Below are positions 1-49,129 of a DNA stretch of 49,129 bases, piece by piece. Position numbers and translations under genes: made by a program. The stretch is from Bacteroidales bacterium (lineage in GTDB: Bacteria > Bacteroidota > Bacteroidia > Bacteroidales > ML635J-15): assembly GCA_031284905.1 (NCBI GenBank), contig JAITXI010000162.1, forward strand, positions 1-49,129, read 5' to 3'. Each line of letters opens with the position of its first letter. The first letter of the stretch is position 1. The notes beneath the pieces were generated by a model. It saw nothing but the letters and a program-made list of their open reading frames with translations. It ran no database searches and was not told where the DNA came from.

Positions 1-140
1 TAACTAAATCTCATATTGACTTATTAATTTTTGATAAGAAAAAAGTAAATAATAGTATTGATTTTGTTTTTTTAACTGACGTCGGTGAACCAAAAATTGT
101 AAAAACCAAAATTAATAAAATATTAGATTTTCTTTCGTGA
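1..140 (+). CDS. aroB: 3-dehydroquinate synthase, C-terminal end (partial)
   Basis: The frame starting at base 3 is open from the window edge to the TGA at 138-140. It encodes about 45 residues, including HIDLLIFDKKK and DFVFLTDVGEP. This resembles the C-terminal tail of Bacteroidota AroB, where a KK-rich turn is followed by a strand pair ending in VGEP or IGEA. AroB converts DAHP to 3-dehydroquinate, the second step of the shikimate pathway. The stop overlaps the GTG start of aroA (GTGA), so the two genes look translationally coupled. The identification rests on a short tail plus the aroA neighbour, so it is probable rather than certain. The catalytic domain lies outside the window. Confidence 0.62.
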   Translation, partial: TKSHIDLLIFDKKKVNNSIDFVFLTDVGEPKIVKTKINKILDFLS

Positions 141-1399
141 AAACTGAAATAAAAAATTTATCATTAAAAGAAAAAATTCAAGCAATTCCATCGAAAAGCT
201 ACGAACAACGTGTTTTGCTGGGAGCTTTATTTGCAAGAAAAACTGAAATTCAAAATTTTGGACAATCGAAAGATATTCTTGCAGCGAGAAATATTTTATC
301 CGAATTGGGTTGTAAATTTACTTTTTTTGAAAATAAATTAATTATTAATAGTGAAATAAAAACTTTTCCAAAAATTATAAATTGCAAAGAATCAGGGTTT
401 TTAGCAAGAAGTATAGTTTCAATTATTTCACTTTTCCAGAATAATTTCATTATTACAGGAGAAAATTCTCTTTTACAAAGAAAAATTGCAAATGATTTTG
501 ATTTTTTTCAACAAATGAATTGGGATTGGTCGCATAACAATAATTGTCTGCCAATAATTTTTAAAAATGCAGTTCTTAAAAATGGAAAATATAAAATCCA
601 AAATCCAAAAACTTCTCAATTAATTAGTGGCTTACTTTTTGCGCTACCACTTTTGAGCCAAGATTCCGAATTGTTGATTAAAAATGTTGTAAGTGTTCAA
701 TATATTTATTTAACGATAGAAATATTGAAAAAAGTTGGGATAATAATTGATGATGTAAATAATGAAAAAAATTTTAATATTTTCATTAAAGGTAATCAAA
801 AATATAATTCTGAAAGTTTTAAAATTGAAGGAGATTGGAGCGGAACATCAATCTTAATGGTAGCTGCCGCCTTATCAAAAGATATTTGTATTTCAGGATT
901 AAATAAAAATTCATATCAAGCAGATAAAGCAATTTTAGATATTTTTGATTTAGCAAATATAAAATATTTTTGGGAAAATAAAAATTTGAAGATTTTTCAA
1001 TCTGAAATAAAATCCTTTCAATTTGATGCGGAAAATTGTCCTGATTTAATTCCGGCGCTTTGTGTTTTAGCCTTATTTGCAGAAGGACAATCAAAAATAT
1101 ACGGAGCAAATCGTTTGTTCAATAAAGAATCTTCACGAGGAGAAATTATTGTGAAAGAATTTTTAAAAATTGGAGCAAAAATATTTTTAGATAATAATAA
1201 AATTTGTATTATTGGCAACCAAAAATATAAATCTGCAACTTTGTCATCTCACAATGACCATCGCATAGCAATGGCAGAAATAATTCTTGCACTTAAAATA
1301 AAAAACGGAATTACTATTGATGATACAGAATGCCTTAATAAATCATTTCCTGATTTTTTAAAAAATTTTGAAAGTTTGAGAAAAACAGTAAAATGTTGA
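137..1399 (+). CDS. aroA: 3-phosphoshikimate 1-carboxyvinyltransferase (EPSP synthase)
   Basis: Makes EPSP from shikimate-3-phosphate and PEP, the sixth step of the shikimate pathway, in the cytoplasm. At 420 aa it has the usual family length. The N-terminal substrate motif is IPSKSYEQR, a variant of PGSKS. Further conserved segments are NCPDLIPALCVLA, the LFNKESSR block that binds the substrates, and SHNDHRIAMAE near the C-terminus, which contains the family DHR motif. The start is GTG at 137, overlapping the TGA of the upstream aroB-like gene by 4 bases. No promoter is visible at the junction, so co-transcription is likely. The protein is lysine- and asparagine-rich, as expected in this AT-rich genome. 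Family assignment is firm. Class and inhibitor sensitivity cannot be judged from this reading. Confidence 0.93.
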   Translation: MKTEIKNLSLKEKIQAIPSKSYEQRVLLGALFARKTEIQNFGQSKDILAARNILSELGCKFTFFENKLIINSEIKTFPKIINCKESGFLARSIVSIISLFQNNFIITGENSLLQRKIANDFDFFQQMNWDWSHNNNCLPIIFKNAVLKNGKYKIQNPKTSQLISGLLFALPLLSQDSELLIKNVVSVQYIYLTIEILKKVGIIIDDVNNEKNFNIFIKGNQKYNSESFKIEGDWSGTSILMVAAALSKDICISGLNKNSYQADKAILDIFDLANIKYFWENKNLKIFQSEIKSFQFDAENCPDLIPALCVLALFAEGQSKIYGANRLFNKESSRGEIIVKEFLKIGAKIFLDNNKICIIGNQKYKSATLSSHNDHRIAMAEIILALKIKNGITIDDTECLNKSFPDFLKNFESLRKTVKC

Positions 1400-1544
1400 A
1401 ATTTTTTAAATTGAATCGTTGTCTGTCGTCCGACAAAGTAGTTTACGCCGTTGGCAGATAAAGACATATATTTCAAGTTCAAAAATCAAAAACAATGTTT
1501 TTTGTTACGTAAATTTATCATTTTCAAAAAACGATAATTTGTTG

Positions 1545-1552
1545 TAATTTTG
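1545..1552 (+). promoter_or_regulatory. Bacteroidota -7 promoter element of miaB
   Basis: TAATTTTG matches the TAnnTTTG consensus and ends 22 nt before the ATG at 1574. The ORF-track start (TTG at 1550) lies inside this element, which argues for the downstream ATG. No clear -33 TTTG is seen at the standard spacing. Confidence 0.6.
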
Positions 1553-1573
1553 CAATTTATTTATAATTCATTA

Positions 1574-2902
1574 ATGAATCAAAAAATATATATTGAAACT
1601 TATGGCTGTCAAATGAATGTCGCTGATTCTGAAACAGTTATGGCTATACTTAAATCAAAAGATTTTTTTGCCGAACAAAATATCGAAAATGCTGATGTTA
1701 TTATACTAAACACTTGTTCTGTACGTGAAAATGCAGAACAACGAATTTGGAATAGATTAGATTTTCTGAAAGGACTAAAAAAACGAAATAAAAAAATTAA
1801 AATCGGAATTATTGGTTGTATGGCTCAACGAATCAGCGAAAAACTTTTAGAACACGAAGCTGTTGATTTCGTTGCAGGACCAGATTCATATCGCTTTTTA
1901 GTTGATTTAATTAACGAAGCCGACTTACATACAAAGGTATCTAACACAAATTTTGATATCAACGAAACTTATTCAGGAATAGAATCTATCAAAGAAAATA
2001 AAAATAAAATTTCCTGTTTCGTCTCAATTACAAGAGGTTGTAATAATTTTTGCACTTATTGTATTGTCCCTTATACCAGAGGGCGAGAACGTAGCCGTAG
2101 TTTAGAAGATATTCTTCACGAAATAAATATTCTTAAATCTTTAAATTATAAAGAAATTACTCTTCTTGGGCAAAATGTCAATTCTTATTTATATAGTACT
2201 TCAAATCAAGATATTAACTTTCCAAAATTAATCTGTAAAGTTGCAGAAACTCTTCCAGATTTAAGAATACGATTTACAACTTCTCACCCAAAAGATATTT
2301 CCAATGATTTGATTTATGCAATTGCCGAAACTCCAAACATTTGTAATCACATTCATTTACCTGTCCAATCCGGAAGTAATAAAATTTTAGATTTGATGAA
2401 TCGAAAATACACCCACGAATTATATCTTGAACGAATAGAAAAAATAAAAACCATAATTCCAAACTGCGGGCTTTCAACAGATATGTTTTGCGGATTTTCA
2501 AACGAAAGCGAACAAGATTTTTTAGAATCTCTGAATTTATTAAAGACTGTTGAATTTGATTCCGCTTTCCTTTTCAAATATTCTGTTCGTGAAGGAACTT
2601 ATGCAGCAAAAAATTTTATTGATGATGTTCCCGAAGAATTAAAAATGGAACGTCTTAATGAAATGATAAAACTTCAAACTTCAATTTCTTTAAAAAAGAA
2701 TACAGAAAAAATTGGAGAAAATTTTGACGTTTTAGTTGAAGGTTTTTCAAAACGTTCTGAAAATGATATGTTTGGAAGAACTGAACATAATAATGTTGTT
2801 GTTTTTCCAAAAAATAACTGTAAAATTGGAACTATTGTTAAAACAAAAATTATTGAAGCGACTTCTGCAACTTTATTAGGTAAAGTAGTTATTGATAAAT
2901 AA
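1574..2902 (+). CDS. miaB: tRNA-2-methylthio-N6-dimethylallyladenosine synthase
   Basis: Radical SAM methylthiotransferase that adds a methylthio group to i6A37 of tRNAs. From the ATG at 1574 it is 442 aa, the normal length. The N-terminal UPF0004 domain carries three cysteines for the second iron-sulfur cluster, in ETYGCQMN, NTCSVRE and GCMAQR. The radical SAM motif CNNFCTYC follows, then TRGRERSR, GQNVNSY and HLPVQSGSN. A C-terminal TRAM-type RNA-binding region closes the protein (about residues 375-442). The conserved AEQR stretch after NTCSVRE suits MiaB better than MtaB or RimO. I reject the TTG start at 1550 because it lies in the promoter element and would add a non-conserved extension. 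The gene stands alone, with its own promoter and 177 bases before rlmN. Confidence 0.95.
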   Translation: MNQKIYIETYGCQMNVADSETVMAILKSKDFFAEQNIENADVIILNTCSVRENAEQRIWNRLDFLKGLKKRNKKIKIGIIGCMAQRISEKLLEHEAVDFVAGPDSYRFLVDLINEADLHTKVSNTNFDINETYSGIESIKENKNKISCFVSITRGCNNFCTYCIVPYTRGRERSRSLEDILHEINILKSLNYKEITLLGQNVNSYLYSTSNQDINFPKLICKVAETLPDLRIRFTTSHPKDISNDLIYAIAETPNICNHIHLPVQSGSNKILDLMNRKYTHELYLERIEKIKTIIPNCGLSTDMFCGFSNESEQDFLESLNLLKTVEFDSAFLFKYSVREGTYAAKNFIDDVPEELKMERLNEMIKLQTSISLKKNTEKIGENFDVLVEGFSKRSENDMFGRTEHNNVVVFPKNNCKIGTIVKTKIIEATSATLLGKVVIDK

Positions 2903-2924
2903 ACTAATGATGAAAAATTTTGTG

Positions 2925-3045
2925 TTGCGTAAATTATTAGTCCTACAAGGACAACATTTTATTATCAGTAGATTTCAGCCTACGGATATGAAGTAACCAT
3001 ATCGCATAAATTCTGTAAGAACAGCACAAAATATCAATATATGTA
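2925..3045 (+). repeat. Palindrome-rich intergenic sequence, possible dispersed repeat
   Basis: The miaB-rlmN spacer is less AT-rich than other spacers and holds several short palindromes: GTCC-tacaa-GGAC, GTAG...CTAC, and TTCTGTAAGAA. No ORF or clear terminator explains it. Clusters of such palindromes are typical of dispersed non-coding repeats in Bacteroidota genomes. No second copy occurs in this window, so the repeat call is an inference. Confidence 0.35.
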
Positions 3046-3079
3046 AAAAATTTGCTTAAACAATCCGAAAAAATCACAA

Positions 3080-4123
3080 ATGTATAACTTTAGGAATATT
3101 ACTCTTTCTCACATAACTAAAATCATTGAAGATTTTGGAGAAAAAAAATTTCGAGCCACTCAAATTAACGAATGGATTTGGAAAAAAAATATTTCTGATT
3201 TTAATCAATTGTCAAACATTCCTGAAAACCTCATTAAATTTCTACAATCAAATTATTTTTTAGATAATTTAAAAATTGATTTTCATATCTCATCAAAAGA
3301 TCGAACTACAAAATGCCTTTTTAAAACTATTGACAATCTTTTCCTCGAAGGAGTTCTTATCCCTTCTGACGACAGAATTACTGCCTGTATTTCTTCTCAA
3401 ATTGGCTGTGCTTTGAATTGCGATTTTTGTGCAACCGGCAAACTCGGATTTTCAAGAAATCTTAGTATCGGAGAAATTTACGATGAAGTTTTTATTATAA
3501 ATAGTTTATCTATATCTCTATTTAACAAACAATTATCAAATGTTGTAATAATGGGAATGGGCGAACCTTTATTAAATTATGAAAATATATTGGCTGCCAT
3601 AAACATTATTACTTCTAATATTGGAATGAATATGTCGCCACAAAGAATTACACTTTCAACTGCAGGAATTGCTCCAAAAATTATTCAACTTGCCGATGAT
3701 AATATTAAATTTAATCTCTCTATTTCGCTTCATTCTGCCGACAATATAATTAGAAGTAAAATTATGCCCATCAACAACAAATATTATCTTCAAGATTTAT
3801 CGGATGCTATTTCCTATTTTTACAAAAAAACGAATATCAGAATTACATACGAATATTTGTTGCTCAATAATATAAACAATAGCATTGATGATGCAAAAAA
3901 ACTTGCAAAATTTACAAAAATTTCGCCATGTAAAATAAATTTGATAAATTATAATTCAACTGAAAAGAGTAATTATTCAAAATCTGAAGAAGAAAAAACT
4001 GAAAAATTTAAAGATTTTCTTGAATCAAAAAATTTGATTGTAACTGTCAGAAAATCAAAAGGTAGCGATATAGCTGCTGCTTGTGGACAATTAATAGCTC
4101 AAAAAAATAATCTTTTAATTTAA
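3080..4123 (+). CDS. rlmN: Dual-specificity 23S rRNA/tRNA adenine-C2 methyltransferase RlmN
   Basis: Radical SAM enzyme that methylates C2 of A2503 in 23S rRNA and of A37 in some tRNAs. At 347 aa it has the standard length. The N-terminal RNA-binding segment contains KFRATQINEWIWKK. The cluster motif sits in SSQIGCALNCDFCATGKLGF (CxxxCxxC). MGMGEPLLNY, TLSTAGI and SLHSAD are family blocks. The C-terminal SKGSDIAAACGQL carries the cysteine that takes part in methyl transfer, and the cysteine needed to resolve the intermediate is part of the same family scheme. The TAA stop overlaps the ATG of the following MBOAT gene by one base (TAATG), suggesting coupled translation even though the functions seem unrelated. 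It could be confused with Cfr, but the context and sequence are those of the housekeeping enzyme. Confidence 0.95.
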   Translation: MYNFRNITLSHITKIIEDFGEKKFRATQINEWIWKKNISDFNQLSNIPENLIKFLQSNYFLDNLKIDFHISSKDRTTKCLFKTIDNLFLEGVLIPSDDRITACISSQIGCALNCDFCATGKLGFSRNLSIGEIYDEVFIINSLSISLFNKQLSNVVIMGMGEPLLNYENILAAINIITSNIGMNMSPQRITLSTAGIAPKIIQLADDNIKFNLSISLHSADNIIRSKIMPINNKYYLQDLSDAISYFYKKTNIRITYEYLLLNNINNSIDDAKKLAKFTKISPCKINLINYNSTEKSNYSKSEEEKTEKFKDFLESKNLIVTVRKSKGSDIAAACGQLIAQKNNLLI

Positions 4124-5781
4124 TGATAGAATATTTGAAAAATATTTTCCTTTTTGACCCAAAAACACCTTTAGGCTTTACAAGTTTATATTTTTGGATA
4201 TTTTTTACAATTGTATTTCTTGGTTATTATCTTATTAATAAAAATAATTTCATTCGCTCTCTATATTTATTATTAGTAAGTTTATTTTTTTATTATAAAA
4301 CTAGCGGTGTATTTTTTATTCTCTTAATATTCAGTACATTATTTAATTATTGGTTTGGAAATATCATTTATAATAAAGAAAAAATAAGTTCAAAAAAAAT
4401 ATTTTTAGCATTAAGTATATTTGTAAATTTATTAGTTTTATCATATTTTAAATATACTTTTTTTATTATTGGAACGATAAATCATATTTTTGGGACAAAT
4501 ATTATTCCCTACGATTATATAATGGATTTTGTGAATATTTTTAGTGGTTCAAATTTTAATGTTTCAAAAATTTTATTACCTGCAGGAATATCTTTTTATA
4601 TGTTTCAAACGATGTCATATACCATTGATATTTACAAAAACAAAATTGTTCCGGTAAAAAATATTGTGGATTTTGGTTTTTTTGTGTCTTTTTTCCCTTT
4701 ACTTGTCGCGGGTCCAATTTTACGAGCTTCCGAATTTATTCCTCAAATATATAAAAAATTCCAGCTTTCAAGATATGAATTTGGAATGGCAATTTTTTTA
4801 ATCCTGAAAGGCTTTGTAAAAAAAATAATGATTGGCGACTATCTTGCCGTAAATTTCATTGATAGAGTTTTTTCAAATCCGGCTCGTTATTCGGGTTTTG
4901 AAAATTTTATGGCAACAATTTCATATTCTTTACAAGTTTATATGGATTTTTCAGCTTATTCAGATATTGCAATTGGTATCGCTTTATTAATGGGTTTCCG
5001 GATTCCTGCAAATTTTAATTCTCCGTATAAAGCTAAAAATGTTGGTGATTTTTGGAAACGTTGGCATATTTCGCTATCATCTTGGTTAAAAGATTATTTG
5101 TATATTCCTTTAGGTGGAAATAGAAACGCTTCTACCGGAACGTTTGTAAATATAGGATTGTTTTTTTTGATTTTCGGATTAATGGCTAAAAATTTATATG
5201 TCAGTTTAATTTTATTAATAATTCCGCTATTTTTATTCATTTTATCTTATTTTGTACCAAAAACAAAAAAATTCATTATAACAAATACTAATTTAATGAT
5301 TACCATGTTATTAGGTGGGTTATGGCATGGTTCAAGTTGGAATTTTTTAATTTGGGGCGGATTAAATGGCGCTGGGATTGTTGTATATAAATTATGGAAA
5401 AAAATTAGTCCTTATGAAAAGATAAATCGTTGGTGGGCATATGTAATAAAAATAGTTATTACATTTTCGTTCATCACTTTTACAAGAATCTTTTTCAGAG
5501 CAAAAGATTTAGAAACGGCAAAATCACTTATGTCGCAAATTTGGAATAACTTCAATATTTCCGGAATTTCTAAAATAATTACAGGCTATTACAAAATTTG
5601 GATAATTTTAATTTTAGGATTTGCTTCTCATTGGTTAAGTTATGATTTAAAAAATAAATGGAAGGATAAATTTATAAATGCTCCACATTGGGTTCAAGTA
5701 ATAATTGTTGTTTTAACAATTTTTATTGTTTATCAATCCATTTGTTCTGATATGCAAGCATTTATTTATTTCCAATTTTAA
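4123..5781 (+). CDS. MBOAT-family membrane O-acyltransferase (AlgI/DltB-like)
   Basis: Multi-pass membrane protein of 552 aa, rich in hydrophobic helices, of the type that transfers acyl groups to extracytoplasmic polysaccharide or cell-wall acceptors. Family blocks are ILLPAGISFYMFQTMSYTID, PLLVAGPILRASEF, YMDFSAYSDIAIG and FWKRWHISLSSWLKDYLYIP. LLGGLWHGSSWNFLIWG carries the invariant catalytic histidine. Between LGGNRN and LLGGLWHG lies an extra stretch of about 55 residues with two hydrophobic segments. These blocks are nearly adjacent in ordinary AlgI proteins, which explains the above-average length. The start overlaps the rlmN stop by one base. No AlgJ/AlgX-like or other SGNH partner follows, only a decayed transposase region, so acceptor and pathway are unknown. 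Confidence 0.88.
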   Translation: MIEYLKNIFLFDPKTPLGFTSLYFWIFFTIVFLGYYLINKNNFIRSLYLLLVSLFFYYKTSGVFFILLIFSTLFNYWFGNIIYNKEKISSKKIFLALSIFVNLLVLSYFKYTFFIIGTINHIFGTNIIPYDYIMDFVNIFSGSNFNVSKILLPAGISFYMFQTMSYTIDIYKNKIVPVKNIVDFGFFVSFFPLLVAGPILRASEFIPQIYKKFQLSRYEFGMAIFLILKGFVKKIMIGDYLAVNFIDRVFSNPARYSGFENFMATISYSLQVYMDFSAYSDIAIGIALLMGFRIPANFNSPYKAKNVGDFWKRWHISLSSWLKDYLYIPLGGNRNASTGTFVNIGLFFLIFGLMAKNLYVSLILLIIPLFLFILSYFVPKTKKFIITNTNLMITMLLGGLWHGSSWNFLIWGGLNGAGIVVYKLWKKISPYEKINRWWAYVIKIVITFSFITFTRIFFRAKDLETAKSLMSQIWNNFNISGISKIITGYYKIWIILILGFASHWLSYDLKNKWKDKFINAPHWVQVIIVVLTIFIVYQSICSDMQAFIYFQF

Positions 5782-5875
5782 TGGAAAATTTCAACAAATA
5801 ACTATAAAAAATGCTAATAAGTTACGAAATTTTGTAATATTAAAGGTCTGCTTCCAATACTGTTTTCAAGGTCAA

Positions 5876-6210
5876 TCATGGCAATCGTTCCGAAAACAGA
5901 ACGTTTGCACATCCATCGCATTCCTTGCCCCGAACCCGTTCTTCTTTGAATTGTTGTTTTTGCAATTGTGCTTTTTCCGATTCTACAAAGCTGTCTGTTT
6001 CGGTGATTTCCCCAATAATTTTTCGGTTATCTTGACCGACCATTTTTTCTCGGGCTTCCATTTGCTGGTAACTTCATACAAATAATAGTTTCTATTGATG
6101 CAACGCTGTTCTGTGCCTTCGCGTTTTTGGTATAACAGCAAATCCGGCTGTGTTGATTTTTTCGGTTACACATTTTTTTATTTTTTTAACAATATTACGT
6201 AAATACATGA
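5876..6210 (-). pseudogene. Decayed transposase N-terminal fragment (IS4/IS1634-like)
   Basis: The 514-base gap after the MBOAT gene holds a broken minus-strand coding trace. Reading from about 6210, a start MYLRNIVKKIKK is followed in other frames by NRNYYLYEVTSKWKPEKKW, KITEKLLGK and EITETDSFVESEK. The order "YLYEV, then basic residues, then G-x-I-T-x-x-x-F-V" is that of the N-terminus of IS4/IS1634-group transposases. At least two frameshifts separate the pieces and the DDE catalytic domain is absent. The two ORF-track entries here (5726-6085 + and 5876-6061 -) are shadows or single-frame slices of this fragment. The family label comes from memory of motif style. Transposon origin is more secure than the exact family. 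Confidence 0.5.
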
Positions 6211-6295
6211 TTATTAAATTACAAAAAAAAATTATAACTCCAAATAGATTAACGACTCTTTTTTACTATTACGTATTAGTGGAAAATGTTAGGGT

Positions 6296-7495
6296 TTAAA
6301 TTTTATCAGCAAAATTCCGACCAAAATTTACCAATTCTTCAATTTGGTTAGTATCAGGTTTGAATTTCATTTTTATCAACGGAATTTCAGTTTTTAGTTT
6401 TAATAAATTTAGATTTGCCGTAATAATTTCTGCTGCTTCTCCACTCCAACCAAACGAACCGAAAGCAACGGCAAGTTTTCCTTTATCGCGAATAGGATTT
6501 ATAATTGCAAAAAGTTTATAAACTTGAAGTAAAGCGTTTTGATTAATTGTCGGGCAACCAACTAATAAAGCATCTGCTAAAACAATTTTCTGTTCAATTT
6601 CGCCTAAATCCATTTTCTCAATATCTAAAACTTCAACGTTGATATTAGCTTTTTTGATTCCTATTGCAATATTTTCAGCCATTATTTTTGTATATCCGTA
6701 AGCCGAAACGTAAAGTATTAATGCTGTTTTTGAATTATGTTCGGTTGTTGCCAAATATTCTTTAGATAATTTTTTTGATAAGTCAATAATTTTCTTTGAA
6801 TAAGAGCGAAGAATAGGACCGTGTCCAGGAGCTATCATCTTGATTTCTAAATTTTCAATTTTTTCAATTGCTTTAACAAAAAATTTACTAAAAGGTTTCA
6901 GAATGCAATCAAAATAATATTTAAAAGCATCGTAATAATCGCCTGCTAAATCGTCAAACATTTCATCTTTACAGAAATGAGCGCCAAAAGAATCACAAGT
7001 AAAGAGAATTTTATCTTCCACTAAATATGAGTAAATTGAATCAGGCCAATGTAAATTTGGAGCAGAAATAAATTTTATTGTTGCATCGCCTAAATCTAAT
7101 TCATCTCCTTCTTTTACAATTTGATATTTAAATTTTGTTTCATGTAAATCTTGTAAGTATCTGATAGCCTGACCACTACCCAAAATAATTGCATTCGGAC
7201 AAATTTCTAAAAGTTTACTTAAACTTCCGGAATGGTCTGGTTCTGTATGGTTTAAAATTATGTAAGAAACTTCAGCCGGATTACAAACTTTTTTTACTTT
7301 CTCAAGGTAAATATCTGAAAATTTTGCCTTAGCAGTTTCAACAATTACTTTTTTCTGTGCATTGATAAAATATGAATTATATGTTGTTCCATATTTTGTT
7401 TCCATCACAACATCGAAAGTTGTTATATCATAGTCATAAATTCCAATCCAAGATACTCTTTCGTTAAGTTTTAGAATTTTATTTATATCTTTCAT
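6296..7495 (-). CDS. A-type flavodiiron protein (oxygen/nitric oxide reductase)
   Basis: Cytoplasmic flavodiiron protein of 399 aa that reduces O2 to water and/or NO to N2O, a detoxifying enzyme of anaerobes. The N-terminal metallo-beta-lactamase-like domain (about 1-245) has the diiron ligands in HTEPDH (83-88), HWPDS, FTCDSFGAHF and APGHGPI. The C-terminal flavodoxin domain (about 255-399) has LYVSAYGYTKIMAENIA for FMN phosphate and AFGSFGWSGEA for the flavin. There is no rubredoxin or flavin reductase extension, so it is the minimal class A form and needs a separate electron donor. It lies downstream of, and in the same direction as, a sensor-Crp regulator gene. Its own promoter overlaps a long palindrome, so regulation by redox or nitrosative signals is plausible. 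O2 versus NO preference cannot be read from the sequence. Confidence 0.93.
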   Translation of the reverse strand: MKDINKILKLNERVSWIGIYDYDITTFDVVMETKYGTTYNSYFINAQKKVIVETAKAKFSDIYLEKVKKVCNPAEVSYIILNHTEPDHSGSLSKLLEICPNAIILGSGQAIRYLQDLHETKFKYQIVKEGDELDLGDATIKFISAPNLHWPDSIYSYLVEDKILFTCDSFGAHFCKDEMFDDLAGDYYDAFKYYFDCILKPFSKFFVKAIEKIENLEIKMIAPGHGPILRSYSKKIIDLSKKLSKEYLATTEHNSKTALILYVSAYGYTKIMAENIAIGIKKANINVEVLDIEKMDLGEIEQKIVLADALLVGCPTINQNALLQVYKLFAIINPIRDKGKLAVAFGSFGWSGEAAEIITANLNLLKLKTEIPLIKMKFKPDTNQIEELVNFGRNFADKI

Positions 7496-7529
7496 ATCTT
7501 TAATTTAATAAATATTATTTTTTAATTTG

Positions 7530-7561
7530 CAAATTTACTGTAATTTTATAATAATTACAAA
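7530..7561 (-). promoter_or_regulatory. Promoter of the flavodiiron gene
   Basis: On the minus strand TAAATTTGC (-7 element, CAAATTTA at 7530-7537 on the plus strand) is preceded by TTTG (CAAA at 7558-7561) with a 20-nt spacer, close to the Bacteroidota consensus. The -33 element lies inside the right-hand inverted repeat. Confidence 0.62.
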
Positions 7562-7589
7562 TTTATTTATTGATAAATTTGTAATTATT
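7550..7589. repeat. Perfect 17-bp inverted repeat with 6-nt spacer (candidate operator)
   Basis: Arms 7550-7566 and 7573-7589 are perfectly complementary (core AATTACAAATTTAT / ATAAATTTGTAATT) around the spacer TTATTG. Relative to the predicted flavodiiron start of transcription, the centre is about 43 bp upstream, where Crp-type activators bind. There is no T-tract, so it is a poor intrinsic terminator. Operator function is inferred. Confidence 0.5.
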
Positions 7590-7720
7590 TTAGATAAAAA
7601 TTATAAAAACATAAGTTTATAAAACGCTGATTATTGCGAGGAAACAGTTTGATGCTGTGTTTTTTATATTTAATATTTTTGCTTGTTTTCATAAAATACC
7701 TGTCTCCCTTAAAAATCTTT

Positions 7721-8836
7721 TTATCCAATATTACTAAAGAGTTTCAGAGTTTCCGGTTTCAAAATTTCAATAGCCTTATTATTGATAGCAATAATATTAT
7801 CTTTTTTCAATTCGGCGAGTATTCTAACTAAATTTTCTGTTGCCAAACCCGAAAATTCTGCAATTTCTTTTCTTGAAATTATTGTGTCGATAAAATTACT
7901 CTCAAAAACTTTTTCAGACAAATATAATAAAGTATCACAAACTCTTCCTAATGCCTGTTTGTTTGAAATTGCTCCAAGTTTATTATAAACATTTTGTAAA
8001 GAATTTGAATATAATTTCATTATTTCCATAGCAAATTTCGGATTCGATTTTATAATTTTATCAAAATTAGATCTTTCAATTATATAAACTTTCGAAGTAA
8101 CCATTGCCACACAACTAAAATGATAATAATTATCTCCATACAAACTCGAAAGTCCGATTATACTATAAGGTTTTGTAATTTTAAAAATATGATTTTTATG
8201 AGAATTTTCAACAAGAGCTTTTAATAAACCTTCCTTTAAAATCATTATGAAAGAAGCAAAAGTTCCTTGTTTGCAAATAATTTCATCTTTTTTTAAATCA
8301 ATAGGAACTTTAATTATTTTTTCAATATCTTTATCCGTTAAAAATAAATCTTTTAGATAATTAGTAAAATTTGTTTCTTGAAAATTTTCATTATTTTTAC
8401 CTTCCGATTTTTTTGAAAATAATTCTTTAAGTTTTCTGTAAGATATATATTGGTTAATTTTTTCAACAATAGTTTGAAACAAACGATTTTCTTCATCAAG
8501 GAAAATACGTTTTTCAGTTCTTACAGGCTTTACGTAACATAAAGAAATTTCACCGACAACAGAATCGTTAATAATTAAATCGGCAGAAACATTTAATTCC
8601 GATTTTTTATAATTTTCCGATTCAACTTCCAGATTGAAAATTGAAATTTTTATTTTACAAATATCCGGATAACGCCAACCAATAGGAATGACTTTAATCA
8701 ATTGTGATAAAACAGAAAATAAATCAGAATTAAAATCTTTAAGAACAAAATCTACATTATATAGACACTCTAATTCTTTTTCCTTTTTATCCAAAAGGTT
8801 TACAACGTTATCAAAATTTTCATTGTTATTGAACAT
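7721..8836 (-). CDS. Crp/Fnr-family transcriptional regulator with N-terminal sensor domain
   Basis: DNA-binding regulator of 371 aa from the ATG at 8836. Residues about 20-150 hold a sensor-like domain with VIPIGWRYPDICKIKISIFN and SADLIINDSVVGEISLCY. This style of domain, with the W-x-Y-P motif, also occurs in front of histidine kinases. A cyclic-nucleotide-binding-like fold follows (about 175-290, ICKQGTFASFIMILKEG), then a winged helix (about 295-371) with SRKEIAEFSGLATENLVRILAELKK as recognition region. The canonical Crp is about 220 aa, so this is a fusion. The Fnr cysteine set is not obvious. The ORF-track TTG at 8851 sits against the -7 element, so the ATG is preferred. The gene lies upstream of the flavodiiron gene. 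Its ligand and targets are unknown. Confidence 0.85.
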   Translation of the reverse strand: MFNNNENFDNVVNLLDKKEKELECLYNVDFVLKDFNSDLFSVLSQLIKVIPIGWRYPDICKIKISIFNLEVESENYKKSELNVSADLIINDSVVGEISLCYVKPVRTEKRIFLDEENRLFQTIVEKINQYISYRKLKELFSKKSEGKNNENFQETNFTNYLKDLFLTDKDIEKIIKVPIDLKKDEIICKQGTFASFIMILKEGLLKALVENSHKNHIFKITKPYSIIGLSSLYGDNYYHFSCVAMVTSKVYIIERSNFDKIIKSNPKFAMEIMKLYSNSLQNVYNKLGAISNKQALGRVCDTLLYLSEKVFESNFIDTIISRKEIAEFSGLATENLVRILAELKKDNIIAINNKAIEILKPETLKLFSNIG

Positions 8837-8853
8837 AAAAAACAATTTCAAAG

Positions 8854-8861
8854 CAAAATTA
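8854..8861 (-). promoter_or_regulatory. -7 promoter element of the sensor-Crp gene
   Basis: On the minus strand TAATTTTGC matches TAnnTTTGC and ends 18 nt before the ATG at 8836. It is part of the divergent region shared with gdhA. Confidence 0.55.
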
Positions 8862-8961
8862 CATCAAAAAAATGAAAATTAAAAATTTTGAATTGATAAA
8901 TATCAATTGAAATTATTAAAAAGAAGATATTGAAAATTATATTATATACAAAAATAAGTGT

Positions 8962-8969
8962 TAAATTTG
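8962..8969 (+). promoter_or_regulatory. -7 promoter element of gdhA
   Basis: TAAATTTGC matches the Bacteroidota -7 element and ends 17 nt before the gdhA ATG. No -33 TTTG is found at the standard spacing. The promoter is divergent to that of the sensor-Crp gene, 100 bp away. Confidence 0.6.
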
Positions 8970-8985
8970 CATAAAATTTTACAAA

Positions 8986-10323
8986 ATGAACGTAGAAAAA
9001 ATTTTAACACATTTAGAAAAAAAACACCCTGGAGAAGTTGAATACTTACAGGCTGTAAGAGAAGTTTTAGAAACAATCGAAGAAGTTTACAACGAAAATC
9101 CTAAGTACGAAGAGTACAAAATTATTGAAAGATTAGTTGAACCGGACAGAATTTTAACATTCAAAGTTCCATGGATTGACGATCAAGGAAATACACAATT
9201 AAATCTAGGTTACAGAGTTGAGTTCAACAATGCAATCGGACCATACAAAGGAGGTTTAAGATTTCACCCAAGTGTAAATTTAAGTATATTAAAATTCTTA
9301 GGTTTTGAACAAATTTTTAAAAATTCTTTGACATCTCTTCCGATGGGTGGTGGTAAAGGAGGTTCGGATTTTGACCCAAAAGGAAAATCAGACAAAGAAG
9401 TTATGCGTTTTTGCCAATCATTCATGACAGAGTTAGTAAGATTAATCGGACCTGACACAGATGTTCCTGCTGGAGATATCGGCGTTGGTGGTCGTGAAAT
9501 AGGTTACTTATTCGGATATTACAAAAAATTAACTCGTCATCATGACGGCGTTTTAACCGGAAAAGGTTTAAATTGGGGCGGAAGTTTAATTCGTCCGGAA
9601 GCAACAGGTTTTGGTGGCGTTTATTTTGTTCACCACATGTTGGAAAATGCAAAAATTGATATTAAATGCAAAAGAGTTGCTATTTCAGGTTTCGGTAACG
9701 TAGCTTGGGGTGCTGCTTTAAAAATGACTGAATTAGGTGCAAAAGTTGTTGCTATTTCAGGTCCTGACGGATATATTTTAGACGAAGCAGGAATCAGTGG
9801 CGAAAAAATCAATTATATGTTGGATTTAAGAGCTTCTAATCAAGATATAGTTGCTCCTTATGCTCAAAAATTTGCCGGTGCAAAATTCTTCGCAGGTAAA
9901 AAACCTTGGGAAGCAAAATGCGAAATAGCACTTCCTTGTGCAACACAAAACGAACTTAACGGCGACGATGCTAAATTATTAGTATCAAATGGTTGTATTT
10001 GTGTAGGTGAAATTTCTAATATGGGTTGTACTCCTGAAGCAATAGAATTTTTACAAAGCAAAAAAATTCTTTATGCTCCGGGTAAAGCTGTAAACGCAGG
10101 TGGTGTTGCTGTTTCAGGTTTGGAAATGACACAAAACTCTGCTCACTTAAATTGGTCTGCTGAAGAAGTTGACAAAAAATTATTCGACATTATGACTAAC
10201 ATTCATGTTGCTTGTATTAAATACGGAACAGGGAAAGATGGTTATGTAAACTATGTCAAAGGTGCAAATATTGCCGGTTTCTTAAAAGTTGCTGATGCAA
10301 TGTTAGACCAAGGAATTATTTAA
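8986..10323 (+). CDS. gdhA: NADP-specific glutamate dehydrogenase
   Basis: Interconverts 2-oxoglutarate plus ammonium and glutamate, the main ammonium assimilation route in many Bacteroidota. At 445 aa it matches the hexameric short-chain GDH class. The glutamate-binding and catalytic region has VEFNNAIGPYKGGLRFHPSVN and LPMGGGKGGSDFDPKGKS, with the family's active-site lysines. PAGDIGVGGREIGYLFG and GLNWGGSLIRPEATGFGGV follow. The Rossmann segment VAISGFGNVAWGAALKM is the dinucleotide site. Family resemblance suggests NADP(H) preference. Codon use includes more C-ending codons than the neighbours, as in a strongly expressed gene. It has its own promoter and a strong downstream terminator, so it is monocistronic. 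Confidence 0.96.
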   Translation: MNVEKILTHLEKKHPGEVEYLQAVREVLETIEEVYNENPKYEEYKIIERLVEPDRILTFKVPWIDDQGNTQLNLGYRVEFNNAIGPYKGGLRFHPSVNLSILKFLGFEQIFKNSLTSLPMGGGKGGSDFDPKGKSDKEVMRFCQSFMTELVRLIGPDTDVPAGDIGVGGREIGYLFGYYKKLTRHHDGVLTGKGLNWGGSLIRPEATGFGGVYFVHHMLENAKIDIKCKRVAISGFGNVAWGAALKMTELGAKVVAISGPDGYILDEAGISGEKINYMLDLRASNQDIVAPYAQKFAGAKFFAGKKPWEAKCEIALPCATQNELNGDDAKLLVSNGCICVGEISNMGCTPEAIEFLQSKKILYAPGKAVNAGGVAVSGLEMTQNSAHLNWSAEEVDKKLFDIMTNIHVACIKYGTGKDGYVNYVKGANIAGFLKVADAMLDQGII

Positions 10324-10340
10324 TAATAAATCCAAATAAT

Positions 10341-10382
10341 AAAAAAAAGACTGTCCAAATAAATTTGGACAGTCTTTTTTTA
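10341..10382 (+). terminator. Intrinsic terminator of gdhA
   Basis: A 13-bp perfect stem AGACTGTCCAAAT / ATTTGGACAGTCT (10348-10360 and 10363-10375) is preceded by A8 and followed by a T run, 18 bp after the gdhA stop. The A and T runs would let it act in both directions. Confidence 0.9.
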
Positions 10383-10754
10383 TGTAAAAATATAAAAAAG
10401 GAGGAACGGTAAACGTACGAATGCAACTAATTTCGTTCTAACAAAAATATTAACTATAATGAAAATGGTGAACGGAAAAAGGGCAAAAAGAGGAGGCTGT
10501 CTAAATTATGTAAATCCTATAGTGGGGATTTCTTTTTGTGTTCTTAGTCTTTATTTATTGATATTTATATTCTAACGGACAGTTATTGAACAAATTATTT
10601 TTTGTAGCATATTTTTGTAAAAACTTACTTCAAAAAAGTTCTATTGTTTTTTATCCCAAATATCAAAATAGAGCCACTTAAAAATCAAAAAAGAGACTGC
10701 CTTTTGGACAGCCTCGTTTTTTTAAATTTTAAAAATTATCATTATACAAAAAAA
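10383..10754. other. Gene-free stretch between gdhA and atpC; possible mobile-element relic
   Basis: No coding frame of convincing length is present. GAGGCTGTC at 10493-10501 and its inverse GACAGCCTC at 10707-10715 bracket about 220 bp, and both are flanked by A/T runs on the outside. That layout suits a short inverted-repeat element or the ends of a deleted insertion sequence. The right copy also serves as half of the atp terminator, so chance re-use of terminator-like sequence is an alternative. A GGAGG motif near 10402 is not followed by a usable ORF. Confidence 0.35.
10686..10727 (-). terminator. Intrinsic terminator of the atpDC operon
   Basis: Read on the minus strand, GAGGCTGTC-caaaa-GGCAGTCTC forms a 9-bp stem (two G-U pairs, allowed in RNA of this strand only) followed by TTTTTT, about 40 bp past the atpC stop. 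Confidence 0.78.
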
Positions 10755-10994
10755 TCAACTTTCAACTAAAATGTTAATTACATTTTTATTACATTCAATT
10801 AATCCATTGTTAATTTCAAAAATTATTTCCGTATTATCAGTCTTTCTAATAATAACAGAGCCTTTACTTAAAGTTGAAACAATAGGAGCATGATTTTTTA
10901 AAATTTGGAAAGAGCCTAAAGTTCCGGGTACTCTGACCATCGAAACTTCGCCAACAAATAATTTTTTTTCCGGTGTAATAATTTCTAATTTCAT
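10755..10994 (-). CDS. atpC: ATP synthase F1 subunit epsilon (short form)
   Basis: Epsilon subunit of the F1 rotor stalk, linking gamma to the c-ring. At 79 aa it holds only the N-terminal beta-sandwich domain: MKLEIITPEKKLFVGEV, VPGTLGSFQILKNHAPIVSTL and IEINNG-type strands. It lacks the C-terminal helical hairpin (about 50 residues) that inhibits ATP hydrolysis in E. coli. Short epsilon subunits are usual in Bacteroidota, so this is not a truncation. It follows atpD by 35 bp on the same strand and is closed by a terminator. The rest of the atp operon is not in the window, which fits the split arrangement seen in this phylum. Confidence 0.93.
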   Translation of the reverse strand: MKLEIITPEKKLFVGEVSMVRVPGTLGSFQILKNHAPIVSTLSKGSVIIRKTDNTEIIFEINNGLIECNKNVINILVES

Positions 10995-11029
10995 AATTTA
11001 TTTATTAAACTAAGGAATCATAGAATTAA

Positions 11030-12562
<1,533 letters not shown>

Positions 12563-12578
12563 TTATCAAATTTGATAA

Positions 12579-12609
12579 CAAAATTATCATTTTTTTTTAA
12601 TAAAACAAA
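12579..12609 (-). promoter_or_regulatory. Promoter of atpD
   Basis: On the minus strand TTTG (CAAA at 12606-12609) and TAATTTTG (CAAAATTA at 12579-12586) are 19 nt apart, matching the Bacteroidota -33/-7 arrangement, 26 bp before the atpD start. Confidence 0.68.
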
Positions 12610-12691
12610 TATTTTTTACAAAAGTTTTTATTTTTTTTTATTTTTTTCGTTATTTCAATCTAAAATATTACTTTTACAAAAAATTATTTTA

Positions 12692-13933
12692 ATGATTTTA
12701 ATCAAAAATATTAAAGAATTAATAGGAATTAGAGTTGATAAAAAAATAATGATAAAAGGCAAGGAAATGTCTGAATTACAAACTATTAAAGACGCTTTTT
12801 TGTTAATTAACAAGAATAAAATAGAAAATTTCGGAAAAATGTCTGATTTGAATTTTTCTAACGAAAATTGTGAAATAATTGATGCTTCCGGAAAAATGGT
12901 TTTTCCATCTTTTTGTGATTCTCACACTCATTTAGTTTATGCAGGAAGTCGAGAAATAGAATATAGTGACAAAATTCGTGGTTTAAGTTACGAAGAAATT
13001 GCTAAAAGAGGTGGAGGAATTTTAAATTCAGCAAAATTATTACACGAAACTTCCGAAAACGAACTTTTTACACAAAGTTTAAAAAGAATCAACGAAATTA
13101 TTAAACAAGGAACAGGAGCTGTTGAAATTAAAAGTGGTTATGGACTTAATACTATTGATGAAATAAAAATGTTAAGAGTTATTAGGAGATTGAAAGAGAC
13201 TACTCCTATTATTATTAAATCAAATTTTCTGGCTGCTCATGCTTTTCCTATGGAATATAAAAATAATCAAGATGAATATGTAGATTTAATAATAAATGAA
13301 ATGATTCCTTTAGTTGCTACTGAAGATTTAGCTGATTATATTGACGTATTTTGCGACAAAGGATTTTTCTCAACAACGCAAACAGAAAGAATTTTAATGG
13401 CAGGTTTGAAATATGGAATGCGACCGAAAATTCATGCAAATGAATTAGCAAAATCGGGTGGTATTCAAGTGGGAGTGAAATATAATGCATTATCAGTTGA
13501 CCATATTGAATATACTGGTGATGAAGAAATTGAAGTTTTACTAAATAGTGAAACTATGCCAACGATTTTAGCCGGAGCAGCTTTTTTCTTAAATATGCCT
13601 TACGCACCTGCAAGAAAAATGATTGAGGCAGGATTACCGCTAGCATTTGCTTCCGATTATAATCCGGGTTCTTCTCCGTCCGGAAATATGAAATTAATAA
13701 ATTCTTTTGCATGCGTAAATTACAAACTTTTACCTGAAGAAGCAATTAATGCAACAACGATGAATACCGCTTATGCAATGGGAGTTAGCGACATTGTTGG
13801 TAGTATAACAAAAAATAAAATTGCAAATATTTTTATCACAAAAGAAATTTCTACCATCCAATTTCTACCTTATGCTTATGGCTCTGATATTATTGATACG
13901 ATTATTCTAAATGGAAAAATAATTAGTGAATAA
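12692..13933 (+). CDS. hutI: Imidazolonepropionase
   Basis: Hydrolyses 4-imidazolone-5-propionate to N-formimino-glutamate, the third step of histidine degradation. It is an amidohydrolase-fold enzyme of 413 aa from the ATG at 12692. The metal-binding HxH is in FCDSHTHLVYAG (about 76-80). RGGGILNSA, GAVEIKSGYGL, HANELAKSGG, SVDHIEYTGDEE and ASDYNPGSSPSGNM are family motifs carrying the remaining metal and substrate ligands. The ORF track begins 40 codons earlier at 12572, but that extension is a run of Phe, Leu and Lys over the shared atpD promoter region and is not conserved. TACTTTTA at 12669-12676 is a weak -7 candidate. The other hut genes are absent here, so the pathway genes are either dispersed or lie elsewhere. 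Confidence 0.94.
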   Translation: MILIKNIKELIGIRVDKKIMIKGKEMSELQTIKDAFLLINKNKIENFGKMSDLNFSNENCEIIDASGKMVFPSFCDSHTHLVYAGSREIEYSDKIRGLSYEEIAKRGGGILNSAKLLHETSENELFTQSLKRINEIIKQGTGAVEIKSGYGLNTIDEIKMLRVIRRLKETTPIIIKSNFLAAHAFPMEYKNNQDEYVDLIINEMIPLVATEDLADYIDVFCDKGFFSTTQTERILMAGLKYGMRPKIHANELAKSGGIQVGVKYNALSVDHIEYTGDEEIEVLLNSETMPTILAGAAFFLNMPYAPARKMIEAGLPLAFASDYNPGSSPSGNMKLINSFACVNYKLLPEEAINATTMNTAYAMGVSDIVGSITKNKIANIFITKEISTIQFLPYAYGSDIIDTIILNGKIISE

Positions 13934-13944
13934 CATGTAATGAA

Positions 13945-14119
13945 ATGGGGTTCTATAACGAATTAAGGTGGGTAATCAAAGAAATATTATATTTGTAAAA
14001 TGAATAGTGAAGCCATATTAAAATTAGCATTGTGTTTACAAACTCCATTATATGTAATGATGTTTCGAAAAGTATCAGACTACAGATTTTTTTATGAACA
14101 ATTTATGTTATCAACTTAA
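13945..14119 (+). pseudogene. Remnant of an ISL3-like insertion sequence (end plus transposase N-terminus)
   Basis: A terminal-repeat-like sequence, GGGGTTCTATAACGAATTAA followed by GGTGGGTAA, precedes a TATATTTG promoter element and an ATG at 14000. The 39-codon frame starts MNSEAILKLALCLQTPLYV, which resembles ISL3-family transposase N-termini. The frame then drifts and stops at 14117, and no zinc-finger or DDE domain follows. A similar ...TAATTATTTAGGTGGGTA string lies at about 16733-16750. This is a short relic, and the family assignment is from motif memory. Confidence 0.4.
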
Positions 14120-14132
14120 ACAGTCAATTATT

Positions 14133-15284
14133 TTATTTTCTAATTTTCAGAATTTCTTTTACAACTTCTGGAGTAATATTTTGTTTTTCGCCAAGAATCC
14201 AATTTCTATCTTTAAGTCTTTTTACTATTATTTCGATAGTTTCATCAGGGACATTATAATCAGATAGGTGTGTTGCTATTCCTAAGGATTGAAAAAAATT
14301 ATCAACTGCGGAAATTGTCTTTTTTATAAATGTTTCATCATCTTTTTCTATTATTCCAAAAACATTTTTTCCCATTTGGATAATTTTTTCTTTTTTATCA
14401 TTTTTCATAATTTCCATAACACCCGGCAAAATTATAGCAAGTGTTTGTGCATGATCGATTCCATGAATTGCAGTGAGTTCGTGCCCTATCATGTGAGTAC
14501 TCCAATCTTCGCTTTGTCCTTGAGCAATCCAGCCGTTTAATCCCCAAGTTGAAGCCCACATTAAATTTGCTCGAATATCGTAATTTTCTAAATCGTCAAA
14601 AACTTTTAAACCTTCTTCTATCAACACTTTTAGAATACTTTCAGCAAAATAATCTTGAATTTTTGCATTTTCACAAGTTGTTAAATATTGTTCAGTAACG
14701 TGTACGAAAGTATCTATAATTCCATTTGCAATTTGAATTTTTGGAAGCGTAAAAGTGGTTGTTGGGTCTAAAATTGAAAATTTAGGATATACTTTATCAC
14801 TGTGAAAAGCAAGTTTTTCGTGAGTCGCAGCTTTTGTAATTACAGCACCTTTGTTCATTTCAGAAGCTGTAGCCGGCAGAGTTAAAATGGAGCCAAAAGG
14901 AAGAGCTTTTTTGATATTAGCTTCTTCATTCATAATTTTCCAAGGGTCATTTTCAAAAAAAGTAGCAGCTGCAATAAATTTCACGGCATCTATCACAGAC
15001 CCACCTCCAACTGCCAAAAGAAAATCAACATTTTTTGCTTTAATTTTTTCAACACATTTTAAACAAGTTTCATAATGAGGATTTGCTTCAATTCCGGCAA
15101 ATTCTACAAATTCAATCCCGCTTAGAGCATCTATAACTTGTTGATATACACCATTTTTTTTTATACTACCACCTCCATAAATAATCATAATTTTGCTATT
15201 TTTTGGAATCTCTTTTGAGAGTTTTGATATTGTATTTTTTCCGAAAATTATTTTTACAGGATTATAAAATGAAAAGTTGTACAT
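14133..15284 (-). CDS. Iron-containing alcohol dehydrogenase (BdhA/YqhD type)
   Basis: NAD(P)H-dependent alcohol/aldehyde oxidoreductase of the metal-dependent group III family, 383 aa. GGGSIKKNGVYQQVIDAL and the GGGSVIDAVKFIAAA glycine-rich motif form the nucleotide site. The metal ligands lie in DTFVHVTEQY and in HMIGHELTAIHGIDHAQTLAI (two histidines). ATASEMNKGAVIT resembles butanol dehydrogenases and YqhD, which reduce aldehydes with NADPH. The gene stands alone with its own promoter and is divergent from the MFS gene. Probable roles are fermentative alcohol formation or aldehyde detoxification. The substrate cannot be named from sequence. Confidence 0.9.
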   Translation of the reverse strand: MYNFSFYNPVKIIFGKNTISKLSKEIPKNSKIMIIYGGGSIKKNGVYQQVIDALSGIEFVEFAGIEANPHYETCLKCVEKIKAKNVDFLLAVGGGSVIDAVKFIAAATFFENDPWKIMNEEANIKKALPFGSILTLPATASEMNKGAVITKAATHEKLAFHSDKVYPKFSILDPTTTFTLPKIQIANGIIDTFVHVTEQYLTTCENAKIQDYFAESILKVLIEEGLKVFDDLENYDIRANLMWASTWGLNGWIAQGQSEDWSTHMIGHELTAIHGIDHAQTLAIILPGVMEIMKNDKKEKIIQMGKNVFGIIEKDDETFIKKTISAVDNFFQSLGIATHLSDYNVPDETIEIIVKRLKDRNWILGEKQNITPEVVKEILKIRK

Positions 15285-15317
15285 AATTTTATTAAGTTTA
15301 TTGAATAATTTATCCTA

Positions 15318-15325
15318 CAAAAATA
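15318..15325 (-). promoter_or_regulatory. -7 promoter element of the alcohol dehydrogenase gene
   Basis: On the minus strand TATTTTTG (CAAAAATA on plus) matches TAnnTTTG, 33 bp before the start codon. Confidence 0.45.
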
Positions 15326-15453
15326 TTGCCAAATAAAATATTATAAAATAGTGAAAATATTTGTTTTGTATTTACATTTTAATGGGAAATAAAATACCTA
15401 AATGGTATCAATATAAATTAGTATATACGTAAGGAAAAGTGCATATTTTTTTA

Positions 15454-15461
15454 TACCTTTG
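15454..15461 (+). promoter_or_regulatory. -7 promoter element of the MFS gene
   Basis: TACCTTTGC matches the consensus and ends 23 bp before the ATG at 15485. No -33 element is clear. Confidence 0.6.
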
Positions 15462-15484
15462 CATAAAATTTTACGGAAAGCACC

Positions 15485-16681
15485 ATGGGAAAAGATAAGT
15501 TGATTAGCATAAGCTATTGTTTTATTCTGATAGCTAATTTTCTATTGTATTTTGGATTTTATTTGTTAATGCCAATTTTACCGTTTTACTTGACTGAAAT
15601 TTTTCAAACTAGTAAAGGTGCTATTGGTCTGGTACTTTCTTCTTATACAATTGCTGCACTTACCATTCGTCCATTTTCAGGTTATTTACTTGATACTTTT
15701 GCACGAAAACCGTTGTATATTTTAGCTTTTTTTGTTTTTACTGCTGTTTTTGCAGGTTATCTTGTTGCCGGAACTTTGTTTGTTTTTACATTATTACGGA
15801 TTATGCACGGATTTTCTTTTGGTGCGGTTTCGGTTGCCGGAAATACTATCGTAATTGATATTACACCATCTTCAAGACGCGGAGAAGGATTAGGATATTA
15901 TGGATTATCTAACAATTTAGCTATGGCAATTGGTCCAATGACCGGACTTATGTTGCACGATAATTATTCGTACAATACGATTTTTATATGTGCATTAATA
16001 GTTTGTACAATTGGATTTATCATAGCTTTTTTTGTAAAAACCCCAATTAAACAACCGCTCAAAAAAGAACCGATTTCGTTAGACCGGTTTATTTTGTTAA
16101 AAAGTTTGCCTATTGGTATTACTTTAATATTAATTTCGATACCTTATGGAATTACAACAACTTATATTGCAATGTATGGAAAATCAATAGGAATAGAAAG
16201 CGGAATAGGTTTATTTTTTACCTTAATAGCTGTTGGAACAGCCATTTCACGATTATTTTCGGGACAAATGGTGGATAAAGGAAAAATTACCCAAATAATT
16301 ACTTATGGCTTATTTATCGTTTGTATCTGTTTTTTCTTTCTTGCCGGCTGTGAAAAAATTATGCTATTGAATCCTGAAATTGGTAAAATTATCTTTTTTG
16401 GAATTGCGCTTTTTCTGGGAATTGGATTTGGAAGTATGTTTCCTGCTTTCAACACTATGTTTGTAAACATGGCTACTAACAACCAACGGGCTACAGCTAC
16501 TTCTACTTACCTAACTAGTTGGGACGTAGGAATTGGTGTCGGACTTGCACTCGGAGGTTATATTGCACATTTTTTCGGTTTCCAAACCGTTTATCTTTTC
16601 GGAGGTTGTTTGATTATCGTTGCTACGTTGTATTTTATTCTAAAAATTATTCCATATTTTAATAAGTATAAATTGAGATAA
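15485..16681 (+). CDS. Major facilitator superfamily transporter
   Basis: Integral membrane protein of 398 aa with about 12 hydrophobic helices, the normal MFS size. The loop 2-3 signature is present as RPFSGYLLDTFARKPLY, with its inverted copy at SRLFSGQMVDKGKI in the second half. RIMHGFSFGAVSVAGNTIVIDI and SRRGEGLGYYGLSNNLAMAIGP resemble drug or sugar efflux carriers (SetA/YfcJ-like) rather than symporters for a known nutrient. A cytoplasmic loop with KTPIKQPLKKEP separates the halves. The gene is monocistronic and divergent from the alcohol dehydrogenase. The substrate is unknown; export of a toxic small molecule is an inference from family resemblance. Confidence 0.85.
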   Translation: MGKDKLISISYCFILIANFLLYFGFYLLMPILPFYLTEIFQTSKGAIGLVLSSYTIAALTIRPFSGYLLDTFARKPLYILAFFVFTAVFAGYLVAGTLFVFTLLRIMHGFSFGAVSVAGNTIVIDITPSSRRGEGLGYYGLSNNLAMAIGPMTGLMLHDNYSYNTIFICALIVCTIGFIIAFFVKTPIKQPLKKEPISLDRFILLKSLPIGITLILISIPYGITTTYIAMYGKSIGIESGIGLFFTLIAVGTAISRLFSGQMVDKGKITQIITYGLFIVCICFFFLAGCEKIMLLNPEIGKIIFFGIALFLGIGFGSMFPAFNTMFVNMATNNQRATATSTYLTSWDVGIGVGLALGGYIAHFFGFQTVYLFGGCLIIVATLYFILKIIPYFNKYKLR

Positions 16682-16765
16682 AATACGTCTGTCCCATAAA
16701 ATTACATAACAATTTTTTATATAAAATATTCGTAATTATTTAGGTGGGTATAAAACATCATTATA

Positions 16766-19700
16766 TTAACGTTTTATAGTTACCGAACCTTTGACAGAAG
16801 TACTTTCTTTTTGACCAAAATCAACTACATACCAATAAGTATCGCTTGGGACAGGTTGACCTGAATATGTACCGTTCCAACCTTGTTGTCCGCTTTTAAA
16901 TGTAAATAATAACTTTCCATATCTATCAAAAACAGAAGCAACTGCATTTGGAAATAAATGAAATCCGTAAATTTCCCATGTATCATTAAAACCGTCATTA
17001 TTTGGAGTAAAAAAGGAAGGTATTCGATAGTTTGGATTTATGCGGATAAATGTATCTGAAATACATTTATTATAATCCATTATATAAACTTGATGATTTC
17101 CTTCGGTACAATTATAAAAAGCATTAGTTTCTTGCCAATTATTAATATCGTCCATCGCATACATGTATGGTGCTTGTCCGTTTTGAGCAGTTACCGTAAT
17201 ATTTCCAAAATTCTCGGTTACATCTGCGAAACTTGGAGAATCTTCATATAAAATAACTATTTGATCCGAAGCAGAACAGCCAAAATCATCGCTTACGGTA
17301 ACTCTGTATGTCCCGGGTAAACTTATTAACAAATTGCCGGCAATACTTCCTGTGTTCCATAAATAATTATCATAAAAATCATTAGGTTTAAGTAAATATT
17401 TTATACCAAGGCATAAAGTTGTATCATTTCCAAGAAATGGTGTTGATACCGAATGAACAGTTACTTCAACAGAATCTTCGGCATAACAGCCTATGTTATT
17501 TCTAGTCAGAACATATACTATTTCATTCTCATTTACAACTATCGAATTATTATGCGAGCCTGTCATCCATAAAATATAAGGCAGACTTCCATCAACAGTG
17601 AATGTTATACTTTCTCCGTAACAAATATCTTTATCCGGTCCTAAATCTATTACAAAATCAGGATATATTTGGACATTGATAGTATCAGAAACTACGCAAG
17701 CATTATATGTACTTGTTATTTGAATCCAATATGTTCCTGATGTGGCAACATTTATTGTATTGGAGGTTGAGCCTGTGCTCCAAAGATAGCTTATGCCATA
17801 AATTGAATTTATAGGATTTAAAATTATTTTTTCAGAACAAACTATTGTGTCGTTACCTAAAAAGGGATTTGGTTTATCAACTACTTTTACATATACAGTA
17901 TCACTACTATGGCAACCGTTAATATCTGTTACATAGACATAATAATCTCTATCTTGAGTTGCAAAAAAAGTGCTTGTAGTAATACCGTTTGTCCAATGAT
18001 ACTCTTCAAAAGTAAGATTAGTTGATAAAATTGCGGTATCGCCAGAACAAATTATTCTGTCCGGACCTAATGAAACGTTTATTATTGGAAATTCTGTAAT
18101 AACAATCGTATCTAAAAAATAACAATTTCCGTCAAAAACTATCAAATTTATTTCAGCAGGGTTTTGTACGTATATATCCTCACCTGTTTCTCCGTTAGAC
18201 CATAAATAAATTTGATAGTCTCCGGCATAAATATTTGTTGTCATTCCTGTACAAAAGAAAAGTGTATCTGCTAATAAATTAATATTTGGATTTTTTTGAA
18301 TATTTACCGTTGTCGAAGATGTGCAACCATTTGCGTCTGTAACTGTAACAGAATATGGTCCTTCTGCTGTAACTGTTATAGTTTGTGATGTTTCTCCGGT
18401 ACTCCAAAAATAATCTGAAAAATTTCCTGCATTAAGTGTAGTCGTATCGTAGAAACAAGTTTGTATTAATGGCGGTAAATCTATAGATGGTCCTGAGGGA
18501 AAAACTGTTTGTGTAGTTTTTGAAATAATGCAACCGGCATTGTCAGTAACTATAACATTAAAAGTTCCAATGCCAAGACCGGATATACTTTGTGTTGTAG
18601 CACCTGTATCCCAACTGAAACTATAGGGTGGGACTCCTCCAAAAACTTCTGCAAATAAAGAAATACTTGTCGAACTACAGCCGATACTTGTTTGAATTAT
18701 ATCTCCAAAATAAAAATCATTTGCAATTTTAACAAAATATGCATCAGAGGCGGTGGTGGAAGTTAAAATTTGTGTCTCAAAATTCATTGAATTTTCATAA
18801 CTACCTGCAATAATAATATTTCCATATTTATGGAAACAAAGCGCATTACAATATCCAACAGGTGGCGTCCCTGAATAAGTTGGAATTATTACATCAATTA
18901 TCATTCCAATAGAATTAAATTTTAGTAAAAATGGAAGTGTTGCTGAATAAGAATTAATAGGACTTAATCCAACAAAATTTATTGTTCCGGAAAATTCTCC
19001 TGCTAAATAAAAAAAGCCTAATTCGTCTGCAACAATGTCGTTTACGTGTAAGAATCCTCCTGTACCACCATTGCCTAAATCAATTGTTAAAGTACTTGAA
19101 CCACCTGAATCGAAGCGTTGTAGAAACGTATTAGTTCCATTAATATACGAAATATATGCATTTTGATTTTTATCTACGAATACTCTTGAAATCTTTGAAT
19201 CTGCTAAAATGTCAATTTTTTTTGCATAAATTATTCCTCCATCGTTATTTAATTTTAATAAATATTCTGCTTGATTTGTGGCAACTAATCCATAACTTTG
19301 TGCATAAAGTGTTCCTTGAAATTTTCCAATTACATATATATTTCCTGCTGTATCGCAAGTAACATCACCTGCAACATCCCAAGAAGAATTTGAAATGTAG
19401 TATTGATTCCAAATATAATTGCCGTCATTATCTAATTTTACTATAAAATTATCATATACTCCGAGACTGTAAGGAAAAATTGAAGTGCCGGCAATTGCTA
19501 TTGGACTCTGAAATGTACCAGTAATAATAACTTGATTATTCTTGTTTACAGCAATTCCTCCTGCATATTCGTCTTGATTTGTCTGATATTTTGTTGCAAT
19601 TTGTGAATTTCCGGAAGAAGATAATTTTAGAAAGAAAATATCATAATTTGTTGAATTGGTGCAAAATATTTGTGTACTTTCTATAAAAAAATAATTTCTA

Positions 19701-20056
19701 AAGGAACCAATTGCAAAAATATTTCCTAAGTTATCTACAGCAATTTTATAATCTGCAATTTCTGTATTTCCTGTTTTTGCATATTTTATCCAAATTTGAT
19801 TCCCAAGATTATCATATTTTGCTATAAAAAGTGTTAACGTATCGACCGGATTTAAAGTTGAATTATTATATCCAATTGAATAAATGTTGCCATTATTATC
19901 GCTCTGAACATCTGTAATCGCATCTTTATTTGCATTGCCAAAAGTCCTTGCCCATTCAACATTTAATGTTTCGTTACAATTAACTTGCGATAATAATTTT
20001 CCGGAAAAGAAAAATATTATTCCTATTGTTAATAATATGTAATATTTTTTTTTCAT
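16766..20056 (-). CDS. Large secreted protein with SBBP and SprB-like repeats and T9SS type B sorting domain
   Basis: Surface or secreted protein of 1096 aa from the ATG at 20056 (signal peptide MKKKYYILLTIGIIFFFSG...). The ORF-track start adds 13 codons that overlap the upstream gene. The N-terminal half (about 30-450) is a series of SBBP-type beta-propeller repeats of the form D-x-x-GNIY-x-x-G. The middle (about 460-990) holds immunoglobulin-like and SprB-like repeats such as PYSFSWDTGATTQSISGLG and YLWSTGSTSNTI, with repeated paired cysteines. The last 85 residues (FFTPNNDGFNDTWEI to the C-terminus) are the gliding-motility-associated CHU_C/type B C-terminal domain that targets the protein to type IX secretion. 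The gene lies 1 bp after a PorP/SprF-like gene, the usual partner of type B cargo. Adhesion is likely; the ligand is unknown. Confidence 0.92.
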   Translation of the reverse strand: MKKKYYILLTIGIIFFFSGKLLSQVNCNETLNVEWARTFGNANKDAITDVQSDNNGNIYSIGYNNSTLNPVDTLTLFIAKYDNLGNQIWIKYAKTGNTEIADYKIAVDNLGNIFAIGSFRNYFFIESTQIFCTNSTNYDIFFLKLSSSGNSQIATKYQTNQDEYAGGIAVNKNNQVIITGTFQSPIAIAGTSIFPYSLGVYDNFIVKLDNDGNYIWNQYYISNSSWDVAGDVTCDTAGNIYVIGKFQGTLYAQSYGLVATNQAEYLLKLNNDGGIIYAKKIDILADSKISRVFVDKNQNAYISYINGTNTFLQRFDSGGSSTLTIDLGNGGTGGFLHVNDIVADELGFFYLAGEFSGTINFVGLSPINSYSATLPFLLKFNSIGMIIDVIIPTYSGTPPVGYCNALCFHKYGNIIIAGSYENSMNFETQILTSTTASDAYFVKIANDFYFGDIIQTSIGCSSTSISLFAEVFGGVPPYSFSWDTGATTQSISGLGIGTFNVIVTDNAGCIISKTTQTVFPSGPSIDLPPLIQTCFYDTTTLNAGNFSDYFWSTGETSQTITVTAEGPYSVTVTDANGCTSSTTVNIQKNPNINLLADTLFFCTGMTTNIYAGDYQIYLWSNGETGEDIYVQNPAEINLIVFDGNCYFLDTIVITEFPIINVSLGPDRIICSGDTAILSTNLTFEEYHWTNGITTSTFFATQDRDYYVYVTDINGCHSSDTVYVKVVDKPNPFLGNDTIVCSEKIILNPINSIYGISYLWSTGSTSNTINVATSGTYWIQITSTYNACVVSDTINVQIYPDFVIDLGPDKDICYGESITFTVDGSLPYILWMTGSHNNSIVVNENEIVYVLTRNNIGCYAEDSVEVTVHSVSTPFLGNDTTLCLGIKYLLKPNDFYDNYLWNTGSIAGNLLISLPGTYRVTVSDDFGCSASDQIVILYEDSPSFADVTENFGNITVTAQNGQAPYMYAMDDINNWQETNAFYNCTEGNHQVYIMDYNKCISDTFIRINPNYRIPSFFTPNNDGFNDTWEIYGFHLFPNAVASVFDRYGKLLFTFKSGQQGWNGTYSGQPVPSDTYWYVVDFGQKESTSVKGSVTIKR

Positions 20057-20057
20057 T

Positions 20058-21077
20058 TTAAAAATCGTAATAAAAATTAGGGACTTTAAAGTCATTCCAA
20101 TATTTCCAATCGGTATGAATTAATTTAAAAGCCAATAAAATTTGCATTGTTCCATAGTTATATTTTTGCAATGGACTTAATGTAATTTCATATAATAAAG
20201 CTATTGAATATTTTGTATGTGTATAACCAATAACCGGAGCTACAGATAATGGAGATAAATTTCCTCTGTCTAAAGTTTGTTTAAAATTTACCCCTCCCCA
20301 AATTTCATTTTGATATCTTACATGTTTCGATTTTGCCGATTGATTATATAAGTAATAATATCTTAGGTTTCCTTCAACTTGATGTTGTATCTTAAAATCT
20401 GATTTATAACTAAGTGAAACTCTGATTTGATTAAAGTCTAAAATTTCCCAAACTTTTCCAAGATGAAAATTATGAAGGAAATTTGGTTTTGGTTCGTTTT
20501 TTGATTTGTATAATTTATCTGAAAAAGGTAATAAATTATCTATTGAATAGCCTGCAAAAAAACGAGTGGTTGAATATAATATACCGGCATTTGAATTGAA
20601 TATTATTGAGTATTCTTTACCATATTTTATTATTGGGTCGTAAATATCTCGTTCAAAATTTGATTCATCCAATAAATGATATTGAGTTTTAAAAGATAAT
20701 CCAAATGATAAAATATGTTTTCTTGTTCGATTACTTTTCAACATTAAATGGTACGAGCCTGATACTTGGATTCCATAACGAGAATTTGGTCCGTTTTGGT
20801 CTGAATAGATATATCCTCCTAATCCTAAATTTGTATCTTTAAATCTATGACGTGCCAATGCAAATGTTGTATTTGGAGGATCTTTCACTCCAAACCATTG
20901 CTGACGATGAGATAATTTTATTATTGTTGCGTCAGTTAATCCAATGAAACTCGGATTTTCTAAACTATAATCAAAAACATATTGTTCATGAATTGGCAAA
21001 CTTTGTGCTTTAATGTTTTTTGTTATTATTAAAACAATTGCAAAAAATAATAATATATATACTTTATTTGATTTCAT
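20058..21077 (-). CDS. PorP/SprF family type IX secretion membrane protein
   Basis: Outer-membrane beta-barrel protein of 339 aa. It has a signal peptide (MKSNKVYILLFFAIVLIITK) followed by the family opening, LPIHEQYVFDYSLENPSFIG, RQQWFGVKDPPNTTF and LGLGGYIYSDQNGPNSRYG. Alternating hydrophobic strands with aromatic girdles continue to the C-terminus. PorP/SprF proteins help deliver or anchor T9SS cargo with type B sorting domains. SprF, for instance, is needed for SprB. The gene sits 6 bp after yggS and directly before the cargo gene, so the pair forms a secretion module. It is a paralogue-rich family, so this copy is probably cargo-specific and not the core PorP. Confidence 0.92.
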   Translation of the reverse strand: MKSNKVYILLFFAIVLIITKNIKAQSLPIHEQYVFDYSLENPSFIGLTDATIIKLSHRQQWFGVKDPPNTTFALARHRFKDTNLGLGGYIYSDQNGPNSRYGIQVSGSYHLMLKSNRTRKHILSFGLSFKTQYHLLDESNFERDIYDPIIKYGKEYSIIFNSNAGILYSTTRFFAGYSIDNLLPFSDKLYKSKNEPKPNFLHNFHLGKVWEILDFNQIRVSLSYKSDFKIQHQVEGNLRYYYLYNQSAKSKHVRYQNEIWGGVNFKQTLDRGNLSPLSVAPVIGYTHTKYSIALLYEITLSPLQKYNYGTMQILLAFKLIHTDWKYWNDFKVPNFYYDF

Positions 21078-21083
21078 AAGAAT

Positions 21084-21755
21084 CTAGTAATTCCTTTCTC
21101 CAAATATTTGTGTACCTATTCGTATCATTGTGCTTCCTGCTTCTATTGCTATTTTCCAATCGTTACTCATACCCATACTAATTTCATGAAAATTAAAACT
21201 ATGAAAATAATATTTTTCTTTTAAAAAATCAAATATTTTTTTCAATTTATTAAATTCTATATAAATTTTTTTCAAATCGTCTGTAAATGAAGCCATTCCC
21301 ATTATTCCGCAAATTTCTATATTCTGCATCAATTTATATTCTTCACTGTCTAAAATTTCTATTGTTTTTTCTAAATTTAATCCAAATTTCGTTTCTTCTT
21401 CTGCAATATGAAATTCTAAAAGACATTTTATTTTTCTATTTTGTTTAATAGCTTGATTGTTAATTTCTTGTAATAATTTTAAATTATCTACACTGTGAAT
21501 ATATTCTACGAAATTTGCTATATATTTTACTTTATTTGTTTGTAAATGTCCGATTAAATGCCAACAAATATCAAGGTTTTGTAATTCTTCTTGTTTTTGC
21601 AATAATTCTTGAATTTTATTTTCTCCAAAATCTCTTTGTCCCGCATTGTAAGCAGTTATAATTTCTTCTGTAGAATGATATTTTGAAACAGCAATAAGTC
21701 TCACATTATCCGGTAATTGAGATTTAATATTTTCAATATTTTTTGCAATATTCAT
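21084..21755 (-). CDS. yggS: YggS/PROSC-family pyridoxal phosphate homeostasis protein
   Basis: Single-domain PLP-binding protein of 223 aa with an alanine-racemase-like barrel. It buffers free pyridoxal phosphate in the cytoplasm and has no known catalytic reaction. The PLP lysine lies in LIAVSKYHSTEEI near residue 26. DFGENKIQELLQK, WHLIGHLQTNKVKYI, YIHSVDN and SMGMSNDWKIAIEAGSTMIRIG are family blocks, and the last contains the phosphate-binding serine/glycine region. The C-terminus TQIFGERNY is typical. It lies 3 bp downstream of the signal-peptidase-like gene and 6 bp upstream of the PorP-like gene, within the same minus-strand run. No functional link with secretion is known. Confidence 0.94.
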   Translation of the reverse strand: MNIAKNIENIKSQLPDNVRLIAVSKYHSTEEIITAYNAGQRDFGENKIQELLQKQEELQNLDICWHLIGHLQTNKVKYIANFVEYIHSVDNLKLLQEINNQAIKQNRKIKCLLEFHIAEEETKFGLNLEKTIEILDSEEYKLMQNIEICGIMGMASFTDDLKKIYIEFNKLKKIFDFLKEKYYFHSFNFHEISMGMSNDWKIAIEAGSTMIRIGTQIFGERNY

Positions 21756-21758
21756 TTC

Positions 21759-22631
21759 TTATTCTTTTACTTTTCCTAAAATTTGATTTTCGGGTATGAA
21801 ACCGTATCTGCGAGAATCGTTAATTTCATATCTATTATCACTCAAAACAAAATAATAATTTTGTTTAAATGTATATTTATCTGCTTTTTGTCCGTTGATT
21901 TCAATTTTTGAATGGTCGAAAAGCAATTCATTATCTTCATAAACATCAATAATATTTTTATATAAATTTATGTTATTTACTGATAATGAAACAGTTGTTG
22001 ATTTCTTCGGAATAATAACATATTTATATTGGTCTTTATTTCTGGAATTTTTTGTATCGCCCGGAAAAACATCATAAGAAAAATATCTGTCATCAATAAT
22101 TAGCTTTCTAATGTTCACAATTTTATCTGTTTTTAATAATTCGTCTGCTTGTCTTTGATTTGCAATAAATTGGCACGAAAAATTATTAATTATTTTTTCA
22201 ATTTTTAAAACTTTATCTTTTAATAATTCATTAAAATCTGTTGAATCCGACATTGTTAAAATATATAGGAAAAATAAATCATAATTCGGTATTAATAAAG
22301 AGTCGTTTAAAAAAACTTGAGAGTTTATTATTTCAAATTTTTCTCCGGGTCTTGCTATTATTCTTCCCAAAATGTTAGGTTTATCTGAAAAATCATCATC
22401 AAATAATAATGGATTTTTATATAATACTAAATTGTTTGTTTGTAAACATTTTTCAGGATTTTGTTTAATAAAATTAAATAGCGTATTTTCATTTTTTATT
22501 TTTTCGACTAATACGGTTTCTTCTTGTTCTTGAAAATTAGTTATTTTTGTTATTACATACCTGTTAAATGTTAAAAATATTGATAGTAATAAAATAATTA
22601 AAAGTATAATAAATATTGTTTTTTTTCTCAT
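21759..22631 (-). CDS. Signal peptidase I-like (S26) protein lacking the catalytic dyad
   Basis: Predicted membrane-anchored protein of 290 aa with one N-terminal helix (about 4-22) and a periplasmic body. The C-terminal block SDNRYEINDSRRYGFIPENQ (264-283) is a clear match to box E of type I signal peptidases, and GRIIARPGEKFEI (89-101) matches box D. The box B serine motif (SMxPT) is missing after the anchor. In box D the lysine position (KRxxGxPGD in active enzymes) reads ILGRIIARPGE, so the general base is replaced by glycine. The NLVLY segment before box D is the usual structural strand. This looks like a pseudoenzyme or a paralogue with another role. It sits between cdsA and yggS in a compact run. 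A true LepB must exist elsewhere. Confidence 0.75.
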   Translation of the reverse strand: MRKKTIFIILLIILLLSIFLTFNRYVITKITNFQEQEETVLVEKIKNENTLFNFIKQNPEKCLQTNNLVLYKNPLLFDDDFSDKPNILGRIIARPGEKFEIINSQVFLNDSLLIPNYDLFFLYILTMSDSTDFNELLKDKVLKIEKIINNFSCQFIANQRQADELLKTDKIVNIRKLIIDDRYFSYDVFPGDTKNSRNKDQYKYVIIPKKSTTVSLSVNNINLYKNIIDVYEDNELLFDHSKIEINGQKADKYTFKQNYYFVLSDNRYEINDSRRYGFIPENQILGKVKE

Positions 22632-22671
22632 TGTAATGTTATTTTTTAATATTGATATATATTTTCAATTA

Positions 22672-23511
22672 TCATAAAATAATTAATTCTTTTAGTGTAA
22701 AATATAAAAAGACAAATGGAATGGAAAAAATGAAACTGTCTAATCTATCCAATAAGCCACCATGTCCAGGTAGTAATTTTCCTGAATCTTTTACGTTGAA
22801 ATGTCTTTTAAACATTGATTCTATCAAATCGCCTAATGTGCCAAAAACGATTGCAATGATTGCAATTATTATCCAATCTATTTTTGAAAAATATGAAAAG
22901 CAAGGAATAATATTGATAAAATATGCTATTATTATTGTAATAAATCCTCCTCCAATTGATCCTTCCCAAGATTTTTTTGGTGAAATTCTTTCAAATAATT
23001 TGTGTCCGTTTTTTTGTCCAAATGCTGTTCCAAATAAATACGCAAAAGTGTCATTAGCCCAAATTAAAATAAATATACCTAATATTAAATATTTTTGAGT
23101 ATTAAAATTTTCTCCGATTGTTAGCAAACATACAAATGTTAATGATAAAGTTAAATAGCTGTATGATAAAATTGATGTTGCTATATTTTTGATAGGATTT
23201 TTGTTTTTTTTGAATAATTCTTCTATAAATACTATAAAAAATAATGGAAAAATAATAAGTATGCCGCTTAAATTATAATTGAAATAACAAATAACAAAGC
23301 TAATGATTATTGAAAATGTTGTAATAATTATTGTTGAAATAAAATTTGGATTTTGTTCTTCGTTTTTAAATAATCTTAAAAATTCAATTGATAACCAGAT
23401 ATTTGCAATTACAAGAAAAGCTAATAACGTCCAATCGTTAATGAGAATTAGACAAATAGTTATAACGACGAAAATTGTGCCGGTCAATAATCTGGTAAGT
23501 AATTTTTTCAA
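22672..23511 (-). CDS. cdsA: Phosphatidate cytidylyltransferase
   Basis: Makes CDP-diacylglycerol from CTP and phosphatidic acid in the inner membrane, the branch point for phospholipid synthesis. At 279 aa with about eight hydrophobic helices it has the usual size. The C-terminal signature SMFKRHFNVKDSGKLLPGHG, continuing into GLLDRLDS, contains the family aspartates and lysines that bind metal and substrate. SPKKSWEGSIGG is a second conserved block. The gene lies 25 bp downstream of ftsH, an arrangement common in Bacteroidota, and 40 bp upstream of the S26-like gene. The overlapping plus-strand ORF at 22652-23098 is an antisense shadow. Confidence 0.95.
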   Translation of the reverse strand: MKKLLTRLLTGTIFVVITICLILINDWTLLAFLVIANIWLSIEFLRLFKNEEQNPNFISTIIITTFSIIISFVICYFNYNLSGILIIFPLFFIVFIEELFKKNKNPIKNIATSILSYSYLTLSLTFVCLLTIGENFNTQKYLILGIFILIWANDTFAYLFGTAFGQKNGHKLFERISPKKSWEGSIGGGFITIIIAYFINIIPCFSYFSKIDWIIIAIIAIVFGTLGDLIESMFKRHFNVKDSGKLLPGHGGLLDRLDSFIFSIPFVFLYFTLKELIIL

Positions 23512-23536
23512 AATTTATTCGTTATGAATTATTTTC

Positions 23537-25594
23537 TTATTGATTTAAGTTAATAAAAATTTCTTCTTTTTCTAAATTTTCGGTATTATTTTCGTCATTC
23601 TGAATTGAATCTACGTTTGTTCCTTTGCGTTTTCCGAAAATTTCTTCAAGGTCATCACTAAAAACGACTTCTTTTTCCAATAGTCGTTCGGCTAATTTTT
23701 TCATTCCGTCTAAATTATCTGATAATACTTTTTTAGCTCGAATATATTCAATTTCTATAATTTGTTTTATTTCCGAATCAATAATTTCTGCAGTTTTTTC
23801 GCTAAAAGGTTTTGTAAAACCATATTCGTTTTGACCTGTTGAGTCAAAATAAGAAATATTTTTCAGAGAATCTGTCATTCCAAAATAAGTTACTATAGCC
23901 ATGGCTTGTTTTGTAACTCTTTCAAGATCATTAAGAGCTCCTGTAGAAATTTCTCCGAAATTTATTTCTTCGCTGGCTCTTCCTCCAAGTGTTGCACAAA
24001 GTTCGTCAAGAATTTGTTCTTTTGTGGTAATCTGACGTTCTTCCGGCAAGTACCAAGCTGCACCTAATGCTTTTCCTCTTGGAATTATTGTAACTTTCAA
24101 CAATGGATTTGCATATTCCAAAAGCCAGCTTACTGTTGCGTGTCCTGCTTCGTGATATGCAATTGTTTTTTTCTCTTTGTCAGTAAAAATTTTGTGTTTC
24201 TTTTCTAATCCGCCAATAATTCTATCAACAGCATCTAAAAAATCTTGTTTTTCAATTGATTTTTTATCGTTTCTTGCAGCAATAAGCGCTGCTTCGTTAC
24301 AAACATTTGCAATATCGGCACCACTAAATCCGGGTGTTTGTTTTGCCAAAAATTCCGGATGGACAGTTTCCGCCATTTTAAGATCTTTTGTGTGAACTAA
24401 GAAAATTTCTTCTCTTTCTTTAATATCAGGAAGTTCCAAATGAATTTGGCGGTCAAAACGTCCTGCTCTTAAAAGTGCACTATCAAGAATATCTGCTCGG
24501 TTTGTCGCTGCTAAAATGATTACACCACTGTTTGTATCAAAACCGTCCATTTCTGTAAGTAATTGATTTAGTGTATTTTCTCTTTCATCATTACCACCAA
24601 AATTTGCATTTTTCCCTCTTGCTCTACCTATTGCATCAATTTCGTCAATGAAAATAATGCAAGGAGCTTTTGATTTTGCTTGTTGAAATAAATCTCTAAC
24701 TCTTGAAGCTCCAACTCCTACAAACATTTCAACAAAATCCGAACCACTTAACGAAAAAAATGGAACATCAGCTTCTCCTGCAACTGCTTTTGCTAATAAT
24801 GTTTTTCCTGTTCCGGGAGGACCTATTAACAAAGCGCCTTTTGGAATTTTTCCTCCGAGTGTTGTATATTTTTTAGGATTTTTTAAAAAATCCACGATTT
24901 CCATCACTTCAACTTTTGCTTCTTCTACTCCTGCAACATCTTTAAATGTGATTTTTACTTTTTTTTCTTTGTCAAAAACTTGTGCTTTTGATTTTCCAAT
25001 GCTGAATATTTGAGAACCGGTACCGGCACCGCCTCCGCTCATACGTCTGAAAACAAAATACCAAATTCCAAGAAAAAATATTATTGGAAGGATATAGATT
25101 AAAATCCCTCCCAAAATATTACTTTCAGTACTGTTAGACAGATATATTTTATCAGTTTCCGAAAATTGTTCTTGAATTTCATCTAATTGTTTTTGGAAAG
25201 TTGCATAGTCTCCAATTGGAAATTTGAATTGTGGACTTGAATTTGCTATACCAATAAAGTTTGTATTTTTTACTTCAGGATAATTTTTTATTTTGTCTAT
25301 TTTCAAATAAATATCTGCACGTTCCTTATTAACAATAATAATTTTTTCGACATCATGATTTTCAATAATGTCTTTTAATTTTCTGAAATCAATTTCGTTT
25401 GAGCCTCGTTTAAAATCGGAAAAAAATGTAAAAATTGTGAGTATTCCTAATACTACGATGAAAATCCATATTCTTGAATTTTTGCCTTTTGGCGCCTGTA
25501 TTTTTTTTTCAGCCATTTTCTGTTTTCTGTTTTCTTTTTTTACTAACGATAATTTTTCTTGATTATTACAATTAGATTCATTTTTACTTTTCAA
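23537..25594 (-). CDS. ftsH: ATP-dependent zinc metalloprotease FtsH
   Basis: Membrane AAA+ protease of 685 aa that degrades damaged membrane proteins and short-lived regulators. Two membrane helices (about 41-58 and 160-183) frame a periplasmic domain. The AAA module has Walker A GPPGTGKT (258-265), Walker [13 protein letters not shown] (312-323) and the second region of homology [20 protein letters not shown]. The zinc protease site is HEAGH (481-485), with the third ligand downstream in the [19 protein letters not shown] region. The ORF-track start at 25594 overlaps rsfS by 11 bp. A second candidate is the ATG at codon 27 ([13 protein letters not shown]), which would avoid the poorly conserved lysine-rich leader. 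It is the second gene of the rsfS-ftsH-cdsA run. Confidence 0.97.
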
Positions 25595-25943
25595 TTTTAA
25601 TAGTTTCAGCGTCAGCCCAGAGTTGCTCTATTTTATAGAACTGTCGGCTTTCCTCCTGAAAAATGTGTACCACTACATCAACATAATCCAAAAGTATCCA
25701 TTCGCTATTTTCAAAACCTTCTTTATGCCAAGGTTTTTCTTTCTGATTTTCACGAACAAAATCTTCAACAAAAGCAGCTAAAGTATTTCCATGAATTTTT
25801 GAATTTGCGGTACATATTACAAAATATTTAGTTATTGTGTTTTCTATTTTGCCAAAATTAATATTTACTAAATTTTCTCCTTTTTTTTCTGTAAGAGCAG
25901 AATTTATTAATTTTAATAGCATTTCTGTATTTTTCGATTGCAT
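25584..25943 (-). CDS. rsfS: Ribosomal silencing factor RsfS
   Basis: Small cytoplasmic protein of 119 aa (Iojap/YbeB family) that binds ribosomal protein uL14 and blocks subunit joining when nutrients are short. Family blocks are ENTITKYFVICTANSKIHGN, AAFVEDFVRE, WHKEGFENSEWILLDYVDVVVHIF and FYKIEQLWADA. The length is typical. It is the first gene of the long minus-strand run and overlaps ftsH, an order common in Bacteroidota. A -7 element TATTTTTG on the minus strand (26010-26017) would give a leader of about 60 nt. Confidence 0.95.
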   Translation of the reverse strand: MQSKNTEMLLKLINSALTEKKGENLVNINFGKIENTITKYFVICTANSKIHGNTLAAFVEDFVRENQKEKPWHKEGFENSEWILLDYVDVVVHIFQEESRQFYKIEQLWADAETIKIEK

Positions 25944-26009
25944 TTTTGTTATTTTTCTGTATTAAAAAGTAATAATACTACTACCTTTCTTATTTTTATT
26001 ATTTTGTTA

Positions 26010-26017
26010 CAAAAATA
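26010..26017 (-). promoter_or_regulatory. -7 promoter element upstream of rsfS
   Basis: On the minus strand TATTTTTG (CAAAAATA on plus) matches the consensus, 67 bp before the rsfS start. It is the probable main promoter for the rsfS-ftsH-cdsA run, since the downstream gaps are 40 bp or less. Confidence 0.42.
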
Positions 26018-26062
26018 ATGTTTTATTGGCAAAATAAAAAATTAAAAAAATTATCATTTTTT

Positions 26063-26093
26063 TTTGTAATATTAAAAATAATGATTACTTTTA
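26063..26093 (+). promoter_or_regulatory. Promoter of the Omp28-like gene
   Basis: TTTG (26063-26066), 19 nt, then TACTTTTA (26086-26093), 26 bp before the ATG. The final base of the -7 element differs from the consensus. Confidence 0.55.
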
Positions 26094-26118
26094 CGGAAAA
26101 TTTAAAAAATATACTTAA

Positions 26119-28026
26119 ATGAAAAAATTTTTATCGTTATTATTATTTTTAATTAGTTGTGTTATGATTTTTGCACAAACACCAACAATTGTTTCTACTA
26201 CTCCTAGTAATAAAAATATAGTGTTGGAAGAATACACAGGAATACATTGTACGTATTGCCCTGATGGTCATAAAAGAGCAAATCAACTTGCAGCTGCAAA
26301 TCCCGGAAGAGTTGTAGTTATAAATATCCATCAAGGAGAATATGCTGCTCCCGGTCCAGGGGAGCCTGATTTTAGAACATCTTTTGGGAACGCTCTTGCT
26401 AGCCAAATAGCACTGACCGGTTATCCAACCGGAACAGTAAATAGGCGTAATTTTTCGTCGCTTGCAGAAGGAGGAAGTACAACAAGACTTGCTTTGAGTA
26501 GAGGTGATTGGGCTGCTGCTGCAAATATAGTTAAAGTAGAACCATCGGTTGTAAATGTTGCAGCGTCTGCAACTATTGATGTCGTTACAAGAGAACTAAC
26601 TGTTTTAGTTGAAGCGTATTACACAGGGGAATATTCTTTATCAAATTTTAACTTTTTAAATGTAGCTGTTTTACAAGATAATATTTTTGGTCCTCAAACT
26701 GGTGCCAGTTCTTATTATCCTGCAATGATTTTTAATGGTCAATATAAACATAATCACATGTTGCGACATCTCTTAACCGGTCAGTGGGGAGATACAATAT
26801 CCGGAAACGGTTCAAAAATTCCTTCGGGAACTTTTTATTCTAAAGTTTGTACATATCAACTTCCCGATCATATTAATAATATACCATTAGAATTGGTTGA
26901 TTTAAAAATAGCTGCTTTTGTAGCAGAAGGACATAAAAATATTATTACAGGAGTTGAGATTATTCCTACTTTAGAAAATCTTCCTGCTCTAGATGCTTTG
27001 CTGTCTTCTTATAAATTAACAAGAACTGCATGTTCTGGTGATGTAACAGAAACAATCAAAGTAAAAAACTTAGGTAGTACACCAATCACGTCTATTACTT
27101 TTGACATTTCCACAGGAGAAGATTCAACTCAATTTATTTGGAATAATTCTACAGGTATTGCATTTTATGCAACTCAAACTATTACTTTACCTGTTTTAAA
27201 TTTGAATCAGACAACAGCTCATTCTGTTACTGTTACTATAAATAAGTTGAATGAAGATACACTTGATATTCCGTTACAAGTCTCAGAAAATATTGCTGCA
27301 CAACCTGTTGGTCAAGGAACAGTTACTCTTAACTTGTGGTGCGACAGATATGGTGAAGAAACAACTTGGAATGTAAAAAACTCATCCGGAACTACTGTTG
27401 CTTCAGGAGGCCCATACACTCAGTTATCCACTAATACCACTAGTTTAAAAACTGTTGTTCTAACTAATGTTACTACAGATGATTGTTATTTATTTACAAT
27501 TAATGATTCGTTTGGAGATGGTATTAATTGCGGTTTTGGAGCAGGACATTTGGAAATCAAAGATGGAAACAACACAATATTAGTTCAGAATGATGGAACA
27601 TTTACTACTGGTTATTCTCAATATTTCAAATATTCTACGGAAATTATTGAGAGCCCGAGTTCAAACATCATTTCTGTCGAAAATTCAAATGTAAAAGCTA
27701 ATGCAGCTCAAACAAACTCTTCAAAAGCAGGAACATTTGAACCGTTTGATTGTACTGTTTATAATTCAAATTTAGTTACTATTGGAATTTCTGATAATAA
27801 CAACAATAACAATATTTCAATTTTTCCAAATCCTTCAACAGGTTTAGTAAACATTGTTACAAATGAAAATTCAAATGTGAAAGTTATTGATATTACCGGC
27901 AAAATTATTGATACTTTCAAAGTTAATGCAATGGAAACTACTACTTTTACTCAAAGTGCAGGTATGTACTTTATCGAAATTGAATCTAACGGTAAAATTT
28001 CAAACCATAAAATTGTTATTCAATAG
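26119..28026 (+). CDS. Omp28-like secreted protein with T9SS type A sorting domain
   Basis: Predicted exported protein of 635 aa. A signal peptide (MKKFLSLLLFLISC, cleaved near IFAQ) leads into an Omp28-type, thioredoxin-related domain (about 25-270) with VLEEYTGIHCTYCPDGHKRA, where the CxxC is the only obvious redox motif, and QIALTGYPTGTVNRR. The middle region (about 290-540) has beta-rich repeats that resemble adhesin or domain-of-unknown-function folds, such as DCYLFTINDSFGDGI. The last 75 residues (ISIFPNPSTGLVNIVTNEN and onward to HKIVIQ) are a type A C-terminal domain that directs export through type IX secretion and cell-surface attachment. It has its own promoter and terminator. The function of the Omp28 domain is not established, so any redox or adhesive role is inference. 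Confidence 0.88.
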   Translation: MKKFLSLLLFLISCVMIFAQTPTIVSTTPSNKNIVLEEYTGIHCTYCPDGHKRANQLAAANPGRVVVINIHQGEYAAPGPGEPDFRTSFGNALASQIALTGYPTGTVNRRNFSSLAEGGSTTRLALSRGDWAAAANIVKVEPSVVNVAASATIDVVTRELTVLVEAYYTGEYSLSNFNFLNVAVLQDNIFGPQTGASSYYPAMIFNGQYKHNHMLRHLLTGQWGDTISGNGSKIPSGTFYSKVCTYQLPDHINNIPLELVDLKIAAFVAEGHKNIITGVEIIPTLENLPALDALLSSYKLTRTACSGDVTETIKVKNLGSTPITSITFDISTGEDSTQFIWNNSTGIAFYATQTITLPVLNLNQTTAHSVTVTINKLNEDTLDIPLQVSENIAAQPVGQGTVTLNLWCDRYGEETTWNVKNSSGTTVASGGPYTQLSTNTTSLKTVVLTNVTTDDCYLFTINDSFGDGINCGFGAGHLEIKDGNNTILVQNDGTFTTGYSQYFKYSTEIIESPSSNIISVENSNVKANAAQTNSSKAGTFEPFDCTVYNSNLVTIGISDNNNNNNISIFPNPSTGLVNIVTNENSNVKVIDITGKIIDTFKVNAMETTTFTQSAGMYFIEIESNGKISNHKIVIQ

Positions 28027-28055
28027 AAAATATTTTTTTCTTCATAATTTTTTTA

Positions 28056-28090
28056 ATGGAGGCTGTTCTTTTTGAACAGCCTTTTTTTGT
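28056..28090 (+). terminator. Intrinsic terminator of the Omp28-like gene
   Basis: A 9-bp stem AGGCTGTTC / GAACAGCCT (28060-28068 and 28074-28082) with a T5 loop is followed by seven T, 30 bp after the stop. Confidence 0.9.
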
Positions 28091-28259
28091 ATTCATACCA
28101 AATTAGGAAGAAACGCTACACTCGCACTCACTGTAATAAACAATTTAGAATAAACGTTTTTTTCGCTGTATTTTAGCGACACACGTATTTTATACAATAG
28201 TTTGAATGCTACTGAAAAATATTATTGTTTATATTGTTTATTAGAAAATATTCAAAAAG

Positions 28260-28564
28260 TAGATAATCCTGAAATATTCATATCGGCTCGAACGTCTTAA
28301 AAAAGAACGAGTTCGTAAAGTTATTGAGCCTTAGGAGAAGATTTTGTTGGCAGATTATCAGATAATTATTCATACGTAAAAGATTTGGGCTTAATAACAG
28401 AAACAAATAATAAATTAGGAATTTCAAATCCAATTTATACCGAAGTCATTACACGAATTCTAAATGTTAGCTCGCTTTATTCAACAGAAACCCAAATATT
28501 AGCTGGAATATATATGAAACAAGAAATTGTTTCCGGAAAAACTGTTACTCTTGTCGGATTGTAA
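28260..28564 (+). pseudogene. Broken AAA ATPase/PD-(D/E)XK-type gene remnant
   Basis: The 543-bp gap after the Omp28-like gene contains a degraded coding trace. One frame reads YRLERLKKERVRKVIEP and then stops. The next frame picks up LGEDFVGRLSDNYSYVKDLG and GISNPIYTEVITRILN, the usual C-terminal half of the ATPase module in the Bacteroidota AAA-ATPase/DUF1703-like family. Only about 27 residues follow (ending SGKTVTLVGL) before a stop at 28562, where a nuclease-like domain of some 200 residues would be expected. The P-loop part is also missing. So the gene has lost both ends and carries at least one frameshift. Bases 28090-28260 show only AT-rich sequence with a small TCGCT...AGCGA hairpin. 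Confidence 0.68.
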
Positions 28565-28569
28565 GAAAA

Positions 28570-29814
28570 TTATTCATAATGTAAAGCTTCTATCGGGTCA
28601 AGTTTGGAAGCCTTCACTGCCGGAAAATATCCGCAAAAAATTCCTACAATAAAACAAGTAACAAATCCAATAATAATCCACAAAATTGGAACAACAAAAT
28701 TTGTTTTCATAATTAAAGAAACAATATTCCCCGTAGAAATTCCCATAATAATTCCTAAAATTCCACCTAATTGTCCAATAATAATTGATTCTAATAAAAA
28801 TTGTTGTTTTATTACGGAAGATTTTGCTCCGAGTGCTTTTCTAATTCCGATTTCATGAGTTCGTTCCGAAACCGAAACTAACATAATATTCATCAAACCT
28901 ATTGCTGCTCCCAGAATAGTCAAGAAACCAATTACTGATGCACCTATAGTAATTACAGCGATATTTTCCATAAGCATTTTTATCAAACTGTCACTTTTTC
29001 GGATTTCAAAATTATTTTCATCATAAACAGATAAATTTCTGATATTTCTAAAAATTCCTTCTGCCTCACTAATAGCTATTTCCAATAAATTTGGGTCATT
29101 TGGCATTACACTTATTTTAAAGTTACTATTTTGAATATCAAAATTTTGGCGTGCATTATTTAAAGGTATAAAACAAATATTATCGCTATTTCCACCAAAA
29201 GAAGCTCCTTTTGATTTTAATACCCCTATAATTTTATATTTAACATTTCCTATTTGGATAAATTTATCAAGAGAATTCTCTCCAAATTCGAATAATTTAT
29301 CTTGAAGTTGTGAACCGATAATTACAAAATTACAACTTTCATTTATTTCCGAATTAGAAAAATTTCTTCCTTTTTCAATTTCGAGTGCAGAAATTAACAT
29401 ATAATTTTCATCTGTACCTGTTACTGAAATAGTTGGCGTTGTTTTTTCCTCATTATACTTTACAATAGCATTTCCTGCAACATTTACACTCAAAGAAATT
29501 CTTGCAGGAAAATTATAATCTTTTTTAAAACGAACGACTTCATTATATTGGATTTTTTTATTTTCAATTTTTCTACCGCCATTAATTATATTTCCATATA
29601 TTCTATTGATACTAAACGAATTAGCTCCTAAAGCAGAAAATTGTTCAGCCATTGTTGATTTTAAAGATTCCACAGCTGTCATTATTCCTGTGAGAGCCAT
29701 AATTCCAATTGCAATAATCAACACAGTTAAGATAGTTCTTAATAAATTTGTCCGAATAGATTTTACAGATATTTTAATATTTTCTAATAATATGGTTAAT
29801 TTAATTTTCAACAT
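28570..29814 (-). CDS. ABC transporter permease, FtsX/MacB type
   Basis: Membrane protein of 414 aa with one N-terminal helix (ILTVLIIAIGIMALTGIM, about 30-47), a large periplasmic domain of the MacB-PCD type (about 50-280) and three C-terminal helices. NIMLVSVSERTHEIGIRKALGAK is the cytoplasmic signature that contacts the ATPase, and PAVKASKLDPIEALHYE is the characteristic C-terminus. Such permeases act in lipoprotein release, efflux or cell-wall signalling, powered by a separate ATPase that is not encoded here. It lies 12 bp after the DUF2027-Smr gene on the same strand. A second paralogue is at 33443-34684. The substrate is unknown. Confidence 0.9.
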   Translation of the reverse strand: MLKIKLTILLENIKISVKSIRTNLLRTILTVLIIAIGIMALTGIMTAVESLKSTMAEQFSALGANSFSINRIYGNIINGGRKIENKKIQYNEVVRFKKDYNFPARISLSVNVAGNAIVKYNEEKTTPTISVTGTDENYMLISALEIEKGRNFSNSEINESCNFVIIGSQLQDKLFEFGENSLDKFIQIGNVKYKIIGVLKSKGASFGGNSDNICFIPLNNARQNFDIQNSNFKISVMPNDPNLLEIAISEAEGIFRNIRNLSVYDENNFEIRKSDSLIKMLMENIAVITIGASVIGFLTILGAAIGLMNIMLVSVSERTHEIGIRKALGAKSSVIKQQFLLESIIIGQLGGILGIIMGISTGNIVSLIMKTNFVVPILWIIIGFVTCFIVGIFCGYFPAVKASKLDPIEALHYE

Positions 29815-29826
29815 TTTCTCCCAAAT

Positions 29827-30834
29827 TTAATTTATAAGAACCATTGTCGCTCCAAATCCATATTCTCGATAAGACGCATCTTCAAATTTCAAATGATAAA
29901 CATTCGTAAGGGCTTCACGAATCAAATTTTTTAATGTTCCTGCTCCTATTCCATGAATTAAAATTAATTTTTCAATATTTTTATTCATAACGGCTTCAGT
30001 AACTGCTTTGTTAAATTCTTTTAACTGAATTTCAACAATTTCTGCATTAGATAAACCAACAATACTTTCAACTAAACTTGTAATATGCAAATCAACTTCT
30101 AAAACTTCTTTTTTCTTTCTCGGAGCAAATCGTTTACTTTTATCTTCTTCCGCTTCTTCTCTCAAAATTTCTTTCACTTTTTCAAATCCTAAAACATTTT
30201 TTTCTTGATATTTGAAATTTTCTCTCTCAATATCAAATAAATATGCCTTTTCATCAATAAAATCATTATCAACATAACGATGGTCTTGCCAAAAATTCAA
30301 AGGAACAATTTTTATATTTTTTTCAATTTGAGATCTGTAAATATCTGTTGGATGATCACAAAACTGCAACTGAACAATAATTTCATCTGAATGATTTATC
30401 TGTTCGATACTTAATTCTGAAATTTCTATTTTTGTATTTTCTTCTAATTTATCCGAATCTAATTTTTTATATTTAAGATTTTCTTTCAAAATAATGTTAT
30501 AAAAAAATGTATAATTAGAATCATTTATTAGAAAAAGTTTCAAGGAATTTTTAACTTCATCTTTCACAAAAGCTAAAAAAATGTTCGTAATATTATTTTT
30601 TTTGTAGAATTTTTCTTTAATTGCTTCTTCTACTTTAATATTATTTTCTACTTGCGAAATAATATTTATTTTTTTTTCAGCTTTTTTTATTACAATCAAT
30701 TCTTTTGCCACGACTTGATATTCAAAGCCATCATCATCACAAACCATCACCATTTGTTTTGACAATATTTTAACAACAACGGCTTCACCAACATCATTTA
30801 AAAATCTTACTCGGTCTCCTATATTAATTTCCAT
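29827..30834 (-). CDS. DUF2027 and Smr-domain protein
   Basis: Cytoplasmic protein of 335 aa found across Bacteroidota. The N-terminus has a small SH3-like barrel (MEINIGDRVRFLNDVGEAVV), followed by a DUF2027 region (about 75-240) with LKENLKYKKLDSDKLEE and FWQDHRYVDNDFIDEKAY. The C-terminal Smr domain (about 248-335) has the VDLHI and LILIHGIGAGTLKNLIRE motifs, the latter the HGxGxGxLK signature of small MutS-related nucleases. Smr domains nick or bind nucleic acids, and some resolve collided ribosomes on mRNA. The role of this family is unproven. It probably shares a transcript with the permease gene 12 bp downstream. Confidence 0.85.
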   Translation of the reverse strand: MEINIGDRVRFLNDVGEAVVVKILSKQMVMVCDDDGFEYQVVAKELIVIKKAEKKINIISQVENNIKVEEAIKEKFYKKNNITNIFLAFVKDEVKNSLKLFLINDSNYTFFYNIILKENLKYKKLDSDKLEENTKIEISELSIEQINHSDEIIVQLQFCDHPTDIYRSQIEKNIKIVPLNFWQDHRYVDNDFIDEKAYLFDIERENFKYQEKNVLGFEKVKEILREEAEEDKSKRFAPRKKKEVLEVDLHITSLVESIVGLSNAEIVEIQLKEFNKAVTEAVMNKNIEKLILIHGIGAGTLKNLIREALTNVYHLKFEDASYREYGFGATMVLIN

Positions 30835-30886
30835 AATTTTTATTATTTTTGTAAATATTTTTTATTTTGTAAATGTACAAAAAATA

Positions 30887-32128
30887 ATGGGAAAATTAAA
30901 GAAAAATTTTAATTTAGAAGAATATAATTATTTTCTTCCTGACGAAAAAATTGCAAAATATCCTTTAGAAAAAAGAGATAACTCTAAATTATTGATTTAT
31001 CAAAATTCGGAAATTATATCTGATTTTTTCTATAATATTCAAAATTATTTCACTGAAAAAATTTTAATAATTTTTAACGATACGAAAGTTATTAATGCAA
31101 GGATATTATTTGAAAAAGAAACAGGAAGTAAAATCGAAATTTTTTGTTTGGAGCCAATTTATCCGTCTGATTATTATTTGGCTTTTTCTCAAAAAAATAA
31201 ATGTTCGTGGAAATGTTTTGTTGGAAATAATAAAAAATGGAAGTCAGGAATTGTAACTCGAAAAATCAATATCAACGAAATTGAAATTATTTTGACAGCA
31301 ACTCGAATTTCTGAAATCGGGAATAGTTTTGAAATTGAATTCTCGTGGAATAATCCCGAAATTTGTTTTTCCGAAATTTTAAATACAATTGGAGAAATTC
31401 CAATTCCTCCATATTTGAATCGTAATTCGGAAGATATTGATAAATCACGTTATCAAACTGTTTATTCAAAATTTGAAGGCTCAGTTGCTGCTCCAACAGC
31501 CGGTCTGCATTTTACAAAAAATATTTTAGACAATCTAAAAAGTAAGAATAATTTGATTGATAATGTAACTTTACATATTGGGGCAGGTACTTTTCAACCA
31601 ATAAAATCTAATAATATTTCCGAACATTTAATGCATCGTGAAAAATTTATTATTTCAAAATCAACTTTACAAAATATAATTGAAAATTTCGGTAATATTT
31701 GTGCAGTTGGAACTACTTCTGTACGTACTCTTGAAAGCATGTATCAAATTGGTAATCAAATTTATAAGAATGGCAATATTAATAATAATTTATTTTTTAT
31801 AAGTCAATTTGAAGCATACGATTCTAAAAAAAATAACGTTCCGCCTATTGAAATTTTAAAAAATTTACTTTCTTGGATGAAAAAAAATAACTTTTCAGAA
31901 CTTCATTGTGAAACTCAAATCATGATAATTCCCGGTTATGACTTTAAAATAGTTAATAAAATTATTACTAATTTTCATCAGCCAAAAAGTACTTTGTTGT
32001 TATTAATTTCGGCTTTTATAGGAGAAAAATGGGAAAAAATTTATGATTATGCTTTAAAAAATGATTTTAGATTTTTGAGTTACGGAGATTGCTGTTTATT
32101 AGAGATTAATAGAGAGTGTTTAGAGTAA
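30887..32128 (+). CDS. queA: S-adenosylmethionine:tRNA ribosyltransferase-isomerase
   Basis: Converts 7-aminomethyl-deazaguanine in tRNA to epoxyqueuosine, the penultimate step of queuosine synthesis, using SAM as ribosyl donor. At 413 aa it is a little longer than E. coli QueA (356 aa) but in the range seen in this phylum. Motifs are YFLPDEKIAKYPLEKRDNSK, IFNDTKVINARI, YQTVYSKFEGSVAAPTAGLH, VTLHIGAGTFQPI and TNFHQPKSTLLLLISAF. Q-loop residues for SAM are embedded in these blocks. It is divergent from DUF2027-Smr; the TATTTTTG at 30844-30851 is a possible -7 element. No other queuosine genes are nearby. Some Bacteroidota have a QueA paralogue, so substrate identity is likely but not certain. 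Confidence 0.9.
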   Translation: MGKLKKNFNLEEYNYFLPDEKIAKYPLEKRDNSKLLIYQNSEIISDFFYNIQNYFTEKILIIFNDTKVINARILFEKETGSKIEIFCLEPIYPSDYYLAFSQKNKCSWKCFVGNNKKWKSGIVTRKININEIEIILTATRISEIGNSFEIEFSWNNPEICFSEILNTIGEIPIPPYLNRNSEDIDKSRYQTVYSKFEGSVAAPTAGLHFTKNILDNLKSKNNLIDNVTLHIGAGTFQPIKSNNISEHLMHREKFIISKSTLQNIIENFGNICAVGTTSVRTLESMYQIGNQIYKNGNINNNLFFISQFEAYDSKKNNVPPIEILKNLLSWMKKNNFSELHCETQIMIIPGYDFKIVNKIITNFHQPKSTLLLLISAFIGEKWEKIYDYALKNDFRFLSYGDCCLLEINRECLE

Positions 32129-32281
32129 TAATCCTTAGAAGAAAATTATCAAAGGAAAAATTGAAATTTTCAACTAATTCAGAAACTTATTATTATTTTG
32201 AAAACGCATTATAAAAATTGGAAAGGAATTAAAGAATGAATAAGTATTAAAAGAATTAATAAAAAATTTCATCAAAATCTG

Positions 32282-33364
32282 TTATAATTTTAAAACCGCC
32301 TTAAAAACAGTTTCCGGTTTGATGTCATTCATGCAAGGAATTTTTCGTTTGCAAGTATTTCCAAAATAGCAATCGCAACCGGTTGACGGTTCCACAATTA
32401 TTCCTCGATTATAAAGATAAAATTCATTAATATTGAAAATGTTATTCATTAAAACAATTTTTTTCTGTAAAGCAACAGCAATATTTAGCATCATAGAAAC
32501 TTGCGTAACAATAATATCGCAAGCAGAAGCTATAGAAAAAAATTCTTCTAACGAGAATGTACCCGGATAATAACAATTAGTTTGTTTGGAAAGAAAAATA
32601 TTTTTGCTGTTTTCTTGTTCCCCGCCGAGAACTATTGGAAAATAATTGTTTTGTTGAAGAAGTTTTATTAATTCAATCCAATATTTCTCATTCCAAAGTC
32701 TAGTACTCCATCTGTTTCCACAGCCTGTATTTAATCCAACAATAGTTTTTCCACAAGATTTTGATTTGAAAATTTCAGTCCATTTTTGGACTAATTCTTC
32801 ATTAATATTCAACAAATATTTTTCATCATTGAAAGTTAGATGACAAATTTCAAAAATTTCTTCAACATAATGTTTTTTGTTTTGTTTTGAATAATTATCA
32901 AAAAAACCGGTAAGTAATTTATGCTCAGCGGCTTGAGTGGCAGGAGCAATATGATTATCTTTCCAAATAAAACCATATTTTTCTTCAGCTTCAACATTTG
33001 CTAACAGCATACAGACTTCTTCTTCTTTGTCAAGATTTATTGCAATGTCAAATTTTGTATTCGATAAAGTAAAAAAAGAAATAAAATCATAATTAAAAAT
33101 TTTATCAATTATTTGTTTAGGCAATACACTTGTAAATTGAGTTAGCCAAGAAATTTGGCAATTTGGATATAATTCTTTAAATTTCTGAATTAATGGCGTT
33201 GTTCTGATAACATCTCCAATCGCACCTAATTTTATTATTAAAATTTTCTTGTCAATAGGAATATATTCATTGCAATTATTACAAGTAAAATCATTATTTT
33301 TGTTTGGTTTACAAGGAAATGCACCTTTAAAGTTTTTACAATCGTATTTAATAAAATCCAACAT
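32282..33364 (-). CDS. Glycosyltransferase family 9 (heptosyltransferase-like) protein
   Basis: Cytoplasmic-face glycosyltransferase of 360 aa, GT-B fold. The N-terminal domain has ILIIKLGAIGDVIRTTPLI, the GT9 opening in which the aspartate is catalytic, and ISWLTQF. The C-terminal donor-binding domain has IVGLNTGCGNRWSTRLWNEK and VLGGEQENSK, then CDIIVTQVSMMLNIAVAL. Unusual parts are the cysteine-rich N-terminus (DCKNFKGAFPC...CNNC) and C-terminus (STGCDCYFGNTCKRKIPC), which occur in a Bacteroidota subgroup and may bind a metal. It probably adds heptose or a related sugar to lipopolysaccharide core, but no other LPS genes flank it. It is monocistronic with its own promoter. Confidence 0.86.
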   Translation of the reverse strand: MLDFIKYDCKNFKGAFPCKPNKNNDFTCNNCNEYIPIDKKILIIKLGAIGDVIRTTPLIQKFKELYPNCQISWLTQFTSVLPKQIIDKIFNYDFISFFTLSNTKFDIAINLDKEEEVCMLLANVEAEEKYGFIWKDNHIAPATQAAEHKLLTGFFDNYSKQNKKHYVEEIFEICHLTFNDEKYLLNINEELVQKWTEIFKSKSCGKTIVGLNTGCGNRWSTRLWNEKYWIELIKLLQQNNYFPIVLGGEQENSKNIFLSKQTNCYYPGTFSLEEFFSIASACDIIVTQVSMMLNIAVALQKKIVLMNNIFNINEFYLYNRGIIVEPSTGCDCYFGNTCKRKIPCMNDIKPETVFKAVLKL

Positions 33365-33380
33365 AAAAAATATATTACAA

Positions 33381-33388
33381 CAAAATTA
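33381..33388 (-). promoter_or_regulatory. -7 promoter element of the GT9 gene
   Basis: On the minus strand TAATTTTG (CAAAATTA on plus) matches the consensus, 16 bp before the ATG at 33364. Confidence 0.5.
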
Positions 33389-33421
33389 ATATTTTTATTT
33401 TAGAAATTCAAACTTATATTT

Positions 33422-33429
33422 TATATTTG
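33422..33429 (+). promoter_or_regulatory. -7 promoter element of the second FtsX-type permease gene
   Basis: TATATTTG ends 13 bp before the TTG start at 33443, the same spacing as at gdhA and the GldB-like gene, which supports the TTG start. Confidence 0.52.
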
Positions 33430-33442
33430 TAATAAAAATACA

Positions 33443-34684
33443 TTGATTTTCTTACGAATATTTTATGAAAGTTTAATTTTTGCCTTTTCGTCACTGTTAA
33501 GGAACAAATTACGAACGATATTATCGCTGTTGGGAATAACAGTAGGCATTTTTTGTATAATTTCTATAATGTCGCTTATTGATTCTGTTAAACAATCAGT
33601 TATTTCAAGTTTAGAGTCATTAGGCGGTGATGTAGTTTTTATTCAAAAATTTCCATGGACTTTTGAACAAGGACAAGAATATCCGTGGTGGAAATATGTT
33701 AATCGTCCCAATACATCTTTGATAGAATTTAAAAAATTGGAAGAAAATTGTACGTTAGCAGAAAAAATAGCTTACGAGGCTGACGTATCCATGTCTGTAT
33801 CATATTTGGAAAATAAAATCGAAGAAACATCAATAGGCTTTATTTCTCATGATTACAATGTATTACAAAATCTGAATGTTGAAAAAGGAAGATATTTTTC
33901 TCAAATGGAATCAAATTATGGTCATAATGTTGCATTAATTGGAAATATGGTTGCAGTTGATTTATTTAAAAAAGAATCACCTTTAGAAAAATATATTAAA
34001 ATTGGAAATAAAAAAGTGTTAATAATAGGAGTATTAGAAAAAGTAGGACAATCTATGACATCAAATTATGATCATTTGATTTTATTACCATTAAATTATG
34101 GAAAAACAATATTTAATGTTGAAAAATGTAATCCAACAATATTAGTTTCTGTAAAAAAAGGTTATTCTATTGAAAATTTATCTGAAGAATTAACAGTTTT
34201 AATGCGAGGATTGCGAAGATTATCACCTTATGATGAAGATAATTTTGCTCTAAATAAAGCAAGTATGATTATGAAATCAATGGAAAGTATTTTTCAAATG
34301 TTAAATGTAGTAGGAATATTTGTCGGAGGTTTTGCAATGTTAGTAGGAGGTTTTGGAATTGCAAATATTATGTTTGTTTCTGTGAAAGAACGAACAAAAC
34401 AAATCGGTATCCAAAAAGCAATTGGAGCAAAATCGTATATAATTTTATTTCAATTTTTGTCAGAATCTGTAATTTTATGTCTTATAGGTGGAATTGTTGG
34501 ATTAATATTAGTATCCATATTAATGCATATAAGTACGCTTTTCTTACCATTTAAATTTAGTTTAAGTTTTTTTAATATTATTATAGGAATAGTCGTATCT
34601 GTTGCAATTGGATTAATCAGTGGATTTGCTCCGGCACGAAAAGCTGCAAAATTAAATCCGATTGATGCTATAAATTATATATAA
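33443..34684 (+). CDS. ABC transporter permease, FtsX/MacB type (second copy)
   Basis: Membrane protein of 413 aa with the same architecture as 28570-29814. It has an N-terminal helix (LLGITVGIFCIISIMSLIDS), a periplasmic MacB-PCD-like domain (about 50-285) containing GGDVVFIQKFPWTFEQGQ, three C-terminal helices, the VSVKERTKQIGIQKAIGAKS coupling signature, and the PARKAAKLNPIDAINYI tail. The first in-frame start is TTG at 33443. The ATG at 33464 is in another frame and stops at once, so TTG is favoured. No ATPase gene lies beside it. The two permeases are separated by four genes and sit on opposite strands, so they need not act together. Confidence 0.89.
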   Translation: MIFLRIFYESLIFAFSSLLRNKLRTILSLLGITVGIFCIISIMSLIDSVKQSVISSLESLGGDVVFIQKFPWTFEQGQEYPWWKYVNRPNTSLIEFKKLEENCTLAEKIAYEADVSMSVSYLENKIEETSIGFISHDYNVLQNLNVEKGRYFSQMESNYGHNVALIGNMVAVDLFKKESPLEKYIKIGNKKVLIIGVLEKVGQSMTSNYDHLILLPLNYGKTIFNVEKCNPTILVSVKKGYSIENLSEELTVLMRGLRRLSPYDEDNFALNKASMIMKSMESIFQMLNVVGIFVGGFAMLVGGFGIANIMFVSVKERTKQIGIQKAIGAKSYIILFQFLSESVILCLIGGIVGLILVSILMHISTLFLPFKFSLSFFNIIIGIVVSVAIGLISGFAPARKAAKLNPIDAINYI

Positions 34685-34740
34685 TTTATCTTTGTTAATA
34701 AAATCATTTTTTGAAAGTTGAAAAATATTTGTAAAAATAT

Positions 34741-34748
34741 TATATTTG
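34741..34748 (+). promoter_or_regulatory. -7 promoter element of the DUF721 gene
   Basis: TATATTTG ends 14 bp before the ATG at 34763. A TTG at 34718-34720 lies 20 nt upstream as a weak -33. Confidence 0.55.
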
Positions 34749-34762
34749 TAGAATAAAATATT

Positions 34763-35056
34763 ATGGAAAAAACAGATTTTAAATCTTTAGACAATATTAT
34801 TAGTAAAATGATAGAGCAGACTCCAAATTTACAAGATGATATTGATAGAGCAAAAATACCTGAAATTTGGAAAGAAGTTGTTGGTCCAACTATTAGTGAT
34901 TCAACACAAGAAATAAAGGTAAATAGATATAAAATATTTGTAAAAATAAATAATCCGATAATAAAACATGAAATATTATTGATGAAACATTCAATTTTAT
35001 TTGATATAAATAATAAATTAGGTAGAAAATTAATAACAGAATTAATCTTAAGATAA
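34763..35056 (+). CDS. DUF721 domain protein (DciA-like)
   Basis: Small cytoplasmic protein of 97 aa. The block IPEIWKEVVGPTISDSTQEI followed by KIFVKINNPIIKHEILLMK is the DUF721 pattern shared with DciA, the replicative-helicase loader of many bacteria. The length fits the minimal Bacteroidota form, without the C-terminal extension of some DciA proteins. A role in loading DnaB is possible by homology but untested for this subgroup. It heads a three-gene plus-strand run; the next gene starts 2 bp after its stop. Confidence 0.82.
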   Translation: MEKTDFKSLDNIISKMIEQTPNLQDDIDRAKIPEIWKEVVGPTISDSTQEIKVNRYKIFVKINNPIIKHEILLMKHSILFDINNKLGRKLITELILR

Positions 35057-35058
35057 TT

Positions 35059-35610
35059 ATGGAAGAAGAAATTTTAGAAATTCAAGAATTGGGAATTGGA
35101 ACACGTGTGAAACATAAAGATTATGGAAATGGTGTTGTAATACAAATAAAATCAATAAGTTACATAATCACTTTTATTGATTATGGAAATCGGGAAATAG
35201 CCAAAACAAATGAAGATTTGGAAGTAATAGATTTATTAGAATCGCCGGAAGATATGATTAGTTTTGATACGGTTGAAATGATTTTGACAAAAATATTGAG
35301 AAAACATTTAGATATTCAAGAAGTTGTTCAAATGTCTGAAAGATGGTCAGGCGGCACGCTTATCCTAAAACCTGCAAATCCGGATTTGAAACCTTATGAA
35401 ATTCCAATTTCAAATTTTTTCAATAAAATAATTTTAATTCGCGATCGCTTGAGAGTTATGGAACAAAAAATTAATTCCAGTAATTTAAGCGATGAAGAAA
35501 AAATTACCCTCCAACAATACATAACTCGTTCTTATGGTAGTCTAACATCTTTTAATGTTTTATTTAAAAATAAAATAGATAATTTTGTCGGTGAAGCAGG
35601 CGGAAAATAA
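35059..35610 (+). CDS. Conserved hypothetical protein with SH3-like N-terminal domain
   Basis: Cytoplasmic protein of 183 aa that I do not recognise by function. Residues 12-55 (GTRVKHKDYGNGVVIQIKSI and the following FIDYGNREIA) look like the small beta-barrel also seen in UvrD C-terminal and CarD-like domains. The rest (about 65-183) is helical and contains ERWSGGTLILKPANPDLKPY, which is probably the family's most conserved segment. Its start is 2 bp after the DUF721 stop, so coupled translation is likely and a link to replication or repair can be suggested only from that context. It has no signal peptide or membrane helix. Confidence 0.7.
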   Translation: MEEEILEIQELGIGTRVKHKDYGNGVVIQIKSISYIITFIDYGNREIAKTNEDLEVIDLLESPEDMISFDTVEMILTKILRKHLDIQEVVQMSERWSGGTLILKPANPDLKPYEIPISNFFNKIILIRDRLRVMEQKINSSNLSDEEKITLQQYITRSYGSLTSFNVLFKNKIDNFVGEAGGK

Positions 35611-35637
35611 TTTTTTCAATAATTAAAAATATTTAAT

Positions 35638-36639
35638 ATGAAAAATGTTTATCTTTTGATAAAATTGAACCGACTTATTAAAAGTGTTTGGATTAAGAAT
35701 TTAGGTATTTATTTTCTTCATATCACAGGAAAAAGATATTATGCCGTGTTTCTTGATCCTATCGTAATGTGTAATCTTCGTTGCAGGATGTGTTATTTTA
35801 GCGATGAGAACTATCGTAAAACTCATCAAAGTCGGAAATTTACAGATGATGAAATTGAAAAAATTGCAAATGTTTTTTTTAAAAGAGCTTTAAAATTGCA
35901 AATTGGTTGTGGAGCAGAACCTTCTCTTTTCCAGAATAATGAAAAAATTATTCGATTGGCAAAAGAAAAAAAAGTACCTTATATTTCCATGACAACTAAT
36001 GCCAATCTTTTGAAAGATGAAGATTGGAAAAGTTTTATTGACTCTGGTCTTGATGAAGTTACTTTGTCGTTACATGGAGTAAAAAAAGAGAATTATGAAT
36101 ATTTCATGACTAACGCCTCCTACGAACTATTTCTTGCTTCATTACAAGCATTAACAAAGTTAAAAAAACAAAATCCGCAATTTAAAATTAGAATAAATTA
36201 TACAGTAAATAAAGATAATTTAGAAGAATTAGCTTATTTTTTTGAAATTTTTAAAAATTATCATTTTGACATTTTGCAGATTCGTCCAATTCAAAAAATT
36301 GGCGATTCGGATTATAATGATTTTTCGTGGAATTCAATTATTGAACAATATGATTCTATAATTGGAAAACTTCGTCAAGAAGCAATTATAAGACAAATTA
36401 CTTTTATAGCTCCTGAAAAAAAAGATTTAACAAAATCAGAAAATGAAAATAGTAGCATTGCTGATTCCACAAATTTTTATGTTTCGTCTAGAAGTTGCTG
36501 GGAAGACGGTTTTGATTTACAAAAAGATACTTATGAATCTTATTCAAAACGAACCCATTTAGGACGAAGACTTTTTAAAAGAATTTTTCAGAAAAGCAAC
36601 AACAAAACAAAAAAGATTCTTAATTATAAAATAAACTAA
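35638..36639 (+). CDS. Radical SAM protein of unknown function
   Basis: Protein of 333 aa with the [4Fe-4S] motif CNLRCRMCYF (about 46-55) and LDPIVMCN just before it. LQIGCGAEPSLFQNNEK corresponds to the GGEP-like motif that contacts SAM, and MTTNANLL and VTLSLHGVKKENYEY follow as in the SPASM/twitch-type group. The C-terminal third has only one further cysteine block (SRSCWEDGFD), so a full SPASM cluster set is absent. Such proteins modify peptides, cofactors or lipids, but nothing here shows the substrate. It lies 27 bp after the hypothetical gene and may be co-transcribed. The N-terminal 20 residues are moderately hydrophobic, without a clear signal peptide. Confidence 0.8.
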   Translation: MKNVYLLIKLNRLIKSVWIKNLGIYFLHITGKRYYAVFLDPIVMCNLRCRMCYFSDENYRKTHQSRKFTDDEIEKIANVFFKRALKLQIGCGAEPSLFQNNEKIIRLAKEKKVPYISMTTNANLLKDEDWKSFIDSGLDEVTLSLHGVKKENYEYFMTNASYELFLASLQALTKLKKQNPQFKIRINYTVNKDNLEELAYFFEIFKNYHFDILQIRPIQKIGDSDYNDFSWNSIIEQYDSIIGKLRQEAIIRQITFIAPEKKDLTKSENENSSIADSTNFYVSSRSCWEDGFDLQKDTYESYSKRTHLGRRLFKRIFQKSNNKTKKILNYKIN

Positions 36640-36785
36640 CAATATTAAACATATTGTTAGTTTATAAAATATTGTATAAAATTACCTCTTTAAGATTTGC
36701 CAAGCAGCGGTAATTTTGTTGTTGCTTTTATAATAATTAACTTTGAAATTTGCAAATCAACATAAATATGCGTAGTAATGAATAT

Positions 36786-36818
36786 TAAAAAGCCCATAAA
36801 AAATTACAGGCTTTTTTG
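36786..36818 (-). terminator. Intrinsic terminator downstream of tRNA-Ser
   Basis: On the minus strand GCCTGTAA and TTATGGGC form an 8-bp stem (with G-U pairs) framed by A and T runs, about 15 bp past the tRNA 3' end. The central AAAAAGCC/GGCTTTTT pairing is symmetric and could also work on the plus strand after the radical SAM gene. Confidence 0.7.
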
Positions 36819-36832
36819 TTTTCAAATAATTG

Positions 36833-36919
36833 CGGAGAGAAAGGGATTCGAACCCCCGGAACTCGTAAGAGTTCAACGGTTTTCGAGACCGCCCCATTCG
36901 ACCACTCTGGCATCTCTCC
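36833..36919 (-). tRNA. tRNA-Ser(CGA)
   Basis: On the minus strand the sequence begins GGAGAGATGCCAGAGTGG and folds into a class II tRNA. It has a 7-bp acceptor (GGAGAGA/TCTCTCC), the anticodon loop CTCGAAA with anticodon CGA, a long variable arm GAACTC-TTAC-GAGTTC, and the T-loop TTCGAAT. The CCA end is not encoded. It reads UCG codons. The gene has a good promoter and terminator of its own. Confidence 0.96.
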
Positions 36920-36930
36920 AAGAAAACTTT

Positions 36931-36963
36931 GCAAATTTACTATAAAATTGGAAATTTCACAAA
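36931..36963 (-). promoter_or_regulatory. Promoter of tRNA-Ser
   Basis: On the minus strand TTTG (CAAA at 36960-36963), 20 nt, and TAAATTTGC (GCAAATTTA at 36931-36939) match the consensus, about 11 bp before the tRNA 5' end. Further upstream (36964-37221) there is no gene. A GGGGAAAA...TTTTCCCC pairing lies at about 37163-37209. Confidence 0.7.
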
Positions 36964-37221
36964 TCTTTTATGTTGAATTTTATATTAAAGCATAAAAAAT
37001 GTATTTTACAAAAAAAGTATTAATTCCTAACTCTGCCTCAATTTACATAACAAGCATTAGATTAAGTTTGGGACAGACATATTTTATGGAGAGAAAGCAA
37101 AAATATTGTGAAGTATAAAAGAGGAAAAAAAAGTTATTTAATCGAAACTTAATTATTTATCGGGGGAAAAATATTTGACTAATTTTTAGCATTATATTAT
37201 ATTTTCCCCTTTTTTAAAACA

Positions 37222-37851
37222 CTATTTTAATCGTCCCGCAAACAAATATCGACTAGTCCAATATTCATATTGAGAATAATCATTTATTATTACACCTTTG
37301 CTTGTGGTGGCGTGAATCATTTTAAAATCAGAACCGGAAACTTCTATAATTAAAGCTACGTGCCCGATGCTGTTATTTTTAATATCACTTCCTTTGAAAA
37401 ACACGAGGTCTCCTCTTTTGATTTGATTTTTTTCAATTTTTTTGCACTGATTTGCTAAATCGACAGCATTTCCTTTCGCATTTACATTATGCTTCTGAAA
37501 AACATAAACTAAAAATCCGCTACAATCAAACCCTTCCGGAGTTACTCCTCCATATTTATACGGGACACCAATAAAAGTCTTTGCATCTTCAATTACTGCC
37601 TTAATAGTTTGTTCAGACATCTCACCTGAAGTTGATGAATTTTGTGTTTGTGAATTATTTGTATTGCTATTATTTTGAGACGAATAATTATCCGTCTTTA
37701 CTTTATTTTTTGCTTTTGTATTAGATTGTTCCCGTTTTGCAACTTTTGCATTATCTTCTACAGTATAATATATTTCTTCAGATATATAAGTGTGTTTTGA
37801 ACACGAAAACAATGTAATTAAAATTATTACAATAAATATTGATTTTTTCAT
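37222..37851 (-). CDS. NlpC/P60-family lipoprotein (peptidoglycan endopeptidase)
   Basis: Predicted lipoprotein of 209 aa. The signal peptide MKKSIFIVIILITLFSC ends at the lipobox cysteine (about residue 17). A low-complexity Ser/Thr/Asn/Gln linker (about 40-75) leads to an NlpC/P60 domain (about 85-209). Its catalytic triad is visible as Cys in EGFDCSGFLVYVF, His in IGHVALIIEV and His in MIHATTSKG. Such enzymes cut the gamma-D-Glu to diamino acid bond in peptide stems during growth and separation. It ends 5 bp from the YfcC-family gene upstream on the same strand, so they probably share a transcript. Confidence 0.92.
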   Translation of the reverse strand: MKKSIFIVIILITLFSCSKHTYISEEIYYTVEDNAKVAKREQSNTKAKNKVKTDNYSSQNNSNTNNSQTQNSSTSGEMSEQTIKAVIEDAKTFIGVPYKYGGVTPEGFDCSGFLVYVFQKHNVNAKGNAVDLANQCKKIEKNQIKRGDLVFFKGSDIKNNSIGHVALIIEVSGSDFKMIHATTSKGVIINDYSQYEYWTSRYLFAGRLK

Positions 37852-37856
37852 ATCTT

Positions 37857-39458
37857 TTAAAAACCGTTTATATTAAAAAAAATTGTTGGTATCAATAATA
37901 AAAAGCCTAAAATTATCAGTATTAAAACTATTTTCCAAATAAATTTAAACCAAATATTATAAGGAATTTTTGCTATTCCCAAGCAACCTATTAAAACGCC
38001 GGAAGCTGGAGTAATCATATTTGTGAAGCCATCTCCAAATTGGAAAGCAAGTACTGCTGATTGTCTCGAAATATTGATTAAATCAGCAAATGGAGCCATT
38101 ATTGGCATTGTCAAGGCTGCTTTTGCCGACCCTGACGGTATAATAATATTCAATCCTGTTTGAATTAAATACATTATTCCTAAGGAAGTAATTTTTGAAA
38201 CATCGCTCATTGTTGAAGATAATCCATACATTATTGTATCAATAATTTTTCCTTTTTCCAATATTACGATTATTCCGCCTGCTAATCCGACAATAAATGC
38301 TGCCGAAAAAATATCTTTTGCTCCTTCAATAAATTGTTTTGTAATTTCATTTGCTCCTTGATTAATAGCTATTCCGGCTGCAATTCCCATTCCAAAAAAT
38401 AAAGCTCCAATTTCAAATACATACCAATCGTAGCCAATAACTCCTATCAACAGAAAAGCTACTGTAAATCCTAATAATGTCAAAATATAAAAATGCACTG
38501 ATTTTCTTAACATAAAAAAAGATATTGTGATAAAAGCTATTGTAGCTATTGGTAAAGCATAACAAATAAATCCCGAATTACCGATTTTTAAAGTAGATAT
38601 TGGAAATTTTATTGAAAACAAAATTAGCACAATAGATACTAAAATAAAGCTAATCCACGATTTTTTACTTGTATAATATACAATTTTTTCATTATTTGAA
38701 GTTGCAAGCCTGTTTCTCCAATATGAATCAATATTATAGGTTAAACTTATTTCAGGATTCTTTTTAATTTTTCTTGCATATAAGAGAATAAAAGTAAAAC
38801 TTATTAAATTTATTATAGCCCAACAAATTAATCGATATTCCCAACCGCTAAAAATTGGTAAATTTGATAAACCTTGGGCAATTCCGATTGTAAATGGATT
38901 GAAAATTGCAGATGCAAAACCAATATGAGTTGCTACATAAACCAAACAAAGTCCAATAATAGAATCGTAGCCCATAGAAATTGCTAACGGAACAAAAATT
39001 ATTACAAAAGCAATTGTTTCTTCGCTTAATCCGAAAATTGCTCCGAATAAACTAAAAATTATCATTATTAATATCATTACGATATTATTTACTCCAATTT
39101 TTTTTAACAATTTTCGATTTTCAGCTCTTTTAATAATATTTAGAAGTGTAATTATTCCAACATCAAGTGCTTTTGTTGTGTTTAATATCCAAAAAGCTCC
39201 GCCAATAAAAAGAATAAAGACAATAATATTTGCTTGTCGAACAAAACCGTTAAATATAGAAGTGAATATTTGCCAAGTTTGAGGTGATTTTTCTACATAA
39301 TGAAAAGAATTTGGAACAATAACAGTTTTTGAATTTCCTTCTGTAGTTTTTACTTCTTGTCTGGTAAATTCTCCGGACGGGATTATCCACGTAAGTATTG
39401 CAGCAAAAACAATTATTGCAAAAACTATAACGTAAGTATGCGGAATTTTCTTTAACAT
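37857..39458 (-). CDS. YfcC/DcuC-family membrane carrier
   Basis: Integral membrane protein of 533 aa with about 12 helices, DcuC-type (PF03606-like). MLKKIPHTYVIVFAIIVFAA with PSGEF soon after is the family opening. LSEETIAFVIIFVPLAISMG and NIIIPSGSAKAALTMPIMAP are the conserved pseudo-repeats, and the second ends in FQFGDGFTNMITPASG. These proteins are often annotated as C4-dicarboxylate or basic-amino-acid carriers in anaerobes, but substrate assignment within YfcC is weak. It is the first gene of a two-gene unit with the NlpC lipoprotein, with a TACATTTG promoter element on the minus strand. Confidence 0.88.
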   Translation of the reverse strand: MLKKIPHTYVIVFAIIVFAAILTWIIPSGEFTRQEVKTTEGNSKTVIVPNSFHYVEKSPQTWQIFTSIFNGFVRQANIIVFILFIGGAFWILNTTKALDVGIITLLNIIKRAENRKLLKKIGVNNIVMILIMIIFSLFGAIFGLSEETIAFVIIFVPLAISMGYDSIIGLCLVYVATHIGFASAIFNPFTIGIAQGLSNLPIFSGWEYRLICWAIINLISFTFILLYARKIKKNPEISLTYNIDSYWRNRLATSNNEKIVYYTSKKSWISFILVSIVLILFSIKFPISTLKIGNSGFICYALPIATIAFITISFFMLRKSVHFYILTLLGFTVAFLLIGVIGYDWYVFEIGALFFGMGIAAGIAINQGANEITKQFIEGAKDIFSAAFIVGLAGGIIVILEKGKIIDTIMYGLSSTMSDVSKITSLGIMYLIQTGLNIIIPSGSAKAALTMPIMAPFADLINISRQSAVLAFQFGDGFTNMITPASGVLIGCLGIAKIPYNIWFKFIWKIVLILIILGFLLLIPTIFFNINGF

Positions 39459-39468
39459 TAATTTTTTA

Positions 39469-39476
39469 CAAATGTA
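39469..39476 (-). promoter_or_regulatory. -7 promoter element of the YfcC-family gene
   Basis: On the minus strand TACATTTG (CAAATGTA on plus) matches the consensus and ends about 10 bp before the ATG at 39458. Confidence 0.5.
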
Positions 39477-39758
39477 ATAAAAATTTTAATTAAAAAAAAG
39501 ACTGTTAAAAATGAGTAAAGAAAAATATTCTTATATATTATTTTTAAAGTACAAGACAAAAATTTAAAAATATTTATATTTGACCTATAATCAGAGCTTA
39601 ATAACGATTTTTTAATAAAATACAAACCATATCTGTGAAACTTTTAGTCATTTTGTCATCGTTTTTAATTATGATTGTACCGATATAAATTCATAATATC
39701 CAAATTAATCATAATTCATCCTTTTTTTTTACTATTTTTTTTACTATTTTTGTATAAC

Positions 39759-40787
39759 TTGAATTTAATAGATAACATATTACAATACAATAGCTTGTCG
39801 ATTATCGGTACTGAAAAAAATACCGGTAAAACCGAATGTTTGAATTTTATTTTAAATAAATTACAAAATTGTCAGAAAAAGATAGCTGTAACGTCTATAG
39901 GAGTTGATGGTGAAAAAATTGATATTATAAAACAAACTCATAAGCCGGAAATTTTTCTCATAGAAAATACTGTTTTTGTTACAAGCGAGAAACATTTCAG
40001 AGAAAAAAAAATTAATGCCGAAATTCTTGATATTTCCGAACAAAATACTTCTTTAGGACGTTTGGTAACTGCAATTTCAAAATCAAAAGGAAAAGTAATA
40101 CTTTCAGGTCCGACAACAACTAAATGGGTGAAAGAAACAATTTCAAATATGAAATTGTACAATGTTGATTTAACAATTATTGACGGAGCACTTTCTCGAA
40201 AATCTTTTGCCTCGCCAACAATTACAGATGCCTTTATTTTGAATACCGGAGCTGCTTTATCTGTAAATATTCCTAATCTTATTAAATCTACAAAATTTCT
40301 TTTAAATTTAATAAATATTGAACAAGTAAATTCAACTATTTTTCAAAAATTAACAGAACTTAATGAAACAAAAAACGGAATTTGGACTGTTGATAATCTA
40401 TTAAATATTAACGATTTAGAAATACAATCTGCTTTATTGATAGATAAATTTAAAGAAAAATTTTCAAATAGTTATAATTACTTGTATATCAATGGAATAA
40501 TAACAGATAAACTATTAAATTTTTTAAGGATTCAAAAAGATATAGGAGATAAAATTTTAATTGTAAATGATTTTACTAAAATTTTTGTAGAATCTGATAA
40601 TTATTATTCTTTTATCAATAGAGGTGGAAAAATTAATGTTTTATATAAACCAAATTTAATAGCAGTATGTGTAAATCCGATTTCTCCGGATGGATATAAA
40701 CTAAATTCTAAAGAATTAACCGAAAGAATGAGCCAAGAATTAAATATAAAAATTTACGATATAAAAAAATCAGAAAATGAAATATAA
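39759..40787 (+). CDS. P-loop protein resembling lysine 5,6-aminomutase reactivase subunit KamB
   Basis: Cytoplasmic P-loop protein of about 342 aa. A Walker A variant lies in LSIIGTEKNTGKTECLNF. TSIGVDGEKIDIIKQT, ILSGPTTTKWVKETI and VDLTIIDGALSRKSFASP follow, and the C-terminus has VCVNPISPDGYKLNSKELTE. This pattern recalls the KamB-like proteins clustered with lysine fermentation genes, proposed to reactivate cobalamin-dependent aminomutase. No kamDE or kamC lies nearby. The ORF-track TTG at 39675 would add a hydrophobic leader that overlaps a TATTTTTG promoter element at 39745-39752. I favour TTG at 39759, with TTG at 39795 as an alternative. It overlaps the PatB-like gene by 11 bp. The family label is tentative. 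Confidence 0.6.
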   Translation: MNLIDNILQYNSLSIIGTEKNTGKTECLNFILNKLQNCQKKIAVTSIGVDGEKIDIIKQTHKPEIFLIENTVFVTSEKHFREKKINAEILDISEQNTSLGRLVTAISKSKGKVILSGPTTTKWVKETISNMKLYNVDLTIIDGALSRKSFASPTITDAFILNTGAALSVNIPNLIKSTKFLLNLINIEQVNSTIFQKLTELNETKNGIWTVDNLLNINDLEIQSALLIDKFKEKFSNSYNYLYINGIITDKLLNFLRIQKDIGDKILIVNDFTKIFVESDNYYSFINRGGKINVLYKPNLIAVCVNPISPDGYKLNSKELTERMSQELNIKIYDIKKSENEI

Positions 40788-41949
40788 TTTTGATGAAATA
40801 ATTGATAGAGAAAATTCGAATTGTGTAAAATATGATTTAAGAGAAGAAGTTTTTCATAATAAAGATATTATTCCAATGTGGGTTGCCGATATGGATTTTA
40901 AAACTCCTGATTTTATTCTTCAATCTATTCAAAAGCATTGCGAACACCAATGTTTTGGATATTCTATTATTCCAAAAGATTTTTATTCCTCAATCATTTA
41001 TTGGCAGGAAAAAATCCATAATTGGAGAATTGAACCTGAATGGCTTGGTTATGTTCAAGGAATTGTGCCTTCGTTGTCATTTGCAGTTCAAATATTTTCA
41101 AATCCTGACGATGAAATTATCATACAAACTCCTGTATATCATCAATTTATATATGCAGTAGAAAAAAATAATCGTAAATTAATAATTAATCAATTAAAAG
41201 AAATTGATGGAAAATTTGAAATGTATTTTGAATATTTACAACAAAAAATTACTCCAAAAACCAAAATATTTTTATTGTGTAATCCGCATAATCCCGGTGG
41301 GAGAGTATGGTCTGAAAATACTTTAAAAAAATTAGCAGAAATTTGTTATAAAAATAATATTCTTGTCGTTTCTGATGAAATTCATGCAGATATGACTTTT
41401 TCGCAATTCAAGCATATTCCATTTGCAAGTGTTTCGGAACTAGCAAAAAACAATTCAATTACATTGACTGCACCTACAAAAACTTTTAATATGCCTGCAT
41501 TTCAAACAGCTGAATTTATTATTCCAAATCAGGAAATTAGAAATAAATTTATAGCTTTTTTAGATAAAAATGAAATCATGCACGGAAATATTTTAGGACA
41601 AATAGCTTCTATTTCAGCATATTCCTTCGGAAACGACTATCGACTACAAATGCTTAATTATTTGCAAAATAATATTAATTTTGCCGTAGATTATTTTAAA
41701 AGAAATATTCCTCAAATTCTTCCTATGCTTCCTGAAGCATCATTTTTAATTTGGTTGAATTGCGAAAAATTAAATATTTCACCTGAAAATTTATGTAATT
41801 TCATGGTTGAAAAAGCAAATGTAGGTTTAAATGACGGCAGAATGTTTGGAAAAGGAGGAGAAAACCATCTTCGTATGAATATTGCTTGTCCTAAAAGTAT
41901 GTTAATCAGAGCATTGGACAATATAAGATTTGCAGTTGAAAAACTTTGA
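40777..41949 (+). CDS. PatB/MalY-type PLP-dependent aminotransferase or C-S lyase
   Basis: Fold-type I PLP enzyme of 390 aa, subclass MalY/PatB, which usually cleaves cystathionine or other beta-thioethers and may also transaminate. The opening FDEIIDRENSNCVKYD and IPMWVADMDFKTPDFI is diagnostic. CNPHNPGGRVW holds the conserved asparagine. ILVVSDEIHADMTF has the PLP-contacting aspartate. TLTAPTKTFNMPAF contains the Schiff-base lysine, and LRMNIACPKSML the carboxylate-binding arginine. The start overlaps the KamB-like gene by 11 bp (different frame), so they are translated from one message. Known PatB roles are in methionine and sulfur amino acid metabolism. A role in amino acid fermentation with the KamB-like protein is only an inference. 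Confidence 0.9.
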   Translation: MKYNFDEIIDRENSNCVKYDLREEVFHNKDIIPMWVADMDFKTPDFILQSIQKHCEHQCFGYSIIPKDFYSSIIYWQEKIHNWRIEPEWLGYVQGIVPSLSFAVQIFSNPDDEIIIQTPVYHQFIYAVEKNNRKLIINQLKEIDGKFEMYFEYLQQKITPKTKIFLLCNPHNPGGRVWSENTLKKLAEICYKNNILVVSDEIHADMTFSQFKHIPFASVSELAKNNSITLTAPTKTFNMPAFQTAEFIIPNQEIRNKFIAFLDKNEIMHGNILGQIASISAYSFGNDYRLQMLNYLQNNINFAVDYFKRNIPQILPMLPEASFLIWLNCEKLNISPENLCNFMVEKANVGLNDGRMFGKGGENHLRMNIACPKSMLIRALDNIRFAVEKL

Positions 41950-42255
41950 CAATTTGTAAATAAATCAGTACGTAATTTTTTCAAATACATACCATAGACT
42001 TCTATTATGATTTATATTTATTATGCAATTCTAAAATAATTACCGACCATGAAATTTTTATTAAATAAACGTATATTAAATCATATTTAAATTTTAATAA
42101 TTTTAGATGAATTAACTAAAGCTATATTAGTTTTTAAAGGAAAAAACAAATATATTGGTTTAGCACTTAGATAAAAAAAATATATATAAAACTTTTTATT
42201 GTTAATAAAAAATGTTAACTTTGTAAAAAAAGTAACCAAGAAAATTTAATATATT
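41950..42255. other. Intergenic stretch with a short decayed coding trace
   Basis: Very AT-rich. A frame near 42100-42173 reads ILDELTKAILVFKGKNKYIG and ends in a stop, without an upstream start. It may be the tail of a lost gene, but I cannot name it. The promoter of the next gene is at the right end. Nothing else is supported. Confidence 0.3.
42216..42223 (+). promoter_or_regulatory. -7 promoter element of the coiled-coil protein gene
   Basis: TAACTTTG matches the consensus, 33 bp before the ATG at 42256. A TTG lies 14 nt further upstream, too close for a standard -33. Confidence 0.5.
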
Positions 42256-42966
42256 ATGAAAAAAATCAGTTCGTTTTTAGTATTAATATTCATTTTAGTA
42301 ACTTCATTTGCACAAAAAGTAGAAGTAAAAGAACAATTTCACGCATTTGGAAAAGATAATAATCATAATGCTTTAGTAACAAATGTGTATTTCAATGACC
42401 AAAAAACTGTTGAAAAAGAATTAGAAACTTTTCTGAAAACTTATAAAGGAAAAATTTCAAACAAAAAAGGATTATTTACTACTGATAAATCTGTAGTACC
42501 TTCACTATCAACAAGTACCGTTAACATTTATGCTACTGTAAATGATACAAAAGGAAATAATAAAGAAATTGAAGTAGCTTTTGCTTTTGATTTAGGTTTA
42601 GGATATGTTTCTTCAGCAGATTATCCCTCTCAATATGAAAGTGCTAAAACAATGGTTCTAAATTGGGCAAATTCTTTAACCGAAAAAACTTTTATTCAAT
42701 TAGTTAAAGATAATGAAAAAGAAATTGAGAAATTTCAAAAAAAATTAGACGGTTTCACTAGTAATAAAACTTCTTTAGAAAAAGAAAATTCTGATTTGAA
42801 TGCTAAAATTACCGATTATAACAATAAAATTAATGATTGTAAATCAAAAATTTCAACAAACGAATCAAAAATGACTAATTTAGAGCAACAAATTCAAGAC
42901 CAATCAGCAGCAGTAAAACAACAAAGAGAAGCTCTTGAAGCTATTAAAACAAATTATGGAAAATAA
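42256..42966 (+). CDS. Secreted hypothetical protein with C-terminal coiled coil
   Basis: Predicted exported protein of 236 aa that I do not recognise. The signal peptide MKKISSFLVLIFILVTSFAQ is cleaved around residue 20. A compact domain (about 21-145) contains HAFGKDNNHNALVTNVYFND and EVAFAFDLGLGYVSSADYPS. The remainder (about 150-236) is a heptad-rich coiled coil built from Lys, Glu, Asn and Gln (for example KLDGFTSNKTSLEKENSDLN). There is no lipobox and no T9SS sorting domain, so it is likely periplasmic. It stands alone between a promoter and a terminator. Confidence 0.72.
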   Translation: MKKISSFLVLIFILVTSFAQKVEVKEQFHAFGKDNNHNALVTNVYFNDQKTVEKELETFLKTYKGKISNKKGLFTTDKSVVPSLSTSTVNIYATVNDTKGNNKEIEVAFAFDLGLGYVSSADYPSQYESAKTMVLNWANSLTEKTFIQLVKDNEKEIEKFQKKLDGFTSNKTSLEKENSDLNAKITDYNNKINDCKSKISTNESKMTNLEQQIQDQSAAVKQQREALEAIKTNYGK

Positions 42967-42985
42967 TTTTTTTTATTAAAATAAT

Positions 42986-43014
42986 TAAGGTAATCTTTTT
43001 GGTTACCTTTTTTT
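42986..43014 (+). terminator. Intrinsic terminator of the coiled-coil protein gene
   Basis: A stem AAGGTAA / TTACCTT (42987-42993 and 43003-43009) with a 9-nt loop is followed by T6, 20 bp after the stop. Confidence 0.85.
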
Positions 43015-43084
43015 ATTTCTTTTCTCAAAAAAGACGTATAATTGTGCGTCTATACTTTTATAAAAAAAATAAAAAAATTTGTTT

Positions 43085-43092
43085 TATATTTG
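43085..43092 (+). promoter_or_regulatory. -7 promoter element of the GldB-like gene
   Basis: TATATTTG matches the consensus and ends 15 bp before the ATG at 43107. Confidence 0.55.
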
Positions 43093-43106
43093 TAAAAAAA
43101 TAAAAA

Positions 43107-44132
43107 ATGAACGATGGATACTCTCACTTTAGCAGTAAAGTATATTTAATAATAATATTTTTATTTTCAATCATTTCTATTGGCTGTAATAATAATAAAT
43201 TGAAAAAAAATGTATCCAATATTAATGTTAATATTACTATTGAAAGATTTGATTTAGAATTAAATACAATAAAAAATGGAAATGAAATTGAAAAAATTGT
43301 TAATTTACAAGAAAAATATAATAATTTTTTTGAAATTTATATTGAAAAAATAATAAATATTGGAAATACAGATAATGTATCGTTTATAACATATTTGAAT
43401 CTCTTTTTGAATGATTATGCTGAAATTCAGGCAAATAAAGAAGTAGCGGCTGTTTTTTCTAAAGTCAATAATATCGAAAAAGAATTAAATGATGGGTTCA
43501 AATATCTGAAATATTATTATCCTAATTATGAAATTCCAAGAATTGTAACTTTTACTTCAGGTTTCAATCATTCTGTTGTAATTCTCAATGATTTTATTGG
43601 TATTGGTTTAGATAAATATCTTGGAGAAGATTGCAAATTATATGAAATGTTAAATATCGAAAAATATTTACGTTTTGAGATGTCGCCGGAATTTATTAAC
43701 ATTGATATTATGCAAATAATTGCAGAAGATTTGTTTCCAAATAATATTGAAAATAAAAATTTACTTTCAGAAATTATTTATAATGGAAAAATTTTATATT
43801 TTATAAATGCAATGTACCCTAATATTCAAGATTTTAGATTAAATAAATATTCAAAATATCAAATAGAATATTGTAAAAAATTTGAAAAAGATATATGGAC
43901 AGGTTTAATTGAACAAAAATTATTATTTAATACAGATGTTTTTACAATAAGAAAATTAACACAAAAATCTCCTTATACAACACAATTCGGACCTGATTGT
44001 CCGGCAAGAATTGTTAATTGGATAGGCTTACAAATAGTACGTTCCTATATGAATAACAATGCGGATGTAACACTTCAAAAGTTGATGGAAGAAAAAGATT
44101 TTCAGAAGATTTTACAATTATCACAATATTAG
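43107..44132 (+). CDS. gldB: Gliding motility lipoprotein GldB homologue
   Basis: Predicted lipoprotein of 341 aa, with a signal sequence ending in IISIGC (lipobox Cys at about 27). GldB-family segments include ITIERFDLELNTI near the N-terminus, NYEIPRIVTFTSGFNHSVVI, GIGLDKYLGEDCKLYEML and YLRFEMSPEFINIDIMQIIA, then a C-terminal helical part with RIVNWIGLQIVRSYM. GldB is required for gliding in Flavobacterium and is present in many Bacteroidota with T9SS. The fold is related to zincin-like DUF2268 proteins, but no HExxH is seen here. The PorE-like gene starts 34 bp downstream on the same strand, so both probably belong to the envelope part of the secretion apparatus. Confidence 0.78.
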   Translation: MNDGYSHFSSKVYLIIIFLFSIISIGCNNNKLKKNVSNINVNITIERFDLELNTIKNGNEIEKIVNLQEKYNNFFEIYIEKIINIGNTDNVSFITYLNLFLNDYAEIQANKEVAAVFSKVNNIEKELNDGFKYLKYYYPNYEIPRIVTFTSGFNHSVVILNDFIGIGLDKYLGEDCKLYEMLNIEKYLRFEMSPEFINIDIMQIIAEDLFPNNIENKNLLSEIIYNGKILYFINAMYPNIQDFRLNKYSKYQIEYCKKFEKDIWTGLIEQKLLFNTDVFTIRKLTQKSPYTTQFGPDCPARIVNWIGLQIVRSYMNNNADVTLQKLMEEKDFQKILQLSQY

Positions 44133-44166
44133 CATAATACTTGTTAGAAAAAATAGTTTTGATATA

Positions 44167-46206
44167 ATGAATTTATTAAAAAACAGTTTAAAAATAAAAA
44201 TAGTTTTAATTATATTAAGTTTGGGATTTTATTTTAATACTAGCTCACAGAATATCAACAATGAAGAATTTTGTAACGAAATTGATAATAATAAAATTAT
44301 TAAAGATTACCGGAAGGCAATTGAATTATTAATTTCAAAAAAATATAAAGAATCTGAACTTTTATTAAATAAAATTGTTACTGAAGAAGAAAATTTTACA
44401 GAAGCTTATGTTGCATTAGCAGAAATACAATATATAAAATATGAAAATTCGTCTGATACAAGAGCAAAAGATGCCAATATGTCAAAATATAAAATTTTAC
44501 TTGAAAAAATAGTTTCTATTTGCCCAACTTTTGAAAATTATCAACTTTATTATATTCTCGGAAAACTTTATTATAATGATAAAAAATATGATAAATCAGT
44601 ACATAATCTAAATATTTTTACTACAAAAATTATAAATGGAGAATTTTTTGATGATGCAAAACAAATTTTAGAAAAAATAGAAGAATATAATAGTTTGATA
44701 ACTAAAAAAGTAGAATATAATCCGGTATTAATAAAAAATGTTTCATCTGAAAATGATGAATATTTGCCATTTATTTCTCCTGATGGAACTTTAATGTTCT
44801 TCACACGTGCGTATATGAAAAAAGATAAATCATCAGCATATCTGACAAAATTTGTTGAAGAATTTTCGGTTGCTCATAGCGAAGACGATTCAGAAATTAA
44901 TTATTCAAAAATTCAAGAAATGCCTTTACCTTTTAATTCCGGACGAAATCAAGGAGCAGCAGCTATTAATATAAATAATAGCGAATTATTTATAACAATT
45001 TGTGAATATTCACGAAGCGATTATAATAATTGTGATATATTTTATTCGACACGAAATAATAATGGTTGGTCTGATTTAAAAAATATGGGAAGTAATATCA
45101 ACGGACAATTTACTTGGGAAAGTCAACCATCAATTTCAGGAGATGGAAAAACGCTTTATTTTTCAAGCATTCGTCCTGAAAATATTGGTTTCGACCCAAA
45201 TAATCCAACTACCGATATTTATTCATCAACACGAAATTCTAATGGAACTTGGTCAAAAGCAAAAAATTTAGGGTCAATAATTAATACGCCCGGAAATGAA
45301 AAATCTCCATTTATTCATACAGATAGTCAAACCTTGTATTTCTCTTCCGATGGACATGTAGGTATTGGCGGTTATGATATTTTCTTTTCCAAAATTATTG
45401 ATAATACTTTCACTAAACCCAAAAATATAGGGTTTCCAATAAATACGGAAAATGATGATATTGGCTTTGTTGTGAATACAAGTGGATCAAAAGCATATTT
45501 TGCATCAAATAAATTGAAAGGAATAGGAGGCTGGGATATTTATTCAATTAGCCTTTTTGATGATATTAAACCTGAGAAAGTAGTTTTATTAAAAGGACAA
45601 ATTTCAGATGATGAAGGGCATAGTATTTCTAATGCAAAAATTGATGTTGTAAAAGTTGATAATCAAGAGCTTACAGAAGGTATTGTAAATCAACATTCCG
45701 GTCAATATGCTGTAGCAATTCCTCAAAAAGATAATAATGAAGAATATTTAATGGTTGTCAGAAAAGAAGATTATAATTTTACATCGGCTTTAGTTGATAT
45801 TTCAAAAGAAAATTCTGACAAACCTATTACTATAAATTTTGATGTTAAACCGATTGAAGCAGGTGTTTCTGTAAAATTAAATGATATTTATTTTTCAACA
45901 GCTTCTTTCCAAATTGATAAAAAAAGTTTTGTAGTTTTAAATAATTTTATCATTTTTTTAAATGAAAATCCGAAAATAAAGATAGAAATTCGTGGTCATA
46001 CCGACAATATTGGCAATTTACAATCAAATATTACACTATCTGAAAATAGAGCAAAATCAGTTTTCGATTATTTAATAAAAAACAAGGTCGATAGTGCACG
46101 CTTGCAATACAAGGGATACGGACCAAATATGCCAATTGATTCAAACGAAACAGAAGCCGGAAGAGCAAAAAATAGAAGAACTGAATTTTTTATTTTAGAA
46201 AAGTAG
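44167..46206 (+). CDS. porE: PorE-like T9SS envelope protein (TPR, beta-propeller, CRD and OmpA domains)
   Basis: Exported protein of 679 aa with the domain order of PorE. A signal peptide is followed by TPR helices (about 45-155, ELLISKKYKESELLLNKI and YNDKKYDKSVHNLNIF) and WD40/PD40-like propeller blades (about 195-440) with repeated SPDG, SGDGKTLYFSS and SSDGHVGIGGYDIFFSK. Next come a carboxypeptidase-regulatory-like fold (about 475-550, KGQISDDEGHSISNAKIDVV) and a C-terminal OmpA-like domain (about 565-679) with IEIRGHTDNIG, LSENRAKSVFDYL and AGRAKNRRTEFF, which binds peptidoglycan. In Porphyromonas PorE is a periplasmic T9SS component. Domain order and length match, but OmpA/PD40 proteins are common, so the symbol is a best fit. 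Confidence 0.72.
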   Translation: MNLLKNSLKIKIVLIILSLGFYFNTSSQNINNEEFCNEIDNNKIIKDYRKAIELLISKKYKESELLLNKIVTEEENFTEAYVALAEIQYIKYENSSDTRAKDANMSKYKILLEKIVSICPTFENYQLYYILGKLYYNDKKYDKSVHNLNIFTTKIINGEFFDDAKQILEKIEEYNSLITKKVEYNPVLIKNVSSENDEYLPFISPDGTLMFFTRAYMKKDKSSAYLTKFVEEFSVAHSEDDSEINYSKIQEMPLPFNSGRNQGAAAININNSELFITICEYSRSDYNNCDIFYSTRNNNGWSDLKNMGSNINGQFTWESQPSISGDGKTLYFSSIRPENIGFDPNNPTTDIYSSTRNSNGTWSKAKNLGSIINTPGNEKSPFIHTDSQTLYFSSDGHVGIGGYDIFFSKIIDNTFTKPKNIGFPINTENDDIGFVVNTSGSKAYFASNKLKGIGGWDIYSISLFDDIKPEKVVLLKGQISDDEGHSISNAKIDVVKVDNQELTEGIVNQHSGQYAVAIPQKDNNEEYLMVVRKEDYNFTSALVDISKENSDKPITINFDVKPIEAGVSVKLNDIYFSTASFQIDKKSFVVLNNFIIFLNENPKIKIEIRGHTDNIGNLQSNITLSENRAKSVFDYLIKNKVDSARLQYKGYGPNMPIDSNETEAGRAKNRRTEFFILEK

Positions 46207-46226
46207 TAAATGTGAAAAAAAAAATA

Positions 46227-46234
46227 TATATTTG
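46227..46234 (+). promoter_or_regulatory. -7 promoter element upstream of the DUF2807 gene
   Basis: TATATTTG lies 102 bp before the ATG at 46336, implying a leader of about 95 nt. The leader is AT-rich with no obvious structure. Confidence 0.4.
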
Positions 46235-46335
46235 TAAAATATTTTATTCAGGCAACGAAAAGTAAATTTTTATTGTCTTATATATAAATGGTGATGTTAA
46301 AAATAAAAAAAATATTATATTAAAATTTTAAAGTT

Positions 46336-46998
46336 ATGAAAAAGATAGCTATTTTAACCTTTATGTTAGTTGCAATACTAACTGCAAATGCTGAAAATAT
46401 TATTAAAAAAAATTTTACAATTTCTGACATTAAAGAATTGGAAGTTTCTAATAATTTTACAGTTAGATTATATCAAGGAGAAACCGAAAGTTTAACAATC
46501 CAAGCAGAAGAAAATATGATGGATTATGTTATGGTTAATATTGTAGATAACAAATTAAACATTTCATTAGCAAAAAATGTTCCAAACGACAGTCGTTTTT
46601 TCTATGTAGATTTAACAGTAAAAAATTTGGATATTATTAAATTGAGTGGTTCTTGTTTGTTGGTAACCAGAAATCAAGTAAATTTTCCGGAAATTGCTTT
46701 GAACATAAGTGAAAATGCTCAAGTTAATTTAAAATTGAAATCTATTAATACCCATATTAATACATCAGGAAATAATACTTGTGAATTTGAAGGAGATGTT
46801 GAAAATTGTGAAATCATTACTTCAGGGAACGCTGTAATAAAAGCAGAAAAATTTATTATTAATAATATTAATATTGAAGCATCCGGTTCTTCTATTGCGA
46901 ACTTGAATGTTATTAATACAGCTAACACGAAAAAACTTGATTCATCAAAAATCACATTTCTACAAAATCCTAAAATTGTAACAGGTAATTCTTATTAA
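46336..46998 (+). CDS. DUF2807 (head GIN domain) secreted protein
   Basis: Predicted exported protein of 220 aa. The signal peptide MKKIAILTFMLVAILTANAE precedes a right-handed beta-helix-like domain. LEVSNNFTVRLYQGETESLT is the DUF2807 opening. The alternating INT.SGN and IEASGSSIANLNV strands in the C-terminal half are the repeats. A single domain fills the chain, as is usual. Proteins of this family are abundant and often of unknown role in Bacteroidota envelopes. The gene has a long leader with a promoter at 46227 and ends at an exceptionally strong inverted repeat. Confidence 0.87.
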   Translation: MKKIAILTFMLVAILTANAENIIKKNFTISDIKELEVSNNFTVRLYQGETESLTIQAEENMMDYVMVNIVDNKLNISLAKNVPNDSRFFYVDLTVKNLDIIKLSGSCLLVTRNQVNFPEIALNISENAQVNLKLKSINTHINTSGNNTCEFEGDVENCEIITSGNAVIKAEKFIINNINIEASGSSIANLNVINTANTKKLDSSKITFLQNPKIVTGNSY

Positions 46999-47009
46999 AA
47001 ATTAAAGAT

Positions 47010-47074
47010 ATTATAACATAAAAATCCCATACCAAATTAAAAATTGTTTTGGTATGGGATTTTTATGTTATAAT
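47010..47074 (+). terminator. 27-bp perfect inverted repeat, probable (bidirectional) terminator
   Basis: Arms 47010-47036 and 47048-47074 are perfectly complementary (core AAAAATCCCATACCAAA / TTTGGTATGGGATTTTT) around an 11-nt loop, 11 bp after the DUF2807 stop. Internal A and T runs flank the GC-richer part, so RNA polymerase would meet a hairpin followed by T5. The arms are much longer than a terminator needs. Confidence 0.7.
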
Positions 47075-47142
47075 TGTATTAAAATTTATTTTGATATTTT
47101 GTACAAATATTTACGAAAAAATTATTAAATAACTAATTTTAT

Positions 47143-47173
47143 TTTGAAAAAAACAAAAATTTAATTACTTTTG
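47143..47173 (+). promoter_or_regulatory. Promoter of tRNA-Lys
   Basis: TTTG (47143-47146), 19 nt, TACTTTTGC (47166-47174): both elements fit the Bacteroidota consensus, 10 bp before the tRNA 5' end. Confidence 0.75.
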
Positions 47174-47183
47174 CAAAATCTTT

Positions 47184-47256
47184 CGGCTCATAGCTCAGTA
47201 GGCAGAGCACGTGACTCTTAATCTCGGGGTCGAGGGTTCGAATCCCTCTGAGCCGA
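47184..47256 (+). tRNA. tRNA-Lys(CTT)
   Basis: Class I cloverleaf: acceptor CGGCTCA/TGAGCCG, D-arm GCTC...GAGC, anticodon loop CTCTTAA (anticodon CTT), and T-arm GAGGG-TTCGAAT-CCCTC. Discriminator A, CCA not encoded. The anticodon stem CGTGA/TCTCG has one T-T mismatch in the middle. It reads AAG codons. Confidence 0.93.
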
Positions 47257-47284
47257 CAGCCTTTCAAGTAAATTTTAATGTAAT

Positions 47285-47899
47285 TTATTTTGCAATATTT
47301 ATTATTCCCAAAGTTGCTCCTGAAATTGCAAATCCTGCTAACATTCCAAAGGCAGTATTTTTTAAAATCTTTATTCTCGCTTTCCGTTGATAACCATAAG
47401 CGAATAATGCATCTCCTGCAAATTGTGGATATTTACGATAAACATTTGATTTTGAAGGTTTTACAAAAATCATTCCAGCAAAATATCCTACAGGAACAAC
47501 TATTTTTACGGTTCCGTAAGTTGGCAAAAACAAAGAACCTCCTGCGACTGCTGTTCCGGCTACAAACGCCCACCACGGTTTGAAATGTTGCTCTGCTTCT
47601 TGCATTCCGAACACAACTCTTCCCATTTCTTCGATATTATAAGATTCTTCATTTTCCGGTACATAAAATATCGAATCTTTTCCTCCAATATTCATCGAAT
47701 AAATGTCGTTATAATCGCTGTAAAATTTTCTGGTTTTTCCTGAATGTTTTTGATAATTATATTCCAAAATAGCGTCTTCTTCATGTTTTACATAAGATTC
47801 TAATGACAGTTTCCTACCATTTAACAAACTTAATGTAATTTGTGAGAAACTATAAGTCGTTACTAACGTGAATATTATAATTAAATAAAATGATTTCAT
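47285..47899 (-). CDS. Hypothetical exported protein with C-terminal membrane helices
   Basis: Protein of 204 aa from the ATG at 47899. The signal peptide MKSFYLIIIFTLVTTYSFSQ is cleaved near residue 20. The mature part begins with a beta-rich region (about 21-100, GRKLSLESYVKHEEDAILEY). Hydrophobic stretches AFVAGTAVAGGSLF and FGMLAGFAISGATLGIINIA suggest two or three membrane helices with YRKYPQFAGDALFAYGYQRKARI between them. I do not recognise the family. It could be one of the small Bacteroidota membrane proteins of unknown role. The ORF-track start at 47944 lies in the TATTTTTG -7 element (47942-47949, minus strand), which rules it out. Confidence 0.68.
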   Translation of the reverse strand: MKSFYLIIIFTLVTTYSFSQITLSLLNGRKLSLESYVKHEEDAILEYNYQKHSGKTRKFYSDYNDIYSMNIGGKDSIFYVPENEESYNIEEMGRVVFGMQEAEQHFKPWWAFVAGTAVAGGSLFLPTYGTVKIVVPVGYFAGMIFVKPSKSNVYRKYPQFAGDALFAYGYQRKARIKILKNTAFGMLAGFAISGATLGIINIAK

Positions 47900-48012
47900 T
47901 TTCACTGCAAAATTATTACTTTGATAATCATTAATATTAAACAAAAATAATACAAAAAAATGAATTAAAAAATTCTATTTTTTTGCTTTTTGACAACAAA
48001 TTTTTCTGAAAA

Positions 48013-48251
48013 CTAAATAGAATATAAAAATTCCGGTGAAAATTCTGCTCCATTATACCATTCAAGCGTCCAATCTGTTAATGCAAATTGAATGAAATTA
48101 TCTTTTTCTTTCAAAGGCTCAAATAATTTTCCTTTTAAAAGTGGGAAAAAATCTATTATTTTTTTTTGCCGTCATTGAATTCTAAAAGCATTGTAAAATC
48201 TTTCAAATATTCCACATCAACGACTCTTTTTAAAAAAATATCTTCATGCAT
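48013..48251 (-). pseudogene. DUF2442 protein gene with a frameshift in an A9 run
   Basis: On the minus strand MHEDIFLKRVVDVEYLKDFT continues to LLEFNDGKKK and then meets a stop. Shifting frame at the A9 tract (48159-48167) continues into IIDFFPLLKGKLFEPLKEKD, NFIQFALTDWTLEWYNGAEF and SPEFLYSI before a stop. Together these make a complete DUF2442-type protein of about 79 aa. The family is widespread, often beside DUF4160, and of unknown function, with toxin-antitoxin-like gene pairing suggested. One added or two lost A bases would restore the frame. The neighbouring region 47945-48012 has nothing else. The ORF track missed the gene. Confidence 0.7.
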
Positions 48252-48285
48252 TGTTTTTTATTTTAATATTTCTATGATAATTTCT

Positions 48286-49129
48286 CTATTTTAAACACTT
48301 TTTCATATTAAATTCTTTTGAATTTTGTATTCGTTTAGCAGTCTTAAAAAATTCTAATACATTTTCAATTTCCTGATAATTTTCTTTGTATGAGAAATCA
48401 AATAAAAATTTAGTAAATCCTTTTCCAATTAATTTATTTGAGAAATGCGTTAAACTAACAGGATTTTTATCAATTATTATTGTAAAACCATTAAAATTTA
48501 TTTTTTTATAGGCATTTTTTTCTTCATCTTTTAGCTCCTCTCCTACTTTAACCGGAACTCTCGAAAAAAATAATTCAGGATAAAAATAAATTGGTACAAT
48601 TCCATTTCTATCTCTTCCTGAAATTAAATTAGGATAATCGTTTTCATACGGATAAATATATTCGGAAACTCCATTATTTTTTGCGAAATTAACTGATAAA
48701 TCATTTAACAAATAAATATTTTCATTTGAAAAAATTTTTGATTTTTGAGGTAAAATTTCAATCTGTGAAAGATGAGAAATAGAAAATACATTAAATTTAT
48801 TATCAGACAGTTGTCTTAAAATATTTTTATAATTTTGAATTTCAAGTTCGCTAATGAATTTTGGTAATTCAATAACTATTTTTGATTTTAGATTGTTACG
48901 CTTCGCTCCACGAGGGCTAAAGCCGTTGTTATGCTTCGCTCCATAAGGGCTAAAGCAGTTTACGGTATTAGATATATTATTCAAAAAAAACTTCAAATCG
49001 TGAAATTGAAATTTTAAAAAAACAGCAGAAAATTTTTGAAAATCAATATCATTTATATTTTCTAAATTTGAGATTCTTAAAAAATATTTAATTTCCGAAT
49101 TTATTTTTTTCTCAATTTTAAATGAATTA
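48286..49129 (-). CDS. U32-family peptidase-like protein, partial, with internal repeat insertion
   Basis: The minus-strand frame is open from the window end to the stop at 48286, about 281 codons; the 5' part lies outside. The ORF-track start (TTG at 48996) is only an internal codon, since the frame continues upstream with LENINDIDFQKFSAVFLKFQ. After an 11-aa tandem repeat the chain resumes with KIVIELPKFISELEIQNYKN, VFSISHLSQIEI, and the U32-like segments ENIYLLNDLSVNFAKNNGVS and SGRDRNGIVPIYFYPELFFS. The C-terminus has NPVSLTHFSNKLIGKGFTKF. U32 proteins are often collagenase-like or act in tRNA and ubiquinone hydroxylation. I rate the family as probable and the function as unknown. Confidence 0.72.
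   Translation of the reverse strand, partial: NSFKIEKKINSEIKYFLRISNLENINDIDFQKFSAVFLKFQFHDLKFFLNNISNTVNCFSPYGAKHNNGFSPRGAKRNNLKSKIVIELPKFISELEIQNYKNILRQLSDNKFNVFSISHLSQIEILPQKSKIFSNENIYLLNDLSVNFAKNNGVSEYIYPYENDYPNLISGRDRNGIVPIYFYPELFFSRVPVKVGEELKDEEKNAYKKINFNGFTIIIDKNPVSLTHFSNKLIGKGFTKFLFDFSYKENYQEIENVLEFFKTAKRIQNSKEFNMKKCLK
48895..48956 (-). repeat. In-frame 33-bp tandem repeat inside the U32-like gene
   Basis: Two copies of GTTAyGCTTCGCTCCAyrAG (then GGCTAAAGC) start at 48895 and 48928, a period of 33 bp or 11 codons. On the coding (minus) strand each gives FSP(Y/R)GAK(H/R)NN. The sequence is distinctly GC-richer than the gene around it. It does not match any conserved U32 segment, so it appears inserted. 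Confidence 0.75.

Follow-up and report, generated by a model that had tools for sequence, protein, structure and literature searches.

A conserved, dyad-less paralogue of signal peptidase I in Bacteroidales and its possible partnership with LepB

Catalysis by S26 signal peptidases is carried out by a Ser/Lys dyad, whose nucleophile serine lies in the SMxPT box and whose general-base lysine (or His) lies in box D. A gene that keeps the S26 fold and has neither residue raises the question of whether its product cleaves by other means, serves some purpose other than cleavage, or is simply a duplicate in decay. Such a gene, here called lepB2, lies in the stretch of DNA analysed in this work (hereafter the window: 49,129 nucleotides, contig JAITXI010000162.1 of the Bacteroidales bacterium assembly GCA_031284905.1); its features and its two adjoining genes are collected in Table 1.

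Table 1. Coordinates in the window of lepB2, of the elements of its product and of the adjoining genes.
Feature	Position	Strand	Basis
lepB2, dyad-less S26 signal-peptidase paralogue, 290 aa	21759..22631	(-)	ORF from ATG; PF10502; TIGR02227; AF2; Foldseek
N-terminal membrane helix, residues 2-24	22560..22628	(-)	hydrophobic; helix in AF2 model
Strand-turn-strand in place of the SMxPT serine box, residues 25-45; no Ser-Met box	22497..22559	(-)	alignment with own and related LepB; strands in AF2 model
Box D, ILGRIIARPGE, residues 87-97; Gly89 (22365-22367) at the general-base lysine position	22341..22373	(-)	alignment
Alpha/beta inserted subdomain, residues about 115-177; also in Bacteroidota LepB	22101..22289	(-)	AF2 model; Foldseek
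Box E, DNRYEINDSRRYGFIPENQILGK, residues 265-287, intact	21771..21839	(-)	profile and alignment
cdsA, upstream neighbour of lepB2 in the window genome only	22672..23511	(-)	PF01148
yggS (Ala_racemase_N), starting 3 bp past the end of lepB2	21084..21755	(-)	PF01168

The open reading frame was confirmed, and the first-pass annotation was right to assign its product to the S26 fold: LepB2 scores 54.4 bits against the Pfam Peptidase_S26 profile PF10502 (cut-off 22.9) and 62.3 bits against TIGR02227 (cut-off 47), and an AlphaFold2 (AF2) model built on a 34-row alignment reached a pLDDT of 94.1 and a pTM of 0.90, showing a single N-terminal helix followed by a beta-rich domain. Signal peptidase I (SPase I) structures are its relatives in the PDB by sequence as well as by fold, and they likewise make up the top Foldseek matches; whole-length TM-scores against them are low (0.3-0.4, with a large rmsd), which we ascribe to the inserted subdomain and to a different orientation of the helix, and the SipA structure 4n31 matches with a TM-score of 0.69 on SipA length. 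Of the traits of S26A (TIGR02227), LepB2 thus has the fold and the family profile, together with what is predicted to be the N-terminal membrane anchor. Elements of the inserted subdomain are also seen in LepB, both in the alignment and in a LepB model of poor quality (pLDDT 62, with 9 rows in its alignment), from which no more than the secondary structure was taken. In Foldseek, this subdomain, which LepB2 shares with the LepB of Bacteroidota, comes close to the fold of the subtilisin propeptide (1spb_P; TM-score 0.70 on target length, 67 columns, rmsd 2.2).

The catalytic residues were read against the genome's own LepB (L007:568-2220), which carries IPTSSMEKTL (IPTSSMEKTLMVGD) and YIKRCVAISGD. 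In this alignment the serine box of LepB has no counterpart in LepB2, and the column of the box D lysine is occupied by a glycine, so that the nucleophile and the general base of S26A are both missing, as had been noticed from the sequence at the outset.

That same LepB is the one intact copy found elsewhere in the window genome; it is a protein of 550 aa encoded on contig C151 between dapB and trmD, and it answers the query of the first-pass annotation as to a second, intact lepB. The combination of a lost dyad with an intact paralogue in the same genome, known from SpsA, is therefore found here as well. A paralogue search covering 61 genomes, 31 of them from the family of the window genome, recovered the short LepB2 paralogue frame in 31/31 family genomes and LepB besides in nearly all of them. 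While lepB2 is not adjacent to the active peptidase gene in the window genome, it is so in nearly all relatives, where it follows directly behind lepB in the cluster dapB-lepB-lepB2-wbqC (WbqC being identified by PF08889), the genes lying a few to some tens of bases apart or overlapping by as much. The window genome has this cluster dispersed, with lepB on C151, wbqC on C120 and lepB2 between cdsA and yggS, from which it follows that the coupling of lepB and lepB2 is not obligatory. The wbqC match of this genome (G000:C120:4266-4877, L166) contains one TAG, which may terminate a shorter protein or betray a broken gene.

The first-pass annotation had also attached meaning to the gene run of cdsA, yggS and a type IX secretion system (T9SS) pair. 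The run is real in the window, where cdsA, yggS, PorP/SprF and a CHU_C-domain protein surround lepB2, but this neighbourhood is absent around lepB2 in all examined relatives, and where relatives have the cdsA locus, genes other than lepB2 come after cdsA. Given the scattered cluster and the different company of cdsA in relatives, we regard this context as a private rearrangement that is uninformative on the function of LepB2, and we reject a functional tie of lepB2 to cdsA, yggS or the T9SS genes. The first-pass annotation had asked whether dyad loss recurs in homologues at the same gene position; it recurs in all readable family copies, but the position of lepB2 in relatives is behind lepB.

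It is this ancestral adjacency that makes a role in preprotein processing alongside LepB the most likely one. In our preferred reading, to which we assign a probability of roughly 0.55, LepB2 is a catalytically dead, membrane-anchored paralogue of signal peptidase I, encoded ancestrally right behind lepB, that assists or tunes signal-peptide processing; SpsA beside SpsB and SipA offer analogues. Judged by what is known of the family, LepB2 would be held in the inner membrane by its anchor and expose the S26 domain to the periplasm, would be incapable of peptidase cleavage and would work through binding; it would most likely pair with LepB or hand it a subset of preproteins, with substrate capture, or the tuning of specificity or stability, as candidate effects. 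Other signal peptidase complexes have accessory subunits, to which such a role may be likened. As to the narrower claim that LepB2 acts together with LepB, we consider the odds to be even.

The main rival, which we hold to be possible if rather doubtful, is that LepB2, along the lines of the assembly or chaperone factor suggested in the first-pass annotation, serves independently of LepB as a peptide-binding chaperone or scaffold by which certain surface proteins are exported or assembled, in the manner of streptococcal SipA, an S26-fold protein with a replaced dyad and a preserved peptide cleft that has a role in pili without peptidase activity (PMC4049620). The structural match of SipA to the LepB2 model and the ability of lepB2 to leave lepB, as it has done in the window genome, speak in favor of this explanation, yet the serine-box region is much shortened in LepB2, and no consistent client gene was found beside lepB2, whose stable neighbours are dapB, lepB and wbqC. 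Nor is there a pilus or sortase island around it, the neighbours being cdsA and yggS here and the three stable genes in relatives.

The preferred reading of a dead paralogue also presupposes that cleavage has not been taken over by other residues, a variant peptidase having been among the suggestions of the first-pass annotation. Across the family, the box D lysine is absent in 30/30 readable LepB2 copies and the serine box in 29/29 (two family copies are without the N-terminal part), and the residue at the lysine site varies freely among A, S, G, M, R and N. A search of the paralogue family for newly conserved Ser, Cys or His found none. The invariance of box E residues, including Asp265, Arg267, Asp272 and Ser273, might be taken to favor a variant enzyme, as might a Bacteroidales relative (L051) whose gene at this position retains the serine and has Ser in place of Lys; nearly all invariant polar residues of LepB2 are, however, box D/E residues common to active LepB (Arg90, Asp265, Arg267, Asp272, Ser273, Arg274), those at 272-274 being box E residues that LepB has too. 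The few that are specific to LepB2, Asp78 and Arg175, would not form a plausible nucleophile-base pair. Replacement catalytic residues were therefore rejected, none being conserved, and we regard a variant peptidase as very improbable.

The evidence that LepB2 is maintained comes from its evolution within the family. Close pairs give dN/dS values of 0.03-0.17, and in the tree the family LepB2 copies group together as a single clade, separate from that of LepB (SH-aLRT 90). LepB2 diverges faster than LepB, the mean identities across 19 genomes being 38% and 65%, respectively; their distances run in parallel (Mantel r 0.92, with 0/2000 permutations as high), which agrees with our preferred reading but is expected for any two vertically inherited genes. 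That LepB2 might be a functionless lepB duplicate in decay, as its fast divergence and the shrinkage to 117-164 aa in Prevotella could suggest, is scarcely credible against a frame open in 31/31 family genomes (some copies being cut by contig ends), a clade of old origin and purifying selection where a dN/dS near 1 would have favored decay. Conservation and dN/dS likewise reject frameshift or sequencing error as the cause of dyad loss. LepB2 is thus an S26 paralogue of LepB that lacks the dyad, is conserved and is under selection, and the initial description of a conserved pseudoenzyme gains weight from dyad loss in every readable family homologue, from purifying selection and from the intact lepB; LepB2 is very probably both non-catalytic and functional.

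Beyond the family, dyad-less S26 genes occur in or beside the lepB2 slot in other Bacteroidales families, with Ser/Lys replaced by E/M, Q/S, C/S, S/S, R/S, A/S or H/S, and likewise in Bacteroides caecigallinarum (L124; G/S) and a Bacteroidetes bin (L106; N/S). One Bacteroidales copy (L051:6557-7525) retains the catalytic serine box with Ser at the lysine site and is a possible intermediate in dyad loss. The copies of Prevotella/Hoylesella in the lepB-wbqC gap (L129:5795-6241, L102:5826-6236, L117:2828-3235, L113:4318-4743) are shrunken S26 genes without dyad or box E; a cysteine cluster stands in place of box E, e.g. RCCKICDCKECRCY, and perhaps serves disulphide or metal binding. In some other lineages, Mucilaginibacter included, the intact copies number two or three, and in others the extra gene is missing. 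The Mucilaginibacter genomes L088, L119 and L134 have three intact lepB genes in tandem behind dapB; in a Marinilabiliaceae bin (L085:2514-6915) the dapB-lepB block is duplicated, with a third intact S26 gene after it. What lies between lepB and wbqC in Prolixibacteraceae looks LapA-like by eye and was rejected as S26. A dyad-less lepB2 is hence frequent but not universal. A quick tree suggested several independent dyad losses, but a single clade comprising every dyad-less copy is not rejected by the AU test (p 0.47), and independent losses are not claimed.

These findings bear on annotation as well. The window LepB2 and 10/10 further dyad-less proteins tested lie above the TIGR02227 equivalog cut-off, so automatic annotation names them signal peptidase I; with the catalytic residues gone from the sequence, the name given by the curated models appears to be a misannotation. 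The bacteria studied so far cannot do without LepB, which is an antibiotic target, and Bacteroidota, a phylum dominant in the gut, have glutamine-rule cleavage sites as a trait. A bolder and, in our judgement, unlikely extension of the preferred reading is that Bacteroidales, and possibly more of Bacteroidota, possess a two-subunit type I signal peptidase in which catalytic LepB is joined by an ancient, dedicated, dead LepB2 from the same cluster that sets substrate choice, e.g. for glutamine-rule sites. Were Bacteroidota LepB to work with a conserved but inactive partner, the phylum would process its preproteins differently from the E. coli model, and it would become possible to test a bacterial equivalent of those signal peptidase subunits that are not catalytic.

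Our search of the open-access literature, subscription journals lying outside it, found nothing on this LepB2 paralogue or on the dapB-lepB-wbqC locus; dead SPase homologues are already known as a kind in Gram-positives, from SpsA and SipA. SipA of S. pyogenes, with Asp for Ser and Gly for Lys, is essential for pilus polymerisation (PMC4049620); it shares with LepB2 the fold, the glycine at the lysine site and the match of 4n31 to the model, and differs in residing in pilus islands with a sortase, in its requirement for pili and in having the serine position substituted, where LepB2 has it shortened out. SpsA of Staphylococcus aureus is a second type I signal peptidase homologue without the residues needed for catalysis, SpsB being the active, essential enzyme (PMC2721850; PMC12445088). 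Like LepB2, it is a dyad-deficient second homologue in a genome with one active enzyme; it is Gram-positive and dispensable, whereas LepB2 is marked by the inserted subdomain of Bacteroidota and by the dapB-lepB-lepB2-wbqC locus. Bacteroidota LepB itself has the fold, box E and the inserted subdomain in common with LepB2, from which it is set apart by the retained Ser and Lys, a longer N-terminus, an extra region and its greater length.
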